Below are positions 1-64,000 of a stretch of 64,000 nt of DNA, piece after piece. How positions within the stretch are numbered: position 1 is the first letter of the stretch; every line of letters begins with the position of its first letter. Both the position numbers and the translations under genes were made by a program. The notes below the pieces were generated by a model. That model saw only the letters and a list, made by a program, of their open reading frames with translations. It was not told where the DNA came from and ran no database searches. This DNA comes from Ectobacillus antri (GTDB taxonomy: Bacteria; Bacillota; Bacilli; Bacillales; Bacillaceae_G): assembly GCF_003852715.1 (NCBI RefSeq), contig NZ_RIAV01000018.1:1-64000 (forward strand), given 5' to 3'.

Positions 1-210
1 GGGCAATGTGCTGACAAGCAGTGCAGAAGGTTTCGCAGCAGATAATCCGTTTGGATATGCGGGATACATGTATGATAAAGAAATCGGCATGTATTACCTC
101 ATGGCGCGGTATTACCATCCGGTGCATGGTGTGTTTATTTCGGTAGACCCAGATCCAGGTGACGCGGATGATCCGATTACGCAAAATGGGTATGCGTATG
201 CGAATAATAA
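1..210 (+). repeat. Rhs core direct repeat, copy 1
   Basis: Bases 1-210 match 4062-4271 with only a handful of differences (for example near 19, 31, 116 and 126). Beyond about 210 the two sequences fall off sharply, where the toxin tips become different. This is the conserved junction at which Rhs C-terminal cassettes are exchanged by recombination. Confidence 0.9.
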
Positions 211-706
211 TCCAGTAGTATATGTAGATCCAGATGGTCATTACTTTTGGGTTGTAATAAATGCTGGGTTCGCAGTATATGATGGCTATTCTGCTTATAA
301 ATCTGGAGCAAACGCTAGAACAATTGTAAGAAAGGCTGCTTTTGGTGCAATTGGCGGTGGTAGGTTTAAGTTAGCAGGTAAGATAGGTGCTACAGCGCTA
401 AAAAGAAGTAAAGGTAAAGGATTTGTATATTTAAGGACTTCAAATACAGGTGGAAAATATGTAGGTCAAGCTAAAAGTTTTTCTAGATATATGGCGAGGC
501 AAAAAGAACATCATAAAAAAAATCCTGGAAACACTTATACTTTCAGGGTAATTGGAAGGGCTAATCCTGGTAGACCTCTAAATGTGTTAGAACAAAACAT
601 GATTAATAGATATGGATATCCAAAAAGATATAAAGGTGTATTGGAAAATAAACGACACCAAATAAGTGAAAAGAACTGGAAGAAGTATGGAATTAAAAGA
701 TACTGA
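2..706 (+). CDS. Rhs-family C-terminal toxin cassette, GIY-YIG-like nuclease tip (5' end outside window)
   Basis: The reading frame is open from the first bases, so this is the 3' end of a longer gene or an orphan cassette. The first ~75 residues are the end of an Rhs core: YDKEIGMYYLMARYYHP, then a DP-rich stretch ending in NNNPVVYVDPDGH. After a hydrophobic/Gly-Ala linker, the last ~100 residues hold VYLRTSNTGGKYVGQA, a downstream SRYMARQKEH and an LEQNMI segment. These fit the GIY-YIG layout (two Tyr strands, Arg, Glu). In Rhs/polymorphic toxins the variable tip after the core is the toxic domain. A candidate immunity gene starts 20 bp downstream. The nuclease family call is by motif only. 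Confidence 0.72.
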   Translation, partial: GNVLTSSAEGFAADNPFGYAGYMYDKEIGMYYLMARYYHPVHGVFISVDPDPGDADDPITQNGYAYANNNPVVYVDPDGHYFWVVINAGFAVYDGYSAYKSGANARTIVRKAAFGAIGGGRFKLAGKIGATALKRSKGKGFVYLRTSNTGGKYVGQAKSFSRYMARQKEHHKKNPGNTYTFRVIGRANPGRPLNVLEQNMINRYGYPKRYKGVLENKRHQISEKNWKKYGIKRY

Positions 707-726
707 TAAAATGGGGTGATTAATTT

Positions 727-1092
727 ATGTTAGAGTCTCAAGAACATAAGAATTGGCGTGAGGAAAGGGACTTAGAAACAATTGCTTCTTTAAAGGAAGC
801 AGGATCTAACATATTTAAAATACATTATTTACAACATTATTTCTTCCCAAAAACAGAAGAAATGGCTCATAAGGTTGCTAAAACTTTATTTCAAGAAGGG
901 TTTGATGTATATGAACCTTTTACAGTTACAGATGAAGATGGTACAGAGTTTTTAGTGCTAAAGGCAGGCAAGAATTCCAGAATAAATGCAAAAGAAATAT
1001 TTGAATTAACTCGATTTATGACAGAATTAGCAATCAAAGAATTAGGGCAGGCAGATGACTATGATGGCTGGGAAACACAAGTCATAGAATAA
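727..1092 (+). CDS. RraB-like candidate immunity protein
   Basis: A 121-residue acidic protein directly follows the Rhs toxin tip with a 20 bp gap, the place where cognate immunity genes sit. Its second half reads like the RraB (RNase E inhibitor) fold: a charged strand region, then ELTRFMTELAIKELG and the terminal YDGWETQV, which resembles the Y/F-DGWE end typical of RraB-type proteins. RraB-like domains are known as immunity proteins in polymorphic toxin systems. That it neutralises the upstream GIY-YIG-like tip is inferred from position. A hairpin terminator follows. Confidence 0.6.
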   Translation: MLESQEHKNWREERDLETIASLKEAGSNIFKIHYLQHYFFPKTEEMAHKVAKTLFQEGFDVYEPFTVTDEDGTEFLVLKAGKNSRINAKEIFELTRFMTELAIKELGQADDYDGWETQVIE

Positions 1093-1116
1093 ATGTATTT
1101 CATTTATTAGCTGTAT

Positions 1117-1160
1117 AAAAGGCAAGTGCCGACGAATTTGTAAGGTTACTTGCCTTTTTG
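1117..1160 (+). terminator. Rho-independent terminator after toxin/immunity pair 1
   Basis: The arms AAAAGGCAAGT and ACTTGCCTTTT pair perfectly around a ~20 nt loop and end in a T-run. The hairpin separates the immunity gene from the LRR gene. Confidence 0.75.
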
Positions 1161-1203
1161 GAATCATTCATTGTAATAACTATTACTAAAAGTGGAGGTA
1201 TGA

Positions 1204-2217
1204 ATGAACGAATTTGAAATTCTTTCCCCGGATCGTGTACACATTCATGAAAATATTTCTGAGGATTCTATACAAAAAATTGCAATGAATTTAGAGGTGA
1301 AGTTTGTTCAAATTGCATGTGAATTATCTCAAGGCACATGGGATTTACTAAATAAAATTGTGTTTAAGGAGCGCAAAGATATCACATTAAGGTTATATGG
1401 TGACTATCTTGATGTAAGTTTTTTAAGATTTTTATATGAGGTGCAACATATTGCTATTGATTTATCAGAAGAGCCAAGAGGTCTAGAATACTTAGCTGTG
1501 TTAAGACAACTCAAATCTTTACATTTTCATATTTTTGAAATAGAAAATTTTGATGCCTTGCACGAAGTTTCCATTGATTTGGAATCATTAGGTATAGGAG
1601 AAACTCGCTCTAAAAAACCTACACTAAAGCCTATAGAACGTTTTAAACAGCTTAAGGATTTAGGTGTGGTCGGACACCAAAAGCACATTGAAGCATTAGC
1701 AAATCTGATACATTTACAAAAACTCATGTTGACATCTGTGACTACACCGAATTTGGAATATGTAGAGCGATTGAGGAATTTACAGTCTTTATGTATATCT
1801 TTTGGAGGTATCCATAATTTTAAAGCAATTGAAGGTATGAGCAATATCAAGCATCTTGACTTATATCAAATTCGTAAGTTACAGGATCTTTCATTTATTT
1901 CGCATCTCACAGGCTTACAGACTTTAACGTTAGGTGCATTGCCAAATGTAACGGAACTCCCTTCATTACAGGATTTGAGGTATCTTTATAAAATTGAGTT
2001 AGAAAATATGAAGGGATTGAAAAACCTAGATAGCTTAGAGTTTGCACCAGCACTATGCGAATTTTACCATTCTTCAGCTCAAAATATGCAGCCTGAGGAT
2101 TATATACCGTTACTGTCAAACAAGAATGTAAAAAAAGTTGGTTGTGGTTTTGGAAGCATAAAAAGAAATGATGCATTTAAGCAATTGGCAAATGAATTTC
2201 ATAAATTTGCATACTAA
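1204..2217 (+). CDS. Leucine-rich-repeat protein in Rhs island
   Basis: A 337-residue protein with no signal peptide. From about residue 90 it shows irregular ~22-residue leucine-rich units (LEYLAVLRQLKSLHF, IEALANLIHLQKLML, VERLRNLQSLCI, IEGMSNIKHLDL, ISHLTGLQTLTL, LQDLRYLYKIEL). RBS GTGGAGG precedes the ATG. LRR proteins are usually binding scaffolds and occur among immunity genes of polymorphic toxin loci. Position between two Rhs cassettes suggests an orphan immunity protein, but nothing in the sequence proves it. Confidence 0.55.
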   Translation: MNEFEILSPDRVHIHENISEDSIQKIAMNLEVKFVQIACELSQGTWDLLNKIVFKERKDITLRLYGDYLDVSFLRFLYEVQHIAIDLSEEPRGLEYLAVLRQLKSLHFHIFEIENFDALHEVSIDLESLGIGETRSKKPTLKPIERFKQLKDLGVVGHQKHIEALANLIHLQKLMLTSVTTPNLEYVERLRNLQSLCISFGGIHNFKAIEGMSNIKHLDLYQIRKLQDLSFISHLTGLQTLTLGALPNVTELPSLQDLRYLYKIELENMKGLKNLDSLEFAPALCEFYHSSAQNMQPEDYIPLLSNKNVKKVGCGFGSIKRNDAFKQLANEFHKFAY

Positions 2218-2279
2218 ATTTATTGTACATATAATTGAACACATAGTGCTAATTAATCATTGGAGTTAGTATAGTTTTA

Positions 2280-2299
2280 TGGACACATCTTAGTTAAGT
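2280..2299 (+). repeat. IS3-family left terminal inverted repeat
   Basis: TGGACACATCTTAGTTAAGT matches the reverse complement of the right end except for the four or so central bases. It starts with TG as IS3 ends do. Confidence 0.8.
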
Positions 2300-2333
2300 C
2301 CTTACAATGTAGTTCAAGGAAGGATGTGTCCGT

Positions 2334-2609
2334 ATGGAACGTAAAAATACAGGCAAAAAATACAATGAAGATTTTAAGAAAACAGTTGTGGACTTATATC
2401 ATTCCGGTACCTCTGTGAAAGAATTAAGTAACGAATATGGCGTTTCTGAAGTGACGATCTATAAATGGATCAAAGAATTTACTCCTATTGGAACGGGGGA
2501 AGAATCCCTCACTCCCAAAGAGCTGGCTGCCATTCAAAAGGAGAACCTTCGATTAAAACAGGAGATTGAAATCCTAAAAAAGGCTATGGCCATATTCGCG
2601 AAAAAGTAA
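2334..2609 (+). CDS. IS3-family transposase OrfA (helix-turn-helix)
   Basis: This 91-residue protein has an N-terminal HTH_Tnp_1-type helix-turn-helix (YNEDFKKTVVDLYHSG, then VSEVTIYKWIKEF). It ends in a leucine-rich coiled stretch (ENLRLKQEIEILKKAM) that mediates multimerisation. It binds the terminal repeats and is normally made alone or as an OrfAB fusion by -1 frameshifting at 2576-2582. Confidence 0.88.
   Translation: MERKNTGKKYNEDFKKTVVDLYHSGTSVKELSNEYGVSEVTIYKWIKEFTPIGTGEESLTPKELAAIQKENLRLKQEIEILKKAMAIFAKK
2576..2582 (+). other. Programmed -1 frameshift site (A AAA AAG)
   Basis: The heptamer is phased as A AAA AAG in the orfA frame. The -1 frame is open from here into orfB and encodes GYGHIREKV and onward, the expected OrfB start, before its first ATG at 2666. 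This is the standard IS3 way to make the OrfAB transposase. Confidence 0.8.
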
Positions 2610-2665
2610 ACGATACAGAGCTTACCGATTTTATTGATGAACACAAGAAACAGTACCCGGTTCAG

Positions 2666-3484
2666 ATGATGTGTGACGTGCTGGCTGTTCCGAGAAGTAC
2701 ATACTATCATTCATTACACAAAACAGAGTCAAACTGTGAACGTGAAAATCAAGAGTTAACCAAGAAAATCATTCAGATCCATCAAGAGAGTAAAGAACGG
2801 TATGGAGCTCCTAAAATTCATCAAACACTCCTGAAAGGTGGATATTCAGTGAGTTTGAAACGTGTACAGCGTCTCATGACAAAAGCAGAAATTCGTTCGA
2901 TTACCAAGAAAAAATACAGGCCTCATTCCAGCCGAGAAAAAGTGCTGGAACGTAAGAACCTGTTGGAAAGAGACTTCTCTACCACCACGATCAACGAAAA
3001 ATGGGTGGCAGATATCACCTACATTCACACATTGAGAGATGGTTGGTGTTACTTGGCTTCTGTGATGGATTTACACTCTAAGAAAATTGTGGGCTATTCA
3101 TTTTCGCGTTCGATGACAACAGACTTAGTAATGAAAGCTTTAGGAAACGCTTACTCTATACAAAAGCCGGCCAAAGGTTTACTCCTGCACACGGATTTAG
3201 GTTCCCAATATACAAGCTCTGTGTTTACAGAATACATTCAATCTCACGGCATCATTCAATCATTTAGCCAAAAAGGCTGTCCTTATGATAATGCCTGTAT
3301 CGAGTCATTTCACGCCATTTTAAAGAAAGAAGAAGTAAATCATGCGCAATATCTAGACTACCACTCTGCCAAACTAGCTATGTTTCAGTTTATTGAAGGT
3401 TGGTATAACAGAAAAAGAATACACAGCAGTCTGGGATACCAAACTCCTCAATCAATTGAAGATCAAATCAAACAATCAGCTTAA
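2666..3484 (+). CDS. IS3-family transposase OrfB (DDE integrase core)
   Basis: The ATG-started part is 272 residues, but the frame is open back to 2582 and is probably read mostly as the OrfAB fusion. It has the HTH_21-like segment (HQESKERYGAPKIHQTL) and the rve integrase core. The three acidic residues are visible: D in WVADITYI, D in LLLHTDLGSQYT and E in NACIESFHAILKKE, followed by WYNRKRIHSSLGYQTP, the usual IS3 C-terminal motif. No disabling change is seen. Confidence 0.9.
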   Translation: MMCDVLAVPRSTYYHSLHKTESNCERENQELTKKIIQIHQESKERYGAPKIHQTLLKGGYSVSLKRVQRLMTKAEIRSITKKKYRPHSSREKVLERKNLLERDFSTTTINEKWVADITYIHTLRDGWCYLASVMDLHSKKIVGYSFSRSMTTDLVMKALGNAYSIQKPAKGLLLHTDLGSQYTSSVFTEYIQSHGIIQSFSQKGCPYDNACIESFHAILKKEEVNHAQYLDYHSAKLAMFQFIEGWYNRKRIHSSLGYQTPQSIEDQIKQSA

Positions 3485-3485
3485 A

Positions 3486-3505
3486 ACTTAACTTTTTTGT
3501 GTCCA
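3486..3505 (-). repeat. IS3-family right terminal inverted repeat
   Basis: The reverse complement reads TGGACACAAAAAAGTTAAGT and pairs with the left end. It lies immediately after the orfB stop. Confidence 0.8.
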
Positions 3506-3543
3506 ACATATTGACTCAAATCCAGAATGGAGGCCTTAAGATA

Positions 3544-3879
3544 ATGAAAAATGAAAGTACAGAGTATGAATTATTATTTGAAAAGTATGTTAAGGATTTA
3601 GAAAGTGCTATTGAAGAAGAAAAAGAAAACATTGATGTCTCAGAAGGTGATAAAACATACAGATATGAATTAGCTATATCAGGAAGAGTTATCGATGTTT
3701 TTAGAAGATATTGGTTTGAGTGTGATAAATTAAACGATAACGAGGATATTGAAGAGTATGTTAATCCTAAAGACTTTGTCGTAGATTGGCTTTCTGGATT
3801 ACATCAAAATTTATATGAAATTATAAACTCACTACCATATTATCCTATTGGTATTGATGAAAACGGAGATTACTCTTAA
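3544..3879 (+). CDS. Small acidic protein, candidate orphan immunity protein
   Basis: I chose the ATG at 3544 because GGAGG at 3529-3533 sits 10 bp before it; an upstream TTG would lie inside the IS end. The product is a strongly acidic 111-residue protein with no recognised domain (ESTEYELLFEKYVKDLESAIEEE near the start, DFVVDWLSGLHQNLYEI near the end). It lies directly after the IS and before a second Rhs cassette. The size, charge and position fit an immunity gene whose toxin partner was displaced by the IS. The function is not established. Confidence 0.6.
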   Translation: MKNESTEYELLFEKYVKDLESAIEEEKENIDVSEGDKTYRYELAISGRVIDVFRRYWFECDKLNDNEDIEEYVNPKDFVVDWLSGLHQNLYEIINSLPYYPIGIDENGDYS

Positions 3880-3960
3880 TTCTATACAAAGAAATTGTAA
3901 GTAATAGCGCAAAGGAAAAGAATTAAATAGGTAAAATAATAATATTGAGAAGAAAAGGTT

Positions 3961-4761
3961 TTGCGAAGATGTATTCGTAAGACCTTTTTACATTATGGTG
4001 ATGTTATTGCGATGACAGACAGCACAGGCAAAGTCGTGGTGCAATATACGTACGACGCGTGGGGCAATGTGCTGACAAGTAGTGCAGAAGGCTTCGCAGC
4101 AGATAATCCGTTTGGATATGCGGGATACATGTATGATAAAGAAATCGGCATGTATTACCTCATGGCGCGGTATTATCATCCGGTGCACGGTGTGTTTATT
4201 TCGGTAGACCCAGATCCAGGTGACGCGGATGATCCGATTACGCAAAATGGGTATGCGTATGTAAATAATAATCCGGTTATGGGTATTGACCCAGATGGGC
4301 ACTTTTTCTGGCTAGCTGTGAATGCGGGGTTTGCAGCATATGATGGATATAAGGCTTATCGTGCAGGAGCTACTGTTGGAGGTATAGTAGGTGCAGCTGC
4401 GTTAGGTGCTGTTGGTGGATCGAGAATAAAAGGCGCTAAATTAGCAATAAAACCCTTTAAAAAACCTTTTCAAGTTCATCATTTTGCAACAAATAAAAGC
4501 AAACGTTATACAAAACACTTCCAAGAAATAGCCAATAAATATAATTTGGATTTAGATGCAGGTTGGAACAAAAAAAGGATGATACATCAAGGACGTCACC
4601 CTAATGCGTATCATGAATATATGTTAAGAAATATGAAAAAGATTGATAAACATGCTAAAGGAGATAGGGAGGCTTTTTTAAGGAGTTATAGGAGTTTAAG
4701 GAAACATGTTCAAAAAAATCCAGACATGTTATACTCAAGATATTGGAAAAATAGGAGATGA
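3961..4761 (+). CDS. Orphan Rhs C-terminal toxin cassette, HNH/AHH-like nuclease tip
   Basis: The product starts inside an Rhs core (HYGDVIAMTDSTGKVVVQYTYDAWGN), so the rest of the large Rhs protein is missing. The start at 3961 is a weak TTG and an in-frame ATG lies at 4012; expression may need recombination with a full rhs gene. After the shared core and a Gly/Ala-rich linker comes a tip containing VHHFATNKS and HQGRHPNAYHEYM. This His arrangement resembles the HNH/endonuclease VII superfamily toxins with the AHH motif. A likely immunity gene begins 8 bp after the stop. Confidence 0.7.
   Translation: MRRCIRKTFLHYGDVIAMTDSTGKVVVQYTYDAWGNVLTSSAEGFAADNPFGYAGYMYDKEIGMYYLMARYYHPVHGVFISVDPDPGDADDPITQNGYAYVNNNPVMGIDPDGHFFWLAVNAGFAAYDGYKAYRAGATVGGIVGAAALGAVGGSRIKGAKLAIKPFKKPFQVHHFATNKSKRYTKHFQEIANKYNLDLDAGWNKKRMIHQGRHPNAYHEYMLRNMKKIDKHAKGDREAFLRSYRSLRKHVQKNPDMLYSRYWKNRR
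4062..4271 (+). repeat. Rhs core direct repeat, copy 2
   Basis: About 98% identical to bases 1-210, in the same orientation and about 4.06 kb apart. Identity breaks down just after the NNNPV-DPDG codons. Recombination between the copies would delete the immunity genes and the IS and swap the toxin tip. Confidence 0.9.
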
Positions 4762-4769
4762 AATGATAT

Positions 4770-5309
4770 ATGACTCTAATCTTTGATTACTTAGATGAGA
4801 TGCAAAGTGATATAGTTTCTCTAAATACTGTAGAGTTAGAGCAAAAGTATTTTAATGTTTGTGTTCAAATATCTGGAAAAGATATGGCAGAACAGATAAA
4901 AAATATTAATACAACACATTATCAAGAGTTATTAGGTGAAGCTTTCACAAAAGCAATTAAAAGTTCACTTGATTCTGAAACTAAAGCCATTTACTTTGAG
5001 TATGATATGGATAATAATTGGAAGGGCACATACTACCTTTGTACGGAATACTATCCACTGTCCGAAGAAAATGATGATTGGGCATGTGAGTGGGAGGAAA
5101 GTATTGCAGGTCCATGTTTATTAGAATTTAGTAATTTGTATGACAATAAAGGTGGATTTAATAACAGTCTAAATATAGGAGTAACACTCTATCTTATTGC
5201 TAGAACAGTAGTAGTTTTTAGAGAAATAGCTACTAAATTTAATATAAATCTTCCATTATGTATAGCCTATCATGATCAAGATCCAATAATGCGAATTTAT
5301 GAGGAATAG
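4770..5309 (+). CDS. Candidate immunity protein for the HNH/AHH-like Rhs tip
   Basis: A 179-residue acidic soluble protein with no recognised family; it has a W/E-rich middle (DDWACEWEESIAGPCLLEF) and a hydrophobic helix (LNIGVTLYLIARTVVVF). A GGAG site overlaps the end of the toxin reading frame and the start follows it by 8 bp, so the two are co-transcribed and probably translationally coupled. The immunity role rests on this arrangement only. A terminator follows at 5403-5457. Confidence 0.6.
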   Translation: MTLIFDYLDEMQSDIVSLNTVELEQKYFNVCVQISGKDMAEQIKNINTTHYQELLGEAFTKAIKSSLDSETKAIYFEYDMDNNWKGTYYLCTEYYPLSEENDDWACEWEESIAGPCLLEFSNLYDNKGGFNNSLNIGVTLYLIARTVVVFREIATKFNINLPLCIAYHDQDPIMRIYEE

Positions 5310-5402
5310 GATTAAAAATCATAAGAATAGATTTTAGTGTAAACTCTAAGGTGGAAAGCTTTGTATATCCATGCGGTTAAAAAATTAATTGTCCTCAAGT
5401 AC

Positions 5403-5457
5403 AAAAGCACGTCATTCTTTTTTCTTATCCTACTAAGAAAGGGTGGCGTGCTTTTTT
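5403..5457 (+). terminator. Terminator closing the second Rhs cassette
   Basis: AAAAGCACG pairs with CGTGCTTTT across a ~36 nt loop, followed by more Ts. Confidence 0.55.
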
Positions 5458-5460
5458 ATG

Positions 5461-5488
5461 TGATATTAAGTAAAAAAAGTAGACACAG
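5461..5488 (+). repeat. 28 bp direct repeat, copy 1
   Basis: This matches 6766-6793 at 26 of 28 positions (core AGTAGACACAG). Read in reverse it begins TGTGTCTACTTTTT, which looks like a transposon end, but no transposase lies between the copies. The gerE fragment and a small ORF are enclosed. Confidence 0.7.
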
Positions 5489-5769
5489 TATATTAATCAC
5501 AGAGCTGTCAAAGAAATTGTTTAATTGCTCTTTTGTTGAGAATTTTTCGCATAGAACATAAAAGGAATGCAGTGTAGTAAAAACAGAATACTGATATGGT
5601 CAAAATCCATCTTCAGATGCATTGAATGCTCAGAAGGTGATTAAGCATCCTATACTTTTCAACCAGCTGACATATCCGTCCACCACCCTGCATAAACTAA
5701 TGGAAGGCCCCTATACATAACAAGAACGAGCAACCCTTCGCCCTCCCAAAAAAACTGCCGTGATGTATG
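5489..5769. other. Intergenic, no gene seen
   Basis: I see no supported gene here. Short reading frames overlap the 28 bp repeat and lack ribosome sites. The segment leads into the sigma-K-like promoter of the gerE fragment and may be part of the fragment's original upstream region. Confidence 0.5.
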
Positions 5770-5798
5770 CACCACGAGTCACATGTGTTCATACAATA
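5770..5798 (+). promoter_or_regulatory. Sigma-K-like promoter upstream of gerE fragment
   Basis: CATACAATA at 5790-5798 fits the sigma-K -10 consensus CATAnnnTA, with CACC at 5770-5773 as a -35 candidate and 16 bp between them. gerE is known to be transcribed by sigma-K in Bacillus, so the promoter is where it should be, about 60 bp before the start. Confidence 0.55.
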
Positions 5799-5860
5799 CA
5801 AAGACTAAATGAATACCCAAATCCCAATTTGGCTCAGGGCAGGCAAGGAGGGTTATACAG

Positions 5861-6094
5861 TTGAAGGAAAAAGACTTTGGATCTAAACCGTTACTTACGA
5901 AACGTGAGAGGGAAGTATTCGAGCTGCTTGTGCAAGACAAGACGACGAAAGAAATTGCCGGCGAATTGTTCATCAGCGAGAAAACAGTACGGAACCACAT
6001 CAGCAATGAGATGTGTGCCCTTTGCAAACAAAATCTTAGGATACATACGAAGGGTCTCTGGTGTCAGAGGCCTTTTTTCTTTACCTATTTATAA
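5861..6094 (+). pseudogene. gerE: 3'-degenerate gerE (LuxR-type sporulation regulator)
   Basis: The first ~49 residues (for example LLTKREREVFELLVQDKTTK and ISEKTVRNHISN) are almost the same as GerE, the 74-residue late mother-cell regulator. After HISN the sequence changes to EMCALCKQNLR and runs on to an unrelated end, so the last helix and the dimerisation end are lost. The TTG start has AAGGAGGGT 8 bp upstream. GerE acts on coat genes during late sporulation. This is probably a partial duplicate with an intact gene elsewhere; if not, the strain would lack GerE. Confidence 0.75.
6049..6078 (+). terminator. Terminator after gerE fragment
   Basis: GGTCTCTG and CAGAGGCC form an 8 bp stem (one G-T pair) with a GTGT loop and six Ts. 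Confidence 0.75.
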
Positions 6095-6454
6095 ATTCTG
6101 TTTCAACTCACTATAGTCTATTCATTGACAATTTTTATCTATGAAGGAGTTCTTGTGGCAAAATGCGAATTTTATACAATGAGGATATGCAAAATTTCAT
6201 GCAGTTTGCAGAAACATGTTCCATTCCTAAATGTAGCCATGTTAAGTGTGTATAAAAAGATGCATACATGATAATAGCGGGAGAGGCTTCAAGCCCTTCC
6301 CATTTCTGTGCTTTGAGGCATTTCCCAATGCTAATAATGTGACGTTATATCGACCAGGACCGTATGGGATATACAGAAGGCATTTCTTCTCCTCACTTAC
6401 AATTTACTGATAAAGGTATGTTACTGAATTTTTGAAGAAAAGAGGACCGGTTTT
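6095..6454. other. Intergenic, no gene seen
   Basis: This stretch has no reading frame with a credible ribosome site. There are AT-rich runs and a short ATGAAGGAG segment that closes quickly. It may be debris between the gerE fragment and the next small gene. Confidence 0.45.
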
Positions 6455-6736
6455 ATGAAGAGCATATATGAACAACACCAACATGCACACATTGGTTATT
6501 ATGAAAATGACTATGATCTAGAAGCGATAGGTTACAAAAAAGAAGGAATAGATGAATGGGATATATTTTTTGAACCAGAACACTACAAAGATGTTCATGT
6601 TCCTGAACAATATCCTTATATTCCAGGATACGGACATGAAATTGGAGTGATATATACTAACAATTTATTATTTGAAGAAGGAGCTGCTTTTTTTAAAAGG
6701 TGGTTACAAGATGCAAAAATTATTAACTACATATAG
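6455..6736 (+). CDS. Small acidic hypothetical protein
   Basis: A 93-residue protein rich in Asp, Glu and Tyr (YYENDYDLEAIGYKKEGIDEWDIFFEPEHY), with no signal peptide or recognised domain. GAGGACCGG lies a few bases before the ATG. Its acidity and aromatic content recall immunity proteins of the island, but there is no toxin next to it. A terminator follows at 6816-6845. Confidence 0.5.
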   Translation: MKSIYEQHQHAHIGYYENDYDLEAIGYKKEGIDEWDIFFEPEHYKDVHVPEQYPYIPGYGHEIGVIYTNNLLFEEGAAFFKRWLQDAKIINYI

Positions 6737-6765
6737 ACTCCAATGATAAATCTTATAATAACTAA

Positions 6766-6793
6766 TGATATTAGGTAAAGAAAGTAGACACAG
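6766..6793 (+). repeat. 28 bp direct repeat, copy 2
   Basis: Same orientation as 5461-5488, about 1.3 kb apart, differing at two A/G positions. Confidence 0.7.
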
Positions 6794-6815
6794 GATGTGT
6801 ATCGGAGTAATTAAG

Positions 6816-6845
6816 CACCAATAGCGCAGGCTATTGGTGTTTTTA
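6816..6845 (+). terminator. Rho-independent terminator
   Basis: CACCAATAG pairs with CTATTGGTG around a 6 nt loop and is followed by TTTTT. Confidence 0.8.
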
Positions 6846-7005
6846 TATTCCCCCATTTATGTACCCCTCCGTTAGGGGAGCGGTCAAATTAGAGATGTTG
6901 GAATTGATTTACTGCTAAGCTTTCGGGAAATCCAAAGAATATGCACCTGTTGAAGCAAGAAATGGTGCAATAACATTAAAAGTAAAAGAAGGAGGGATAA
7001 TTGCG

Positions 7006-7308
7006 ATGACGGATAACGAAGAATTGTTCAAAAAATTACAAGAACGGGCAATGGATATTAAGCAATTTAACGTTGAGCAGTTAGGGATCTTCGGTTCTTT
7101 TGCAAGAGGAGATGCGACAGAAACAAGCGATATTGATATACTGGTGAAGTTTAATGATGGACATAAAAAATTCAAATCGTACATGGGACTGAAATTCTAC
7201 TTGGAAGGATTGTTAGGCAGGGAGGTTGACCTCGTGACGAGTGAAAGTATTCGTAAAGAAATACAACCTCATATCAAGGAGGATATTCGGTATGTCCAAG
7301 GATTATAG
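7006..7308 (+). CDS. mntA: MntA-type nucleotidyltransferase antitoxin
   Basis: This 100-residue minimal nucleotidyltransferase has the GSFARGDATETSDIDILV signature: the GSxxRG loop and the DxD metal pair. MntA antitoxins AMPylate or otherwise neutralise HepT. GAAGGAGGG lies ~10 bp before the ATG, and the 3' end overlaps the hepT start by 17 bp. The antitoxin looks intact while its partner is interrupted. In-frame codons open before the ATG (from about 6922), but the RBS supports 7006. Confidence 0.85.
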   Translation: MTDNEELFKKLQERAMDIKQFNVEQLGIFGSFARGDATETSDIDILVKFNDGHKKFKSYMGLKFYLEGLLGREVDLVTSESIRKEIQPHIKEDIRYVQGL

Positions 7309-7633
7309 AATTCATATCAACGACATAATAAATGAAATTGATGAAACACTTTCTTTTATAGAAGGCTTATCTTTTGAGCAATATGAACAGGATTGAAAAA
7401 CTCAAAAAGCCACGATTCGGGGTTTAGAAATTATTGGTGAAACAATGAACCGGATTCCAAGAGAGTTTCAAAGTAAATATCCTGAAGTGTCTTGGAGGGA
7501 CTGGATTGCATTTCGAAATGTATTGATACATGTGTACCACGCTGTTGATTTAGAATTAGTTTGGGAAACGATGAAAGATGAATTACAACTGCTTCGCAAG
7601 CAAATGGCTTCCATAATAGAAAAAGAATCCTAA
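7292..7633 (+). pseudogene. hepT: HepT-type RNase toxin with in-frame stop
   Basis: Reading from the ATG at 7292 gives a normal HepT start (MSKDYRIHINDIINEIDETL), then a TGA at 7394-7396 after FEQYEQD. The same frame continues without shift through KTQKATIRGLEIIGETMNRI to the RNVLIHVY motif, the Rx4HxY ribonuclease site, and on to 7633. One nonsense change has therefore split a typical ~113-residue toxin. A restart at the ATG at 7445 would keep the catalytic motif but lose the first helices. Confidence 0.8.
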
Positions 7634-7705
7634 TATTTGGGTAGTATTCATAAATGAGTCTAATGCTCAGGAATGGAGGGTTCCGAAAAAGCTAAATAAA
7701 GCATA

Positions 7706-7795
7706 AAATACTCCGCACCAATTTCTGAACTGCACCCCGATTGTTAGTTGTGTCTAACAATCGGGGTGCAGTTCATTCATAGGTGGGGAGTATTT
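7706..7795. repeat. Two-tier palindrome
   Basis: A 21-22 bp perfect inverted repeat (arms 7727-7747 and 7754-7774, loop TTGTGT) is nested inside a second 9 bp pair, AAATACTCC and GGAGTATTT. There is no T-run, so it does not look like a normal terminator. It could be a small mobile palindrome or a bidirectional structure between the convergent hepT and lipoprotein genes. Confidence 0.65.
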
Positions 7796-7852
7796 GGCGC
7801 ATACCTTACTCTAAAGAAATCCTGCCTTAGAGTTTCCAAGTTCGTTTGGGAG

Positions 7853-8479
7853 CTAAAAAGGGTTTACTTTAAATTGGTCACTCGCTATCTTTAGGTATTG
7901 CTCTTGCTCTATATCTCTTTCATCTAACCAACTAACCTTTACGTAGATATAAGGACTATCTTTTAATACATCCTGTAGACCAACTCCCTTGTTTAGCATA
8001 AATGATGTCGAAGATGAGATTCCTTTAATATCCTTTATATTTGGACCAATCGTAAAGTTTTTTAATGTAGTTGATTTAGGGTAACTTTGTATTTCCATTA
8101 AGTTAGTTATAGTCAGGAATGGGGCATGTAAGCTACGCCATGCTTCCTTTTCGAGAGCCCCAAGTATGGTTACATTTTTCATAAACTGCTTGGGGTGATC
8201 AATTATCACTTCAAAAGTTATATAATTCTCATTAGTTTGTATCACTATAATAGAAGTTTGAAATAAATCAGTGCTTGGAGGAAATGATTTGATATCTTGT
8301 TTAAACAGATCTTCATATTCTTGATTTATAGGATTTTCTAATGCATCTTGATCTGATTCGCTCTGCACAATTATTTGGGATGATTCTGCTTTCTTGGACT
8401 CTTGTGAGTTAGAGCAGCCTGTTGTAAGTGCACTTATTAGAGTGAAGCCGCATAAGAGAAGATAGATGTAATTCATCAT
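7853..8479 (-). CDS. Lipoprotein of unknown function
   Basis: A 208-residue protein with a lipoprotein signal (YIYLLLCGFTLISALTTGC, cleavage before Cys), then a Ser/Glu/Gln-rich linker. The rest is a soluble extracellular domain I do not recognise. The start overlaps the stop of the upstream secreted-protein gene by 4 bp (ATGA), so the two are translationally coupled and likely act together at the cell surface. Confidence 0.7.
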   Translation of the reverse strand: MMNYIYLLLCGFTLISALTTGCSNSQESKKAESSQIIVQSESDQDALENPINQEYEDLFKQDIKSFPPSTDLFQTSIIVIQTNENYITFEVIIDHPKQFMKNVTILGALEKEAWRSLHAPFLTITNLMEIQSYPKSTTLKNFTIGPNIKDIKGISSSTSFMLNKGVGLQDVLKDSPYIYVKVSWLDERDIEQEQYLKIASDQFKVNPF

Positions 8480-9276
8480 AGTCTGTAGCCGTATTCCGGA
8501 TAGCTATAGTATTTATATCCCTTGTACCAGTTAGTCCAAGCCCGGTTTTTCAGTTCGGAATCATTGTTATAGTTAGGAGAGAAATTCGTTACTACCGGAT
8601 AATATCCATTATCGCGCGTGAAGTCTATTTGTATTGTCTTTGTATAGCCAGAAGAATTTACCCAAGAAGAGTATGTATGTGCAAAGTTCTCACGAGACTT
8701 TGCCTCATACCACTTCGACCAAGAACCACGGTTATACACCTTTGCTTTTTTTCCAATGTAACGATAAGATTTATAAGCATAAACAGTAGATTCACGGTAC
8801 TTATCTATGCTAGTTACTAGTCTATTTGCAGACTCAACTAAGACACCGCCGCCAGTCTTAAAAGTAAAACCTGCAACAGTAACCCCATTACTCCAAATTG
8901 AATTGGCTATCCCCTGATCAAGGTCTTGTTGAATTAATGTTCCGTTAGAATAGGCATATTTACTAATGGATGTTGTACCATCTGGATATTCTTGATAATA
9001 ATTTGGACCAGGGGGAATAGGATCAGTTGCGTTCTTTTTTGCTGCCATCTGGATTTCCATGTAAGTTGGTTCATAGATAGTTGTGCCTTCATATTGTAAT
9101 GCAGGAGTAGCTGTTGTATCTAACGATGTTTCCTTCTCCTCTGTCACAACTTGGTACCCCTCAATAGGTGGCGTGGGGAATTGCTCACTTGTAGATCCAT
9201 CTTCAGCAAATGCTGAGGTGGGACTAAGAGAGAATGCTAGAATACCTGTTACTAAAATAGCTGCAGTTTTTCTCAT
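8476..9276 (-). CDS. Secreted protein of unknown function
   Basis: A 266-residue protein with a clear signal peptide (MRKTAAILVTGILAFSLSPT, cleavage after AFA). The mature part is rich in Tyr, Ser, Trp and Asn and has a C-terminal WTNWYKGYKYYSYPEYGYRL-like end. No cysteine pair, sorting signal or known domain is visible. It is the first gene of a two-gene unit with the lipoprotein. The aromatic repeats suggest a beta-rich extracellular fold, a guess only. Confidence 0.7.
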   Translation of the reverse strand: MRKTAAILVTGILAFSLSPTSAFAEDGSTSEQFPTPPIEGYQVVTEEKETSLDTTATPALQYEGTTIYEPTYMEIQMAAKKNATDPIPPGPNYYQEYPDGTTSISKYAYSNGTLIQQDLDQGIANSIWSNGVTVAGFTFKTGGGVLVESANRLVTSIDKYRESTVYAYKSYRYIGKKAKVYNRGSWSKWYEAKSRENFAHTYSSWVNSSGYTKTIQIDFTRDNGYYPVVTNFSPNYNNDSELKNRAWTNWYKGYKYYSYPEYGYRL

Positions 9277-9617
9277 CCTTAACTTCTCCTTCTGTAGATA
9301 TTTTGTAGAATTATGTATATAAGTCCCACTAATAAAAAATTATATATCTCGGTTAGTATTTTGCCAATAAAAATAATTATGAAAATTCAATTATTTAAGG
9401 GTCATGACGAACTTTTTACTTGCCAAACAGGCAACTAAAGAACTCTTTTTCTTTTCATAAGGTTTAATGTGAAGTTTCGGTTCTATAGAATGGTACTTAA
9501 AAGAATGAATGAGAAAGTTAGGTGAGCCAAAAGCAATAGAACAGATACTGTATTGCTTTTTTCTATGCCCCAGCCCAAATGTAAAGATTATGTTAAAGTA
9601 GAACTATTCACTTGCAG
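9277..9617. other. Intergenic region between secreted pair and ars operon
   Basis: This AT-rich gap holds the promoter of the minus-strand secreted pair. It also has a hairpin with arms AAAAGCAATA (9529-9538) and TATTGCTTTT (9551-9560) plus T residues, which can stop transcription in both directions. No gene is visible. Confidence 0.5.
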
Positions 9618-9620
9618 TAT

Positions 9621-9740
9621 ATAAGTATTTGATTATATACTTATCAACGAAAAGGACAGAAAATAAGGTTTTGCGTAGAAGCTGTTGCTACTCTCCGTAT
9701 AAGAAGTATGTTTTTATCAAATATATAAGTATATAATTAT
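9621..9740 (+). promoter_or_regulatory. ars operon control region with two ArsR-type dyads
   Basis: ATAAGTAT (9621-9628) and ATACTTAT (9637-9644) form a perfect 8 bp dyad. The same ATAAGTAT word recurs at 9725-9732, overlapping a TATAAT -10 candidate at 9732-9737, about 30 bp before arsR. ArsR repressors bind such AT-rich dyads over the promoter and leave when As(III) binds. The assignment is inferred. Confidence 0.5.
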
Positions 9741-9769
9741 TTGTTAAATTAATAGAAAGGAGCGTATGT

Positions 9770-10114
9770 ATGCAGCAAACCATACTAGATATAGAAAAAA
9801 CCGCACAAACGTTAAAGCTGTTAGGTGACAAAACGAGATTAACCATTATCGCAATTCTGCAGCAGCGTGAGTGCTGTGTGTGTGAGTTTACTGAAGTATT
9901 TGATACGAGTCAGCCTTCCATTAGTCAGCATCTGCGCAAATTAAAAGACGTCGGTCTTATTAAAGAAGAACGCAGAGGGCAGTGGATTTATTATTCTTTG
10001 CATACACAAAGCGAGTTATACCCTCTTGTGCAGGAGATACTTCGGCATGTTCCCGAGCAGACAGAGAAGATTAAGCATATTGAGCTAAGTAACCCAACTG
10101 GTTGTTGTTTATAG
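9770..10114 (+). CDS. arsR: ArsR arsenite-responsive repressor
   Basis: A 114-residue winged-helix repressor: LKLLGDKTRLTIIAILQQ, then the metalloid-binding ECCVCE motif, then the DNA-reading helix SQPSISQHLRKLKDVGLI and the wing RRGQWIYYSL. As(III) binding to the Cys cluster releases DNA. AGAAAGGAGCG lies before the ATG. An extra Cys pair at the C terminus (TGCCL) could help bind metalloid. It is the first gene of arsR-acr3-arsC-arsD-arsA. Confidence 0.92.
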   Translation: MQQTILDIEKTAQTLKLLGDKTRLTIIAILQQRECCVCEFTEVFDTSQPSISQHLRKLKDVGLIKEERRGQWIYYSLHTQSELYPLVQEILRHVPEQTEKIKHIELSNPTGCCL

Positions 10115-10137
10115 CATCATGAAAAGGGAGTGAGGAA

Positions 10138-11199
10138 ATGGGGAATACAGAGAAAAAACGATTGGGTTTTTTGGATCGCTATCTAACGCTTTGGATTTTC
10201 TTGGCCATGGCGGTGGGGATTGGGCTAGGATTTGCGGCGCCAGGTTTTGTCGATGGCCTTAATAGCCTACAGGTAGGAACAACGTCTATCCCGCTAGCGA
10301 TTGGATTGATATTGATGATGTATCCGCCGCTAGCAAAGGTACGCTATGAAGAGATGGGCCGTGTGTTTAAGGATGTAAAGGTATTAGTATTATCGCTTGT
10401 ACAAAACTGGATTATTGGTCCTGTGTTGATGTTTGCACTTGCGATTATCTTTTTACCTGATAAGCCAGAGTATATGGTTGGTCTCATTATGATTGGTTTG
10501 GCGCGCTGCATTGCGATGGTGATTGTGTGGAACGACCTTGCGAAAGGTGATACGGAATATGCTGCTGGCTTAGTGGCCTTCAATTCCGTGTTCCAAATGT
10601 TATTTTTCTCCGTGTATGCATATGTGTTTGTAACAATCATTCCAGAGTGGCTTGGATTAGAAGGTGCGGTTGTAAGCATCACAATGGCTGAAGTGGCAAA
10701 GTCGGTGTTCATTTACTTAGGTATTCCGTTTTTGGCGGGGATGCTGACACGCTTTACGTTAGTCAAAGCGAAGGGCAGAGAATGGTATGAGAAAGTGTTC
10801 ATTCCTAAGATCAGCCCCACTACACTTATCGCATTATTATTTACCATCATCGTGATGTTCTCGTTAAAGGGAGACACGATTGTTAGCTTGCCTTTAGATG
10901 TGGTGCGAATTGCGATTCCATTGTTGATCTACTTCATTGTAATGTTCTTTATCTCCTTCTATATGGGTAAGAAGATAGGAGCAAATTATCCGGTTACAAC
11001 AACGCTTGCCTTTACGGCTGGCAGTAATAACTTTGAACTGGCGATTGCAGTGGCGGTTGGCGTGTTCGGCATTCATTCCGGTGCTGCCTTTGCAGCCGTT
11101 ATTGGACCGCTTGTTGAGGTGCCGGTAATGATTGCATTAGTTAATGTAGCATTATGGTTTAAACGTAAGTATTTCGCGGAACATACCGCATCATCATAA
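10138..11199 (+). CDS. acr3: ACR3-type arsenite efflux transporter
   Basis: This 353-residue membrane protein has ten predicted helices and matches the ACR3 (arsenical resistance-3) branch of the BASS superfamily. Landmarks are [16 protein letters not shown] in the first helix and [18 protein letters not shown], with the conserved Cys needed for As(III) export. ArsA downstream may energise export, although ACR3 alone works by proton antiport. It starts 23 bp after arsR with GGGAGTGAGG as ribosome site. Confidence 0.92.
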
Positions 11200-11220
11200 T
11201 AAAAAAGGTGGAATCACATC

Positions 11221-11649
11221 ATGACAAACAAAAAAACAATTTATTTCTTATGCACAGGTAACTCTTGCCGTAGTCAAATGGCAGAAGGATGGGCAAAGCA
11301 ATACTTAGGTGACGAGTGGAATGTATACAGCGCAGGTCTTGAGGCACATGGTTTGAATCCCAACGCTGTAAAAGCTATGCAGGAAGCGGGCGTAGACATT
11401 ACAAATCAAACGTCTGACGTAATTGATCCAAACATTTTAAATGATGCTGATTTAGTTGTTACATTATGTGGTCATGCGGCGGAGCATTGCCCAGCTGTCA
11501 GACCGAACAAAGCAAATGCACGTAAGATTCATGTAGGATTTGATGATCCGGCAGGTAAAGAGTGGTCCGAATTCCAGCGCGTACGCGATGAGATTCGTGA
11601 CGCGATGAAGTATTTTGCCGAGCACGGTAAGTTTCCAAACGAGCAATAA
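11221..11649 (+). CDS. arsC: Thioredoxin-coupled arsenate reductase
   Basis: A 142-residue low-molecular-weight-phosphatase-fold arsenate reductase. It has the P-loop CTGNSCRS (Cx5R) and the redox pair in [10 protein letters not shown]. These are the three Cys of the thioredoxin-dependent ArsC class of Gram-positives. It reduces As(V) to As(III), the substrate of Acr3. A strong hairpin follows before arsD. Confidence 0.93.
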
Positions 11650-11670
11650 GCTCATTGAAATGAGCAAAAA

Positions 11671-11700
11671 AGCCGAGAACTTGTTCTCGGCTCATTTTAT
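11671..11700 (+). terminator. Hairpin between arsC and arsD
   Basis: AGCCGAGAAC and GTTCTCGGCT pair perfectly around two bases and are followed by CATTTTAT. It probably makes arsD-arsA expression lower than arsR-acr3-arsC (partial terminator or mRNA processing site). Confidence 0.65.
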
Positions 11701-11715
11701 AGGAGGTGCTAATGC

Positions 11716-12075
11716 ATGAGAAAAATTGAAATCTTTGACCCAGCAATGTGTTGTCCAACAGGTGTATGCGGTCCTAGTATTGACCCGGAGCTTATTCGTA
11801 TTTCGGTAGCTGTTCAAAATTTACAAAAGAAAGGTGTAGACATCGTTCGTTACAACTTAGGCAGTGAACCTGATGCGTTTGTAAACAATGAGGTAATTAG
11901 TCAACTGTTAATGGAAAAGGGGCCAGATGTGTTACCTATCGTTTTAGTTGATGGTACGGCTATCAAGGAGCAAGGGTATCCAACAAACACGGAGCTAGCA
12001 GAACTGACAGGTATACCAGAAGAACAATTGAGTCAAAAGCCCAAGGTGCGTTTAAGTTTGAACATTAACAAATAA
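11716..12075 (+). CDS. arsD: ArsD arsenite metallochaperone
   Basis: A 119-residue thioredoxin-fold protein with the chaperone cysteines in FDPAMCCPTGVCGPSIDPEL, equivalent to Cys12, Cys13 and Cys18 of known ArsD. It passes As(III) to ArsA and raises its ATPase activity. The ribosome site ATAGGAGGTG lies just after the hairpin. arsA follows after 17 bp. Confidence 0.92.
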   Translation: MRKIEIFDPAMCCPTGVCGPSIDPELIRISVAVQNLQKKGVDIVRYNLGSEPDAFVNNEVISQLLMEKGPDVLPIVLVDGTAIKEQGYPTNTELAELTGIPEEQLSQKPKVRLSLNINK

Positions 12076-12092
12076 GAAAGAAGTGAAACAGT

Positions 12093-13853
12093 ATGAAGGA
12101 ATTGTTTCATCCACAGTCCATAAAACTTACGCCGTTTTTGTTTTTTACTGGTAAGGGAGGAGTGGGTAAAACATCCACAGCTTGTGCAACAGCGGTTACG
12201 CTCGCTGATATGGGAAAACGGGTGCTGCTTGTTAGTACAGATCCCGCTTCTAACTTGCAGGATGTATTTGAAGTAGAAGTAAAAAACGAACCTACAGCTA
12301 TTCCAGGTGTACCGAATTTATTTGCGGCAAATTTAGATCCAGAAACAGCGGCGCTTGCATACAAGGAGAAGGTGGTGGGGCCGTATCGCGGTAAGTTACC
12401 TGAAGCTGTCATTTTGACAATGGAGGAACAATTATCAGGAGCATGTACCGTTGAAATTGCGGCTTTTGACGAGTTTTCCACACTGCTAACAAATCAAGAA
12501 CTCACAAAACGTTTTGATCATATTATCTTTGATACGGCACCGACCGGGCATACACTTCGTTTACTGCAGCTTCCATCAGCATGGAGTGGATTTTTAGAGG
12601 ACAGTACACACGGTGCGTCCTGCCTAGGACCGCTCGCTGGGCTAGAATCAAAGAAAACATTATATAAGCAAACGATGGATGCATTATCTGATATGAAACA
12701 AACAACATTGCTTCTTGTTACAAGACCTGATGCTTCTCCTTTACAAGAAGCGGCAAGAGCGTCTCGGGAGTTAAGAGAGATTGGGCTCGAAAATCAGTAT
12801 CTCCTTATCAATGGTGTTATGAGAAAGTATGTGAAAGACGATGCAATATCCACAGCTTTGTTCACAAAACAGTCTGAGGCGTTACAAGATATGCCTAGTG
12901 AATTGCAGAACTTACAAGGGTTTGAAATACCAATGGTTTCATTCAATCTTACAGGCGTTACACAGATTCGAAAGTTTTTCTCTTTTAAAGAAATAACCAA
13001 TATGCCAATACAAGAAAATAAGTTTGTAGTAGTTCCTTCATTACAAACACTCCTAGAGAATATAGCAGAAACAAAGAAGCGTGTCATTTTTACAATGGGA
13101 AAAGGTGGTGTCGGAAAAACTACCGTTGCTTCTGCAATCGCAATTGGATTGGCTGAAAAGGGACAGCGAGTTCATCTGACCACAACAGACCCGGCAGCAC
13201 ATGTAGAGTACGTTTTCAACGGCGATAAAGGCAATCTCACGATTAGTAAGATTGATCCAAAAGCTGAGGTAGAAAAGTATCAACATGAGGTTATCCGTCA
13301 AGCGCAGGAAACCTTGGATGACGAGGGAATTGCTTACTTGGAGGAGGATTTACGCTCGCCTTGTACAGAAGAAATCGCTGTGTTTCGTGCTTTTGCTGAT
13401 ATTGTAGAACGAGCAGAAGAAGAGATTGTCGTAATTGATACAGCACCGACCGGACATACCTTACTGTTATTGGATGCGGCTCAGTCATATCATAAGGAAA
13501 TTGCACGTTCAACAGGTGAAGTGCCACTATCTGTCCAAAAATTATTACCACGTCTTCGCAATCCTGAAGAAACAAGTGTTGTGATTGTCACACTAGCAGA
13601 GGCAACACCGGTTCATGAGGCCAGCCGTCTGCAGGATGACTTGCGACGCGCCAGCATCGAGCCGAAATGGTGGGTCATTAATCAAGCCTTCTACGGAACA
13701 GAAACGAAAGATCCGATTCTACATGGACGAGCAGCGTCAGAAATACAATGGATACAAGAGATTAAGCGAAAATCCAACGATTATTGTGTAATCATTCCAT
13801 GGCAGCCCGAAGAGGTTATCGGGTATGAAAAGATAAAAGCATTAACACTTTAA
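12093..13853 (+). CDS. arsA: ArsA arsenite-stimulated ATPase
   Basis: The 586-residue protein is a tandem of two ATPase halves. The P-loops are TGKGGVGKTS near residue 20 and MGKGGVGKTT near residue 334. Each half has DTAPTGHT, the signal-transduction motif of ArsA. It hydrolyses ATP to drive As(III) out through the membrane partner and receives As(III) from ArsD. Cysteines following each half (CTVEIAAF and CTEEIAVF) are in the region that binds metalloid. Confidence 0.93.
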   Translation: MKELFHPQSIKLTPFLFFTGKGGVGKTSTACATAVTLADMGKRVLLVSTDPASNLQDVFEVEVKNEPTAIPGVPNLFAANLDPETAALAYKEKVVGPYRGKLPEAVILTMEEQLSGACTVEIAAFDEFSTLLTNQELTKRFDHIIFDTAPTGHTLRLLQLPSAWSGFLEDSTHGASCLGPLAGLESKKTLYKQTMDALSDMKQTTLLLVTRPDASPLQEAARASRELREIGLENQYLLINGVMRKYVKDDAISTALFTKQSEALQDMPSELQNLQGFEIPMVSFNLTGVTQIRKFFSFKEITNMPIQENKFVVVPSLQTLLENIAETKKRVIFTMGKGGVGKTTVASAIAIGLAEKGQRVHLTTTDPAAHVEYVFNGDKGNLTISKIDPKAEVEKYQHEVIRQAQETLDDEGIAYLEEDLRSPCTEEIAVFRAFADIVERAEEEIVVIDTAPTGHTLLLLDAAQSYHKEIARSTGEVPLSVQKLLPRLRNPEETSVVIVTLAEATPVHEASRLQDDLRRASIEPKWWVINQAFYGTETKDPILHGRAASEIQWIQEIKRKSNDYCVIIPWQPEEVIGYEKIKALTL

Positions 13854-13979
13854 GGATTCATAAGGAACGATAGATGCGCACAGTGATGGTATATTGTATG
13901 CAGTACTTGATTGCGAGCATTTTTTAGAAGAGAGTGCGGTGCATGACGGGAGTCAATCATTATAAAAGGGGAGCTAGTT

Positions 13980-14261
13980 ATGATTATTACAGATAAAGCA
14001 AAAGTATTTATTGAAGGGGTTATGAAGGAGAATGGTGTATCTACCCTACGTTTTACGTTTGAAAGTGCAGGCTGTTGCGGTCCGAGCTATCGCATGGTAT
14101 TAGAAGCTGCACATGAAGGTGATCGAATAGCGCAGATAAACGGAATAGAAGTAGCGATGGAGCCTAAGGTCGCAGACGTAGTGCAAACACTGATGCTAGA
14201 TTATGAGGAAGATGAGCATGGAGCTGGCTTAGTAGTAAGCGGCGGTTCGAGCTGCTGTTAA
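13980..14261 (+). CDS. HesB/IscA-like protein of the ars operon
   Basis: A 93-residue protein with the HesB/IscA layout (IITDKAKVFIEGVMKENG, ESAGCCGPSYRM, then GLVVSGGSSCC). The Cys positions differ from Fe-S carriers: a vicinal pair in the middle and another at the very end. Such proteins occur in arsenic operons, where vicinal thiols could bind As(III). Whether it carries an Fe-S cluster or metalloid is unknown. It has its own AAAAGGGGAG ribosome site 127 bp after arsA. Confidence 0.75.
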   Translation: MIITDKAKVFIEGVMKENGVSTLRFTFESAGCCGPSYRMVLEAAHEGDRIAQINGIEVAMEPKVADVVQTLMLDYEEDEHGAGLVVSGGSSCC

Positions 14262-14284
14262 ATAAACATGAAGGAGAATACAAG

Positions 14285-14713
14285 ATGGCAAATTATCATG
14301 AACTGATAACAGGAAAAGTATATATTGGCGGAGTCGATGATATTCAGGATGCGGTGAAAGGACATGGTGTTACAGATGTGTTTGATCTTCGTGAAAATGG
14401 TACGGAACCAGAAGGGTTTCCGAAAGAGGTGACACGTCATGCCTATCCAATTGTTGAAGATGTAGAAGGGCAGGATGAATCTGTCCAAAAGGCAATTAAA
14501 GCAGTAAAAGAAGCGGTAGAGCAAGGGAAAAAGGTATACTTCCATTGTTCAGGGGGAAAAAATCGTACAGGAACAGTGGCGACAGGATTATTAGTAGAAA
14601 TGGGACAAGCTTCGAGTGTAGAAGAAGCAGAGCAACAGGCCAAAGAAGTTCGCTCTGTAATTAGTATCAAGCCTGAAATGAAAAATGTTTTACATCGATT
14701 ATATACGAAATAA
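14285..14713 (+). CDS. Dual-specificity-type phosphatase of the ars operon
   Basis: This 142-residue protein has the Cx5R phosphatase loop HCSGGKNRTG and an upstream general-acid region (FDLRENGTEPEGF), as in the small DSP/tyrosine phosphatases. It starts 24 bp after the HesB-like gene with AAGGAGAATA as ribosome site, so it is the last gene of the unit; a terminator follows. Its substrate is unknown. Like ArsC it uses a Cx5R loop, so an arsenic-related function is possible but unproven. Confidence 0.75.
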   Translation: MANYHELITGKVYIGGVDDIQDAVKGHGVTDVFDLRENGTEPEGFPKEVTRHAYPIVEDVEGQDESVQKAIKAVKEAVEQGKKVYFHCSGGKNRTGTVATGLLVEMGQASSVEEAEQQAKEVRSVISIKPEMKNVLHRLYTK

Positions 14714-14727
14714 TGTTGCAGCATTTC

Positions 14728-14761
14728 CACCTGAATTTGTCGTGAATTCAGGTGTTTTTTC
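14728..14761 (+). terminator. Terminator of first ars operon
   Basis: CACCTGAATT and AATTCAGGTG pair perfectly around a TGTCGTG loop, followed by TTTTTTC. Confidence 0.85.
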
Positions 14762-14772
14762 AATGTATTTAA

Positions 14773-14824
14773 ATCAATTTTTTTTGATGAATTAGTTGTT
14801 AAAATGAAAGATATGGAATATACT
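14773..14824 (+). promoter_or_regulatory. Promoter and ArsR-type operator of arsR2
   Basis: The perfect dyad ATCAATTTTTTTTGAT (14773-14788) is followed by a sigma-A promoter, TTGTTA (14796-14801), 17 bp, TATACT (14819-14824). The same dyad recurs before the next gene. It fits the ATCAA-N-TTGAT pattern of Bacillus ArsR repressors. Confidence 0.75.
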
Positions 14825-14862
14825 ACTAATATCAAAAGAATTTGATTAAAGGAGCAACAGTT

Positions 14863-15183
14863 ATGAAAGAAATTAAACTGTATAATGAATCCATAGTCGC
14901 GTCTTTTACAACGTATGAGAAAAAATTTAAGGCATTGGCAGATCAGAAAAGACTTCATATTTTGTACGAACTTTGTCAACGTGGCGAAACGTGTGTATGT
15001 GATTTAACAGGCGTGTTGGAATTACCACAGTCAAAGCTCTCGTACCATTTGAAAATCTTACTGGATGCCAATTTGATTACGAAAGACACAAGAGGAACAT
15101 GGAGCTATTATGATATTAATAAAAAAGAAGTAGACGCCTTGCTTTCTGAACAGCTGTGCTGTATCTTTCGTCCAATGTCCTAA
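14863..15183 (+). CDS. arsR: Second ArsR-family repressor
   Basis: 106 residues from the ATG at 14863, chosen because AAAGGAGCAAC lies before it (a longer start at 14842 has none). The winged helix is clear (FKALADQKRLHILYELCQRG, the CVCDL metal site, LPQSKLSYHLKILLDANLI). It ends with an extra LCCIFRPMS that adds a vicinal Cys pair. It differs from the first ArsR and most likely controls itself and the flavoprotein unit through the two identical dyads. Confidence 0.88.
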   Translation: MKEIKLYNESIVASFTTYEKKFKALADQKRLHILYELCQRGETCVCDLTGVLELPQSKLSYHLKILLDANLITKDTRGTWSYYDINKKEVDALLSEQLCCIFRPMS

Positions 15184-15200
15184 AAATTTTTCGTTAATTA

Positions 15201-15251
15201 ATCAATTTTTTTTGATTAACAAACTTGTTAGTAGTGTATCTGCTTTATACA
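15201..15251 (+). promoter_or_regulatory. Second copy of the arsR2-type operator with promoter
   Basis: ATCAATTTTTTTTGAT (15201-15216) is identical to the dyad before arsR2. It is followed by TTGTTA (15225-15230) and a TATACA/TACATT -10 candidate near 15246-15253. It would control the flavoprotein gene. Confidence 0.68.
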
Positions 15252-15276
15252 TTATGGAATAGGGAAAGAGGGGAAT

Positions 15277-16641
15277 ATGATGAAGCCAATTCAATTGCAA
15301 GCAAAAAACACAAAAGGGTGCTGTACATCAGTAAAGGTACCTGTATTCATAGAAGCACAGGAGCAAAGTGTTAAGCGGTTACCTGTTGTAATTATTGGAG
15401 CGGGACCTATAGGGCTCGCTGCGGCTGCTCATTTAGCAAAAAAAGGAGAAGCATTTCTCTTGTTAGAGGCTGGGAGTGAAGTTGCATCAAATGTTTCGAC
15501 TTGGGAACACGTTCGGTTGTTTTCACCTTGGCGTTATAACTTGGATAAAGCAGCAGTTGAATTACTTGAGAAGCAGGGATGGAAAGCTCCTGATTTAAAT
15601 CAACTACCTACGGGAAAAGAGCTTGTTGACGATTACCTGCGACCTTTATCAAACCTTCCAGAAATTTATCCGTACTTCCATCCGAACACGAAGGTAGTAG
15701 GCATGAGTCGAAAAGACACAGATAAAATGAAAACAGCTGGGCGTGAGCATGCACCATTTGTTTTATATACAGAGAAAGATGGTGTATTTACAGTGTATGA
15801 GGCGCGTGCCGTTCTAGATGCCTCTGGTACATGGGGAAATCCAAACCCTGCTCATTCTAGCGGGGTATGGCTAACCGAAGAAAAGTCGCTTCATGAACAG
15901 ATTTTCTATGGCATTCCAGATATATTAGGAAAGAAACAGAATCGTTACGGAAATAAGAGAATCGCTGTAGTAGGAGCAGGTCATTCAGCTATTAATACGC
16001 TATTAGAGCTAGCTGCACTACAGGAAATATATCCAGAAACAGATATCGTTTGGGTGATGAGGCGCCAACGTGTTGAAGAAGCCTATGGCGGAGAAGAAAG
16101 AGACGCATTGGCAGCTCGCGGTGCGTTAGGAAGCCGCATCCATAAGTTAGTTGATGAAGGAAAAGTAAAGGTGGTTACACCTTTTCAAGTGCAACGTATG
16201 TTAAAGACAAACAATGTGATAAATATACTAGGCAATATGAATGGAAAAAAAGAGATGATTGCAGATTTGGATGAAATTATTGTGAATACAGGAAGTCGCC
16301 CTAATTTGGATATGCTTCGTGAACTACGTACTTCAATTGATACGGCAACAGAAAGTGTAAAGGCATTGGCATCATTAATCGACCCAAATGTCCATAGCTG
16401 CGGAACGGTTCGTCCACATGGTGAAAAAGAACTGCGACAACCGGAAACAAACTTTTATATTTTAGGCTCCAAAAGCTACGGACGGGCGCCTACATTTTTA
16501 ATGGCAACAGGTTATGAGCAAGTGCGCTCTGTTGTCGCATATTTAACCGGAGATAAAAAGGCGGCAGAGCAGGTAGAATTAGATTTGCCTGAGACCGGTG
16601 TTTGCAGTATAAACCGTAATACAGGGAGTTCTTGCTGCTGA
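15277..16641 (+). CDS. ars-linked flavoprotein (NAD(P)/FAD-dependent oxidoreductase, ArsO-like)
   Basis: A 454-residue protein with an FAD-binding GAGPIGLAAAAHLA near residue 40 and a second dinucleotide fold VVGAGHSAINTLLEL near residue 235. The two-fold layout resembles flavin monooxygenases and thioredoxin-reductase-type proteins. It has an N-terminal GCCTS and a C-terminal TGSSCC, both vicinal Cys pairs. It lies after arsR2 behind the same operator and before an MFS pump. A monooxygenase or reductase of arsenicals is a reasonable guess; the substrate is not known. Confidence 0.7.
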   Translation: MMKPIQLQAKNTKGCCTSVKVPVFIEAQEQSVKRLPVVIIGAGPIGLAAAAHLAKKGEAFLLLEAGSEVASNVSTWEHVRLFSPWRYNLDKAAVELLEKQGWKAPDLNQLPTGKELVDDYLRPLSNLPEIYPYFHPNTKVVGMSRKDTDKMKTAGREHAPFVLYTEKDGVFTVYEARAVLDASGTWGNPNPAHSSGVWLTEEKSLHEQIFYGIPDILGKKQNRYGNKRIAVVGAGHSAINTLLELAALQEIYPETDIVWVMRRQRVEEAYGGEERDALAARGALGSRIHKLVDEGKVKVVTPFQVQRMLKTNNVINILGNMNGKKEMIADLDEIIVNTGSRPNLDMLRELRTSIDTATESVKALASLIDPNVHSCGTVRPHGEKELRQPETNFYILGSKSYGRAPTFLMATGYEQVRSVVAYLTGDKKAAEQVELDLPETGVCSINRNTGSSCC

Positions 16642-16655
16642 GATATGCATTTTAT

Positions 16656-16682
16656 AGGAGCCGGCATGCAGGGCTCCTTTTG
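16656..16682 (+). terminator. Hairpin after the flavoprotein gene
   Basis: AGGAGCC and GGCTCCT pair across a 9 nt loop, then TTTTG. Confidence 0.6.
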
Positions 16683-16712
16683 TTAATGAATATACACTAG
16701 GGGGATGGCGTT

Positions 16713-16916
16713 ATGACAATCAATCATGCAGGGAGACTTGGAAAAGATTATTTTTTATCCTATATGAAGCTCGTTATGCATGCCCGTCAATATTCTGCAG
16801 AGGAAGCGAAACAATATGTATTTCAAAACATGTTTGGAATGGATTCCAAAAGTTTGGGGCCAGTTTCATATCGAAGTTTTTTAGAGGCTTATCAAGAGTT
16901 GTTGCAGTGCGTATAG
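16713..16916 (+). CDS. 67-residue hypothetical protein in arsenic cluster
   Basis: A small soluble protein (LGKDYFLSYMKLVMHARQYS, then AEEAKQYVFQNMFGM) with predicted helices and a single Cys near the end. GGGGGATG lies 7 bp before the ATG. It ends 19 bp before the assigned MFS start, at the MFS ribosome site. I recognise no family; the length and position suggest an accessory protein of the pump or the flavoprotein. Confidence 0.55.
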   Translation: MTINHAGRLGKDYFLSYMKLVMHARQYSAEEAKQYVFQNMFGMDSKSLGPVSYRSFLEAYQELLQCV

Positions 16917-16935
16917 GAGGATGAGTGCTCTGAAA

Positions 16936-18171
16936 ATGGAGAGTAAACAGAAAACAATTGTAGTTGTCGCAGTGGTTACAGCATTTAGCCTGCTGGGAGA
17001 TTCAATGTTATATATTGTTTTACCTATTTATTGGAAAGAAGTTGGTCTTGATTCTTTGTGGCAAGTGGGTGTATTGCTGTCTATAAATCGGTTTATACGA
17101 TTACCCTTTAATCCATTAGTAGGATGGTTGTATCAAACACTTCCATTACGAACGGGGTTAATGATTGCTGTTGTGCTCGGAGCTATAGCTACATTGGGAT
17201 ACAGTGTTGCAAAGGGATTTATAGCTTGGCTTATTTTGCGAGGACTTTGGGGCATCGCTTGGTCGTTCTTTCGAATCGGTGGTCTTTCAACGGTTGTATA
17301 TTATGCTGATGAAAACGGACGGGGAAAATCCATGGGGTTGTATAACGGCGTATATCGATTAGGTAGCTTATTCGGCATGTTGTTTGGGGGCATACTGGTG
17401 CCTGTCATTGGAATACATTATGTTGCCGGTTTATTTGGGTGCTTGGCCTTTTTAGGTTTGCCTCTTCTCATGATAGCCTTTCGAGATAAAAATGAGAATA
17501 AACAACATGAATATAAGAAACAAAATATTATTCTTACACAAACTCAAAATGCCAGCTATAAAGCTAGTATAATCATCAGCGGTTTTTTCATTACTGTATT
17601 TATTCAAGGTGTATTCATTGCGACACTCAGTTTTATAATGGAGCGGTATTATGGCAAGGAAGTCAGCGTATTTGGTGTTGTAATGAGCGTCACGTTTCTA
17701 TCAGGTCTCATACAATCGGTACGATGGGGCTGGGAACCTTACTTGGCGAGTCGGTTTGGTCATTGGTCAGATGGTCCGAAAGGCAGGCTGCCGCTATATG
17801 TGATTGCTCTTGTATTTGTGGGGCTGACCTTTGGGATGGTATCTATGAACATATGGCTACCTATGTGGATTGTTATAACACTAGGTGTCATGCTAGGTGC
17901 AACTGCACTGACTACTTTAACTGACACGTTAGCTTCAGATGTAGCAAAAACCACAAACGTAGTATCTTTTTTAACAATCTATTCGATTGTACTGGATATT
18001 GGAGCTGCAGTAGGGCCTGTGATAAGTTACGTTTTAATCACAGTAGATAAGGGGCTTATGTACCTATATTGGAGTGGAACGGGTACATTCCTTTTATTAG
18101 CTGGATTTTGGCTTGTAGTATACGTAAACAAAAAGAAAACCTCAGTAATAGAGGGGGCATATAATGGGTAA
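16936..18171 (+). CDS. MFS efflux transporter of second ars unit
   Basis: About 411 residues with 12 predicted helices in the MFS pattern (LLGDSMLYIVLPIYWKEVGL, then RFIRLPFNPLVGWLY after helix 2, and a long central loop near residue 200). I chose the ATG at 16936 because AGGAGG at 16915-16920 would touch an ATG at 16921; the upstream start is possible. It follows arsR2 and the flavoprotein, so the substrate may be an arsenical modified by the flavoprotein. This is an inference from context. Confidence 0.72.
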   Translation: MESKQKTIVVVAVVTAFSLLGDSMLYIVLPIYWKEVGLDSLWQVGVLLSINRFIRLPFNPLVGWLYQTLPLRTGLMIAVVLGAIATLGYSVAKGFIAWLILRGLWGIAWSFFRIGGLSTVVYYADENGRGKSMGLYNGVYRLGSLFGMLFGGILVPVIGIHYVAGLFGCLAFLGLPLLMIAFRDKNENKQHEYKKQNIILTQTQNASYKASIIISGFFITVFIQGVFIATLSFIMERYYGKEVSVFGVVMSVTFLSGLIQSVRWGWEPYLASRFGHWSDGPKGRLPLYVIALVFVGLTFGMVSMNIWLPMWIVITLGVMLGATALTTLTDTLASDVAKTTNVVSFLTIYSIVLDIGAAVGPVISYVLITVDKGLMYLYWSGTGTFLLLAGFWLVVYVNKKKTSVIEGAYNG

Positions 18172-18251
18172 ATGGTATACTTGCATAAAACACATCACTC
18201 AAAGGATTAAATCCATATATGCCTACATAGGATAGAATGGGGTGATATGTA

Positions 18252-18683
18252 ATGCCGAGGATTAAATATACACAATCAGATATAGAACTGTTAGGACGCT
18301 TAATGCGAGCAGAAGCAGAAGGGGAAGGACAGCAAGGTATGTTGTTGGTTGGGAACGTTGGGGTAAATAGGGTTTTTGGAAATTGTTTAGACTTTAAGGG
18401 CATCACAAATATTCAACAGATGGTATATCAGCAGCAAGGTGGAAGTTATTCATTTGAGGCTGTTTCAAAGGGATATTTTTATCAACGCGCTAGGCAAGTT
18501 GACAAGGATTTGGCGAAAAAATGTTTGGATTATTGGCTAGGGCATCCTGCACGAAACTCACTTTGGTTCTTTAATCCGACAGGAAGTTGTCCTCCTGTTT
18601 GGTGGAATCAAAGAAAAGCGGGACAGTATAAAGAGCATTGTTTTTATCAGCCGAGTCAACAAGAATGTCCAAGGGTGTTTTAG
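18252..18683 (+). CDS. cwlJ: CwlJ-type spore cortex-lytic hydrolase
   Basis: The 143-residue protein belongs to the SleB/CwlJ hydrolase family: LLGRLMRAEAEGEGQQGMLL with the catalytic Glu, GNVGVNRV, then GYFYQRAR and NPTGSCPPVWWNQ. Like CwlJ, and unlike SleB, it has no signal peptide or peptidoglycan-binding domain. CwlJ is placed in the coat and digests cortex during germination triggered by Ca-dipicolinate. The usual partner gerQ is not next to it, so this may be a second paralogue. GGGGTGATATGT precedes the ATG. Confidence 0.85.
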   Translation: MPRIKYTQSDIELLGRLMRAEAEGEGQQGMLLVGNVGVNRVFGNCLDFKGITNIQQMVYQQQGGSYSFEAVSKGYFYQRARQVDKDLAKKCLDYWLGHPARNSLWFFNPTGSCPPVWWNQRKAGQYKEHCFYQPSQQECPRVF

Positions 18684-18687
18684 GTAA

Positions 18688-18847
18688 GAGGCCGAGACAT
18701 AACTGCATCATGTAACTCTAAAGCCGAAAGAATAGAGAATAACGAACACTCATAAAGGAAAAATCCGAACTAAATCGAATTCTGTGTCGAGAATGCCGAC
18801 TAATAGTTCGGATTTTTCTTTGGCTGAAAACCTTTTGTCCCAGCCTC
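18688..18847 (+). repeat. 160 bp fold-back repeat, copy A
   Basis: Its ends are inverted (GAGGCCGAGACA and TGTCCCAGCCTC). The middle contains a long hairpin with arms AAAATCCGAACTA and TAGTTCGGATTTTT around EcoRI-like GAATTC words. It is about 90-95% identical to 22585-22745 and to the reverse of 62379-62538. It fills the gap between convergent genes and can terminate transcription. It resembles the MITE-like repeats of the B. cereus group, but I cannot name the family. Confidence 0.88.
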
Positions 18848-18853
18848 TATTCA

Positions 18854-19963
18854 TTACTTTAAAAACTTCATGGGATCCACTGCGTTCGATTTGGCAGCAT
18901 TCCAGCTACCTATATGAATTTCAAAGTGTAAATGTTGTCCAAACGATATGCCTGTATTCCCCATAATGCCAATTTGCTGTCCTTGCTGTACAATTTGCCC
19001 TTGCTGCACAGAACGGCTACGCATGTGTGCATAAACAGTTGTATAGCTTTTTCCAGCTATATTATGTGACATATATACCACGTTTCCATAGCTAGACGAA
19101 TATTCTGAACGAATTACGGTTCCTGTTGCTGATGCAACAATGGGAACGGGTCCGGATGCTGCAATGTCTACACCTTTATGATTTTCATTGCCCCGCATGC
19201 CAAAACCAGAAGAAAACGAACCGACCGCTGGTTTAATGAATAGCTCTGTGTCTCCTGTGAGTGGAGGAACGATTCCTTGTGACTCTAGTAATCTTTTTTC
19301 TTCATCTGCATCTATAAGAGCGCTAAGATTTGCATTGAACTGCTGTTCTAGTGTTTGGATAGCCAGTTTTTTGTCTTGTTGACTCTGTTCGAGTTGTTGC
19401 TGTTTTTGAAGCAGAGAGGCCTCAGAGGAACGTAAGGCTAATTCTTGCTCTTCAATGCTGTTTTTTTCATTTTTTAGCTTTTCTTGATCTGTTTTTTGGT
19501 CATCTAGAATCGTTTTATCGGATTGAAATATTAAATTCAGCGAGTACATATTATCCAATAGATCAGCGATACTATCTGCATGAAGAAGTACATCTGTTAT
19601 TAAATTTGACTTAGGTTGATCTTGTAAGGTGACCAGTCGCTTTTTAATCACTTCTTGTCTTTGACTAATCTTTTCTCGCAGCACGGTAATGTTTTGTGCT
19701 TTGTTTGCAATCATAGCCTGTGTCTCATTGATTTGGTTCTGAGTAGACTCCAATTCAGCTGCTGTTTGTACAATAGCTTGATCTAGCTGCTCAAGTTGTT
19801 GCTTAAAGGACTCAATTTCTTTCTGAAGCTCTTCTACTTGGTTTTCATGTAATCTATTTTGTGGAGTGTTCACATCCGTATTCGCTTGTGTGGATACAGG
19901 TAGCATAAAGGCTCCTGCTATCATACTTGTTAGTAAAGTGATATGAATCGCTTTTCGTGTCAT
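18854..19963 (-). CDS. Secreted M23 (LytM-type) peptidoglycan peptidase with coiled coil
   Basis: I set the start at 19963, where GGGAGGTACGT precedes the ATG; upstream codons lack a site. The 369-residue protein has a signal peptide (cleavage after STQA). Next is a long coiled coil (about residues 35-230, EELQKEIESFKQQLEQLDQA and onward) and a C-terminal M23 domain with NHKGVDIA and HLHFE metal ligands. Such EnvC/CwlO-like proteins cut or activate peptide cross-link cleavage. Both the coil and the zinc residues are complete. Confidence 0.87.
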   Translation of the reverse strand: MTRKAIHITLLTSMIAGAFMLPVSTQANTDVNTPQNRLHENQVEELQKEIESFKQQLEQLDQAIVQTAAELESTQNQINETQAMIANKAQNITVLREKISQRQEVIKKRLVTLQDQPKSNLITDVLLHADSIADLLDNMYSLNLIFQSDKTILDDQKTDQEKLKNEKNSIEEQELALRSSEASLLQKQQQLEQSQQDKKLAIQTLEQQFNANLSALIDADEEKRLLESQGIVPPLTGDTELFIKPAVGSFSSGFGMRGNENHKGVDIAASGPVPIVASATGTVIRSEYSSSYGNVVYMSHNIAGKSYTTVYAHMRSRSVQQGQIVQQGQQIGIMGNTGISFGQHLHFEIHIGSWNAAKSNAVDPMKFLK

Positions 19964-19975
19964 TACGTACCTCCC

Positions 19976-20004
19976 TATGTTATACCAGATAAAGTTATAA
20001 CATA
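19976..20004. promoter_or_regulatory. Dyad upstream of the M23 peptidase gene
   Basis: TATGTTATA and TATAACATA form a perfect 9 bp inverted repeat with 11 bp between, just before the ribosome site of the minus-strand gene. It may be an operator or a leader hairpin; the binding protein is unknown. Confidence 0.45.
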
Positions 20005-20489
20005 TAAAGGAGGTATTTCTTTGCTTGTAATCTAATTGTAAAGCCTGTTTAAAGCACAGGAGATATTTGGGGGTGATTTTGAAACGTTTTTGTGATATTG
20101 ATTTCGCATTGATAAAACTATCAACGAAATATAATACAAGCCTGCTTAGTAACAAAACTTACTTCCCAACCTTTTACTAGCTCCCGGCCACGATAGCTGG
20201 CTAAGTGGTGAGTAGTTCATTTATACTATAACGTCATTGACCTCGCCTATTCATGTTAAAAACTTGAGGTGGGGCCTTTTTATGAAAAGCATAAATACAT
20301 CTATTTACTGTATTTTCTGAATAATGTATCATTAATATTGAAGTGGGATACTTACAATTTGCAAATCCGCACTTAGACAATATTAGGTTAGGGGGCGTAT
20401 ATAATTAGCACATACGATATGTATGAAGCAGAATGTGGTTTTGTTATTAACGTATCATATATTATGAAATGAGAAAGGTAGAGAATGCA
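20005..20489. other. Intergenic region ahead of the repeat protein gene
   Basis: This gap contains the divergent promoters of the M23 peptidase (-) and the repeat protein (+). A GACCTCGCC/GAGGTGGGG pair with TTTTT near 20238-20281 may be a weak terminator. No gene is visible. Confidence 0.45.
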
Positions 20490-22580
20490 ATGAAGATACA
20501 TACGAAAGGCTTGCGTTACATATTCATCGTCACTTTACTTGTGCTACTACAGTTTAGTAATATATCTGCTGCATTTGCCGCTTCAACTGTCACACCAGCC
20601 AAAGGTTTGGAAGAAATAATTAAGCAAAAAGCACTAGAGCGCCAAAACCTTAAAAAGCAACCTTTTCAGCAAAAAGATAAACAAGGTGTAAATAGATTTA
20701 TGAAACCATCTGCTTTTGTTGCAACTGAAAAAAGTGCAAAACAACCTGAAAGCAGAAGACAGGTAAACATCACAGGATCTATTCAAAAGGATAAAACAAC
20801 AGTAAAAGCAGGCAGTGTAGTAATATATAGTCTTAATGGAGAAGGATATGGTGAATATACTACAGCCATTACGAATGGTGTATTTAGTCTGTATTTACCA
20901 GACGGTGAGTATGTGCTAGAAACATATTATGATGAAGCGACTCATGAAACTGTCACAACTTCCTACCATTTTACGGTTGTAAATGGAAAATCTGTTCCTG
21001 AAAAGCTATCCATTGTTGTGCCTACAGATAACGTGAAAGGGTTTATTCAACAGGCCAAAAACGTTATTTCAAGGGGAACGGTGTATATTACAAGTCTGGA
21101 TGTAGAGGCACCAAAAGCATATGAAGCACGTATTCTAAAAGGGCAATTTAAGCTATATTTGCCAAAAGGGCAGTACAAAGTGGAAGGTTATTATGATGAT
21201 ACGAAGAGACAGTTTGTTACGCTTTCTCAAGAGTTCTCAATAAAGAACAATAAAAGTACGCCTCTTGCTATTTACGTTCCGGCAGACAATGTAAAGGGAA
21301 CCGTACAAAAAGGAAAACAAAAGGTGAATGAGGGAGAAATTCAATTCCGAACAAAAGATGATTCTGCTTGGTACAGCGCTCGTATTCAAAAGGGTACATT
21401 TAGCTTATATATGCCGGATGGTGAATATGAAACAGACGGATACTTTGATGAAGAGAAGCAAAAGTATGTAAATCATGCTTATTCTTTTATAGTTAAAAAC
21501 GGAAAAACCAAACCAGCACAGCTTAAAATACAGGTACCTGAGGATAATGTAAAAGGGCAACTAACAAAGGCAGGACAGCCTCTTCAGAGAGGTTTTACAG
21601 AGTTTAAAAATATAGATTCGGAACGTTTCTTTGAAGTAGAGATTCAAAATGGTCAATTTAGCTTGTATATGCCTGATGGCCAATATGAAATGACGGGATA
21701 TTATAATGTAGAAACAGGTTTGTATGTGCCGTTTACATACAAGTTTGCTGTGGTGAATGGAAAAGCGTCACCAGCTTTTCTTAACATTGATATACCAGCT
21801 GATAATGTAACAGGTATTGTTTCCAAAAACGGCAAGGTAATACAAAACGGACTTGTGGCAATTCAGGATTCAGAACAACTCTACTCCTATGAAGCAAACA
21901 TCCAAAATGGTCAATTCAGCTTATATCTACCAGATGGAGAATATGAGATCACGGGTTATTATGATGTCGACAGAGATGTATTTACAGCATTTTATCAGAG
22001 CTTTATCGTAAAGAACGGTAAAGCCGAAGCAATCACTGTGAATGTGCCTGCTGATAATGTAACAGGGACGGTACAAAAAGCGGGGCAGCCTGTGCAAAGA
22101 GGTGTGCTCATTCTACATGCCGACGAGTCCGGTACAGAAAAATGGTATCGTACAGAAATTAAGGATGGACAAATAAGCTTGTATTTGCCTGACGGTACGT
22201 ACACAACAGAAGGCTATTATGATATGGAAAAAGGGGATGTTATAGCATTTCGTTATACTTTTACAGTGAAACATGGAACGGTAGAGCCGCTTCGTATTGA
22301 AGTACCAGCAGATAATGTAAAGGGAATTGTAAAGAAAGAAAACGGTACTGCATGGGGCATGCTGCAATTGCAAGCGGTTGGTGATGAGGAAGAGCTTTAC
22401 TATGTAAGTGTGAATGAAGGAAGCTTCAGCTTATATTTACCGGATGGCACCTATCAAGCAGTAACATACTTGGATATGGACCTACTTGAAGAAATACCTG
22501 TGAACTATACGTTTACAGTGTCAGGTGGTAAAACAACGCCAGCAGAATTGGAAATTACGATTCCTGGAAATAAAAACTAG
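20490..22580 (+). CDS. Secreted protein with seven ~85-residue beta-sandwich-like repeats
   Basis: About 696 residues from the ATG at 20490, where a GAAAGGTAGAG site fits; an ATG at 20469 has none. A signal peptide (IFIVTLLVLLQFSN, cleavage near AFA) is followed by a Gln/Lys-rich linker. Seven tandem units then share VxADNVKGxVQKxG at the start, GxFSLYLPDGEYxxxGYYD in the middle and FxVxNGKxxP at the end. They resemble carboxypeptidase-regulatory-like beta domains. No LPXTG or transmembrane end is seen, so attachment, if any, is non-covalent. The role may be adhesion or matrix formation; not recognised. Confidence 0.72.
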   Translation: MKIHTKGLRYIFIVTLLVLLQFSNISAAFAASTVTPAKGLEEIIKQKALERQNLKKQPFQQKDKQGVNRFMKPSAFVATEKSAKQPESRRQVNITGSIQKDKTTVKAGSVVIYSLNGEGYGEYTTAITNGVFSLYLPDGEYVLETYYDEATHETVTTSYHFTVVNGKSVPEKLSIVVPTDNVKGFIQQAKNVISRGTVYITSLDVEAPKAYEARILKGQFKLYLPKGQYKVEGYYDDTKRQFVTLSQEFSIKNNKSTPLAIYVPADNVKGTVQKGKQKVNEGEIQFRTKDDSAWYSARIQKGTFSLYMPDGEYETDGYFDEEKQKYVNHAYSFIVKNGKTKPAQLKIQVPEDNVKGQLTKAGQPLQRGFTEFKNIDSERFFEVEIQNGQFSLYMPDGQYEMTGYYNVETGLYVPFTYKFAVVNGKASPAFLNIDIPADNVTGIVSKNGKVIQNGLVAIQDSEQLYSYEANIQNGQFSLYLPDGEYEITGYYDVDRDVFTAFYQSFIVKNGKAEAITVNVPADNVTGTVQKAGQPVQRGVLILHADESGTEKWYRTEIKDGQISLYLPDGTYTTEGYYDMEKGDVIAFRYTFTVKHGTVEPLRIEVPADNVKGIVKKENGTAWGMLQLQAVGDEEELYYVSVNEGSFSLYLPDGTYQAVTYLDMDLLEEIPVNYTFTVSGGKTTPAELEITIPGNKN

Positions 22581-22584
22581 TGAA

Positions 22585-22745
22585 GAGACCGGGACATAAC
22601 TGCATTATGTAACTCTAAAGCCGACAGAATAGAGAATAACGAACACCCATAAAGGAAAAAATCCGAACTAAATCGAATTCTGTGTAGAGAATTCTGACTA
22701 ATAGTTCGGATTTTTCTTTGGGTGAAAACCTTTTGTCCCAGCCGC
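22585..22745 (+). repeat. 160 bp fold-back repeat, copy B
   Basis: Same orientation as copy A, immediately after the stop of the repeat-protein gene. The central AAATCCGAACTA and TAGTTCGGATTT arms and the terminal inverted ends are conserved. Confidence 0.88.
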
Positions 22746-22863
22746 TTTCAAATTTAATCAAATGAAAATAATGATCTACGTTTACCGTATGAATAAAGTT
22801 TTAAAAGCATCTTAATAATAAAAGCGATCTCTAAAATAGATAAAGGAGGAATCCATTTAAGAG

Positions 22864-23388
22864 ATGAAGCTTACTTTTATATCGAGTCATGACGTAAAAA
22901 AAAGGGCTATTACAGCTTTACATGAACGAGGTGTACATACAGAAGACATTGCAAAATTAACATATTTTTTACAAGAGAAATATATACCGGGTTTAACCAT
23001 AGAAGAATGTGTGGAGAACGTGGAAAGTGTACTAAAAAAAAGAGAAGTGCAGAACGCTTTGTTAACGGGAATTGAGCTAGATATACTGGCAGAAAAGGGA
23101 GCATTATCTTTTCCTCTTCAGCAAATGGTAAAAGAAGATGAAAGCTTGTATGGTGTGGACGAAACATTAGCATTATCGATTTTAAATTTATATGGAAGTA
23201 TTAGCTTCACGAATTATGGCTACATTGATAAGTTGAAAGAAGGTATTTTACAAATGCTGAATGATAAATCTACAGGGAGCGTACATGCTTTTTTAGATGA
23301 TTTGGTTGGTGCGATTGCGGCAGCAGCTGCAAGCCGATTGGCACATCGGTACCGCGCAAAGCTGGAGAGGGAGCATAATTCTGAATAA
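22864..23388 (+). CDS. PgpA-family phosphatidylglycerophosphatase-like protein (YutG-like)
   Basis: A 174-residue protein matching the PgpA family (LHERGVHTEDIAKLTYFLQE near the start, then GILQMLNDKSTGSVHAFLDD and a Ala-rich end). In Bacillus the relative YutG is thought to dephosphorylate phosphatidylglycerophosphate. It lacks the membrane helices of E. coli PgpA, as usual for this branch. AGGAGGAA lies 14 bp before the ATG, a little far. It stands alone, with no phospholipid gene next to it. Confidence 0.78.
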   Translation: MKLTFISSHDVKKRAITALHERGVHTEDIAKLTYFLQEKYIPGLTIEECVENVESVLKKREVQNALLTGIELDILAEKGALSFPLQQMVKEDESLYGVDETLALSILNLYGSISFTNYGYIDKLKEGILQMLNDKSTGSVHAFLDDLVGAIAAAAASRLAHRYRAKLEREHNSE

Positions 23389-23593
23389 AAAACTACGATT
23401 AGTAGGAGTCATTTTATGTGATTACAGGTTAATACAGTCGTGTGTATCATAGTTCTGTTACCGGTTTGATAACAGAGATTTTAACTTCTATATTTTTATA
23501 AAAAGGGGTGGCAATTGTATAAAAGTACTAGACTCTTCTCACTTAATAAGTATATAATTACTTTTAACTTGTATCGTGACGAATTGTAATTCG

Positions 23594-23622
23594 TTGACTT
23601 TTCGTATATATTTACTTAGAAT
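23594..23622 (+). promoter_or_regulatory. Sigma-A promoter of the SAM riboswitch
   Basis: TTGACT (23594-23599), 17 bp, TAGAAT (23617-23622). Transcription would begin about 10 bp before the aptamer. Confidence 0.75.
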
Positions 23623-23639
23623 TTTAATAGACGTAATTT

Positions 23640-23815
23640 CTTATCTAGAGAGGTGGAGGGACTGGCCCTTTGAAGCCTCGGCAACGGATTCCTTTAGAAT
23701 ACCGTGCCAATTCCAGCAAGCTGTGGGCTTGAAAGATGAGGAAGGACGAAGATGCTTTTGTGATGTAAAAGTATGTTCAGCCCCTTTCTTTGTTTAGGAA
23801 AGGGGCTTTTTCTTG
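23640..23815 (+). promoter_or_regulatory. SAM-I (S-box) riboswitch with terminator
   Basis: The conserved S-box order is clear: CTTATC...AGAG-GGTGGAGGGA, CTGGCCC-TGAAGCC-CGGCAAC, GTGCCAATTCC, GCAAG and AAAGATGAGG. The expression platform ends in AGCCCCTTTC / GAAAGGGGCT with a T-run (23779-23812). SAM binding causes termination before the next gene. A frame of 73 codons that spans this RNA is not a gene. Confidence 0.95.
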
Positions 23816-23850
23816 TATAAAATCAAAAGCTCTACATAAAGGAGGATGAA

Positions 23851-24429
23851 ATGAAACAAATACAGCAGCAAGCACCACCTGCATACTTACAGATTATAAA
23901 AGAATCAAAGAAGATAGGTTTCAATCAGTTTTGTGACTATAAAACAGGCTTTTTCTTAAAAGGATTGGCCGCAGCGAAACAAAATGGCAGATTTTTAGAA
24001 CTTGGCACAGGAACAGGAGCATCCGCTTCTTGGATCTTAGAAGGTATGGACGAAACCAGCACATTGATAACTGTTGATATTGATCCTACTGTTCACGCCG
24101 TAGCCAAAAAAATGCTGGGGCATGATACACGTATCACATTTCGTTGTGAAGAGGGAAGTGCATTTATTCAAACGATGACTGAAACGTTTGACTTTATCTT
24201 TGCGGATACATGGCCAGGAAAATTTGACTTGCTAGATAAAACATTGGATCAGCTGAATGTTGGTGGATTTTATGTCATTCATGATGTATTACCGCATGAA
24301 AAATTGCCGGAGGAGTACCGTATTAAAGCGCCAACGTTAGTGCAAGCATTGCGAAATAGAAAAGATATGATTATAACGGAGATGGACTGGTCTACAGGCG
24401 TATTACTAGCAATTAAAACAGCAGAATAA
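23851..24429 (+). CDS. SAM-dependent O-methyltransferase-type protein, riboswitch-controlled
   Basis: A 192-residue class I methyltransferase of the O-methyltransferase/YrrM type. It has FLELGTGTGASASWILE (SAM site), VDIDPTVHAVAKKML (acidic loop II), FDFIFADTWPGKFDLLDK and a C-terminal GVLLAIK. AAAGGAGGATG precedes the start. It lies 35 bp after the S-box terminator and is its only target gene before a gap. The substrate is unknown. A SAM-repressed methyltransferase is unusual, because most S-box genes make methionine or SAM. Confidence 0.85.
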   Translation: MKQIQQQAPPAYLQIIKESKKIGFNQFCDYKTGFFLKGLAAAKQNGRFLELGTGTGASASWILEGMDETSTLITVDIDPTVHAVAKKMLGHDTRITFRCEEGSAFIQTMTETFDFIFADTWPGKFDLLDKTLDQLNVGGFYVIHDVLPHEKLPEEYRIKAPTLVQALRNRKDMIITEMDWSTGVLLAIKTAE

Positions 24430-24529
24430 ATATAAGAGGAAATCCTAAAGATATACAGGATTGTATGCATATTGCGCCTTAGAAAAGTGGTAGTGCAAGT
24501 AAACAGTGAACATTGTGAGGAATCGTATG

Positions 24530-25240
24530 ATGAAAAAATCGCTGAAAATAATTCTATTATCTTTCATAGCGCTATTGGTACTGATAACCGCAGGCTTTTT
24601 GATTTGGGCGCAAGTTGCTTATAAGCCCACAAAAGAGGCTCTTTCTCTTGTAGGAAAAAAAGAAGACAGGGCTATGGTATTTGGCAATCCAAATGCTGAA
24701 ACAGGTATTATCTTTTACCAAGGTGCAAAAGTAGAAGCGGAGGCATACAGCTATATTGGATACGAGCTACAAAAGAAAGGCTACTTCACTGTTATACCGC
24801 AGTTGCCGTTGCGTTTTGCCATTTTTGATGTCAATAAGGCAGATGAAATCATCAAGAGCTACCCACAGGTAAGAAGGTGGTATATAGCGGGTCATTCTTT
24901 AGGGGGAGCGATGGGTGCCAGGTACGCTTATGAAAATAAAGATAAAGTCGCTGGGATCATGTTTCTTGCCGCTTATCCAGCAGATGACCTTTCCAACACG
25001 TCTATTCCAATTCTGTCCGTTTATGGTGAAAGAGATGGAGTGGCTACGCTGTCACAAATGAAAGAGAAAGAACAGCTTCTTTCCAAAAACACTACTCTAC
25101 ATATGATTAAGGGTGGAAATCATGCTCACTTTGGCATGTATGGTGAGCAAAAGGGCGATAATAAAAGTACGATTACAGCAAAGCAGCAACAAAAGGAAAC
25201 CATTGAAGTTATGACAGAATGGTTAAATAGGCAACGCTAA
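24530..25240 (+). CDS. Membrane-anchored alpha/beta hydrolase
   Basis: About 236 residues. The ATG at 24530 is best spaced from TGAGGA (8 bp). One N-terminal membrane helix (IILLSFIALLVLITAGFLIW) precedes a hydrolase fold with the nucleophile elbow GHSLGGAMGARYAY, then VYGERDGVATLS (Asp region) and GGNHAHFGMYG (His). The catalytic Ser-Asp-His set is thus present. It is of the dienelactone hydrolase/PF12695 type; the substrate is unknown. A terminator hairpin overlaps its end. Confidence 0.75.
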   Translation: MKKSLKIILLSFIALLVLITAGFLIWAQVAYKPTKEALSLVGKKEDRAMVFGNPNAETGIIFYQGAKVEAEAYSYIGYELQKKGYFTVIPQLPLRFAIFDVNKADEIIKSYPQVRRWYIAGHSLGGAMGARYAYENKDKVAGIMFLAAYPADDLSNTSIPILSVYGERDGVATLSQMKEKEQLLSKNTTLHMIKGGNHAHFGMYGEQKGDNKSTITAKQQQKETIEVMTEWLNRQR

Positions 25241-25268
25241 GGAGATAACGTATGAGCGTTGTCTTTTT
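25232..25268 (+). terminator. Terminator of the hydrolase gene
   Basis: CAACGCT (overlapping the stop) pairs with AGCGTTG, followed by TCTTTTTAT. Confidence 0.7.
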
Positions 25269-25425
25269 ATATGGACTCACAATATGGTGCATGTCTAAAA
25301 AGAAGGTCATTTTTAATACTTTTTTTTAATGCGTTAATTGCTGCGACACCTGTTGTTGGAAGGGACAAAAATGAGAGACCCGCACTGTATGATTTGCTAC
25401 AAAAACATACTATTTCTTTAAAGTG

Positions 25426-25453
25426 AAAAAGCTCCTGCGCACAGGAGCTTTTC
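25426..25453 (-). terminator. Terminator of the yfcC-iadA-aspA operon
   Basis: AAAGCTCCTG and CAGGAGCTTT pair with a CGCA loop; the A-run reads as a T-run on the minus strand, directly after the aspA stop. Confidence 0.85.
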
Positions 25454-25454
25454 C

Positions 25455-26879
25455 TTAGGATGATAACTGCCCAATCACAGATGTAGAAGGGTGTGTCATC
25501 GCATAAGGATTTAAAATAGCATCTAACGTACTCTCATCAAGAACATTGTAAAGCAAGCATAGTTCACGGACCGATTTTCCCGTTGAAACAGCTTCTTGTG
25601 CAATGCGTGAAGCTGTTTCGTATCCGATATGGGGACTAATTGCTGTAATGATGCCAACACTGTTGTCTACATATTCCTTCAGCATGTTTTCGTTAGCGAC
25701 AATACCTTCTATACAATATTTTCGGAAGACCTCAAAGGCATTATTCATGATACTCATAGACTGTAGAAGATTGAAAACGAGAACGGGCTCCATTACATTC
25801 AGCTCCAGCTGACCAGCCTCAGATGCCAAACAAATGGTATGGTCATTACCGATTACCTGGAACGCAACTTGATTGATTAATTCCGCCATAACAGGATTCA
25901 CTTTACCAGGCATAATAGAAGAACCAGGTTGTCGCGGCGGAAGCTGAATTTCTGCTAGGCCTACGCGTGGTCCTGAGGCCATAAGGCGTAAATCATTGGC
26001 AATTTTAGACATATTCATCATGCATACTTTAAGAGCAGCGGAAACCTCTGTATAAGCATCTGTATTTTGCGTGGCATCCACGAGATGCTCGGCACTTGTT
26101 AGAGGAAAGCCGCTAATAACAGATAAATATCGTACAACAGCTTCAATATAGCGAACATCGGCATTTAGTCCTGTACCAACTGCGGTAGCACCGATATTGA
26201 CTTCATATAAGTGCTGACATGAGATATTCACACGTTTAATATCTCGTTGTAACACACGGCTGTAAGCTTCAAATTCTTGTCCAAGACGAATAGGTACTGC
26301 GTCTTGCAGGTGCGTACGTCCCATTTTAATAATATGATCAAACTCAGCCCCTTTTTTAGCAAAAGCTTCTTGTAGCTGATTCATAGTTTGCAATAATGTT
26401 TCCGCCATCTGTAGTACTGCGATGTGAATGCCAGTTGGAAATACATCGTTGGTGGACTGTGACATGTTGACATGGGTATTGGGGCTTATATAAGCGTAAT
26501 CTCCTTTATCTCTTCCTAGCATTTCAAGTGCACGATTGGCAATCACCTCATTCATGTTCATGTTGAGAGAAGTTCCTGCCCCGCCTTGAATGGGATCCAC
26601 GATAAACTGCTCTAGAAACTGTCCGTCAATAATCTCTTCGGCTGCTTTGACAATGGCTCTTCCTATTTCGGCTGGCAATCGCTTGGATTCCATATTGGCC
26701 AAGGCGCATGCTTTCTTGACCATAGCAATCGCTGTAATTAAAGATGGGTGAATACGATAGCCCGTGATAGGAAAGTTTTCTAAAGCACGCAATGTTTGCA
26801 CGCCGTAATAAGCCTCTTTCGGAACATGCTTTTCTCCCAAGAAATCTCGCTCGATGCGTGTAGCATTCACAATTTTCAC
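25455..26879 (-). CDS. aspA: Aspartate ammonia-lyase (aspartase)
   Basis: A 474-residue member of the fumarase/aspartase superfamily with its signature GSSIMPGKVNP. TSTNDVFPTGIHI-type and GRTHLQDAVPI motifs are the other two conserved segments (QSTNDVFPTG and KMGRTHLQDA). It converts aspartate to fumarate and ammonia. It is the last gene of the operon yfcC-iadA-aspA. Here it would consume Asp set free by the isoaspartyl dipeptidase and feed fumarate to the TCA cycle. Confidence 0.93.
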   Translation of the reverse strand: MKIVNATRIERDFLGEKHVPKEAYYGVQTLRALENFPITGYRIHPSLITAIAMVKKACALANMESKRLPAEIGRAIVKAAEEIIDGQFLEQFIVDPIQGGAGTSLNMNMNEVIANRALEMLGRDKGDYAYISPNTHVNMSQSTNDVFPTGIHIAVLQMAETLLQTMNQLQEAFAKKGAEFDHIIKMGRTHLQDAVPIRLGQEFEAYSRVLQRDIKRVNISCQHLYEVNIGATAVGTGLNADVRYIEAVVRYLSVISGFPLTSAEHLVDATQNTDAYTEVSAALKVCMMNMSKIANDLRLMASGPRVGLAEIQLPPRQPGSSIMPGKVNPVMAELINQVAFQVIGNDHTICLASEAGQLELNVMEPVLVFNLLQSMSIMNNAFEVFRKYCIEGIVANENMLKEYVDNSVGIITAISPHIGYETASRIAQEAVSTGKSVRELCLLYNVLDESTLDAILNPYAMTHPSTSVIGQLSS

Positions 26880-26909
26880 GTCTCCTTTTTATTTGAAGCT
26901 TTGCCAAAG

Positions 26910-26943
26910 GCCTCTGTAAATGGCAGTTACGATTTACAGAGGC
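26910..26943 (-). other. Intercistronic hairpin between iadA and aspA
   Basis: GCCTCTGTAAA and TTTACAGAGGC pair perfectly around a 12 nt loop. No T-run follows on the minus strand, so an RNA-stability or processing role fits better than termination. Confidence 0.5.
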
Positions 26944-26968
26944 TAAAAATAGGTAATTTGGATAAGGT

Positions 26969-28138
26969 TTATTCGAAAGTTCCTTTTACGAGCGTTTGGC
27001 TGTGCTTTACCATAACTTTCCCTTGTGCAATGACTGTATCGATTTGTAATGTATCTTTTGTCAGGAGCACAAGATCAGCATCCTTTTCAACTTGCAGACA
27101 TCCTTTTTGGTTTAGTCTTAACACTTGTGCAGGATTAGCTGTTATAACTTGAAGAGCAGTTTCCAGCGGTATCCCTTCAATCAAAACGGCGTCACGTACT
27201 TCTTGGAACAGAGAAGACACTTTTCCGACCTGTAAGCCTTGATACTCACCAGTTGCATCAAATAATGGGAGGCTCGCTTGCCCATCTGAAGAGAAGGTAA
27301 TGCATCCAATTGGAACACCTTCTTCTAGCATAAGGCGCAGGGCAGTACTACATTTTACTTCACCTTCCTCTAAAAACTGAGGGATGGTACTTGTTGTGAA
27401 ATCCACATATCCACCGCGTTTGGCATAGTCAATGCCAGCCTGGAACAACTCTTCATTTCTGTTGATATGAGTGGGATGAAAATGACGAATCGGAATATTG
27501 GTGCGATCTGCTACTTCGTGAAGCAAAGCTAACTTTTCTTTTCCATCTCCCAAATGAATTTCTAAAAGTCCAGCTTTACCTGATAAAATGCCGCCGTTTC
27601 GCGCGGCAGTGGCAATTTTGACAAACTCTTCAAAAGTAGGTTCAGAAGAGCGATGGTCGGAAATAGCAATCTCGCCGACACCGATAATTTTATCAATCAA
27701 GATAATATCTTCTTCAATTCGCCCCGTTAATGTTTTTACTGGTACTTGATAAGAACCTGTATGAATCCAGCAGGAAACGCCTTCTTCTTCTAAAGCCCGG
27801 GCTTTTGCCAGTAAATCTTCCATTTTGCGGGTTGTACCATCAGTTCCTAGAACACCAATTACAGTTGTAATACCAGATGTGGTGAGATCACTTAATATAA
27901 GCTCCGGAGTGCGGGTTTTAAAGCCGCCCTCCCCGCCCCCGCCAATGATGTGAACATGTGAATCAATGAATCCCGGAACTACAAGCAAGTCTGTTGCATC
28001 GATAACTTGAACGGGAAAATCATCAGGGACTGTAAGATTGTCGCCCAAATATGCAATTTTCCCGCCTGCAATTAAAACATCTTTATATCCGATCTCATTG
28101 GGTGCATATACATATCCGTTTTTTATTAATGTAAGCAA
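26969..28138 (-). CDS. iadA: Isoaspartyl dipeptidase (beta-aspartyl peptidase)
   Basis: This 389-residue amidohydrolase-fold metalloprotease has the HVHIIGGGGEGG zinc site near residue 60, SDHRSSEPT, a second zinc region HFHPTHINRNEE and the Asp of FSSDGQASLP. It matches IadA, which cleaves beta-aspartyl dipeptides. These arise from protein damage, or from cyanophycin as beta-Asp-Arg. It lies 24 bp after the transporter gene and before aspA, so the operon goes from uptake to cleavage to deamination of Asp. Confidence 0.92.
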   Translation of the reverse strand: MLTLIKNGYVYAPNEIGYKDVLIAGGKIAYLGDNLTVPDDFPVQVIDATDLLVVPGFIDSHVHIIGGGGEGGFKTRTPELILSDLTTSGITTVIGVLGTDGTTRKMEDLLAKARALEEEGVSCWIHTGSYQVPVKTLTGRIEEDIILIDKIIGVGEIAISDHRSSEPTFEEFVKIATAARNGGILSGKAGLLEIHLGDGKEKLALLHEVADRTNIPIRHFHPTHINRNEELFQAGIDYAKRGGYVDFTTSTIPQFLEEGEVKCSTALRLMLEEGVPIGCITFSSDGQASLPLFDATGEYQGLQVGKVSSLFQEVRDAVLIEGIPLETALQVITANPAQVLRLNQKGCLQVEKDADLVLLTKDTLQIDTVIAQGKVMVKHSQTLVKGTFE

Positions 28139-28162
28139 TTCTTCTTTCCCCCTAAACGTTGT

Positions 28163-29575
28163 TTAAAAAGGTCCGTAATTAATGGCATGTGCAATAATTA
28201 CGGAGATCAGTCCGATGACAAATTGAATCGCGACTAATGGAAGAATCCACTTTGCCCATTTTGTCCAAGGGATACCCGCAATCGCCAAGCCCGCCATTAA
28301 TGTACCGGCGGTTGGGAAAATAATATTTCCGATGCCATCCGCGAAAGAGAACGAAAGAACAGCAGTTTGACGTGTGATATCAAGTAAATCTGCAAGCGGT
28401 GTCATAACTGGCATTGTCAGCATGGCATGTCCGCTACCTGATGCTAAAATAAAGTGAATCAGTGTTTGGAATGTATACATACCAGTAACACTTAAGTAAC
28501 CCGGTACATGTTTAATTGATTCAGAAACTTCGTATAGCATAGGGTCAACGATATGACCTTCATTTAAAACAACTAGAATGGCACGAGAAATACCGATAAC
28601 CAAAGCACCGCTAATTAAAGCTGCAGAACCTTCTGTAAAGGATTTTACTGTGCGATCAATTGAAAGTTTACCGATGATAGCGATTACAATTGTTAAAATT
28701 ACAAACAGAGAAGCAATTTCTGTGATATACCACTGATATTTAATAACACCAAATGCTAGTACCACATAGTTTAGAAGAAAAGCCGCCAGAATCCATTTAT
28801 GCTTTGCGCTCAAGGACGCTTTAGAAGTTAACAAATCGTTTGCATCTTCAGTACGATATTTCCCGTAGAAACCTAAAGAAGGATTTTTCTTTACTTTCAT
28901 CGCATAACGATAGACGAAAGTAACAGAAACAAGGTAAACTATCACAAATAAGGCAAGACGATAACCCATTCCTGAAAACGTAGGCAACTCTGCGATACCT
29001 TGTGCAATCCCTACTGTAAACGGATTCATAACTGCTGTTGTAAAACCGGCAGAAGCACCAACTAATACAATTGCTGTTCCTGTAATCGTATCAAAACCTA
29101 ACGCTAAAGCTAGTGGAATTAATAAAGGAATATAAGCCAGAGTTTCTTCCGCCATTCCCATTAAAGAACCACCTGCAGCAAAAAATAGCATCATAACAGG
29201 GATTAATAGCTTTTCACGAGTTTGCAGTTTCGTCGCCATTGTTTTAATTAACACATCAACTGTGCCTGTTGCACTTAATACACCAAAAAATCCACCAATA
29301 ATAAGTACAAAGAAGATAATATTAGCAGCTTCCACCATACCTGTATGAATTGACTTTGTCATATCAAATAATCCGACTGGTGTAGAGTCAATCCATTTAA
29401 AAGAGTTTGGATCAACTGTAGTGCGGCCGTCTTGTTCAATACGCGTATACTCACCTGCAGGTAAAATATAGGTTAGTAGTGTCGCGATAACAAGCATGCC
29501 GAGCAGTAAAGCAAAAACGTTTAATTTCCATTCTCTTTTACGCTTTGGTTCTGTAACGATTACTTCTTGCTTCAT
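28163..29575 (-). CDS. YfcC-family membrane transporter
   Basis: A 470-residue integral protein of the YfcC/DcuC-like (C4-dicarboxylate/amino-acid carrier) superfamily, with about 12 helices. Landmarks are LPAGEYTRIEQDGRT, GMAEETLAYIPLLIPL and NPFTVGIAQGIAELP. It is the first gene of the operon behind a sigma-54 promoter. Context suggests that it takes up beta-aspartyl dipeptides, Asp or Arg. The family as a whole is poorly characterised, so the substrate is an inference. Confidence 0.8.
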   Translation of the reverse strand: MKQEVIVTEPKRKREWKLNVFALLLGMLVIATLLTYILPAGEYTRIEQDGRTTVDPNSFKWIDSTPVGLFDMTKSIHTGMVEAANIIFFVLIIGGFFGVLSATGTVDVLIKTMATKLQTREKLLIPVMMLFFAAGGSLMGMAEETLAYIPLLIPLALALGFDTITGTAIVLVGASAGFTTAVMNPFTVGIAQGIAELPTFSGMGYRLALFVIVYLVSVTFVYRYAMKVKKNPSLGFYGKYRTEDANDLLTSKASLSAKHKWILAAFLLNYVVLAFGVIKYQWYITEIASLFVILTIVIAIIGKLSIDRTVKSFTEGSAALISGALVIGISRAILVVLNEGHIVDPMLYEVSESIKHVPGYLSVTGMYTFQTLIHFILASGSGHAMLTMPVMTPLADLLDITRQTAVLSFSFADGIGNIIFPTAGTLMAGLAIAGIPWTKWAKWILPLVAIQFVIGLISVIIAHAINYGPF

Positions 29576-29641
29576 AACCTCTCCCCTTTTGTCTATTTAG
29601 TAAGATTGGGTAATGTAAGAGTCCCCTTCGCTTATTGTATA

Positions 29642-29657
29642 AGCAAATTTCGTGCCA
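29642..29657 (-). promoter_or_regulatory. Sigma-54 promoter of yfcC-iadA-aspA
   Basis: On the minus strand the sequence is TTGGCACGAAATTTGCTT, which matches the -24/-12 consensus TGGCACGNNNNTTGC perfectly. Transcription would start near 29630, about 55 nt before the yfcC ATG. The activator gene is divergent. Confidence 0.88.
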
Positions 29658-29773
29658 ATTCTAGTAGGGTTTAATTTTAAAGAATTTTAAGAAAAATAAT
29701 GCAATTTTAGGTTTTTTTCGGTTGTTTTTGGGTGTTATAATGAAACCAATTATATGCAGAAAGGTGTTTTCGC

Positions 29774-31834
29774 ATGAAGAAATCGCTTGTTTTGATTGCC
29801 GGTAGTGTTAAGACGAAAGAAGCATTACATCATCAATTAAAGCAACTGCTAGGAGATTATATTTCCATTGATAGTTATGCGATTGACGAGGGATTTGTCT
29901 GGCCACTAACAGCAGATGTCGTTTTGTATTCATCTGAAGTCGTGAAATTTGAAGCAAATCGAAAGCGGGCAATAGAAACAAATCATAGTATCGTTGGCAA
30001 ACGAACATTGCATCACGAATATATTGATTTACTCTTACGGATTCCAAGCGGCCGCAGAGTATTAGTTGTCAACGATGACTATGATGCGGCGGTAGAGCTC
30101 ATTCAATCCTTATATAGACTTGGTATTGATCATATTGAGTTTTTTCCGTTTAAAAAAGAACAGGTATTCTATGAGGATATATACATCGCGATTTCTCCAG
30201 GTGAGGCTCATCTTGCACCTCCTTATATGAAAGAAGTTATTGATATAGGCGTACGGTTATTTGATATGACCACAGTGTTAGAGATTGTGAAAGATTGTGG
30301 TCTAGATGAAAGTATTTCTGTTATTATTTCCGATCGTTATATTCGTAATATTATTGAATTACAGCGCAAACTCATGGAGGCAGAGCAGCTTACGAAACGT
30401 GTAAATGAACATATCCAGAACGTAGTTGATACCGTTGATGACGGTATATTGGCTATTGATGTGAATGAAATTATTACAGTATTTAATAAGGGAATGGAAG
30501 CTATTCTTCGGGTACCAATGGAACAAGCGATAGGTCAACCAATCTCTCGTATCCTACCACAGCAGGAAATAGTAGAATTTATTCGAACCGGGATAGAAGA
30601 CAATAAGTACTTTAATATGAACGGAGTAGATAGTGTTGTATTTCGCTTTCCAATGTTGCAGGAAAATAAAATTGTAGTAACGTTTAAGAGTGTAAGCCAA
30701 GCTTTTGAAATAGAAAAAACAGCTCAAAGAGAATTTCGAAATCAGGGCTTTGTGGCGAAATATAGCTTTGAAGATATTATTGGTGAGCACGCTTCTTTAA
30801 TTGCCTGTAAGCAAGTTGCAAAAAAGCTGGCTTTATCCGATCACCCCATTTTGATTCAAGGAGAGACGGGAACGGGCAAAGAGTTGTTTGCGCATGCTAT
30901 ACATAAACAGTCAAACCGAAAGAATGGCCCGTTTGTCGCTGTGAATTGTAGTGCATTTACTGAGAGTTTATTAGAGAGTGAATTATTTGGATACGAAGAA
31001 GGTACATTCACAGGTGCAAAAAAGGGTGGTAAAAAGGGATTATTTGAGCTTGCTGACAATGGTACGATATTTCTGGATGAAATTGGCGATATCAGCTTGC
31101 ATGTACAATCACATTTGTTACGAGTTTTGCAGGAGCAGGAGATACGAAGAGTCGGGGGCAGAAAAATTATCCCGATTAATGTACGTGTTATTGCTGCTAC
31201 TAATAAGAATATCCAAAAGAAAATAGAAGACAGTTCGTTTCGTTCGGATTTATTTTATCGGTTAAATGTATTGGGATTCCATATTCCCTCATTACGTCTT
31301 CGCAAACAGGACATTCCGCTTCTTATTAGACATTTTATTTCAAAAAGTGGCAGGTGGATTAGTGTCGAAGAAGAGGTTATGCAAACGATGATGGAGCATA
31401 ACTGGCCGGGGAATATACGTGAATTAAAAGGTGTACTTGATTATATGCTGGCGGTGTCTGATGGCCGAAGCGTTACAACGAAAGACGTGCCGGGAGATCG
31501 ATTTCATAGCTCAGAGCAATCACGTGCACTTTGGCATACTGAGTATAATTTTGCAAAAACGGTGCTTGAGATGCGTGAACATCTATGTATACTAGAAACA
31601 ATTAAACGTTGTAATGATGCAGGAAAAGCTGCAAGCAGAGAATATATTTCATTGCAAAGCATGGAATATGATGCCTTTCTCTCTCCGCAGCAGGTTCGCC
31701 TTCGCTTAACGCACTTGCAGGAGGAGGGCTTTGTAGTAAAAGGAAAAGGACGAGCAGGAACGAAAATTACGTCTGCAGGTGTGGACTATTTACGCTTTTT
31801 AAAAACACAGCAGAATACAACTACAACCATATAA
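29774..31834 (+). CDS. Sigma-54-dependent activator of the beta-aspartyl/cyanophycin regulon
   Basis: The 686-residue protein has an N-terminal PrpR-like sensor region (about 1-190), a short coiled stretch, a PAS domain (about 210-320), and the AAA+ domain: GETGTGKELF (Walker A), ELFGYEEGTFTGA (sigma-54 contact loop) and GTIFLDEIGD (Walker B). A winged-helix-like C-terminal domain replaces the Fis helix (SPQQVRLRLTHLQEEGFVVK). Loop 1 reads GTFTGA where most have GAFTGA. It is divergent from yfcC and convergent with the cyanophycinase, both with -24/-12 promoters. The signal is unknown. Confidence 0.88.
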   Translation: MKKSLVLIAGSVKTKEALHHQLKQLLGDYISIDSYAIDEGFVWPLTADVVLYSSEVVKFEANRKRAIETNHSIVGKRTLHHEYIDLLLRIPSGRRVLVVNDDYDAAVELIQSLYRLGIDHIEFFPFKKEQVFYEDIYIAISPGEAHLAPPYMKEVIDIGVRLFDMTTVLEIVKDCGLDESISVIISDRYIRNIIELQRKLMEAEQLTKRVNEHIQNVVDTVDDGILAIDVNEIITVFNKGMEAILRVPMEQAIGQPISRILPQQEIVEFIRTGIEDNKYFNMNGVDSVVFRFPMLQENKIVVTFKSVSQAFEIEKTAQREFRNQGFVAKYSFEDIIGEHASLIACKQVAKKLALSDHPILIQGETGTGKELFAHAIHKQSNRKNGPFVAVNCSAFTESLLESELFGYEEGTFTGAKKGGKKGLFELADNGTIFLDEIGDISLHVQSHLLRVLQEQEIRRVGGRKIIPINVRVIAATNKNIQKKIEDSSFRSDLFYRLNVLGFHIPSLRLRKQDIPLLIRHFISKSGRWISVEEEVMQTMMEHNWPGNIRELKGVLDYMLAVSDGRSVTTKDVPGDRFHSSEQSRALWHTEYNFAKTVLEMREHLCILETIKRCNDAGKAASREYISLQSMEYDAFLSPQQVRLRLTHLQEEGFVVKGKGRAGTKITSAGVDYLRFLKTQQNTTTTI

Positions 31835-31838
31835 ACGT

Positions 31839-31870
31839 AAAAAGGAAGCCGTTAGTTGGCTTCCTTTTTG
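31839..31870. terminator. Bidirectional terminator between activator and cyanophycinase genes
   Basis: AAAAAGGAAGCC pairs with GGCTTCCTTTTT around GTTAGTT, with A-run and T-run on the two sides, as expected between convergent genes. Confidence 0.88.
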
Positions 31871-31874
31871 TATG

Positions 31875-32939
31875 TTACGGCGTATTTCCGCCGTATACAT
31901 TGCCTGTGGAGGAGGTAATGACGCCGTTATTTACATTTAATGTATATGGTAATCCACCGTTTCCAGTCCATGTTGTTAAGTTGAATGTACTTCCATGGAA
32001 CAATTTGTAGACTGAAATATTTCTAAAGGTCAGTGGAGAACCGCTTTGGCAAACAAGAGGAGCCTCATTTGATTTTGCCATGTAAACACCTGGATTTACA
32101 GCGCCGGGTTGTGTTACAACTTTTGCTGTACCGTCTTTTTCAATTAATAGTGCCGATTTTTCGTTTACTGCAATGCCTTTTGCAGTTGCTGCAGTTTCTT
32201 CGCCGTCTTGAATATTACGTGCTATAAAGGTTAAAAACCTGCCCATGCGATCACGTTGTTCAAAATGTGTGTCAGTTTGGATATTGTGATTGACTGGTGT
32301 TTGAATTAAGTAGTCTGTAAAAGAAATGAGAGAGTTGTAAGGGTTATTGAGTGCTGTCGTGGAATCAAGTGTTGTCGAACCGGCTGAGATAGAATCGTAA
32401 ATATGATCGCCTTGAATCATTGTACCCGCACTTGTGCCGCCGAACGGGATGTTTTGAATGCGGTTATTTAACGCTGTAAGAGCTGGCGTTCCTTCTAAAA
32501 AGTTAACATAATCAGCTTGATTGCCGCCAGCAAAGAAGATGGCCTCCGCTTTATTAATTTTGTCAATAACAGCAGAATCTGAACCCGCATTGTTTAAGTT
32601 TGTGACAATCAAAGTGCTAACCGAGTTCAATGGTTTGCCAATAGATTGTGCGAGATCATACACGTATTGATTGTAAGCATCTGTTCCTGTTGCTCGAATG
32701 ATAAGAAAATCACCGCCGTTCGCCTTTTCAATCATCCATTTAAAAGCTTCGTCTACGTCCGTACTTCCTCCCATCATCACTTGTCCGAATGTAGTGGTAG
32801 GTGAAACGTTTGTAGTACTTCCGACGGTGTAAAGCTTGTAATTTGCCGCAGCGGAAGCTGGTAAAGAAGGGGCCACAAGGGCGGCAGCAGACAAAGCAGC
32901 AATCACTGTGTGTTTAAAGCGAGTAAAGCGTTTTTTCAT
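31875..32939 (-). CDS. Secreted cyanophycinase
   Basis: A 354-residue protein with a signal peptide (TVIAALSAAALVAPSLPASA) and the cyanophycinase serine-hydrolase fold (PF03575 relatives). It has FFAGGNQADYV and the nucleophile motif PFGGTSAGTMIQ, then DTHFEQRDRMGRF with the His of the active site. A C-terminal ~80-residue beta-like extension is present. Extracellular cyanophycinases cut multi-L-arginyl-poly-L-aspartate to beta-Asp-Arg. The gene has its own -24/-12 promoter. A different beta-aspartyl polymer as substrate is possible. Confidence 0.86.
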   Translation of the reverse strand: MKKRFTRFKHTVIAALSAAALVAPSLPASAAANYKLYTVGSTTNVSPTTTFGQVMMGGSTDVDEAFKWMIEKANGGDFLIIRATGTDAYNQYVYDLAQSIGKPLNSVSTLIVTNLNNAGSDSAVIDKINKAEAIFFAGGNQADYVNFLEGTPALTALNNRIQNIPFGGTSAGTMIQGDHIYDSISAGSTTLDSTTALNNPYNSLISFTDYLIQTPVNHNIQTDTHFEQRDRMGRFLTFIARNIQDGEETAATAKGIAVNEKSALLIEKDGTAKVVTQPGAVNPGVYMAKSNEAPLVCQSGSPLTFRNISVYKLFHGSTFNLTTWTGNGGLPYTLNVNNGVITSSTGNVYGGNTP

Positions 32940-32986
32940 ACATTTGTTCCTCCTCTGAATAAAGTGTTGATTACAACTTTTACTTA

Positions 32987-33002
32987 TGCAAGTACTGTTC
33001 CA
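32987..33002 (-). promoter_or_regulatory. Sigma-54 promoter of the cyanophycinase gene
   Basis: On the minus strand it reads TTGGAACAGTACTTGCAT: TGG-AC at -24, five bases, TTGCA at -12. Two positions differ from the consensus. A start near 32975 gives a ~36 nt leader with GAGGAGG before the ATG. Confidence 0.78.
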
Positions 33003-33196
33003 AAACTGAAAATTAAAAATTTACAGTAAATTAAAGGGGAGATGGTGTTTTAGGGGTTGTTTAAGGTTGTTATTTGAAACAGAAATGAACCTTATATAGC
33101 CTGCAAGACGACTTGAGGAAAAGAAAAGGAGGGAATATGGTATACATAAGCGTATTAAATGTAATAACTCACTACTATAGAAAGAAGAGGAATAAA

Positions 33197-33970
33197 ATGA
33201 TTCAATCATTTAAACTTATACCAAGTGCAGCAGGAAGGAAAATGCCCGTATATATGTTTCAAATTGATGATCTTTTGCTCGATACAGGACCGAGAAGTGT
33301 AGAAAAGCAAGTACGTTCTATCGTAAAAGATATCCATATTACGCGTGTCATTCATACCCATCATCATGAAGACCACACTGGGAATAGCGCATGGATACAG
33401 AAGGAATACAATTTGCCTCAATGGATTCATCCTGTAGGAGTATCTATGTGTCAAAGGGCAACGAGATTGCCCTTTTACAGGGCTTTCATGTGGCATAACC
33501 GAGATGCTTTCTTTCCAACGCCTTTAGAGGCTGAGTATGTTGAAACAGACTTTTATCGATTTAAGGTTGTTCATACTCCAGGACACGCAGAAGATCATAT
33601 TGTGCTTATCGACGAGGAGAAGGCAATTTGTTTTACTGGAGACTTATACTTATTTCATTCACCCGTTTCTAATTTTTCATTTGAATCTGTACCTGAGATC
33701 ATTAGGTCTTTAGATAAAGTATTAACCTATTCTTTTCAAGATATCTACTGCTCTCATCGTGGCTACATCAGAAACGGGCGGAAGTTATTAGAACGAAAGC
33801 ATGCGTATTTATTAGAACTTCAAGAGCGTGTTGTACAAGCTTTTCAAGCAGGAAGATCACCAAAACAAATTCGTAAGGAATTACTGCCAAAAAGTAAATG
33901 GTTTCAATATATATCATTTTTTGAAAATTCATCTATACACACAGTGCAATCCATTTTAAAAGAATTATAA
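33197..33970 (+). CDS. MBL-fold metallo-hydrolase
   Basis: 257 residues from the ATG at 33197, supported by AGAAGAGGAA; the longer frame from 33113 lacks a site. The metallo-beta-lactamase core is present: HTHHHEDHTG (HxHxDH), HTPGHAEDH and FTGDLYLFHS. A C-terminal helical extension ends in HTVQSILKEL. Such hydrolases act on thioesters, lactones or phosphodiesters; the substrate cannot be told. No partner genes are obvious. Confidence 0.8.
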   Translation: MIQSFKLIPSAAGRKMPVYMFQIDDLLLDTGPRSVEKQVRSIVKDIHITRVIHTHHHEDHTGNSAWIQKEYNLPQWIHPVGVSMCQRATRLPFYRAFMWHNRDAFFPTPLEAEYVETDFYRFKVVHTPGHAEDHIVLIDEEKAICFTGDLYLFHSPVSNFSFESVPEIIRSLDKVLTYSFQDIYCSHRGYIRNGRKLLERKHAYLLELQERVVQAFQAGRSPKQIRKELLPKSKWFQYISFFENSSIHTVQSILKEL

Positions 33971-33981
33971 TAAATAGGGAG

Positions 33982-34629
33982 TCACTTAACGGATGCAGTA
34001 CGAGACTCCTTGCTTCTAAGTTGTTTTTCAAGAACAGTCATATGTTTTTGAACTTTATCCGCATAGGAAAAATCACCAAAGCAATATGGATATCGGAAAT
34101 TAGCCATAGAGCCGCCGCATGTATATAAATCAGGTCGATTGTCCACTTGCATTTTAGAGTAGGCTTTAGCGAGCTCTTGTGTATGCTGGGTACCATTACC
34201 TGCAATATACATAATATAGCCTGGGCCCATATTATAGCTTTGTACAATTGTGCTTAAATCTACATGGTGTTTTTGACCAAGCTTGTACATGTGTTGAAAA
34301 TGAAAGACCCCTTGCGAGATGCTTTGCTGCGGGTTTTGAATCGCGTTGCGCTTCAGACCGGCTGATTCTGAAGATTGCATCGGATCTAAGCCCTCGCCTT
34401 TACTTTCTTGATACATAATTGCTAATAGAAGCGGAGTGAATTCGCTCAAGTTATATTTGGTTAATTCATTTTTAATGTCTGTTTCATATGTCAATACTTT
34501 ATCTGTATGACTTGGTAAAAATGTTGTAAAATAATCGTTTAATTTATGTTTTATATCAGGCTTTGCTAGCAGTAAAATAAACGGAAATGAAAGTAGCATG
34601 AGTAAAGAGAATAGTAGTCTTCTCAACAT
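33982..34629 (-). CDS. Lysozyme-like protein (CwlT N-terminal type), membrane-anchored
   Basis: The start at 34629 follows GGAGGA at 13 bp and gives 215 residues; the frame is open further, but without a site. An N-terminal membrane helix (LLFSLLMLLSFPFILLLA) is followed by a lysozyme-like domain: LLAIMYQESKGEG (catalytic Glu), SISQGVFHFQHMYKLG, VQSYNMGPGYIMYI and YPYCFGDFSYADKV. This is like the muramidase part of CwlT-family proteins of conjugative elements. No conjugation genes are near, so a general cell-wall role is likely. Confidence 0.78.
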   Translation of the reverse strand: MLRRLLFSLLMLLSFPFILLLAKPDIKHKLNDYFTTFLPSHTDKVLTYETDIKNELTKYNLSEFTPLLLAIMYQESKGEGLDPMQSSESAGLKRNAIQNPQQSISQGVFHFQHMYKLGQKHHVDLSTIVQSYNMGPGYIMYIAGNGTQHTQELAKAYSKMQVDNRPDLYTCGGSMANFRYPYCFGDFSYADKVQKHMTVLEKQLRSKESRTASVK

Positions 34630-34760
34630 TATTCTGCCATTCCTCCAATAATAAGATAATGAGTTGTCACTCTTTCTTATCGTATCATAAATGGGAGGAA
34701 TATTTGACAAGGGATGATAGAAAAAAGCAAAGAATAATTGGAAGCTAGAGAGTTAAAGTA

Positions 34761-34788
34761 AAAAACCTTCGCCGTTTGGGCGAAGGTA
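34761..34788 (-). terminator. Terminator of the marR-efflux operon
   Basis: CCTTCGCC and GGCGAAGG pair with a GTTTG loop; the A-run reads as a T-run on the minus strand. Confidence 0.8.
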
Positions 34789-34794
34789 TAATAA

Positions 34795-36399
34795 TTAGGA
34801 AGGAGAAACAACGTTGTCTTCAGATGGTTGTTCTTCTTTCTTATTTGCTAATTTAATTTGATGAAGAAATACAGTGAATACTGCTCCAATGATAATAAAG
34901 ATTAATCCTACAAAAAACACGCTGTGCAAGGAGTCCATCAATGCCGTTTTTAGGATAGGTATCATGCCATCGACAAAGGTTTTTGGAAGCTGCTTTAATG
35001 TATCTGGATTGAACAGCATTTGAAAAAGACCTTCTGGATTTGTAGCAATCATATCTTTAAATTTATCAGTCATGGCACCGGCTTCCGCAGGAAGTGTGTT
35101 TAAGAAGGGAACCAATTTGTCTGTCAGCAGTGTTCCAGATTTGCTATTCATAACAGCACCTAAAATAGTAATTCCAAACGTACCGCCAATCGAGCGGAAA
35201 AACTGGCTAGATGATGTAACAATACCAAGTTCTTCTTTTGAAAAGCTTTCTTGTAGCGCTAGTGTCAAAATCGGCATAACCAATCCCATACCTATACCAA
35301 TGATAGCCATATAAGAGGTTGCTGCAAGTTTACCGGTATCTATATCCATAGTAGTCAACAAGAAAAAACCACCGCCCATAATGAGCATACCGGTAATAAT
35401 CTGTGGTTTAATACCAACTTTGTAAACTAACTGTCCGCCGATAACACTTGTAATAATCATTGCAATCATCATAGGTGTCATAATGGTTCCGGATTCTGTA
35501 GCGCTGACGCCGACAATCCCTTGCATAAAGAATGGTACAAAAGTAATAGCCCCAAACATACCAATCGCCATAAAAAAGCCGATTAGGTTTAATAATGTAA
35601 AGGTCTTATTTTTAAATAAATACATGGGAAGAATAGGTTCTTTTGCTTTTGTTTCTATTATGACAAAGCTAATTAAAGCCACAATGGCGAGCAAAAACAT
35701 GCCAATAATTTGCCAAGAATCCCATGCGTAATCTTTACCGCCAAGACTAAGCGCTAGCAATAGACTGACAACACCAACAATCATAGTGAACATACCTAAC
35801 AGATCGAAGTTGATAGGACCGGTTTGTCGTTTACCTCTAAGCCCTAAAGCAATAAAAATGGTAGCTATAATACCAACAGGTAAGTTAATATAAAATACCC
35901 ATTTCCAATTCCAAGTATCAACAATCCAACCGCCGATTTGTGGACCAATAACAGAAGCAAGGCCATAAATTCCTCCGAACACGCCTTGAAATTTAGCACG
36001 CTCTTTCCCTGTAAATAAATCTCCAATGACAATCATGGCCATAGGCATCATAACACCGCCGCCAATACCCTGCAGCCCACGATATATAATGAGTTCAGTC
36101 ATTGTATCTGCAATGCCGCAAAGAGCGGAAGCTCCCATAAATATAATTAATCCTGTTACATAAACTACTCTACGTCCTAATAAATCTGCCAGTTTACCGG
36201 CAATAGGAACAACAGTCGTTGAAGTAAGCAAATAAGCTGTAGTAAGCCAAGTCATCATGCTTAAGCCGCCTAAATCTCCGACAATTTTTGGCATCGCAGT
36301 TCCCACAATTGTACCGTCAAGTGCTGAAAAAAACATGGCAATAATTAAACCAATCAGCAACAAAGTACGATTCTGGCTTGTATTCTCAATTGTATGCAC
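34795..36399 (-). CDS. DHA2-family (EmrB/QacA-type) MFS drug efflux pump
   Basis: A 534-residue protein with about 14 helices. The DHA2 signature is seen: LDGTIVGTAMPKIVGDLGG at helix 1, LADLLGRRVVYVTGL after helix 2 and GLQGIGGGVMMP in helix 4 (motif C region GGIYGLASVIGPQIGGWI). It exports lipophilic compounds or drugs with protons. It lies after a marR gene in the same direction, with 39 bp between, so the two form a drug-inducible unit. Confidence 0.87.
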   Translation of the reverse strand: MHTIENTSQNRTLLLIGLIIAMFFSALDGTIVGTAMPKIVGDLGGLSMMTWLTTAYLLTSTTVVPIAGKLADLLGRRVVYVTGLIIFMGASALCGIADTMTELIIYRGLQGIGGGVMMPMAMIVIGDLFTGKERAKFQGVFGGIYGLASVIGPQIGGWIVDTWNWKWVFYINLPVGIIATIFIALGLRGKRQTGPINFDLLGMFTMIVGVVSLLLALSLGGKDYAWDSWQIIGMFLLAIVALISFVIIETKAKEPILPMYLFKNKTFTLLNLIGFFMAIGMFGAITFVPFFMQGIVGVSATESGTIMTPMMIAMIITSVIGGQLVYKVGIKPQIITGMLIMGGGFFLLTTMDIDTGKLAATSYMAIIGIGMGLVMPILTLALQESFSKEELGIVTSSSQFFRSIGGTFGITILGAVMNSKSGTLLTDKLVPFLNTLPAEAGAMTDKFKDMIATNPEGLFQMLFNPDTLKQLPKTFVDGMIPILKTALMDSLHSVFFVGLIFIIIGAVFTVFLHQIKLANKKEEQPSEDNVVSPS

Positions 36400-36438
36400 T
36401 ATATGTCCTCCTTTTGTAGTTGTTTCTATTAAGAACGA

Positions 36439-36888
36439 TTACTCTTCTTCCATCATCAAATGCACCAGCTTTTCGTAAATAGCTGCTATTGTGGCTAGCT
36501 CCGTTTCATCTAGATGAGAAAAGTAACGGTTAATAATCGCTTTTCTGGCTTCTAGAACTTGTTGAAACGTATGATTTCCTTGCGCCGTAAGACGAATGTT
36601 CACAACCCGTCGGTCCTTTGTATCATGCTCTCGTATAACAAGCTCGTTTTGTTCCAGCCTATCCACCATAAAGGTAACAGCGCTAGGTTTTACCCCCATT
36701 TCTTCCGCTAATTCAGAAATTTTACAGCTGCCTTTTCTCTTTAAAAAGCCAATAACAAATAATTGAGTAGGAGTAATTCCATGCTCTTGAATACTTGCTT
36801 GCATCTGCGGCTGTAGTTTTTGAAACATAACATACAGGGCAGTGTGAATGCGTTGTAGATAAGGATGGTTATCCATATTGTTAATCAC
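36439..36888 (-). CDS. MarR-family repressor
   Basis: A 149-residue winged-helix regulator with GITPTQLFVIGFLKRKGSCK, the recognition helix region MGVKPSAVTFMVDRLEQNEL and the wing DTKDRRVVNIRLT. It is the first gene of the unit with the efflux pump and probably represses it until a drug binds. AT-rich palindromic sequence just upstream (36891-36945, ATTTAATATAAATATAT and GTTAAATATAAAT) may be its operator. Confidence 0.87.
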   Translation of the reverse strand: MINNMDNHPYLQRIHTALYVMFQKLQPQMQASIQEHGITPTQLFVIGFLKRKGSCKISELAEEMGVKPSAVTFMVDRLEQNELVIREHDTKDRRVVNIRLTAQGNHTFQQVLEARKAIINRYFSHLDETELATIAAIYEKLVHLMMEEE

Positions 36889-37094
36889 CTTTAAAATTTA
36901 TTTAATATAAATATATAACATGGTTAAATATAAATGGTATATAAAAAAATGTCAATTCCTAATGTTGTTAAACTTGTGTTTTAATCTATAAATATATTTA
37001 TGAATTAATGTATATTTACTAATTTGTATTATCGTTTTGTTAAGGCTACAATAAGTTTCGTAAGCTACATTAGATTAATAGGGAGGAATTACTC

Positions 37095-37757
37095 ATGAAA
37101 AAACATATATTAATGGTTGTTACAACAGCAGATAAAATGAACGAAGATCATCCAACAGGACTTTGGCTTTCTGAGTTCGGTGAAGCGTATGTAGAATTCG
37201 CGAAAAAAGGTTTTGATATCACAGTAGCGAGTCCGCTTGGCGGTAAAGCACCTGTAGATGCTCGTAGTTTAGAAGGTGATGTACCGCAGGAGATTTTAGA
37301 TACAGCTAAGCACCTAGAAAATACAATGAAGCTAGAGGACATTAAAGACGCTTCTCAGTTTGACGCGATTTTCTTACCAGGTGGACACGGTACAATGTTT
37401 GATCTACCAGACAATGCCAAGCTACAAGCTTTAATCAGAGAATTGTATGAGGCAGATAAAGTGGTAGCAGCTGTATGTCACGGTCCTGCTGGTTTAGTGG
37501 GTGTTACGTTATCTGATGGTACACCTTTAGTAGCAGGCAAAAAGGTCGCTGCGTTTACAGACGAAGAAGAAAGAGAAACAACATTGGATCGCTTTATGCC
37601 ATTCCTATTGGAAAGCCGTCTTCGTGAGCTAGGTGCTGAAATGGTTGTTGCACCGAACTGGTCCAACAATGTACAAGCAGATGGATATTTGATCACCGGT
37701 CAAAATCCACAATCTACAGTTAGTGTGGCAGAAGCGGTTATTAACAAATTAAGCTAA
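37095..37757 (+). CDS. DJ-1/PfpI-family Hsp31-like protein
   Basis: A 220-residue class I glutamine-amidotransferase-fold protein. It has FLPGGHGTMFDL and the nucleophile elbow VAAVCHGPAGLV with Cys and His, as in Hsp31/glyoxalase III types. These convert methylglyoxal and other reactive aldehydes or act as chaperones. GGGAGGAAT precedes the start. An alcohol dehydrogenase follows after 57 bp, so the unit probably handles reactive carbonyls. Confidence 0.85.
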   Translation: MKKHILMVVTTADKMNEDHPTGLWLSEFGEAYVEFAKKGFDITVASPLGGKAPVDARSLEGDVPQEILDTAKHLENTMKLEDIKDASQFDAIFLPGGHGTMFDLPDNAKLQALIRELYEADKVVAAVCHGPAGLVGVTLSDGTPLVAGKKVAAFTDEEERETTLDRFMPFLLESRLRELGAEMVVAPNWSNNVQADGYLITGQNPQSTVSVAEAVINKLS

Positions 37758-37814
37758 TTTATTATAAAAGTCTGTAGCTTATCAGTTGCAGGCTTCTTTA
37801 ATGGAGGAATCATT

Positions 37815-38978
37815 ATGGAAAACTTTCGATTTCATAACCCGACAAAGTTGATTTTCGGTAAAGGGCAGTTAGAAGCGCTTAAAACAGAAGTGCCTCTATA
37901 TGGAAAACGTGTACTTTTATTGTACGGAGGTGGAAGCATCAAGCGGAGCGGCTTGTATGACCAAGTACAGACTTTACTTGCAGAAGCAGATCTATTTGTG
38001 GTAGAGCTTGGCGGCGTAGAACCAAATCCACGTGTATCTACAGTCAACAAAGGAATTTCTTTAATTAAAGAACACAATCTGGACTTTATTTTAGCTGTGG
38101 GTGGCGGCAGTGTCATTGATTGTGCAAAAGCCATCGCAGCAGGTAGCCATTACGATGGTGATGTATGGGACATTGTGACGAAGAAGGTAGTTCCAACTTC
38201 GGCAGTTCCAATTGGCACTGTTCTTACCCTTGCTGCAACCGGCTCCGAAATGAATGGTGGTTCGGTAATCACAAACTGGGAACAGAATGATAAGCGCTCT
38301 TTCGGTTCTATTTATACGTATCCAAAATTCAGTATTTTAGATCCGCAGTTAACATTCACTGTACCACGCGACCAAACGATTTACGGCATTGTAGACATTA
38401 TGTCTCATGTGCTTGAGCAATATTTCCATGCTTCAGAAAATGCACAGCTGCAAGAGCGTATTGGAGAATCCATTCTACGCACTGTGATGGAAGTGGCGCC
38501 TAAGCTAGTGAATGATTTAGAGAACTACGCTTACCGTGAAGCTATTATGTTAAATGGTACATTTGCTTTAAATGGTATTTTATCTATGGGCGTGAAAACG
38601 GATTGGGCGACACATATGATGGAGCATGCAGTCTCAGCTGTATACGATATTCCGCATGGCGGTGGCTTGGCCATTTTGTTCCCGCACTGGATGGAGTATG
38701 TGGCAGCCACAAAACCAGAAAAAGTGGCACAGCTTGGGGTACGTGTATTTGACTTGCACACAGAAGGGAAAACAGAAGCTGAGCTTGCAGCTGAAACGGT
38801 AGCCGCATTGCGTGCCTTCTGGACTTCCATTGATGCGCCGCAAAAGCTAGCGGATTACAATATTAATGACGAGCAATTGGATTTGATGGCAGAGCGTGCT
38901 ATGGTAGCGCCGACAATTGGTAATTATGTGCCGCTTACGAAAGAAGATGTGCGCGAGATTTTAAAACGAGCATTATAA
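37815..38978 (+). CDS. Iron-containing alcohol dehydrogenase (YqhD/BdhA-like)
   Basis: A 387-residue group III alcohol dehydrogenase, with [13 protein letters not shown] (NAD(P) loop) and the metal-binding helix region [14 protein letters not shown] followed by [10 protein letters not shown]. It matches the NADPH-dependent butanol/aldehyde reductase type that reduces short-chain and stress-derived aldehydes. TGGAGGAATC lies before the start, and the ABM-domain gene follows 12 bp after its stop, so these three genes are one operon. Confidence 0.88.
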
Positions 38979-38990
38979 GGAGGCGATGAT

Positions 38991-39275
38991 ATGACAGTTA
39001 TTATTAATGCCATCATAAAACCGAAAGCAGGGAAGGAAGCAGAACTTCGCAAAGAATTAATAGATGTTATTGCACCTTCTCGCGCAGAAGCTGGTTGTAT
39101 TCAATATACATTACATGAAGCTACTGACCAAAGTACGTTTGTCTTTTATGAAATCTGGCAGGATGAAGAAGCATTGCAATCTCATATTGAAACACCTCAT
39201 TATAAGCAATATAGAGAAAATGTCGCTTCATTGGTTGAAGCGCGTGAAGTATACAAATTGCAAAAAGTAAATTAA
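38991..39275 (+). CDS. Antibiotic-biosynthesis-monooxygenase (ABM) domain protein, YgiN-like
   Basis: A 94-residue ferredoxin-like protein, NAIIKPKAGKEAELRKELID at the start, then GCIQYTLHEATDQ, FYEIWQDEEALQSHIETPHY. This matches the ABM/quinol monooxygenase YgiN group. It may act on quinones or semiquinones. It completes the DJ-1/dehydrogenase operon; a terminator follows. Confidence 0.82.
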   Translation: MTVIINAIIKPKAGKEAELRKELIDVIAPSRAEAGCIQYTLHEATDQSTFVFYEIWQDEEALQSHIETPHYKQYRENVASLVEAREVYKLQKVN

Positions 39276-39285
39276 TAGGAGATGG

Positions 39286-39312
39286 AGCGCCGCTTATGAG
39301 CGGTGCTTTGTT
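39286..39312 (+). terminator. Terminator after the ABM gene
   Basis: AGCGCCGCT and AGCGGTGCT form a stem (one G-T pair) around TATG, followed by TTGTTTT. Confidence 0.7.
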
Positions 39313-39336
39313 TTGAATGTAGGAGAGGGAATTCGC

Positions 39337-39945
39337 ATGAATCGTACAAAATGCGCACATGTTCGTATTGGCGCTCCAGCTGAATTTTTTTCGTGTCGAG
39401 CGCTGGATGTACTTGATACAGAAAATATGCGCTACGAAGTAACATTCGGCTTAACAAGAGAGTTATTAGAGCAATTACAGAAAAGGGACCTGGATTGTGT
39501 AATCGCTACAAAACAATATGACATACCAGGTATTCAATATACGACATGGGAAAGTGAAACATTTGTAATAGTAGGGGCTGCTCATATGAATGTAAGCTTA
39601 GATGTGTGTGAACAAACATGGCTAGAGCAGCAGCGCTGGATTAGCTATGGGAGGGAGTTACCGATCATAAGACGCATATGGAAGCAACACTTTCATACAC
39701 GTGCTGTTATAGAAGCAGCGCATATTATCCCTGATTTACGAGGTATATTAAAAGCTGTAGAGCTTGGCATGGGAATAAGTGTGCTACCAACATATATTGC
39801 CAAGGAATGGATTGAAGCAGGTCGCTGCCAAGTATTATTTCCACATGTAAGCTGTACTAACGCATTATATTTTGCTTATCGTGAGGAAGATAGTGAGGTA
39901 TTTGCTATCCAAAATATTAAAAAGAGCATAGCAAAATTGTCATAA
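39337..39945 (+). CDS. LysR-type effector-binding domain protein without DNA-binding domain
   Basis: I place the start at the ATG at 39337, after TAGGAGAGGG; the product is 202 residues. It is a LysR substrate-binding domain that aligns along its full length with the C-terminal part of the next gene (FGLTRELLEQLQKRDLDCVI versus FGVAGELLELLQRDEVDFII; ISYGRELPIIRR versus LSYGLELPIIRR). There is no N-terminal helix-turn-helix. It may be a degraded duplicate, or a stand-alone domain that competes with its complete neighbour for ligand or dimerisation. Confidence 0.75.
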   Translation: MNRTKCAHVRIGAPAEFFSCRALDVLDTENMRYEVTFGLTRELLEQLQKRDLDCVIATKQYDIPGIQYTTWESETFVIVGAAHMNVSLDVCEQTWLEQQRWISYGRELPIIRRIWKQHFHTRAVIEAAHIIPDLRGILKAVELGMGISVLPTYIAKEWIEAGRCQVLFPHVSCTNALYFAYREEDSEVFAIQNIKKSIAKLS

Positions 39946-40027
39946 TATATCCGTACTTGTTTTTATCGATTATCTAGCGGTATGATAGAAAGAAAAAAGT
40001 CTTCTATGAAATCAAGAGGGACAGTCT

Positions 40028-40900
40028 ATGATTGACTTTGAATGGTACCGTAGCTTTATTAGTATATATCAACATCGTTCTGTGTCGGGGGCGGCAAAGG
40101 CGCGTATTTTAACGCAGCCGGCCATGAGTCAGCATCTAGCAGCTTTGGAGGCGGAAGTGGGCGAACCGCTATTTATTCGTGCACCGCGCAAGATGATTCC
40201 AACAGATAAAGGAAAAGAATTGTATAGTAAGCTTGTTCCCCTTATTGAAAGCCTGGAAAAAGCGACTCTTGAAATACGCCATGCTTCGTACGATGTAGCT
40301 GTTCCGGTTATACGGATAGGTTCACCGGGGGAGTATTTTACAAAAAACGCATTACAAAAGATAAAGCACTTAAATATTCGCTACACAGTACAATTTGGTG
40401 TTGCCGGCGAGTTGTTGGAACTACTACAACGAGATGAAGTTGACTTTATTATATCTCCCCAAAAGTCTCAGACGCCTGGGATTACGTATACTCAACTTGA
40501 AGACGAGCGGTTTGTTGTGGTTGTACCGCCGGATTATACAGTGGATTACAAGGGAATAACAGAGATAGAAGCTTGGTTAAAAGAGCAAAGATGGCTAAGC
40601 TACGGATTAGAATTACCGATTATTAGACGATATTGGCAGACGCATTTTGGAAAGCGACCAGATTTCCAACCCTTTCATGTGATGCCAGATTTACGCGCTA
40701 TTTTAGAAGCTATTGAAAACGGTATGGGAATTAGTGTATTACCTACGTATTTAATAGAAGAATCTATACGTTTGCGAAAAGTAAAAATCATGTTCCAGCA
40801 CTTACATGTGCATAATATCATTTATGCTGGTTATAAAACTGAAATGAAGGACGATCCGGTCATTTCACAATTGATACAGAGTTTGCAAGGAGAAAGATAA
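40028..40900 (+). CDS. LysR-family transcriptional regulator
   Basis: A 290-residue regulator with the LysR winged helix at the N terminus (FEWYRSFISIYQHRSVSGAA, then LTQPAMSQHLAALEAEVGEP, FIRAPRKMIPT) and an effector domain with GMGISVLPTYLIEE. It follows the truncated paralogue by 82 bp and has AAGAGGGA as ribosome site. It may control the DJ-1/dehydrogenase/ABM operon upstream; the effector is unknown. Confidence 0.87.
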   Translation: MIDFEWYRSFISIYQHRSVSGAAKARILTQPAMSQHLAALEAEVGEPLFIRAPRKMIPTDKGKELYSKLVPLIESLEKATLEIRHASYDVAVPVIRIGSPGEYFTKNALQKIKHLNIRYTVQFGVAGELLELLQRDEVDFIISPQKSQTPGITYTQLEDERFVVVVPPDYTVDYKGITEIEAWLKEQRWLSYGLELPIIRRYWQTHFGKRPDFQPFHVMPDLRAILEAIENGMGISVLPTYLIEESIRLRKVKIMFQHLHVHNIIYAGYKTEMKDDPVISQLIQSLQGER

Positions 40901-40940
40901 AGCTCGTTTTGCTAGTATATGTGGCAAAGCGAGCTTTTTG
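40899..40940 (+). terminator. Terminator of the lysR gene
   Basis: AAAGCTCGTTTTGC pairs with GCAAAGCGAGCTTT at 13 of 14 positions, followed by TTGAG. Confidence 0.75.
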
Positions 40941-40954
40941 AGCTAGAGGCTAAA

Positions 40955-41026
40955 GTTTGTTGCTGATGCGGCTACGGAGGTTCGCTTTCCTTAGGCAGTC
41001 AGGGAGCCTTCTCGGCGCTTCAGTTA
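40955..41026. repeat. GC-rich Bacillaceae-type intergenic repeat (degenerate)
   Basis: The sequence GCGGCTACGGAGGTTCGC, then CTTTCC and AGTCAGGGAGCCTTCTCGG with GGCGCTTC resembles repeated elements I recall in intergenic regions of several Bacillaceae. It stands out by higher GC than its neighbours. It is a single degenerate copy here, so the call is weak. Confidence 0.35.
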
Positions 41027-41029
41027 TAG

Positions 41030-42835
<1,806 letters not shown>

Positions 42836-42852
42836 CTACTTTCATAAGCATG

Positions 42853-43014
42853 AAAAAAGCCAGGCTCTGCAGAACCTGGCTGAATGTTAGGAAATAAGCA
42901 TAATACAAATTATGCGCGCTAACTTCCCCACGCTGGTATGAACCAGATCAGGTCCTGAGGGTTAAGAAACTTCACTGTGTTTCTCTCTCAGCCCAACTCG
43001 TTGGACACCCCTAG
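42853..43014 (-). promoter_or_regulatory. TPP (Thi-box) riboswitch with terminator, upstream of thiC
   Basis: On the minus strand it reads GGGGTGTCC, then GGCTGAGAGAGA, AACCCTCAGGACCTGATCTG with GTTCATACCAGCG and TGGGGAAGTTA, the full TPP aptamer order. After it, AGCCAGGTTCTGCAGAGCCT with GGCT and a T-run (42853-42884) is the terminator. TPP binding switches thiC off. Confidence 0.96.
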
Positions 43015-43077
43015 TCATTAAAAATTTTCAATTTTACAAAATAAATATATGGTATTTGCATAAATTTGTAAAGGGTT

Positions 43078-43386
43078 TTAGTCAACTAAAGAGCCAATGA
43101 TAGGATAACGGTAAGGTTTATCATTTATCGCTCTTAAAATACCCATGATAGGAGCAATAATGGCCATCAATCCAAATATAATTAGGAATGGAATACCAAT
43201 TAATATCCAGGATAAGAACAAGGATACGGAAATTAAAATACTCATGATCACGTGAAACAGTAGCGCTTGTAAGGACAGACTTTTTACTTCACGATCGGAT
43301 ATTAACAAATACACCACCAATGGGACAATAATAGGCGCAAACCAAGTGCTTGCATGAACTAGTATTTTTAAACCTTTGTGTTCCAA
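43078..43386 (-). CDS. DUF4870-type small membrane protein
   Basis: About 102 residues from a TTG at 43386, chosen because AAAGGAGTG lies before it; an ATG at 43413 has none. Three hydrophobic segments are visible (ILVHASTWFAPIIVPLVVYL, VIMSILISVSLFLSWILIGI, IIFGLMAIIAPIMGIL). This resembles DUF4870/Tic20-like proteins. It is of unknown function and has no operon partner. Confidence 0.7.
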   Translation of the reverse strand: MEHKGLKILVHASTWFAPIIVPLVVYLLISDREVKSLSLQALLFHVIMSILISVSLFLSWILIGIPFLIIFGLMAIIAPIMGILRAINDKPYRYPIIGSLVD

Positions 43387-43413
43387 AGAAAACACTCCTT
43401 TGATGTAAGTCAT

Positions 43414-43805
43414 ATTCTTATTATACGTTATGGAAAAAGGGAAAGATTCAGACCAAAGATGTATTTATCTATACATCTATAGAATGGCATTCATAATCTT
43501 ATTTCGTTAAGGTGATGCGACTTGAAATGTGACAAAATGATTTTTAATTATATATACGAAAGTAAGTAAAAATAGAGTAAGGCTCACTTTCCTCTAAGTT
43601 ATTCTTATTCTTTACATAATAATGTAACCATAACGTTTGACTGTACAGTAACACTCGTTTTATGATAAAAGTATGATACCTTATTTGCTAGATGGCTTCT
43701 TAAATCTGTCATGATTTCTTTTTGGAAAATGAGGCAAATTAATGAGAAGAGGCGAATATTCACACAGGAGGTGAACACTCCGGCTTTTTGTAGCGGAGGG
43801 CACAT
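43414..43805. other. Leader of the CNNM/CBS gene, no other gene
   Basis: This ~390 bp AT-rich stretch holds the promoters of two divergent genes. A hairpin CTCCGGCT/AGCGGAG near 43776-43798 overlaps the ribosome site (GCGGAGGGC) of the next gene and could hide it, a possible translational control. A TTCGTTAAGGTGATGC start near 43502 looks like the start of an M-box, but the rest of that riboswitch is not found. Confidence 0.4.
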
Positions 43806-45128
43806 TTGGAGATATTGAATTTAATTTTAGTCGCAGTTTTAATTGCACTTACCGGTTTTTTTGTTGCCGCTGAGTTTGCGATGGTGAAAGTGCGCGGAAG
43901 TCGAATTGATCAGCTGGTTGCTGAAGGAAGAAGGGGTTCACACGCAGCAAAGAAACTTGTTTCAAACCTAGACGAATACCTGTCTGCTTGTCAGCTCGGT
44001 ATTACAATGACTGCTTTAGGTCTTGGTTGGCTAGGAGAACCAACCGTTCATCATATGCTCGAACCGCTTTTTAAAGACTTGAACTTTTCAGATGCTGTGG
44101 CAGGTACAGTATCCTTTATTATTGCGTTTTCATTAATTACCTTCTTACATGTAGTAGTGGGGGAGCTTGCGCCCAAAACCGTTGCTATTCAAAAGGCGGA
44201 GCAAGTTACTTTGTTATTTGCTAAACCGCTAATTTTGTTTTATAAAATCGCATACCCATTTATTTGGATTTTAAATGGGTCTGCGCGTGTCTTGGTCGGG
44301 ATGTTTGGCTTTAAGCCTGCATCTGAGCATGAAGTGGCTCATTCTGAGGAAGAGCTGCGTTTGATTTTAACGGACAGCTTTGAAAGCGGAGAAATTAATC
44401 AAGCAGAGTATAAATATGTAGAAAATATTTTTGAGTTTGACAATCGAATTGCAAAGGAAATTATGGTACCCCGTACTGAGATTGTTGGCTTATATGTAGA
44501 AGATTCATTTGAACAGCATAAAGTGATTATTGGAAATGAACGCTATACAAGATATCCCGTTTTTGGTGAAGATAAGGATGATATTATTGGTATGGTGAAT
44601 GTGAAGGACTTTTTCATTCGCTATATGAGTGAAGATGGGACGCACACCCGTTCTATTCGGGACTTTACGCGACCGGTTATTGAAGTGATGGAAACGATCG
44701 CAATTCATGATTTATTGCTGTTAATGCAGAAAAAACGTATTCCAATGGCCGTTTTATATGATGAGTATGGGGGAACAGCGGGGTTAGTTACCCTAGAAGA
44801 TATTCTAGAAGAAATCGTCGGAGAAATTCGTGATGAATATGACGATGACGAGCGTCCGCCAATCCAGCATATCAACGATGAACATAAAATTGTAGATGGA
44901 AAAGTGCTGATTGAGGAAGTTAATGATTTGTTCGGCCTTGATATTACGGATGAAATTGTAGACACGATTGGCGGCTGGATTTTAACTCAAAATCATGAGA
45001 TTCAAGAGGGACATGCCGTTGAGGCTGGTGGTTACGAATTTAAAGTGCTGGAGAAAGATGCGCATCAAATTAAACGAGTGGAAATTCGTAAAGCGCAGGA
45101 GCGAGAAGAACAAGCAACGGCGCAGTAA
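43806..45128 (+). CDS. CNNM/CorC (HlyC) family membrane protein with CBS pair
   Basis: A 440-residue protein with a DUF21 membrane part of three to four helices (ILNLILVAVLIALTGFFVAA; GELAPKTVAIQKAEQVTLLF). It is followed by two CBS domains (EIMVPRTEIVGLYVEDSF; MVNVKDFFIRY; VLYDEYGGTAGLVTLEDILE) and a C-terminal CorC_HlyC domain. The family takes part in Mg or Co transport and resistance. The start is TTG after GCGGAGGGC. A small acidic-tail protein follows, only 28 bp away. Confidence 0.87.
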   Translation: MEILNLILVAVLIALTGFFVAAEFAMVKVRGSRIDQLVAEGRRGSHAAKKLVSNLDEYLSACQLGITMTALGLGWLGEPTVHHMLEPLFKDLNFSDAVAGTVSFIIAFSLITFLHVVVGELAPKTVAIQKAEQVTLLFAKPLILFYKIAYPFIWILNGSARVLVGMFGFKPASEHEVAHSEEELRLILTDSFESGEINQAEYKYVENIFEFDNRIAKEIMVPRTEIVGLYVEDSFEQHKVIIGNERYTRYPVFGEDKDDIIGMVNVKDFFIRYMSEDGTHTRSIRDFTRPVIEVMETIAIHDLLLLMQKKRIPMAVLYDEYGGTAGLVTLEDILEEIVGEIRDEYDDDERPPIQHINDEHKIVDGKVLIEEVNDLFGLDITDEIVDTIGGWILTQNHEIQEGHAVEAGGYEFKVLEKDAHQIKRVEIRKAQEREEQATAQ

Positions 45129-45156
45129 GTCGTTGCTTGCGTTTTTGCCCACTCGT

Positions 45157-45576
45157 ATGTTTGCCGGACAAATCAGTGAGTTGGAATTACGATTTGCGTA
45201 TGAAGCATCTGGCTTACGTGTTTGGATGGAAGTAGATTGCCGCACTGGTTTCCACGAGATGGAAGCAAAGCGGGAATTTGTGCTAGAGCATGTACATTTG
45301 CAAGATCAATCGTATGTGGTACAGCTTTTAGAAGAGTATATCACAGATTCTTTGAAACGCCCTCACCTTTACACAGAGCCGTTCTCTTATAAAACACACG
45401 GATACCATGGTAGTGGAATTGGCAGTATGATTGGTGGTTTAGCAGTCGGACTTTTAGGTGCAATGGTGTTAGACGAAATGATAGAAGAAATGTTTGAGGA
45501 CGTAGCTGAAGAAATGGGATTTGATGAAGAATCTGGGTTGGGAGATTTCTTTGGTGGTGACGGGGAAGAGTTTTAA
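45157..45576 (+). CDS. Small protein with glycine-rich membrane-like segment and acidic tail
   Basis: About 139 residues from the ATG at 45157; no good ribosome site is seen, and a longer frame from 44995 overlaps the CNNM gene. The middle has GIGSMIGGLAVGLLGAMVLD, a Gly/hydrophobic segment that may insert in a membrane. The end is strongly acidic (EMIEEMFEDVAEEMGFDEES, then FFGGDGEEF). It resembles sporulation-control or Spo0M-like acidic tails only loosely. No family assigned; a terminator follows. Confidence 0.55.
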   Translation: MFAGQISELELRFAYEASGLRVWMEVDCRTGFHEMEAKREFVLEHVHLQDQSYVVQLLEEYITDSLKRPHLYTEPFSYKTHGYHGSGIGSMIGGLAVGLLGAMVLDEMIEEMFEDVAEEMGFDEESGLGDFFGGDGEEF

Positions 45577-45581
45577 TGAGG

Positions 45582-45612
45582 AAAAGGACGCAAATGTGCG
45601 TCCTTTTTTGTT
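45582..45612 (+). terminator. Rho-independent terminator
   Basis: AAAAGGACGCA and TGCGTCCTTTT pair around AATG, then TTTG. Confidence 0.85.
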
Positions 45613-45704
45613 GCCCGAAATGCTACTTGGTATGAACAAAAAGTCCATGAAAACGGACAGAAAAGTACATGGTAACTTTAGGCAAAAAAACGTATCATCA
45701 TAAA

Positions 45705-45723
45705 TGAGATTGATTATCAATAA
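45705..45723 (+). promoter_or_regulatory. Fur box of the siderophore-binding lipoprotein gene
   Basis: TGAGATTGATTATCAATAA fits the Fur 19 bp consensus GATAATGATTATCATTATC with the central TGATTATCA. It lies 16 bp before the ATG, over the promoter, so the gene should be repressed by iron. Confidence 0.72.
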
Positions 45724-45738
45724 CAAAGGAGAATATAA

Positions 45739-46716
45739 ATGAGAAACAAAAACAGAAGTCGATTTATGAGCATTATGCTCCTTGTAAGTATAGTGGGAAT
45801 GATTTTGGCAGGCTGTGGGACAAGCAAGGAAACAATGGGTGAGAATAAAGAAAAGGCTAAAACGGATGAAGTGCGCAAAGTAAAACATGCAATGGGTGAA
45901 ACCACAATACAAGGTACGCCAAAGCGTGTTGTTGTGTTAACAAATGAAGGTACTGAAGCAGTATTAGAATTAGGTGTAAAACCAGTCGGTGCAGTGAAAT
46001 CTGGTGTTGGTGAAACATGGTTTCCGCATATTGTAAAGAAAATGGAAGGTGTAAAGGAGTTAGGAGAAGAAGCACAGCCTAACTTAGAAGCGATTGCTTC
46101 CTTAAAGCCAGATCTTATTTTGGGCAACAAAGTTCGCCATGAAAAAGTGTATACACAATTATCTGCGATTGCACCAACTGTATTTTCTGAAGACTTAGCA
46201 GGAAGATGGAAAGAAAACTTTACGTTGTATGCAGAGGCTTTGAATAAAGCAGCAGAAGGAAAAAAAGCAATGACAGCTTATGATAAACACGTTGCCGATG
46301 TAAAGAAAAAGCTAGGTGAAAAAATAAATACGCAAGTATCGCTAGTACGTTTCTTACCCACAACAGTTCGTATTTATCAAAAAGATACATTTGCTGGTAC
46401 GGTATTAAACGATGTTGGTATTGCACGTGTACCTTCACAAGATAAAGACAATTTTATGGAAGTGATTACAGAAGAACGTATGAAGGATATGGACGGGGAT
46501 ATTATGTTCTACTTCAACGCTGATTATGACGAAACAAAAGGCGGTACGAAAAAGCAACAAGAGTGGATGAACCACCCGCTGTATAAAGAGCTAAACGTAG
46601 CTAAAATTAATAATGCTCACCAAGTTGATGAAGTCATTTGGAACCTGTCCGGCGGCATTAAGGCAGCTAACTTATTGCTGGATGATATTGTGAAGCACAA
46701 GGATTACATGAAGTAA
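45739..46716 (+). CDS. Iron-siderophore ABC transporter substrate-binding lipoprotein (YfiY-like)
   Basis: A 325-residue lipoprotein: signal MSIMLLVSIVGMILAGC (lipobox), then a class III periplasmic-binding fold (RVVVLTNEGTEAVLELGVKP; LEAIASLKPDLILGNKVRHE; the C-terminal NLSGGIKAANLLLDDI). It is closest in pattern to YfiY/FeuA-type hydroxamate or catecholate binders. It has no permease or ATPase gene next to it, so it must use a permease elsewhere. A Fur box is upstream and petrobactin biosynthesis is 1.5 kb downstream. Confidence 0.85.
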   Translation: MRNKNRSRFMSIMLLVSIVGMILAGCGTSKETMGENKEKAKTDEVRKVKHAMGETTIQGTPKRVVVLTNEGTEAVLELGVKPVGAVKSGVGETWFPHIVKKMEGVKELGEEAQPNLEAIASLKPDLILGNKVRHEKVYTQLSAIAPTVFSEDLAGRWKENFTLYAEALNKAAEGKKAMTAYDKHVADVKKKLGEKINTQVSLVRFLPTTVRIYQKDTFAGTVLNDVGIARVPSQDKDNFMEVITEERMKDMDGDIMFYFNADYDETKGGTKKQQEWMNHPLYKELNVAKINNAHQVDEVIWNLSGGIKAANLLLDDIVKHKDYMK

Positions 46717-46872
46717 AGTCGAGATGTTTTTAGGGGAGGGAAGAATGGGAGCGGTGTAGTTGCGGTTAGGATGTAAGAGGAGTTTATATCTAGTAAGACC
46801 ATACAAACTTGTGCATGCCTCGCGTTTGTTTCCTTGTTGTTGATAGGTGAGAAAAACTGGCTGACATAAAAA

Positions 46873-46923
46873 GTACGCCATTATAATTGAAACAGATAAT
46901 CATTTTCAATTATAATGGTGTAC
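46873..46923. promoter_or_regulatory. 51 bp palindrome centred on a Fur box, before hmoA-like gene
   Basis: Two 20 bp arms (GTACGCCATTATAATTGAAA and TTTCAATTATAATGGTGTAC) match at 19 of 20 positions around an 11 bp centre CAGATAATCAT. The centre and flanks give a Fur-box-like GATAATCATTTTC. It lies 27 bp before the gene. The two TATAAT words may be promoter -10 elements, one per strand. It looks like a double operator. Confidence 0.65.
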
Positions 46924-46949
46924 AGTTACATGAATAGGAGAATTTGTAT

Positions 46950-47270
46950 ATGTTTATTCAAATTAAAACAATTTCTGTAGAAGAGGGTTATGCGGAACAA
47001 ATGGTAGAGCGTTTTGCAGGAAAGGGTGTCATTGAAGAGCAACCTGGTTTTTTAGATTTAAGTGTGTTAAAGAAAAAGCAAAGAAAAGGTGCAGAAGAAG
47101 TTTTAGTTGTCATTCGCTGGGAATCGGAAGCAGCGTGGAAGGCTTGGGAGACGAGTGAGATTCATTTAGCAGGTCATCTTGCGAACCGTGGTAAACCAGC
47201 ACCTTCTTTCATTTTAAATAGTCGTCAAGATGTATACCATGTATTGGGACAGAAAATGTGTCAAGTGTAA
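46950..47270 (+). CDS. IsdG/HmoA-type haem monooxygenase-like protein
   Basis: I chose the ATG at 46950, 9 bp after AGGAG; the earlier TTG is too near. The 106-residue ABM-fold protein starts MFIQIKTISVEEGYAEQMVE, then QPGFLDLSVLKKKQ, VVIRWESEAAWKAWETSEIH, which matches HmoA of Bacillus (haem degradation to release iron). Fur-type control upstream agrees. Haem ligand His cannot be assigned with certainty. Confidence 0.8.
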   Translation: MFIQIKTISVEEGYAEQMVERFAGKGVIEEQPGFLDLSVLKKKQRKGAEEVLVVIRWESEAAWKAWETSEIHLAGHLANRGKPAPSFILNSRQDVYHVLGQKMCQV

Positions 47271-47304
47271 GAAAAAATACATTGTATCAATGTGTATAGG
47301 AAAG

Positions 47305-48054
47305 ATGGTGTTTAGGTTGTCAATTATAAATGGGATTTCTTTGTTAGATATTCAAGTTTTTTCACAAGAAATACACAGTGCTGATGTAAATACAGACAAA
47401 AAGTTCATGCTTTTGTATGTGAGCGCAGGCAGTGGTTTACTTACAGAAGGAGAGAAAGAAACCTTCTTATATGAAGGAATGAGTTATTGGAGTAATCAAA
47501 GTGTACATATTACATCAAGAGAAGCTATGCATGTATATATACTATTTTGGGACACCCAAGCAAAGTGGACACAGCTTCCTTTGGCACAACAACCACTACT
47601 AAAGCTTATTCCGCTATGGGAGGATTTGTTGCATTTGCAACAGGGATCTTCTTTTTCCGAGCGATGCCGCTTTAACGCAGCCGCATGGAATCTGATTTCA
47701 TTGTTAACAGATGACACTTCCTACGACAGTATTCAAGAAGCTATATTGTTTATGAAGGAGAATGTTTCAAAGGTATATACAATTGCAGAATTGGCTACGA
47801 ATGCAGGAATGACACCAACTTCATTTACAAGAGCGTTTAAAAAAAAGACAGGGATATCTCCAAAAGAATTTTTAAATGAACAAAGAATTAAGTTGGCAAA
47901 AGAGTTAATGCAGCAACACGAGAACATTACAACAAAAGACATTGCCTTGCAGGTCGGGTTGCAGGATGAATTTTATTTTAGTCGATTATTCAAGAAAAAA
48001 GAAGGTATACCACCTTCTGTATATATGAAAAAATTTCATGAAAGACGTGCGTAA
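47305..48054 (+). CDS. AraC-family regulator next to the siderophore operon
   Basis: About 249 residues from the ATG at 47305. An N-terminal cupin-like sensing part (about 1-130) is followed by two helix-turn-helix units in the last 100 residues (YTIAELATNAGMTPTSFTRAF, KKKTGISPKEFLNEQRI; TTKDIALQVGLQDEFYFSRL, FKKKEGIPPSVYMKKF). AraC proteins such as Btr sense a siderophore and switch on uptake. Lying between the binding protein and asbA, it could be a petrobactin-dependent activator. This is inferred. Confidence 0.83.
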   Translation: MVFRLSIINGISLLDIQVFSQEIHSADVNTDKKFMLLYVSAGSGLLTEGEKETFLYEGMSYWSNQSVHITSREAMHVYILFWDTQAKWTQLPLAQQPLLKLIPLWEDLLHLQQGSSFSERCRFNAAAWNLISLLTDDTSYDSIQEAILFMKENVSKVYTIAELATNAGMTPTSFTRAFKKKTGISPKEFLNEQRIKLAKELMQQHENITTKDIALQVGLQDEFYFSRLFKKKEGIPPSVYMKKFHERRA

Positions 48055-48079
48055 GGTACGTTATTTTTTTGGAACTATA

Positions 48080-48098
48080 TGAGAATTATTATCAATTG
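48080..48098 (+). promoter_or_regulatory. Fur box of the petrobactin operon
   Basis: TGAGAATTATTATCAATTG contains the ATTATTATCA core of the Fur consensus, about 80 bp before asbA. asb expression is known to be iron-repressed. Confidence 0.68.
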
Positions 48099-48179
48099 TA
48101 ACATTTGGATATACCATTGAAAGGTGCGCAAGTTGTTTAGACGGTAGGTTGTAGAAGACTAAGGCGAAAGGGTGGAAAT

Positions 48180-49946
48180 ATGCGCCAAACTGCAAAACAA
48201 ATAGCTGCGAACGCTTCATTTCAAGCGTTTATGAACAGTTATCTTAAAGAACTTGGTCAAGAGGAGTGGTATAGAAAGGATGAAGTTCATTTTCCATGCC
48301 CAAGTGGTATAAATGGTGAGGAACTATTATATGTAAGGCTTCCAAAGCAGAAACAGGAGCTGATATTAGAAGTTGCATATCGCTCTCTAGTCGGAAGACA
48401 TACTTTTTCACGTGTATTTTGCCTAGCAGATACAACATGGGTAGAACAAGATTTTTATGCAACTGTGGTCATGCTTATTCAAGAACTGCATATGAAGCAA
48501 ACAAAGCATATTGATGGCTATGATACTTCACATTGCGATGAATTGCTTGTTCGTTTTTTGGAAAGCTATCAAAATATGACTCATTATATTGAAAAGAGAC
48601 TAGGTGAGCATAAACATAGGGTTCATTCCTTTATTGAAGCAGAGCAGTCACTTGTATATGGTCACTGGCTGCATCCAACACCAAAAAGCAGACAAGGCAT
48701 GGCATCTTGGCACCATAACAGTTATGCACCGGAACTGCGAGGTACGTTTCAGCTTCATTACTTTAAAGTCCATATGAGTCTAATAAAAGAGGATTCAGCA
48801 TTGGCTATGTCGGCTCGTGCCATTGTCCAACAGAATATAATGCCAGAGATCCAAATACGAGAAGACGAAATAGTGATTCCGATGCACCCACTTCAGGCGC
48901 AGTGGCTTTTACAGCAGTCTTACGTACAAGATGCCATGCAAAAAGGAAACATTCTTCACTTAGGTCCTTTAGGCTCATGTTACACAGCAACGTCTTCCAT
49001 TCGTACTTTATATCAAGAGAACAGTAAATGGATGTATAAGTTTTCCATTCCTGTTAAAGTGACAAACTCCTTGCGAACAAATCGATTACATGAATTAAAA
49101 GCAGGAGTAGCAATGGCTAGGCTTATACAAACCTTGCAGTGCGATACAGTTTCATTTCGAATTATTCAAGACCCGGCGTATCTTACTGTGAATTTACTTG
49201 GAGAAGAAAGTGGGTTTGAAGTTATCATCCGTTCTAATCCATTCCAGCAAGGGCATGACCAAGGAATATTTACAATTGCTGCGCTCGTACAGGATCCATT
49301 GCCCGGCAGAATATCAAATATACGGAAAATCATAGAATCGCTTGCGTTACAAGAGAACCGTTCTGTACAAGAAGTAAGTCGAAAATGGCTGCAGCACTAT
49401 TTTACATGCGCAATTGAACCATTGCTGCGTTTATACGATACACACGGTATTGCACTAGAAGCACATCAGCAAAACAGTATATTAGATGTAAGTAGAGGAT
49501 ATCCGACTGTATATTATTATCGCGATAACCAAGGCTACTATTTATCACGTTCTTATCAAGCTTACTTACAAGAGAAAGAACCATCATTAGAGCCGGACTT
49601 ATTTTATGAAGATGCGATTATCCAAGAACGCTTTGCGTACTATTTATTTGTAAATCAGGTATTTTCTGTTCTACATCGTTTTGGTGTGGAAGGCTTGTTA
49701 ACAGAAGAAGAATCTGTTCATTGGTTGACGGTTTCTTTACAAGAGTTACAGAAGGATTTTACAGGACCCGGCAAATCCTTTTTACACATGTTGTTTATGC
49801 AGGAGAGTTTTCCTTGTAAAGCCAACTTGCTAACGCGCTTATACGATGTGGATGAATTGGCTGCAGATTTGGAGCAAGCTGTGTATGTAACGATTGCTAA
49901 TCCGTTTGTATCACGAAAGGAGCTGCATTATGCACACAGTGTGTGA
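48180..49946 (+). CDS. asbA: Petrobactin synthetase AsbA (NIS synthetase)
   Basis: A 588-residue IucA/IucC-family NRPS-independent siderophore synthetase. Seen: VYGHWLHPTPKSRQGM with the HPxxK motif, PMHPLQAQWLLQ, and KVTNSLRTNRLHELKAGVAM, then the FhuF-like C-terminal part. AsbA condenses citrate with spermidine in the petrobactin route. The 3' end overlaps asbB by 17 bp, so the two are coupled. Confidence 0.92.
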   Translation: MRQTAKQIAANASFQAFMNSYLKELGQEEWYRKDEVHFPCPSGINGEELLYVRLPKQKQELILEVAYRSLVGRHTFSRVFCLADTTWVEQDFYATVVMLIQELHMKQTKHIDGYDTSHCDELLVRFLESYQNMTHYIEKRLGEHKHRVHSFIEAEQSLVYGHWLHPTPKSRQGMASWHHNSYAPELRGTFQLHYFKVHMSLIKEDSALAMSARAIVQQNIMPEIQIREDEIVIPMHPLQAQWLLQQSYVQDAMQKGNILHLGPLGSCYTATSSIRTLYQENSKWMYKFSIPVKVTNSLRTNRLHELKAGVAMARLIQTLQCDTVSFRIIQDPAYLTVNLLGEESGFEVIIRSNPFQQGHDQGIFTIAALVQDPLPGRISNIRKIIESLALQENRSVQEVSRKWLQHYFTCAIEPLLRLYDTHGIALEAHQQNSILDVSRGYPTVYYYRDNQGYYLSRSYQAYLQEKEPSLEPDLFYEDAIIQERFAYYLFVNQVFSVLHRFGVEGLLTEEESVHWLTVSLQELQKDFTGPGKSFLHMLFMQESFPCKANLLTRLYDVDELAADLEQAVYVTIANPFVSRKELHYAHSV

Positions 49947-51660
49947 GGCAACAGAACGAGTAATCAGGCAGCTTGTAGAAGCATTATTATATGAAAACTT
50001 AGTAGTATTTGAAGAGGTTTTGCAGCAAAACAATACGTGTATTTACTATATACAAGGGCAGTCCGAGCAGTATGTGTGTACAGGAAAAAGAACGGGGTTC
50101 GAACGAGTTAGACTCAAATCAGACATAAAACACCGAAGTGGTGCCCCTGTATTGTTGCACGAACTTGTAGCAGAGTTATTACCGACAGCCGTTCAAAGTG
50201 AAATACTTTACGAATTAGAAAGGACAATTTATTTTAGCAATTGGAACAAAATGAATGTGAATCATATCTTACGCAGACAGATGAACTATGAGGAGCTCGA
50301 GTCCGCTATTGACGAAGGACATCCGTATCATCCTTGCTATAAAGCGCGCACAGGCTTTTCTGATTACGACCATGAGCGCTTCGGTCCTGAAGCGGGAGGA
50401 GCATTTTACTTATACTGGCTCGCTGTAAAAAGAGAGCATACAAAGCTCATGCTGCCAACGGAAGAACAAAGCTTTTGGCAAAAAGAGCTGGGGGGCTATG
50501 ATTGGAAGATGCTGATTACGGAGTTATATCAACAAGGTGGAAATATAATGGATTACACGTTTTTGCCTGTGCATCCTTGGCAGTGGAAGCAATGTAAGGA
50601 AAAATGGGAACAACTCCTTACAGAAAAAGAAATAATCCCACTTTGTTACGCAGGGGATTTGTACCGGGCGACGCAATCGATTCGTACACTTTGGAATCAA
50701 GATGACCCGCTTAAATCTCATATTAAATTATCTCTGAATATGAGTAACACATCCGCAAAACGGGTGCTTGCGCCGGAGTCTGTAACCTCTGCACCGGCAG
50801 TATCCCGTTGGTTGCGTACGGTTATTTCATCAGATTCATATTTTCAAAGCTGCGGGTTTCAAATATTAGAAGAGTATGCGGGAATTGTGTATGATCCTGC
50901 TTCTATACAACTGAGAGCTCTTACAGAGGGGCAGCTTGGTGTAATCTGGAGAAAAAGCGTGCGGCACTATGTAAATGAAGGTGAAAACGTACTACCATTC
51001 ACTGCTCTTCTTGTAACAGAGGAAGATCATGCGCCGTTTGTCGATACATGGATTCAAAAATATGGCTTACAAGCCTGGTTCACGCAGCTTGTGAACGTTG
51101 CTGTTTTACCTGTATGGCATCTGCTGCTTGCTCACGGCATCGCAATTGAAGCACATGCACAAAATGTATTACTGGTTCATAAAGAAGGTTGGCCGCTTCG
51201 CGTAATTGCCCGGGACTTTCATGAAAGTGTAGAGTATACAGAAGAGTTTATTGCAAACGGGGAATGGGTGCCGGATTTTTCAACGTATCACGAGCGTTAT
51301 CAACAGGTAAAACCTGATAACTACTTTTGTATGTCCTCTGTCGAAGCATTGCGGGAGTTATTTACAGATACGATGTTTGTGTTTCATTTCAGTGAATTGA
51401 TTTATGTAATGAGTGAGTATTACAAGGTGGATGAATTGCTATTTTGGAAGCTGATTTATAAGGCAATAAATTTGCACATTGAAAGCATGCCGCATTTACG
51501 AGAACGAGCAGAGCAATTATGCTGGCAAGATTCATTTGTGCAAGTGGAATCACTCTTAAAGAAAAAAATATACAACACAAAGTCAGAATATCATCACATG
51601 GTAAGAAATACATTAGCTGATGCCGCAGATAAAGGGGACATTTCACATGTTATTTGTTAA
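49930..51660 (+). CDS. asbB: Petrobactin synthetase AsbB (NIS synthetase)
   Basis: 576 residues from the ATG at 49930 (AAAGGAGCTGC before it). It is the second IucA/IucC member, with DEGHPYHPCYKARTGFSDYD, VHPWQWKQCKE and LSLNMSNTSAKRVLAPES as conserved parts. AsbB adds the second spermidine arm to the citrate core. It overlaps asbC by 14 bp. Confidence 0.92.
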   Translation: MHTVCEATERVIRQLVEALLYENLVVFEEVLQQNNTCIYYIQGQSEQYVCTGKRTGFERVRLKSDIKHRSGAPVLLHELVAELLPTAVQSEILYELERTIYFSNWNKMNVNHILRRQMNYEELESAIDEGHPYHPCYKARTGFSDYDHERFGPEAGGAFYLYWLAVKREHTKLMLPTEEQSFWQKELGGYDWKMLITELYQQGGNIMDYTFLPVHPWQWKQCKEKWEQLLTEKEIIPLCYAGDLYRATQSIRTLWNQDDPLKSHIKLSLNMSNTSAKRVLAPESVTSAPAVSRWLRTVISSDSYFQSCGFQILEEYAGIVYDPASIQLRALTEGQLGVIWRKSVRHYVNEGENVLPFTALLVTEEDHAPFVDTWIQKYGLQAWFTQLVNVAVLPVWHLLLAHGIAIEAHAQNVLLVHKEGWPLRVIARDFHESVEYTEEFIANGEWVPDFSTYHERYQQVKPDNYFCMSSVEALRELFTDTMFVFHFSELIYVMSEYYKVDELLFWKLIYKAINLHIESMPHLRERAEQLCWQDSFVQVESLLKKKIYNTKSEYHHMVRNTLADAADKGDISHVIC

Positions 51661-52879
51661 TGAACAATACTATACAATCAGTGACTTGGAAGAATATCAT
51701 TATAAATTTGAACATTTGCCAGAGCTACAAGACTGTCAAAATAAGAGAATTGCAGCTTGTTTGCCTGAGGCTTTTTCGTATATTGCGCTGTGCTTATACA
51801 TATGGAAAAAGGGAGGAAGCTTTGTTCCTATTCATGCAGCAACGCCCTTTTTAGCAGCAAAGGAAATTGCGTGTGAAAGTGCCGCTCATGTACTATTCTT
51901 TCATTCATTTGAAGATGCAACCATCATCAAAAAGGAACAAAATGAGCAAGAAGGCTTTCTGGTACAAATGAGTTCAGGAACGACAGGGACACCTAAAAAA
52001 ATCCTGCGTACATGGCTCATGATTGAGGAAGAGCTGGAGGCATACACTTCCGTCTTTCCTGAACATGTGGGGAGTACCACGATCATTGCGTGTCCGGTGA
52101 CACACTCATACGGTTTAATTAGTGGTGTATTTGCAGCGCTGAAAAGAGGAAGCACGCCTGTAATTATAACAAATTCAAATCCAAAGTATGTACTGCGTAT
52201 ATTACGTGAGTATCCAGACCACATTTTATATGCGGCGCCGGCCTTGCTTCATATGTTAGTTCAATTGGCAAAACCAGTCGGTCAGTTTAATGCAGTGATG
52301 ACTTCGGGAACGTTAATGCCGCAGCCTTGGCTTGACGCACTTTGCCTGACAGCAAATCGCGTGCTGCAGCAATATGGCTGTTCTGAAACAGGATGTGTGA
52401 CATTACATCCAGACCTTCGACATGCGGAAGAAATGGGGCGTGCTTTGCCACACGTGCGAATCCAAACGGGAACAGAAGACGCACCAGGTGAAATTGTAAT
52501 TTCCACAAAGCACGGGAAAATCTTTACAAAGGACATAGGGTATGTCAAAGGTGATATGCTGTGCTTTGTTACGAGGCAGGACGATATGATTAATGTAGCG
52601 GGCTTAAACGTCTATCCATCAGTGGTAGAAAAAGTTTTGTTATTGGATGAGAGGCTGGAAGAAGCTGTTGTATATAAGAAGCAGGATATGTATGCAGGTG
52701 AGCGTGTGTGCGCACAATTCACGTCGGTGGCCGTTATTGAGATAACAGAACTGCTTATATTATGCCAAAAGTATTTAGCACCGCATCAAATTCCTGTTGA
52801 ACTTGTTCAAGTAGATGAAATAAAAAAACTGCCAAACGGTAAAGTGAGTCGCCGTATGCTAGGAGGGATTATGGTATGA
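51647..52879 (+). CDS. asbC: AsbC, 3,4-dihydroxybenzoate-AMP ligase
   Basis: 410 residues from the ATG at 51647 (start inside the asbB end). An adenylate-forming ligase with the phosphate loop MSSGTTGTPKKI and a later QYGCSETGCVTLHP and DMINVAGLNVYPS. It activates 3,4-dihydroxybenzoate as AMP and passes it to AsbD. The C-terminal KLPNGKVSRRML carries the catalytic Lys. Confidence 0.92.
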   Translation: MLFVNEQYYTISDLEEYHYKFEHLPELQDCQNKRIAACLPEAFSYIALCLYIWKKGGSFVPIHAATPFLAAKEIACESAAHVLFFHSFEDATIIKKEQNEQEGFLVQMSSGTTGTPKKILRTWLMIEEELEAYTSVFPEHVGSTTIIACPVTHSYGLISGVFAALKRGSTPVIITNSNPKYVLRILREYPDHILYAAPALLHMLVQLAKPVGQFNAVMTSGTLMPQPWLDALCLTANRVLQQYGCSETGCVTLHPDLRHAEEMGRALPHVRIQTGTEDAPGEIVISTKHGKIFTKDIGYVKGDMLCFVTRQDDMINVAGLNVYPSVVEKVLLLDERLEEAVVYKKQDMYAGERVCAQFTSVAVIEITELLILCQKYLAPHQIPVELVQVDEIKKLPNGKVSRRMLGGIMV

Positions 52880-53151
52880 GCAGGACGGAATTATATGACG
52901 CCATCTATCACATTCTGAAAGAAAAATTAGCTTTATCTCATGTATCTGCGTTTCATGAACATGCCAGATTAAATGAGGATTTATATATGGATTCAATTAT
53001 GGTGCTGCAGCTTATTTTACATATTGAAATTGATCTAGGGTTCAACATTCCAGATGATGCAATCGTACCGCAGGACTTCCATACGGTAGGTTCCTTGCTG
53101 TCATTTCTAGAGGGGATGGAGCAAAATCTGGGGAGGAAGGTCTATGATTAA
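52876..53151 (+). CDS. asbD: AsbD, aryl carrier protein
   Basis: A 91-residue carrier protein with the phosphopantetheine Ser in DLYMDSIMVLQLILHIE. It holds 3,4-dihydroxybenzoate as thioester. It overlaps asbC by 4 bp (ATGA). Confidence 0.92.
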   Translation: MSRTELYDAIYHILKEKLALSHVSAFHEHARLNEDLYMDSIMVLQLILHIEIDLGFNIPDDAIVPQDFHTVGSLLSFLEGMEQNLGRKVYD

Positions 53152-54109
53152 GGTGCATTGCTTTGTCAGCTGTGTATGCGAAGTGATTAAGAAAACAGCC
53201 GATGTTGATCATCGTCCGTACTACTTTGGTGTATGGGATGCTGATTTTGATATCAGTCATGATTATATATTGCGTTATCATTCCGAAACAATAGATCATG
53301 AATTTTTTAAACAATGGTACGAAATGCTATACGGCATTCACATTCATCGCTGGTATGAGGAAGAAAAAACAAAGGATGAAAATGTGGAAACGCTGTTAAC
53401 GTTATTGCAGAATAAACCTGAGAACCGTTATGTAATGGTCATGCTTGATTTGTCCATGTTGCCTGAACGTGAAAATAAGTTCCATCAAAGCCCATTTCCG
53501 CACTATGTGATGCTAGAGCCGACTGCTAATCAAGAAGAGTGGTGTATGTATGATCCGGATTTTCGCTGGGAGGGATATTTACCCAAGGAAAGAATTTTAG
53601 CTGCAATTCGTGAGCCAGCTGTAAAAGGTGGCTACTACTTTGATGCGGAGCATATACACCCAGCCTCTCCTGAAACGGTAATTGCATATTTCCACACATG
53701 TCTAAAGAAATATGAAAATCCAATGACAGATGGCGTGAGGAAGATCGTCCAAGCCTACACAACGGGAAATCAACAGCATCGGCTGCACGAGATTGGCATA
53801 GCCTTACAGCAGCTGCCTGTACTTGCTATTCGGAAATATGCGTACGAGCATGCCTTTGCCTATTTTTGGGAGAATCTTTGCTGGAGTGATGAAGAGTTTG
53901 AAGCATGGTGCGATGAGGTAGATTGTTTAGTCAAAGGGTACACGAAAGTACAATACCGGGCGATGAAGCTTGGAATGACAAGGAATATGGACCTAGTTCA
54001 GGACATTTTTACGTGCTTGGATGAGCAAGATGAACGTGAATTTAAAATTAAAGAGGCACTGAAACAATGCTTTGAAGCATGGCAGCAAACTTGTATTGTG
54101 TCACAATAG
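53144..54109 (+). CDS. asbE: AsbE, condensing enzyme of petrobactin synthesis
   Basis: A 321-residue protein of the AsbE family (DUF6005-like). It overlaps asbD by 8 bp. In B. anthracis it transfers 3,4-dihydroxybenzoyl from AsbD to spermidine. Conserved aromatic/acid stretches such as HRPYYFGVWDADFDISHDYI are visible; no catalytic motif can be assigned from sequence alone. Confidence 0.88.
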   Translation: MIKVHCFVSCVCEVIKKTADVDHRPYYFGVWDADFDISHDYILRYHSETIDHEFFKQWYEMLYGIHIHRWYEEEKTKDENVETLLTLLQNKPENRYVMVMLDLSMLPERENKFHQSPFPHYVMLEPTANQEEWCMYDPDFRWEGYLPKERILAAIREPAVKGGYYFDAEHIHPASPETVIAYFHTCLKKYENPMTDGVRKIVQAYTTGNQQHRLHEIGIALQQLPVLAIRKYAYEHAFAYFWENLCWSDEEFEAWCDEVDCLVKGYTKVQYRAMKLGMTRNMDLVQDIFTCLDEQDEREFKIKEALKQCFEAWQQTCIVSQ

Positions 54110-54123
54110 AAAGGAGAGCAACA

Positions 54124-54933
54124 ATGGAACTTTCTGTTTGTACCATTTCATTTCGGCACCATTTGCAATCTATTGAAGAGATTGCAGCATGGGCAAGCCA
54201 AACAGGCTTTACAGGTATAGAGCTTTGGGGAATTCATGCTAGATATTTAGAGGCGTATGACTATGATGAACATTGGCTAAAGTCCTATCACCTACACACA
54301 GCTATGTTAAGTGATTATATTCCTTTTGAAGAAGAGGAACGTCTGAAATCTGTTCAAACGCTATCTCGTTTGGCACATAGATGGGGAGCGAATAAGATTC
54401 GAACATTTGCAGGGGGGAAAGGGAGCCAATATACGCACGGTGCCGAGCGAAGAGAGATTGTTAGCGCTTTACGGCGTAATTGTGAACAGCTCAGTGAACA
54501 CGGACTATCTCTGCTCATTGAAATACATCCTAATACATTGGCAGACACACTGTCATCTACACTACAATTGATAGAAGAGATTGACCACCCTGCTTTATAC
54601 ATCAACTATGATGTCCTTCACATGTGGGAGTCAGGTGTTGATCCAGTCCAAGCATACAAGCAATTACAGCCAGCTATAGCTCATCTACATCTTAAAAATA
54701 TTTCATCGCGGCAATACTTGCATGTATTCGAGCCAGCCAATGTATACGCCGCTTCCGGCTCTAGGAAAGGAATGGTTGGACTATTTGAGGGGGCAGTAGA
54801 CTATCAGGACTTTTTTTCCAGGATTAAGACACCCATTTCTGCCTCTTTAGAGTGGTTTGGAGGCGATGTAAAACGAGTGTTACAACAAGATGTACTTGCA
54901 TTGCAAGAAATATTGTATAAGAAACTCGTTTAA
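54124..54933 (+). CDS. asbF: AsbF, 3-dehydroshikimate dehydratase
   Basis: 269 residues from the ATG at 54124 (AAAGGAGAGCAAC before it). A TIM-barrel of the AP-endonuclease/xylose-isomerase fold: SVCTISFRHHLQSIEEIAAW, LLIEIHPNTLADT and ALYINYDVLHMWE, LHLKNI with metal-binding Glu, Asp and His. It makes 3,4-dihydroxybenzoate from 3-dehydroshikimate, the catechol unit of petrobactin. It closes the operon. Confidence 0.92.
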   Translation: MELSVCTISFRHHLQSIEEIAAWASQTGFTGIELWGIHARYLEAYDYDEHWLKSYHLHTAMLSDYIPFEEEERLKSVQTLSRLAHRWGANKIRTFAGGKGSQYTHGAERREIVSALRRNCEQLSEHGLSLLIEIHPNTLADTLSSTLQLIEEIDHPALYINYDVLHMWESGVDPVQAYKQLQPAIAHLHLKNISSRQYLHVFEPANVYAASGSRKGMVGLFEGAVDYQDFFSRIKTPISASLEWFGGDVKRVLQQDVLALQEILYKKLV

Positions 54934-55155
54934 TCAAAGCAGCATGTTTCCGTTCAATGGGAAAATGCTGTATCTGTTAGCTCTTTACATCTCTCATTTT
55001 TCTTTCTAATCCACAACAAGCGCTGTTTTTTAATAGAAGATGTGCTGAAAGTATGAACAGGACAGCTCTTTTTTCATATCAATCAAAAATACCCCATAAT
55101 TTCTTCACATTTCTTTTTTATACTTTAGTTAGAAAAAAAGAGAGAAGGGGAAAAT
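54934..55155. other. Intergenic, end of asb operon
   Basis: CAGCATGTTTCC and GGGAAAATGCTG form an imperfect 12 bp stem just after asbF without a clear T-run. The remainder is the AT-rich promoter region of the PepSY gene. Confidence 0.45.
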
Positions 55156-56547
55156 ATGGAAGCATTGCAAAATACACCGCATGAGATGCCAAAGCAACAA
55201 CAAAAGACAGGTAAGTCCTTATATCAAACAATTTGGAGATGGCATTTTTATGCGGGCATTATTTTTACGCCATTTCTCATTATATTGGCGCTAAGCGGAG
55301 CAGTATATTTGTTTAAACCACAAATTGAGAACACTTTATATAAGGATTTATACTTTGTTGAATCAAAAGGAGAAAAACTTGCTGTATCGAAACAGATGGA
55401 TGCAGTAAAACAAGCATATCCATCAGCAGTTATTGCTGCGGTAACTGTTCGTGATGAAGCAAATCGAACGAATAAGGTTAGTGTACTTGAAAAAGGAAAA
55501 ATGTTCTCTGTCTATGTTAATCCGTATACAGGAAAAGTAGTGGGTGAATTGCAGCCAGAGAAAGAATTTATGACTATTTTCAAAAAGCTCCACAGCGAGC
55601 TAATTGTAGGTGGTACGGTTGCAAATCGTCTTGTAGAATTAGCAGCTTGCTGGGCCGTCATTCTTCTTGCAACTGGATTATATATTTGGTGGCCTCGAAA
55701 CAAAGCTTCCATTTGGGGAACGGTCTTGCCACGTTTGAATAAAAGAGGACGCACATTATGGAGAGATTTACATGCAGTACCTGCATTTTGGCTAACAGGT
55801 GGTATACTCCTTCTTATTGTAACAGGACTTCCTTGGTCAGGTGTAATGGGAGAGCAAATCAATAAGTTGGCAACTGCTACACATACAGGCTATCCTACTT
55901 TTTCATTTGGATTTGGTCCGAAGCCGGAATCTGCTACATTAACAAAGGATATAGCGAAGGATGTGCCTTGGGCAACAGAAAACTTGCCAGTGCCTGCTTC
56001 GCAAATTAATGGATATGTACCATTGTCTGTTGATGATATAAACAAGGTGGCAAGAGCAGAGAATATCAAAGCACCGTATACGCTGTCTATGCCACAAGGG
56101 CCAAAAGGTGTGTACAGTATTACAACATCTCATACGAAGCCAGGAGATAATGCTACCCTGCATGTCGATCAATATAGCGGCGCTGTGCTTAGTGATGTTC
56201 GTTATGAGGACTATGGTGTAATGGCTAAAGGTATTACATTAGGTATTGCACTGCATGAAGGACGATTATTTGGTCTTGCAAATCAACTTTTAGGATTAGT
56301 GATTTGTTTAGGACTTATCGGAATTTGTGTAAGCTCTTTTGTGATGTGGCGCAAGCGAAAGCCGATAAACAAAGCAGGCGCACCAGCTCCTATAAAGGAT
56401 AAACGTGTTCGTATCGGAGTAATGATTATCATGTTGTTGTGTGGTCTTATTATGCCGCTTGTAGGTATATCCATTATCGCGGTGTTAATTCTGGATAAGC
56501 TTATCATTACGAACATCAAGCCTCTTCGTAATTGGTTATCAGCTTAA
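55156..56547 (+). CDS. PepSY-associated transmembrane protein
   Basis: A 463-residue protein with four or five helices (IWRWHFYAGIIFTPFLIILA; WAVILLATGLYIWWPRN; FWLTGGILLLIVTGLPWSG; LVICLGLIGICVSSFVMWRK) and extracytoplasmic PepSY domains. The family, also called PiuB, is often iron-regulated and may reduce ferric siderophores at the membrane. Its place after the petrobactin genes fits such a role. AGAAGGGG precedes the start. The lipoprotein gene follows 12 bp later. Confidence 0.82.
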   Translation: MEALQNTPHEMPKQQQKTGKSLYQTIWRWHFYAGIIFTPFLIILALSGAVYLFKPQIENTLYKDLYFVESKGEKLAVSKQMDAVKQAYPSAVIAAVTVRDEANRTNKVSVLEKGKMFSVYVNPYTGKVVGELQPEKEFMTIFKKLHSELIVGGTVANRLVELAACWAVILLATGLYIWWPRNKASIWGTVLPRLNKRGRTLWRDLHAVPAFWLTGGILLLIVTGLPWSGVMGEQINKLATATHTGYPTFSFGFGPKPESATLTKDIAKDVPWATENLPVPASQINGYVPLSVDDINKVARAENIKAPYTLSMPQGPKGVYSITTSHTKPGDNATLHVDQYSGAVLSDVRYEDYGVMAKGITLGIALHEGRLFGLANQLLGLVICLGLIGICVSSFVMWRKRKPINKAGAPAPIKDKRVRIGVMIIMLLCGLIMPLVGISIIAVLILDKLIITNIKPLRNWLSA

Positions 56548-56559
56548 GGGGGATAGCAG

Positions 56560-57012
56560 ATGAAAAGAGTATGTGTTGCATTAACAGTGATGTTGCTTGC
56601 AGCTTGTGGTACGCAAAGTAAAGAAAGCGGCATGAAAAAACAAAATGAGCTAGTACAAGCTCATGTGCTAGTGCCTGAAAATGTGGAATTGCATAAAGAA
56701 CAGCAGCTTCAGATACAGGTGAAAAGCAGTAAAGCGCTATCTTCTCCAAACGTTTCCTTGAAAATCTGGAACGAGCAACAAGAGCCAATGAATTTACCAG
56801 TTCAATATGAGCGCGATGGTGTATATAGTGTGAAAACGATGTTTCATCATAAAGGTATTTATTACGTACAAGCTACTGTACAAGGAGAGGACTTTCAGTT
56901 AATGCCAAAGAAGCGCTTTGCAGTAGGAACAATTACAAATCAAGAACTGAAGCAGTTAGAAGAGGTGCCGCAATCTAAGAAACCGTCTTCTCAGCAAGGA
57001 CACCATCACTGA
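56560..57012 (+). CDS. YtkA-like lipoprotein with His tail
   Basis: A 150-residue lipoprotein (CVALTVMLLAAC lipobox) with a single Ig-like domain of the YtkA/FixH type (HKEQQLQIQVKSSKALSSPN, GVYSVKTMFHHKGIYYVQAT). The last residues are GHHH, a natural His tail that may bind metal. It is co-transcribed with the PepSY protein, so the two may act together on metal or copper/iron at the cell surface. Confidence 0.72.
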   Translation: MKRVCVALTVMLLAACGTQSKESGMKKQNELVQAHVLVPENVELHKEQQLQIQVKSSKALSSPNVSLKIWNEQQEPMNLPVQYERDGVYSVKTMFHHKGIYYVQATVQGEDFQLMPKKRFAVGTITNQELKQLEEVPQSKKPSSQQGHHH

Positions 57013-57301
57013 TAAAGGAAAACATAAACGGGCAAGAGATATAAGAAGGTTTCATTCATAAGAACATGATTCTAATGTTGTAAGATAATGCTTACGATTT
57101 TTGAATTATGTTCTTTTTTATTGTATAAATACAAGATAGTATTTTGAATATTTTCCTGAAATTACACCTTTAAGCAAGAGCTCTTAACTGTAATTATAAT
57201 AAAGAATGTAATAAAATATACTATAAATAAATGTGATTTCCATTTTAAACAGTGGATGGAGTAAAACTTAAAAGGTGAGCTAGATGTGTCGTATATAGAG
57301 A
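57013..57301. other. Intergenic, no gene seen
   Basis: AT-rich sequence with no convincing reading frame or terminator; it contains the promoter of the diguanylate cyclase gene. Confidence 0.4.
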
Positions 57302-58393
57302 ATGGGCAAACCGGAAAGAAGAATGTCTATGATGCAACAAGAAACAACATTGCAAAGTGTTAAGAAAACAGTTTATATGTATGTATTACCAATCGGTTTT
57401 ATAGGATGCACTATGGATTTTATCTTTGGTATGTCTATTGGAACAAATGAAACAGTAGAACGCATATCATCTCCCATAATAGGTATTTGGTTGCTCGTAT
57501 CGTTCATATTATTATTGTGTAATTCTCCATTGTTTGCAAGGTCGGAGGAGGGTTTGTTTTGGCTTGTAGGTGCATACTACAATATCAAGTTTTACACGTT
57601 TTTAGCTGCACAATATACTGGTCGAACAGAATATATTGACGGATTTGCGTTATGGATGCCGCTCGTATTCATTATATTATTTTTAGTATTTGAACGAACA
57701 AAAGCTTTAACCTTTTCTTGGGCATTGCTCGCTGTGAATGTTATGGGAGTAGTGGTTATTATAATAGAGGACCGGCTGTCTCTTGAAAAAGCAAGAATTG
57801 TGCTACAACTATTACTTTCACATGTGGCGTATGTAGTTTTTCTAGGTGTGATGGAGAAATTTAAATATATTTTCTTTGAACGAAGCCTTTTAAATAAAAT
57901 GGCGTATACAGATTACTTAACAAACTTACCTAATCGCAGAAGCATTGAAAGTACAATTGATGAACAGTTACAACAGTCCGCTAGTTCTCATCAGCTTTGG
58001 GTTGTTATTTTTGATATTGACCACTTTAAACATATTAATGATGTATACGGTCATCAAGTGGGAGATACAGTTTTGCAGCAACTGGCAGAGCTTGTAAAAC
58101 GGGATTTATCAGAGCATGAAGTTGTAGGAAGGTGGGGGGGTGAAGAGTTTATTTTCGTCATAAACAATATGGACTACACCGAGATGAGAAAACGTATAGA
58201 GAGATTGAAGCATGAAATAGAATCACATGTATTTCCTGTTGTCAGTCATGTTACAGCCAGCTTTGGGGCTACGCTTTGTTTTTCTGAGGATACCACCCGT
58301 GATATTTTAAAACGTGCAGATGATGCGTTGTATGCTGCAAAACGGAATGGCCGAAATCAAATATGTGTGGCCAATGAAGAGCTGCTTGTATGA
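57302..58393 (+). CDS. Membrane diguanylate cyclase
   Basis: A 363-residue protein with about six membrane helices (residues ~20-195) and a C-terminal GGDEF domain. The active-site loop is GRWGGEEFIFV (GGEEF), with FDIDHFKHINDVYGHQVGD upstream, so it should make c-di-GMP. No RxxD inhibitory site is evident before the loop. The start is uncertain: an ATG at 57323 after GGAAAGAAGA is also good. It has no phosphodiesterase neighbour. Confidence 0.85.
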   Translation: MGKPERRMSMMQQETTLQSVKKTVYMYVLPIGFIGCTMDFIFGMSIGTNETVERISSPIIGIWLLVSFILLLCNSPLFARSEEGLFWLVGAYYNIKFYTFLAAQYTGRTEYIDGFALWMPLVFIILFLVFERTKALTFSWALLAVNVMGVVVIIIEDRLSLEKARIVLQLLLSHVAYVVFLGVMEKFKYIFFERSLLNKMAYTDYLTNLPNRRSIESTIDEQLQQSASSHQLWVVIFDIDHFKHINDVYGHQVGDTVLQQLAELVKRDLSEHEVVGRWGGEEFIFVINNMDYTEMRKRIERLKHEIESHVFPVVSHVTASFGATLCFSEDTTRDILKRADDALYAAKRNGRNQICVANEELLV

Positions 58394-58502
58394 GCAGCTC
58401 TTTTTTGTTCATGTTTTTGACAAAATTTCAAACTTGTATTATACCCGCACAGGTATATAATGAAAGGGTAAGAAAACAAAAAAGCCAAGGGAGGAAATAT
58501 AG

Positions 58503-60149
58503 GTGAAGAAAATAGTCATAGTTGGTGGAGTTGCCGGCGGTGCGACTGCTGCGGCACGCCTGCGTCGTCTAAATGAACAAGACAAAATCGTGTTGTTTGA
58601 AAGGGGCGAATATATTTCCTTCGCAAACTGCGGTCTTCCCTATTATATTGGGGAGGTCATTGAACAACGAAATAAGCTCCTTGTGCAGACGATCTCTGGT
58701 ATGAATCAAAGATTTAATATTGATATTCGCAACTTAAGTGAAGTTACAGCCATAAATAGAGAGAGAAAAACCGTAACTGTGCAGCATGTGCAAACAGGTG
58801 AAGTGTATGAAGAATCGTATGATGTCTTAATCTTATCACCTGGAGCGAAGCCGATTGTTCCTGCTATTCCGGGCATTGAGGATGCGCAGGCACTCTTTAC
58901 ATTGCGTAACGTACCTGATACGGATCGTATTAAAGCATATGTAGATCAAAATAAGCCTAAGCATGCAACTGTTATTGGCGGTGGCTTTATCGGTATTGAA
59001 ATGGCTGAAAACTTACGAGAACGTGGGTTAGAAGTTACATTGATAGAGATGGCGAATCAAGTTATGGCGCCAATTGATTACGAAATGGCAGCTATTGTCC
59101 ACAATCATATGAGAGAAAAGGGTGTTGAACTCATTCTACAAGATGGTGTTCAAGCCTTTACTAAACAAGGAACACAAGTGGTATTAAAAAGTGGGGCGTC
59201 TGTTGAAACAGATATGATTATTTTAGCGATTGGTGTACAACCGGAAAGTACACTGGCAAAAGATGCTGGATTGGAATTAGGCATACGAGGCACGATTAAG
59301 GTAAATGAAACCATGCAGACGTCCGATCCGTCTATTTATGCGATTGGAGATGCGATTGAAGTACGAGACTACGTAAATGGTGCAGAAACAATGATTCCAC
59401 TTGCCTGGCCTGCCAATCGTCAAGGTCGACTCGTGGCAGACCATATTAACGGTCGTGATGTAACGTACAAAGGAACGTTAGGAACTTCTATCGTGAAAGT
59501 CTTTGATATAACAGTCGCCGTCACAGGAAACAATGAGAAAGTATTAAAACAAAAGGGTCTTGCATATGAAGCGATTCATATTCATCCGGCCAACCATGCT
59601 TCTTACTACCCAGGAGCAGAGCAAATCTCCCTGAAATTGCTGTTCAACAAAGACACAGGTGAAATATATGGTGCACAAGCAGTTGGTAAACAGGGGGTTG
59701 ATAAGCGAATAGACGTTCTAGCTACCGCGATTAAAGCAGGATTGAAGGTCACGGATTTACCAGATTTGGAATTAGCGTATGCACCTCCTTATTCTTCTGC
59801 AAAGGACCCTGTGAATATGGCAGGATATGTAGCAAGTAATATAATGCTTGGCGATGTGGAAACAGTCCAATGGTATGAGATTGATGAACTTGTTAAGCAA
59901 GGGCATCTTTTGATAGACGTTCGAGATGCAAATGAAGTTGTACGCGGTATGATAAAGGGAGCGATTCATATCCCACTAAATGATCTACGAAATCATATAC
60001 ATCGTTTGTCTAAGGATGAAACCATCTACGTGACTTGTCAGGTTGGATTACGTGGGTATCTGGCAAGTCGTATTCTCAAGCAAGCAGGCTTTCATGTGAA
60101 AAATTTAGATGGCGGATATAAAACGTATGCATCCGTGTATCGTAGGTAA
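58503..60149 (+). CDS. CoA-disulfide reductase with C-terminal rhodanese domain
   Basis: A 548-residue flavoprotein: N-terminal FAD site GGVAGGATAAARLRR, active-site Cys in ISFANCGLPYYIG, second fold IGGGFIGIEMAENL, and a C-terminal rhodanese domain with VTCQVGLRGYLAS. This is the CoADR-RHD type of Bacillus, which reduces CoA disulfide or persulfide. The start is GTG after GGGAGGAAATATAG. A rhodanese-like gene follows by 24 bp. Confidence 0.9.
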   Translation: MKKIVIVGGVAGGATAAARLRRLNEQDKIVLFERGEYISFANCGLPYYIGEVIEQRNKLLVQTISGMNQRFNIDIRNLSEVTAINRERKTVTVQHVQTGEVYEESYDVLILSPGAKPIVPAIPGIEDAQALFTLRNVPDTDRIKAYVDQNKPKHATVIGGGFIGIEMAENLRERGLEVTLIEMANQVMAPIDYEMAAIVHNHMREKGVELILQDGVQAFTKQGTQVVLKSGASVETDMIILAIGVQPESTLAKDAGLELGIRGTIKVNETMQTSDPSIYAIGDAIEVRDYVNGAETMIPLAWPANRQGRLVADHINGRDVTYKGTLGTSIVKVFDITVAVTGNNEKVLKQKGLAYEAIHIHPANHASYYPGAEQISLKLLFNKDTGEIYGAQAVGKQGVDKRIDVLATAIKAGLKVTDLPDLELAYAPPYSSAKDPVNMAGYVASNIMLGDVETVQWYEIDELVKQGHLLIDVRDANEVVRGMIKGAIHIPLNDLRNHIHRLSKDETIYVTCQVGLRGYLASRILKQAGFHVKNLDGGYKTYASVYRR

Positions 60150-60173
60150 CCGGTTCAGGAGGTTTTACGGGGC

Positions 60174-60545
60174 ATGATGATAAATATAGGATACATTATA
60201 GCAATAGTTAGTTTATTTATAATCGCACATGTCTTGTTTCGGCGGTATAACCCATTTCTTCAAGTGCCGTGTATTTGTAAAGAACATCTGACAAAACAAA
60301 AGAACCTCGTTATTTTAGATGTGAGAGATTATAATGAAGAAAGTCGAGCGCGTATGCCGCAAGCATTGAACATACCGTATGCATATTTGCCGCGGTTTTA
60401 TCATGAAATTCCAAATGGACGCATTCATGTGATTGCGAGCAAGGCTCTTGACCGTAATTTAGCTATTCAATTTTTAAAGAAAAAAGGAATAGATGTTAAA
60501 AGTTATACACTTACCAATAAGATGTGCGATGGAACGATTAAATAA
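60174..60545 (+). CDS. Membrane-anchored rhodanese-like protein without catalytic cysteine
   Basis: A 123-residue protein with one N-terminal membrane helix (GYIIAIVSLFIIAHVLFRRY) and a rhodanese fold (LVILDVRDYNEESRARMPQA, then LNIPYAYLP). At the active-site place the sequence is VIASKALDRN, with Ser in place of the Cys. It may be a structural or regulatory partner of the CoADR-RHD protein upstream. CAGGAGG precedes the start. Terminator follows. Confidence 0.75.
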   Translation: MMINIGYIIAIVSLFIIAHVLFRRYNPFLQVPCICKEHLTKQKNLVILDVRDYNEESRARMPQALNIPYAYLPRFYHEIPNGRIHVIASKALDRNLAIQFLKKKGIDVKSYTLTNKMCDGTIK

Positions 60546-60578
60546 TGAAAAGGACGCTTATGTAGCGTCCTTTTCATT
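60544..60578. terminator. Bidirectional terminator
   Basis: AATGAAAAGGACGCT pairs perfectly with AGCGTCCTTTTCATT around a 5 nt loop. It serves the rhodanese gene (+) and the hxlR gene (-). Confidence 0.9.
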
Positions 60579-60587
60579 ATGGCTGTA

Positions 60588-60938
60588 TTACTCTGCTTCC
60601 GGCATCACCACAGCCGCTTTATCATCATAGTTTTTTTCAATAAAACCTTCGCCCCATGCACACATGGAATCTAAAATCCCTTTTAGTGACCATCCGTACT
60701 CCGTCAAAGAATATTCAACATGCGGAGGTACTTCATTAAAAACCGTACGTTTCACAATTCCATGTTCTTCTAATTCACGTAGCTGCTGCGTTAACATTTT
60801 TTGCGTAACATTAGGCATGAGGCGCTTTAATTCTCCAGGCCGCTTTGTTCCTTTAATCAAATGACATAGAATAACTACTTTCCATTTCCCGCCAATCACC
60901 TCAAGCGTTGCTTCCACAGGAATATTATACTTGTACAT
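60588..60938 (-). CDS. HxlR-family transcriptional regulator
   Basis: A 116-residue winged-helix protein: VEATLEVIGGKWKVVILCHL, PGELKRLMPNVTQKMLTQQL, VPPHVEYSLTEYG. It is divergent from an MFS pump with a 245 bp gap. HxlR proteins sense aldehydes, quinones or thiol oxidants (a single Cys near residue 25). It probably controls the pump via the dyads at 61033-61061. Confidence 0.88.
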   Translation of the reverse strand: MYKYNIPVEATLEVIGGKWKVVILCHLIKGTKRPGELKRLMPNVTQKMLTQQLRELEEHGIVKRTVFNEVPPHVEYSLTEYGWSLKGILDSMCAWGEGFIEKNYDDKAAVVMPEAE

Positions 60939-61032
60939 CTCTTTAACTCCTTTGCATTCTATTTAAAGTGAGGTAGAACTCACATTCTATTCTTTACTAC
61001 CATAGCATTGCTTGTTTGCTTTATCTATAGGC

Positions 61033-61061
61033 ACTTTAAAGTACCTACCTTACTTTAAAGT
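61033..61061 (+). promoter_or_regulatory. HxlR operator repeat
   Basis: The perfect palindrome ACTTTAAAGT occurs twice (61033-61042 and 61052-61061), each followed by ACNTAC, 19 bp apart on the same face of the helix. A similar ATTTAAAGTGAGG word lies at 60961, next to the hxlR start. Confidence 0.65.
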
Positions 61062-61183
61062 ACGTACTGTTTTTTATGTTGTGCTGATTTTATAATAACA
61101 TTCGTTGAACAACAAAGTAACACAAATCAAGGGCCCTGATTTGTTGTATACACATATAGAAAGAAAATTTGAGGAGGGCATAT

Positions 61184-62365
61184 ATGAAAACAGCACATGA
61201 AAAGAGAAGTATGTTTGCACTGTTAGCGTTAGCGATCAGCGCATTTGGTATAGGAACAACAGAATTTATTAGCGTAGGGTTATTACCTGCGATTGCAAAA
61301 GATTTAGATGTTACGATTACAATGGCGGGATTAACCGTCTCTTTATATGCACTAGGTGTTGCAATTGGAGCACCTGTGTTAACGTCTCTTACATCAAGCA
61401 TGTCACGAAAAAACTTATTAATATGGATTATGATTGTATTTATTTTAGGAAATACAATTGCGGCAACTGCGACAACATTTACTGTATTGCTGATTGCTCG
61501 TGTTGTATCAGCACTTTCACACGGTGTATTTATGTCGATTGGTTCAACGATTGCGGCGGATTTAGTACCTGAAAATAAGCGGGCAAGTGCCATTGCCATT
61601 ATGTTTAGTGGCTTAACAGTTGCAACGGTGACCGGTGTACCAATTGGAACGTTTTTAGGTGATCAATTTGGTTGGCGCTTTGCATTTATGGGGATTGTTT
61701 TGGTCGGTGTAATCGGCTTAATTGGAAATAGTATTTTAATACCTGCTAACCTTCGTAAAACAGAGAAAGCTTCCTTTAGAGATCAAATTAGATTGATTAA
61801 AAATGGCCGTTTGTTATTAATGTTTGCCATTACAGCGCTTGGATATGGCGGAACGTTTGTAACATTCACGTATTTATCACCTCTTCTGCAAAAAGTAACA
61901 GGGTTTAAACCTGAGGCAGTAAGTTTAATCTTATTAGGGTATGGTATTGCCATTGCAATCGGTAACGTCATTGGTGGACGTCTATCGAATAAAAATCCGC
62001 TTCGCGCGCTGTTCTTTATGTTTATTGTACAAGCTATCGTATTAGCTACACTAACGTTTACAGCGCCGTTTAAAGTTGCTGGGTTACTGACCATTTTATT
62101 TATGGGATTGCTGGCATTTATGAATGTACCAGGCTTACAGGTATATGTGGTTATACTAGCAGAGCGCTACGTACCAAGCGCAGTAGATGTGGCGTCTGCG
62201 CTTAACATCGCTGCTTTTAATGCTGGTATCGCAATTGGTTCATACCTTGGCGGTGTCGTAACAGATTCGATAGGGCTTGTTCATACCGGCTGGGTAGGAG
62301 CTATAATGGTAGCCGGAGCTGTTTTATTAACAGGCTGGAGTATACAATTAGAGAAAAGGTCTTAA
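61184..62365 (+). CDS. DHA1-family MFS transporter
   Basis: 393 residues from the ATG at 61184 (GAGGAGGGC before it). Twelve helices with SAFGIGTTEFISVGLLPAIA, ALGVAIGAPVLTSLT and SRKNLLIWIM, like the AraJ/PbuE/YdhP group that exports nucleobases, sugars or drugs. It is divergent from the HxlR gene and ends at a fold-back repeat copy. The substrate is unknown. Confidence 0.83.
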   Translation: MKTAHEKRSMFALLALAISAFGIGTTEFISVGLLPAIAKDLDVTITMAGLTVSLYALGVAIGAPVLTSLTSSMSRKNLLIWIMIVFILGNTIAATATTFTVLLIARVVSALSHGVFMSIGSTIAADLVPENKRASAIAIMFSGLTVATVTGVPIGTFLGDQFGWRFAFMGIVLVGVIGLIGNSILIPANLRKTEKASFRDQIRLIKNGRLLLMFAITALGYGGTFVTFTYLSPLLQKVTGFKPEAVSLILLGYGIAIAIGNVIGGRLSNKNPLRALFFMFIVQAIVLATLTFTAPFKVAGLLTILFMGLLAFMNVPGLQVYVVILAERYVPSAVDVASALNIAAFNAGIAIGSYLGGVVTDSIGLVHTGWVGAIMVAGAVLLTGWSIQLEKRS

Positions 62366-62378
62366 GTTGTGCTAAAAA

Positions 62379-62538
62379 GAGGCTGGGACAAAAGGTTTTC
62401 AGCCAAAGAAAAATCCGAACTATCAGTCGGAATTCTCTACACAGAATTCGATTTAGTTCGGATTTTTTCTTTATCAGTGGTAGTTATTCTCTATTCTGTC
62501 GGCTTTAGAGTGACATAATTCAGTTATGTCCCGGCCTC
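62379..62538 (-). repeat. 160 bp fold-back repeat, copy C (inverted)
   Basis: It is the reverse complement of copies A and B, with the same GAGGCTGGGACA end and the TCCGAACTA hairpin. It lies between the convergent MFS and AI-2E genes. Confidence 0.88.
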
Positions 62539-62541
62539 TTT

Positions 62542-63648
62542 TTATGATAATATATCGTTTTCAATATCTCTCTCTTTTCTGAGCATCCATAAGCGATAAG
62601 TATTTTGAACCACGACTTTCATGACTGCATACACAGGAACGGCTAAAATAAGTCCTAGCAGACCACCCAAACTGCCCGCTACTAGCAAAATAGAAATAAT
62701 GGTAAGCGGATGAATAGAAAGCGAGCGTCCCATTACTTGCGGAGATATTACGTTGCCTTCTAATTGCTGCGCAATAACCATAACAACAAGAACTTTTACG
62801 ACCATTGTTGGTGACTCTAAAACGGCAACAATTAAAGCTGGGATAATAGCAATAATCGGTCCCACAAATGGAATGACATTTGTGAACATCGCTATAATAG
62901 CCAAGAGTAATGAGTACTCAATGCCGATAATTAGGTAACCGATATAAAGCATAATCCCAACGCATATACTTACAAAAACCTGACCTTGAATATAAGAGCT
63001 CAATGCGCCGTCTAAGTCTGATAGAATTTTTTTACCGTTCTCTCGTTGTAAAGGTGGTAGCAAACGCAGTACTTGCTGCGGTGCTTTTTCGCCTTCTTTT
63101 AACATGTAATACAAAATAAAGGGAACCGTAACGAAGATTGTAATGATGCTAGTAACAACCCCGATAAAACGTGCAATATTTGTTCCGATATTCGTTAAGC
63201 TAGATGATAAATAGGCAGAAGCCTCCGTTGAAAGCTCATCCCAATTAAAATTACTGTTTTCTTGAAACCGATTTACCCATTCATTTTGTTGTAATTGCTG
63301 TATCTTAACTCGTGCGTTTTCTACTAAAAATGGCGCATTATCAACTAAGCTGTTAACCTGCCGTTGTAAGATTGGACCTAAAGAATAGACAAGTAACGTA
63401 AGTAAGCCGCCGAACACAGTGTAGATAAGCAAAATAGAAAGTGTTCTTCTCACTTTGCGGGATTCTAAGTAGTTCACCAATGGTCGAAACAGATAGTACA
63501 ATATACCCGCGACTAAAAATGGTGAAAACAACGTTTGTACGAGTGCCACAACGGGTTGGAAAATAAAATCAATTTTTGTTCCTACCCAAATAATTAAGAA
63601 AATAAGTAAAATGGCATAGCCGAATTTAAATGCTTTTGTTTGGGGCAT
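62542..63648 (-). CDS. AI-2E/TerC-class transporter family protein (YtvI-like)
   Basis: A 368-residue protein of the PF01594 family: about eight helices with VIPFVGPIIAIIPALIVAVL near residue 260 and PQVMGRSLSIHPLTIISILL. Members are putative exporters; the AI-2 name is historical. The central region (about 100-180) is the extracytoplasmic loop. It is monocistronic and ends at copy C of the repeat. Confidence 0.84.
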   Translation of the reverse strand: MPQTKAFKFGYAILLIFLIIWVGTKIDFIFQPVVALVQTLFSPFLVAGILYYLFRPLVNYLESRKVRRTLSILLIYTVFGGLLTLLVYSLGPILQRQVNSLVDNAPFLVENARVKIQQLQQNEWVNRFQENSNFNWDELSTEASAYLSSSLTNIGTNIARFIGVVTSIITIFVTVPFILYYMLKEGEKAPQQVLRLLPPLQRENGKKILSDLDGALSSYIQGQVFVSICVGIMLYIGYLIIGIEYSLLLAIIAMFTNVIPFVGPIIAIIPALIVAVLESPTMVVKVLVVMVIAQQLEGNVISPQVMGRSLSIHPLTIISILLVAGSLGGLLGLILAVPVYAVMKVVVQNTYRLWMLRKERDIENDILS

Positions 63649-63710
63649 AGCATAACCTCATTCTATATAAGTTTTTCTATAGTTTACCATACAATTAGGG
63701 GGATTGTAGA

Positions 63711-63998
63711 CTATAATGAACCTGAAAATAGACGAGCAAATGATTCTTTTGTACGTTCTAGTAAGCTTCGCTTATACAATTGAACTGGGCTTACGCGTTC
63801 GCTGTTCATGATGTCTTCTTCATAGTGTGCTATTAAAGTTTGAATAGAAGAATCACCTACCAGAAATACATTGACTTCAAAGTTTAACTCAAAGCTTCGC
63901 ATATCCATGTTTGCTGTGCCGATGGAAAATACGGGTAAAAAGACAAGCACGTATATCCACACAGCGTATAAGGGGCGCTTCGATTTTCTAACATCAGA
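63711..63998 (-). pseudogene. cls: Cardiolipin synthase remnant with internal deletion (5' end outside window)
   Basis: The last ~70 residues are the C terminus of cardiolipin synthase (SIGTANMDMRSFELNFEVN, then SPVQLYKRSLLERTKESFAR, LFSGSL). Just before it, instead of the HxKxxxxD half of the second HKD motif, stands RKSKRPLYAVWIYVLVFLPVF, which looks like the second membrane helix near the N terminus of such enzymes. In-frame joining of the two would remove both catalytic motifs' His and Lys. It is open to the window end, so the first part is unseen. Confidence 0.6.
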
Positions 63999-64000
63999 GA

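Follow-up and report, generated by a model that had tools for sequence, protein, structure and literature searches.

Why would an S-box (SAM-I) riboswitch precede a gene whose product resembles a consumer of SAM? S-boxes are guides to gene function: to our knowledge, almost all the genes they control serve to make, import or salvage methionine or SAM. When a conserved target of such a switch resembles a SAM consumer, it points either to a missing methionine or sulfur step or to a reason to spend scarce SAM. We analyzed such a case in Ectobacillus antri, in a stretch of 64,000 nt (the window), and compared it with related genomes. Our best explanation, to which we give a probability of about 0.5, is that an S-box captured a methyltransferase that would be made only at low SAM and would methylate a small chelating acid. 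The pairing is clean, being present at all close orthologues examined and at none of the 69 more distant homologues; with a small enzyme and a confident structural model, the question is directly addressable at the bench.

Leader and transcript

The features of the locus are listed in Table 1. The aptamer matches RF00162 over the full length of the model (1-108 of 108) with 96 bits (gathering score 44.4; E = 7.2e-22), and a whole-genome Rfam search returned the same aptamer at E = 9.1e-24. A chance or misread S-box is ruled out by this full-length match and by the 16 S-boxes of the genome. The antiterminator helix (8 pairs in the window leader) joins the 3' end of the aptamer to the 5' arm of the terminator and overlaps the terminator hairpin, making the two mutually exclusive. 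The original prediction of a complete S-box with a terminator is thus confirmed, and an antiterminator is added to it. The arrangement is the usual one for an S-box, and its anatomy supports an OFF switch that would respond to SAM.

Table 1. Features of the S-box/methyltransferase locus, in window coordinates
Feature	Position	Strand	Basis
Sigma-A type promoter, TTGACT-17 nt-TAGAAT	23594..23622	+	Consensus scan, 10/12 matches
S-box (SAM-I) riboswitch aptamer	23638..23742	+	RF00162 match
Antiterminator 5' strand (aptamer 3' end)	23738..23745	+	Pairs with 23783-23790, 8 bp, G-T allowed
Intrinsic terminator hairpin with T-tract	23779..23807	+	12 pairs, 6 G-C, -19.1 kcal/mol
Shine-Dalgarno AGGAGG	23840..23845	+	Sequence
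Class I methyltransferase, cation-dependent O-methyltransferase fold, 192 aa	23851..24429	+	Pfam, model, structural matches
Predicted metal site: D119; H144; D145	24205-24207; 24280-24282; 24283-24285	+	Profile alignment to TrmR
Alpha/beta hydrolase (Abhydrolase_5), possibly co-transcribed	24506..25240	+	Start GTG 24506 or ATG 24527

We compared 37 leaders. Of these, 36 belong to methyltransferase genes, with overlap between named and unnamed copies, and the last is that of the distal Ectobacillus panaciterrae S-box described below. A terminator is present in each of the 37, and in 36 an antiterminator of 7 or more pairs extends into the aptamer; only the leader of the distal S-box departs from this. 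The count allowed G-T pairs and a single mismatch and was made on real leaders only. The distance from the aptamer end to the start codon varies from 93 to 411 nt among 15 orthologues of 66-74% identity.

The promoter of the original prediction gains from comparison. The scan is weak alone, with 7 promoter-like sites in 23380-24560 against 3.8 +/- 2.0 in shuffled sequences, but both hexamers and their spacing are identical in the leader of L018, another locus carrying the gene. TTGACT-17-TATAAT precedes the distal S-box of E. panaciterrae.

The methyltransferase had also been described as the only gene behind the S-box, which we could not establish. A hydrolase gene on the same strand starts 76 nt (GTG) or 97 nt (ATG) after the methyltransferase stop, and the product of 24521-25240 matches PF12695 with 224.7 bits. 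A simple consensus scan of 24380-25460 found no terminator-like site between the two genes, so a two-gene transcript is possible. The same gene order is seen in L018.

Conservation of the pairing

The original prediction proposed looking for the same pair in related genomes, and the pair recurs there. Three of the four genomes of the Ectobacillus panel have the gene, each with an S-box upstream. A close match is found in the same 3 of 19 genomes of the family panel, where six others have only weak ones (about 26-29% identity), and a sample of the order gave a match at E up to 1e-20 in 2 of 199. An alignment-based scan of named genomes confirmed at least 516 relatives, of which the best 80 were kept. 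Fifteen of these (L031-L045; 66-74% identity) are close orthologues from Ectobacillus, Bacillus, Cytobacillus, Sporosarcina globispora and contigs labelled Paenibacillus sp. FSL R5-0490 and Pseudomonas sp. ISL-84. All 15 have an S-box upstream, by Rfam and again with our own model, as do the window gene and L018. The E. panaciterrae locus (L031) is also the third gene-bearing genome of the Ectobacillus panel. The named set overlaps with the Cytobacillus panel below as well.

In the Cytobacillus panel, the gene is present in 19 of 36 genomes and an S-box lies upstream in 20 of 20 match rows. One genome (G234) has the gene split between two frames and contributes two rows on one S-box; the split may be due to assembly, since metH is also in pieces there. 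Pairing across the orthologues and the Cytobacillus panel rules out a one-genome accident. The neighbouring genes vary between lineages and the S-box stays; in Cytobacillus, the neighbours encode a bPH_3-domain protein, a PdxR-like regulator, a GNAT-type protein and an aminotransferase-like protein. The gene is missing from 17 of the 36 Cytobacillus-panel genomes and from one of the four Ectobacillus genomes, which marks it as accessory, not essential. Judged from sequence conservation, the S-box leader with its terminator and antiterminator and this one methyltransferase subfamily form a conserved two-part cassette.

The more distant homologues (about 42-51% identity) number 69: the 65 other loci of the best 80 of 516 and four plasmid loci. 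Our own model found an S-box (E < 0.5) at none of the 69, 16 of which were also searched with Rfam; for one of them, L094, the search covered about 250 bases of upstream DNA. A further own-model match at L078 (16.5 bits, E = 0.55) was taken as chance. One assembly contributes two of the loci, L084 and L088, on separate contigs. S-boxes are common in Bacillota, and five homologues from this phylum (L027, L046, L047, L048 and L076) are also without one, which weakens the view that the absence is a mere phylum effect.

E. panaciterrae has two S-boxes upstream of the methyltransferase gene (L031:2800-2906 and L031:3551-3658), about 640 nt apart; the small ORF between them has no Pfam match. An ORF of about 100 codons that lies between S-box and methyltransferase in E. 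panaciterrae and L041 overlaps the methyltransferase start and was taken as spurious. The distal S-box is 86% identical to the window aptamer. The proximal one shares 92-94% identity with the S-boxes of Cytobacillus and relatives, and 88% with that of a racemase gene in the window genome. Outside L018, the window aptamer is closest to the S-box of an SfnG-like gene in its own genome (89%). These identities across genes and genomes suggest that SAM control was kept though the RNA seems to have changed. A simple account would be exchange of the RNA, or loss of one of two copies, under continued SAM control; exchange between S-boxes is plausible.

The methyltransferase

The gene product matches PF13578 (Methyltransf_24) with 43.5 bits, above the Pfam cut-off, and PF01596 (Methyltransf_3) with 35.3 bits (gathering score 22). 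None of the six NCBIfam families listed for it, and hence no model of a known methionine-cycle enzyme, reached its cut-off; the best score was 24.3 bits against 304, for a polyamine aminopropyltransferase model. The AlphaFold model is of high confidence (pLDDT 91.9, pTM 0.89). Its VIA-align matches have Z scores of 21.6-25.2 among the 50 rows listed, the nearest solved folds being cation-dependent O-methyltransferases; Z is 25.2 to 3tr6 (rmsd 2.5 over 191 residues, 20% identity). The best Foldseek match is 5x7f, and a family profile search placed TrmR (8k1f) first (E = 1.1e-16). The glycine-rich SAM motif, LELGTGTG in the window protein, is intact. The Pfam matches, the fold and this motif uphold the original assignment of an O-methyltransferase-type protein, with activity as a prediction. 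We infer that the S-box-linked enzyme, with its cation-dependent O-methyltransferase fold, would methylate small molecules.

The metal triad of COMT and TrmR is Asp, Asp-Asn. In the TrmR profile alignment, D119 stands against Asp and positions 144-145 stand against Asp-Asn. We take positions 119, 144 and 145 to be the probable metal ligands, from this alignment and from the general features of the fold. The window protein has D119, H144 and D145 there and so departs from the Asp/Asp-Asn triad; we filed it as sharing the Methyltransf_3 fold, not as a canonical member.

The departure is a property of the whole S-box clade. Position 144 is His in 17/17 S-box-clade rows and Asp in 69/69 homologues without an S-box; position 152 is Leu or Val in 17/17 of the former and Trp in 69/69 of the latter. 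Further positions separate the two groups less cleanly. The His/Asp contrast holds for this sample, the best 80 of 516 relatives plus a few others. The Cytobacillus panel has His144 in all 20 rows that cover the position, two partial rows ending short of it. D145 is Asn in L041 and L156. D119, W121 and K124 are invariant and are retained in the S-box-linked proteins.

In a quick tree of 86 sequences, one branch (SH-aLRT 100; 1.14 changes per column) set the S-box group apart from all the others. The L103 sequence, which overran the end of its contig, was trimmed to 195 residues for this tree. A long-branch artefact is countered by a second quick tree made without nine long rows (L028, L029, L030, L049, L053, L085, L103, L107 and L108), in which the 17 S-box rows again fell on one side (SH-aLRT 100); both trees are unrooted and without bootstraps. 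Pairwise dN/dS among 11 sequences was 0.06-0.18 in the 42 of 55 pairs with a value, dS being incalculable for the remaining 13. Low dN/dS together with the residue changes on a long branch suggests an enzyme under selection that changed markedly about the time it acquired the S-box. Asp144 would have become His, and the nearby Trp152 Leu or Val, about when the gene came under S-box control.

The same changes could be read as loss of methyl transfer, with the protein using or sensing a SAM-related nucleotide in another reaction. Replacement of positions 144 and 152 in 17/17 members and the long stem branch would fit this reading. We consider it quite improbable, as the SAM motif, D119, W121 and K124 are all retained under purifying selection.

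Genomic setting of the wider family

The wider family offers a second, independent handle on the substrate chemistry. In the fetched flanks, at least one ilv or leu gene accompanies 25 of the 69 homologues without an S-box, and at least two accompany 22. None was found in the flanks of the S-box clade (0/17). Bacteroidota account for 23 of the 25 by record title. L099, from an Armatimonadetes assembly, has ilvB, ilvN and ilvC nearby, and L052, from a Sulfurospirillum assembly, has only a partial leuB. In L072, from a Mucilaginibacter assembly, a D144-type member (X) lies between ilvN and ilvC in the order ilvD-ilvB-ilvN-X-ilvC-leuC-leuD-leuB. Operon genes were named by NCBIfam on representatives and by BLAST cluster for the other members, keeping only the longest non-overlapping ORFs of at least 80 aa as neighbours; the methyltransferase cluster held 84 of 86 loci, with L028 and L085 outside. 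The position of a metal-bound methyltransferase beside enzymes of dihydroxy acids, keto acids and isopropylmalate suggests a small chelating acid as substrate.

This setting raises the alternative of a starvation signal or a detoxified intermediate as the product, formed at low SAM by methyl-esterification of an amino-acid-pathway intermediate, much as CysG acts on 3-isopropylmalate. Besides the 22 of 69 homologues found among two or more ilv/leu genes, it has a precedent in the class I enzymes CysG and BelI, for which metal-dependent O-methylation of 3-isopropylmalate-type acids is described (PMC11408123). The S-box clade itself has no ilv/leu neighbours and has changed at the metal site and nearby residues, which means that its substrate probably differs. 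We therefore find this alternative doubtful for the S-box-linked enzyme.

S-box genes elsewhere in the genome

The E. antri genome (G000; 3.49 Mb) has 16 S-boxes, all above the cut-off. They precede metI, metE, yitJ, two metN genes, an NhaC-type transporter gene, metK, metY, cysH, mtnK, mtnW, msrA and genes for an amino acid racemase, an SfnG-like flavin monooxygenase, a sugar-type ABC binding protein and the methyltransferase. For genes without a family call, these names are presumed from sequence. The other S-box genes are thus mostly methionine and sulfur genes.

Four of these S-boxes gave observations of separate interest. One (L005, G000:C1:347732-347834, + strand) precedes a gene for an LLM flavin monooxygenase most like SfnG, a dimethylsulfone monooxygenase (280 bits, below the model cut-off of 383). 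Cytobacillus oceanisediminis has a 78% identical protein whose gene likewise follows an S-box (L125), and the occurrence in both genomes suggests SAM-controlled scavenging of sulfones or sulfonates. Another (L001, G000:C5:22938-23042, + strand) precedes the gene for the racemase, of Asp/Glu type; E. panaciterrae has a protein 68% identical to it, also behind an S-box (L115). The S-box before the msrA-like methionine sulfoxide reductase gene, named from its sequence (L011, G000:C1:336534-336630, - strand), is a pairing shared with E. panaciterrae (L127). The fourth (L010, G000:C13:37198-37304, + strand) precedes a gene for a ribose-type periplasmic binding protein (PF13407) and then an ABC ATPase-like ORF, which may together import a methylthio- or ribosyl-sulfur compound.

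Elsewhere in the window, an ordinary TPP riboswitch (42908-43022, - strand) precedes thiC (41030-42799, - strand). The ORF at 20469-22580 (+ strand) encodes a putatively exported protein of 703 aa with repeated segments (...LPDGEYE...KNGK...VPADNVKG...), mostly weak Pfam matches and no NCBIfam match.

Co-occurrence with two methionine-related enzymes was examined in the 36 genomes of the Cytobacillus panel, ignoring kinship. Acireductone dioxygenase is present in 29 of the 36, in 18/19 genomes with the methyltransferase against 11/17 without it, a weak difference. MetH has some match in 35 and a match over the cut-off in 30 (17/19 with the methyltransferase, the other two having it in pieces, against 13/17 without). 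Both lean weakly with the gene, and neither is a clear partner in these genomes.

An ordinary methionine-pathway enzyme would make the S-box routine. The methyltransferase would then carry out a known step of methionine synthesis, methionine salvage or SAM recycling in place of a non-orthologous enzyme. It shares a regulon with genes read as metE, metI, metK, metY, yitJ, mtnK, mtnW, cysH and metN, all S-box-type orthologues found retain the switch, and the salvage enzyme acireductone dioxygenase is somewhat commoner where the gene is present. However, no NCBIfam model reaches its cut-off for the methyltransferase, the main methionine steps are assigned to other genes of the genome that have S-boxes of their own, and neither metH nor acireductone dioxygenase varies inversely with the gene, as expected of a replacement. 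A class I SAM-binding protein is also an improbable supplier of methionine. On balance we regard an ordinary pathway role as unlikely.

The original prediction held that a known methionine-pathway function would make the logic ordinary. Neither NCBIfam nor the open-access literature searched yielded one, and the paradox of SAM shutting off a SAM user therefore stands. Its first half, shut-off at high SAM, agrees with the OFF-switch anatomy; the enzyme has a SAM-binding motif and may consume SAM as a methyltransferase. We found no published pairing of an S-box with a methyltransferase of this kind in the open-access literature searched.

Proposed function

We propose that a methyltransferase captured by an S-box serves cells short of methionine or sulfur. 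By the established S-box mechanism, ample SAM would let the aptamer fold and the terminator form, leaving the methyltransferase gene silent. When methionine or SAM runs short, the antiterminator would form, a full-length mRNA would be transcribed and the enzyme would be made. This regulatory half, with silencing at high SAM and expression at methionine or SAM shortage, is very probable from the leader sequences. It is about an even bet that the protein is active as a methyltransferase and serves cells limited for methionine or sulfur.

The captured protein would be a diverged metal-dependent methyltransferase from a wide family often found in branched-chain amino acid operons of Bacteroidota. 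It would most likely methylate a small metal-chelating carboxylate, keto acid or enediol. The methylated product may matter only in methionine- or sulfur-limited cells, where a little SAM would be spent for an adaptive product. The most specific version, in which this diverged member of the ilv/leu-linked family uses its His-bearing metal site for an undescribed methylation needed by bacilli specifically at low methionine and SAM, is tentative. If true, that version would mean that scarce SAM pays for a starvation metabolite or for a branch of methionine or sulfur metabolism not known before.

Comparison with known systems

CysG and BelI share the class I methyltransferase fold and the divalent metal predicted for the enzyme described here, and act on leucine-type malates; in the part of PMC11408123 consulted, they have a His-His-Asp metal site (122, 123 and 191) and about 229 residues, and no riboswitch is mentioned for them. 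We liken them to our enzyme by description only. SAH riboswitches precede rRNA methyltransferase genes in Comamonadaceae and Moraxellaceae (PMC4239095). Those proteobacterial systems likewise join a SAM-cycle riboswitch to a methyltransferase, but differ in riboswitch class, ligand (SAH) and enzyme families.

The ubiG gene encodes a methyltransferase. In the ubiG-mccBA system of Clostridium acetobutylicum, a gene of that name is tied to an S-box, as the methyltransferase is here; there, the S-box controls antisense RNAs that are repressed by methionine (PMC2940859). The S-box described here belongs instead to the sense leader, and high SAM should switch the enzyme off.

The Methyltransf_3 proteins (TrmR/YrrM, COMT and SafC) have in common with the window protein the fold, the SAM motif and the alignment of D119 and D145 with metal ligands. 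The window protein is somewhat shorter, at 192 aa, than the solved chains (mostly 200-240) and is 13-24% identical to those listed. The S-box clade has His at the second metal position, where its homologues have Asp.

With the S-box (SAM-I, RF00162) class as a whole, the leader shares the aptamer, terminator and antiterminator architecture and the sense orientation, with a predicted OFF logic. The usual targets of that class serve methionine or SAM supply or salvage; here the target is a SAM-binding enzyme of the methyltransferase fold.
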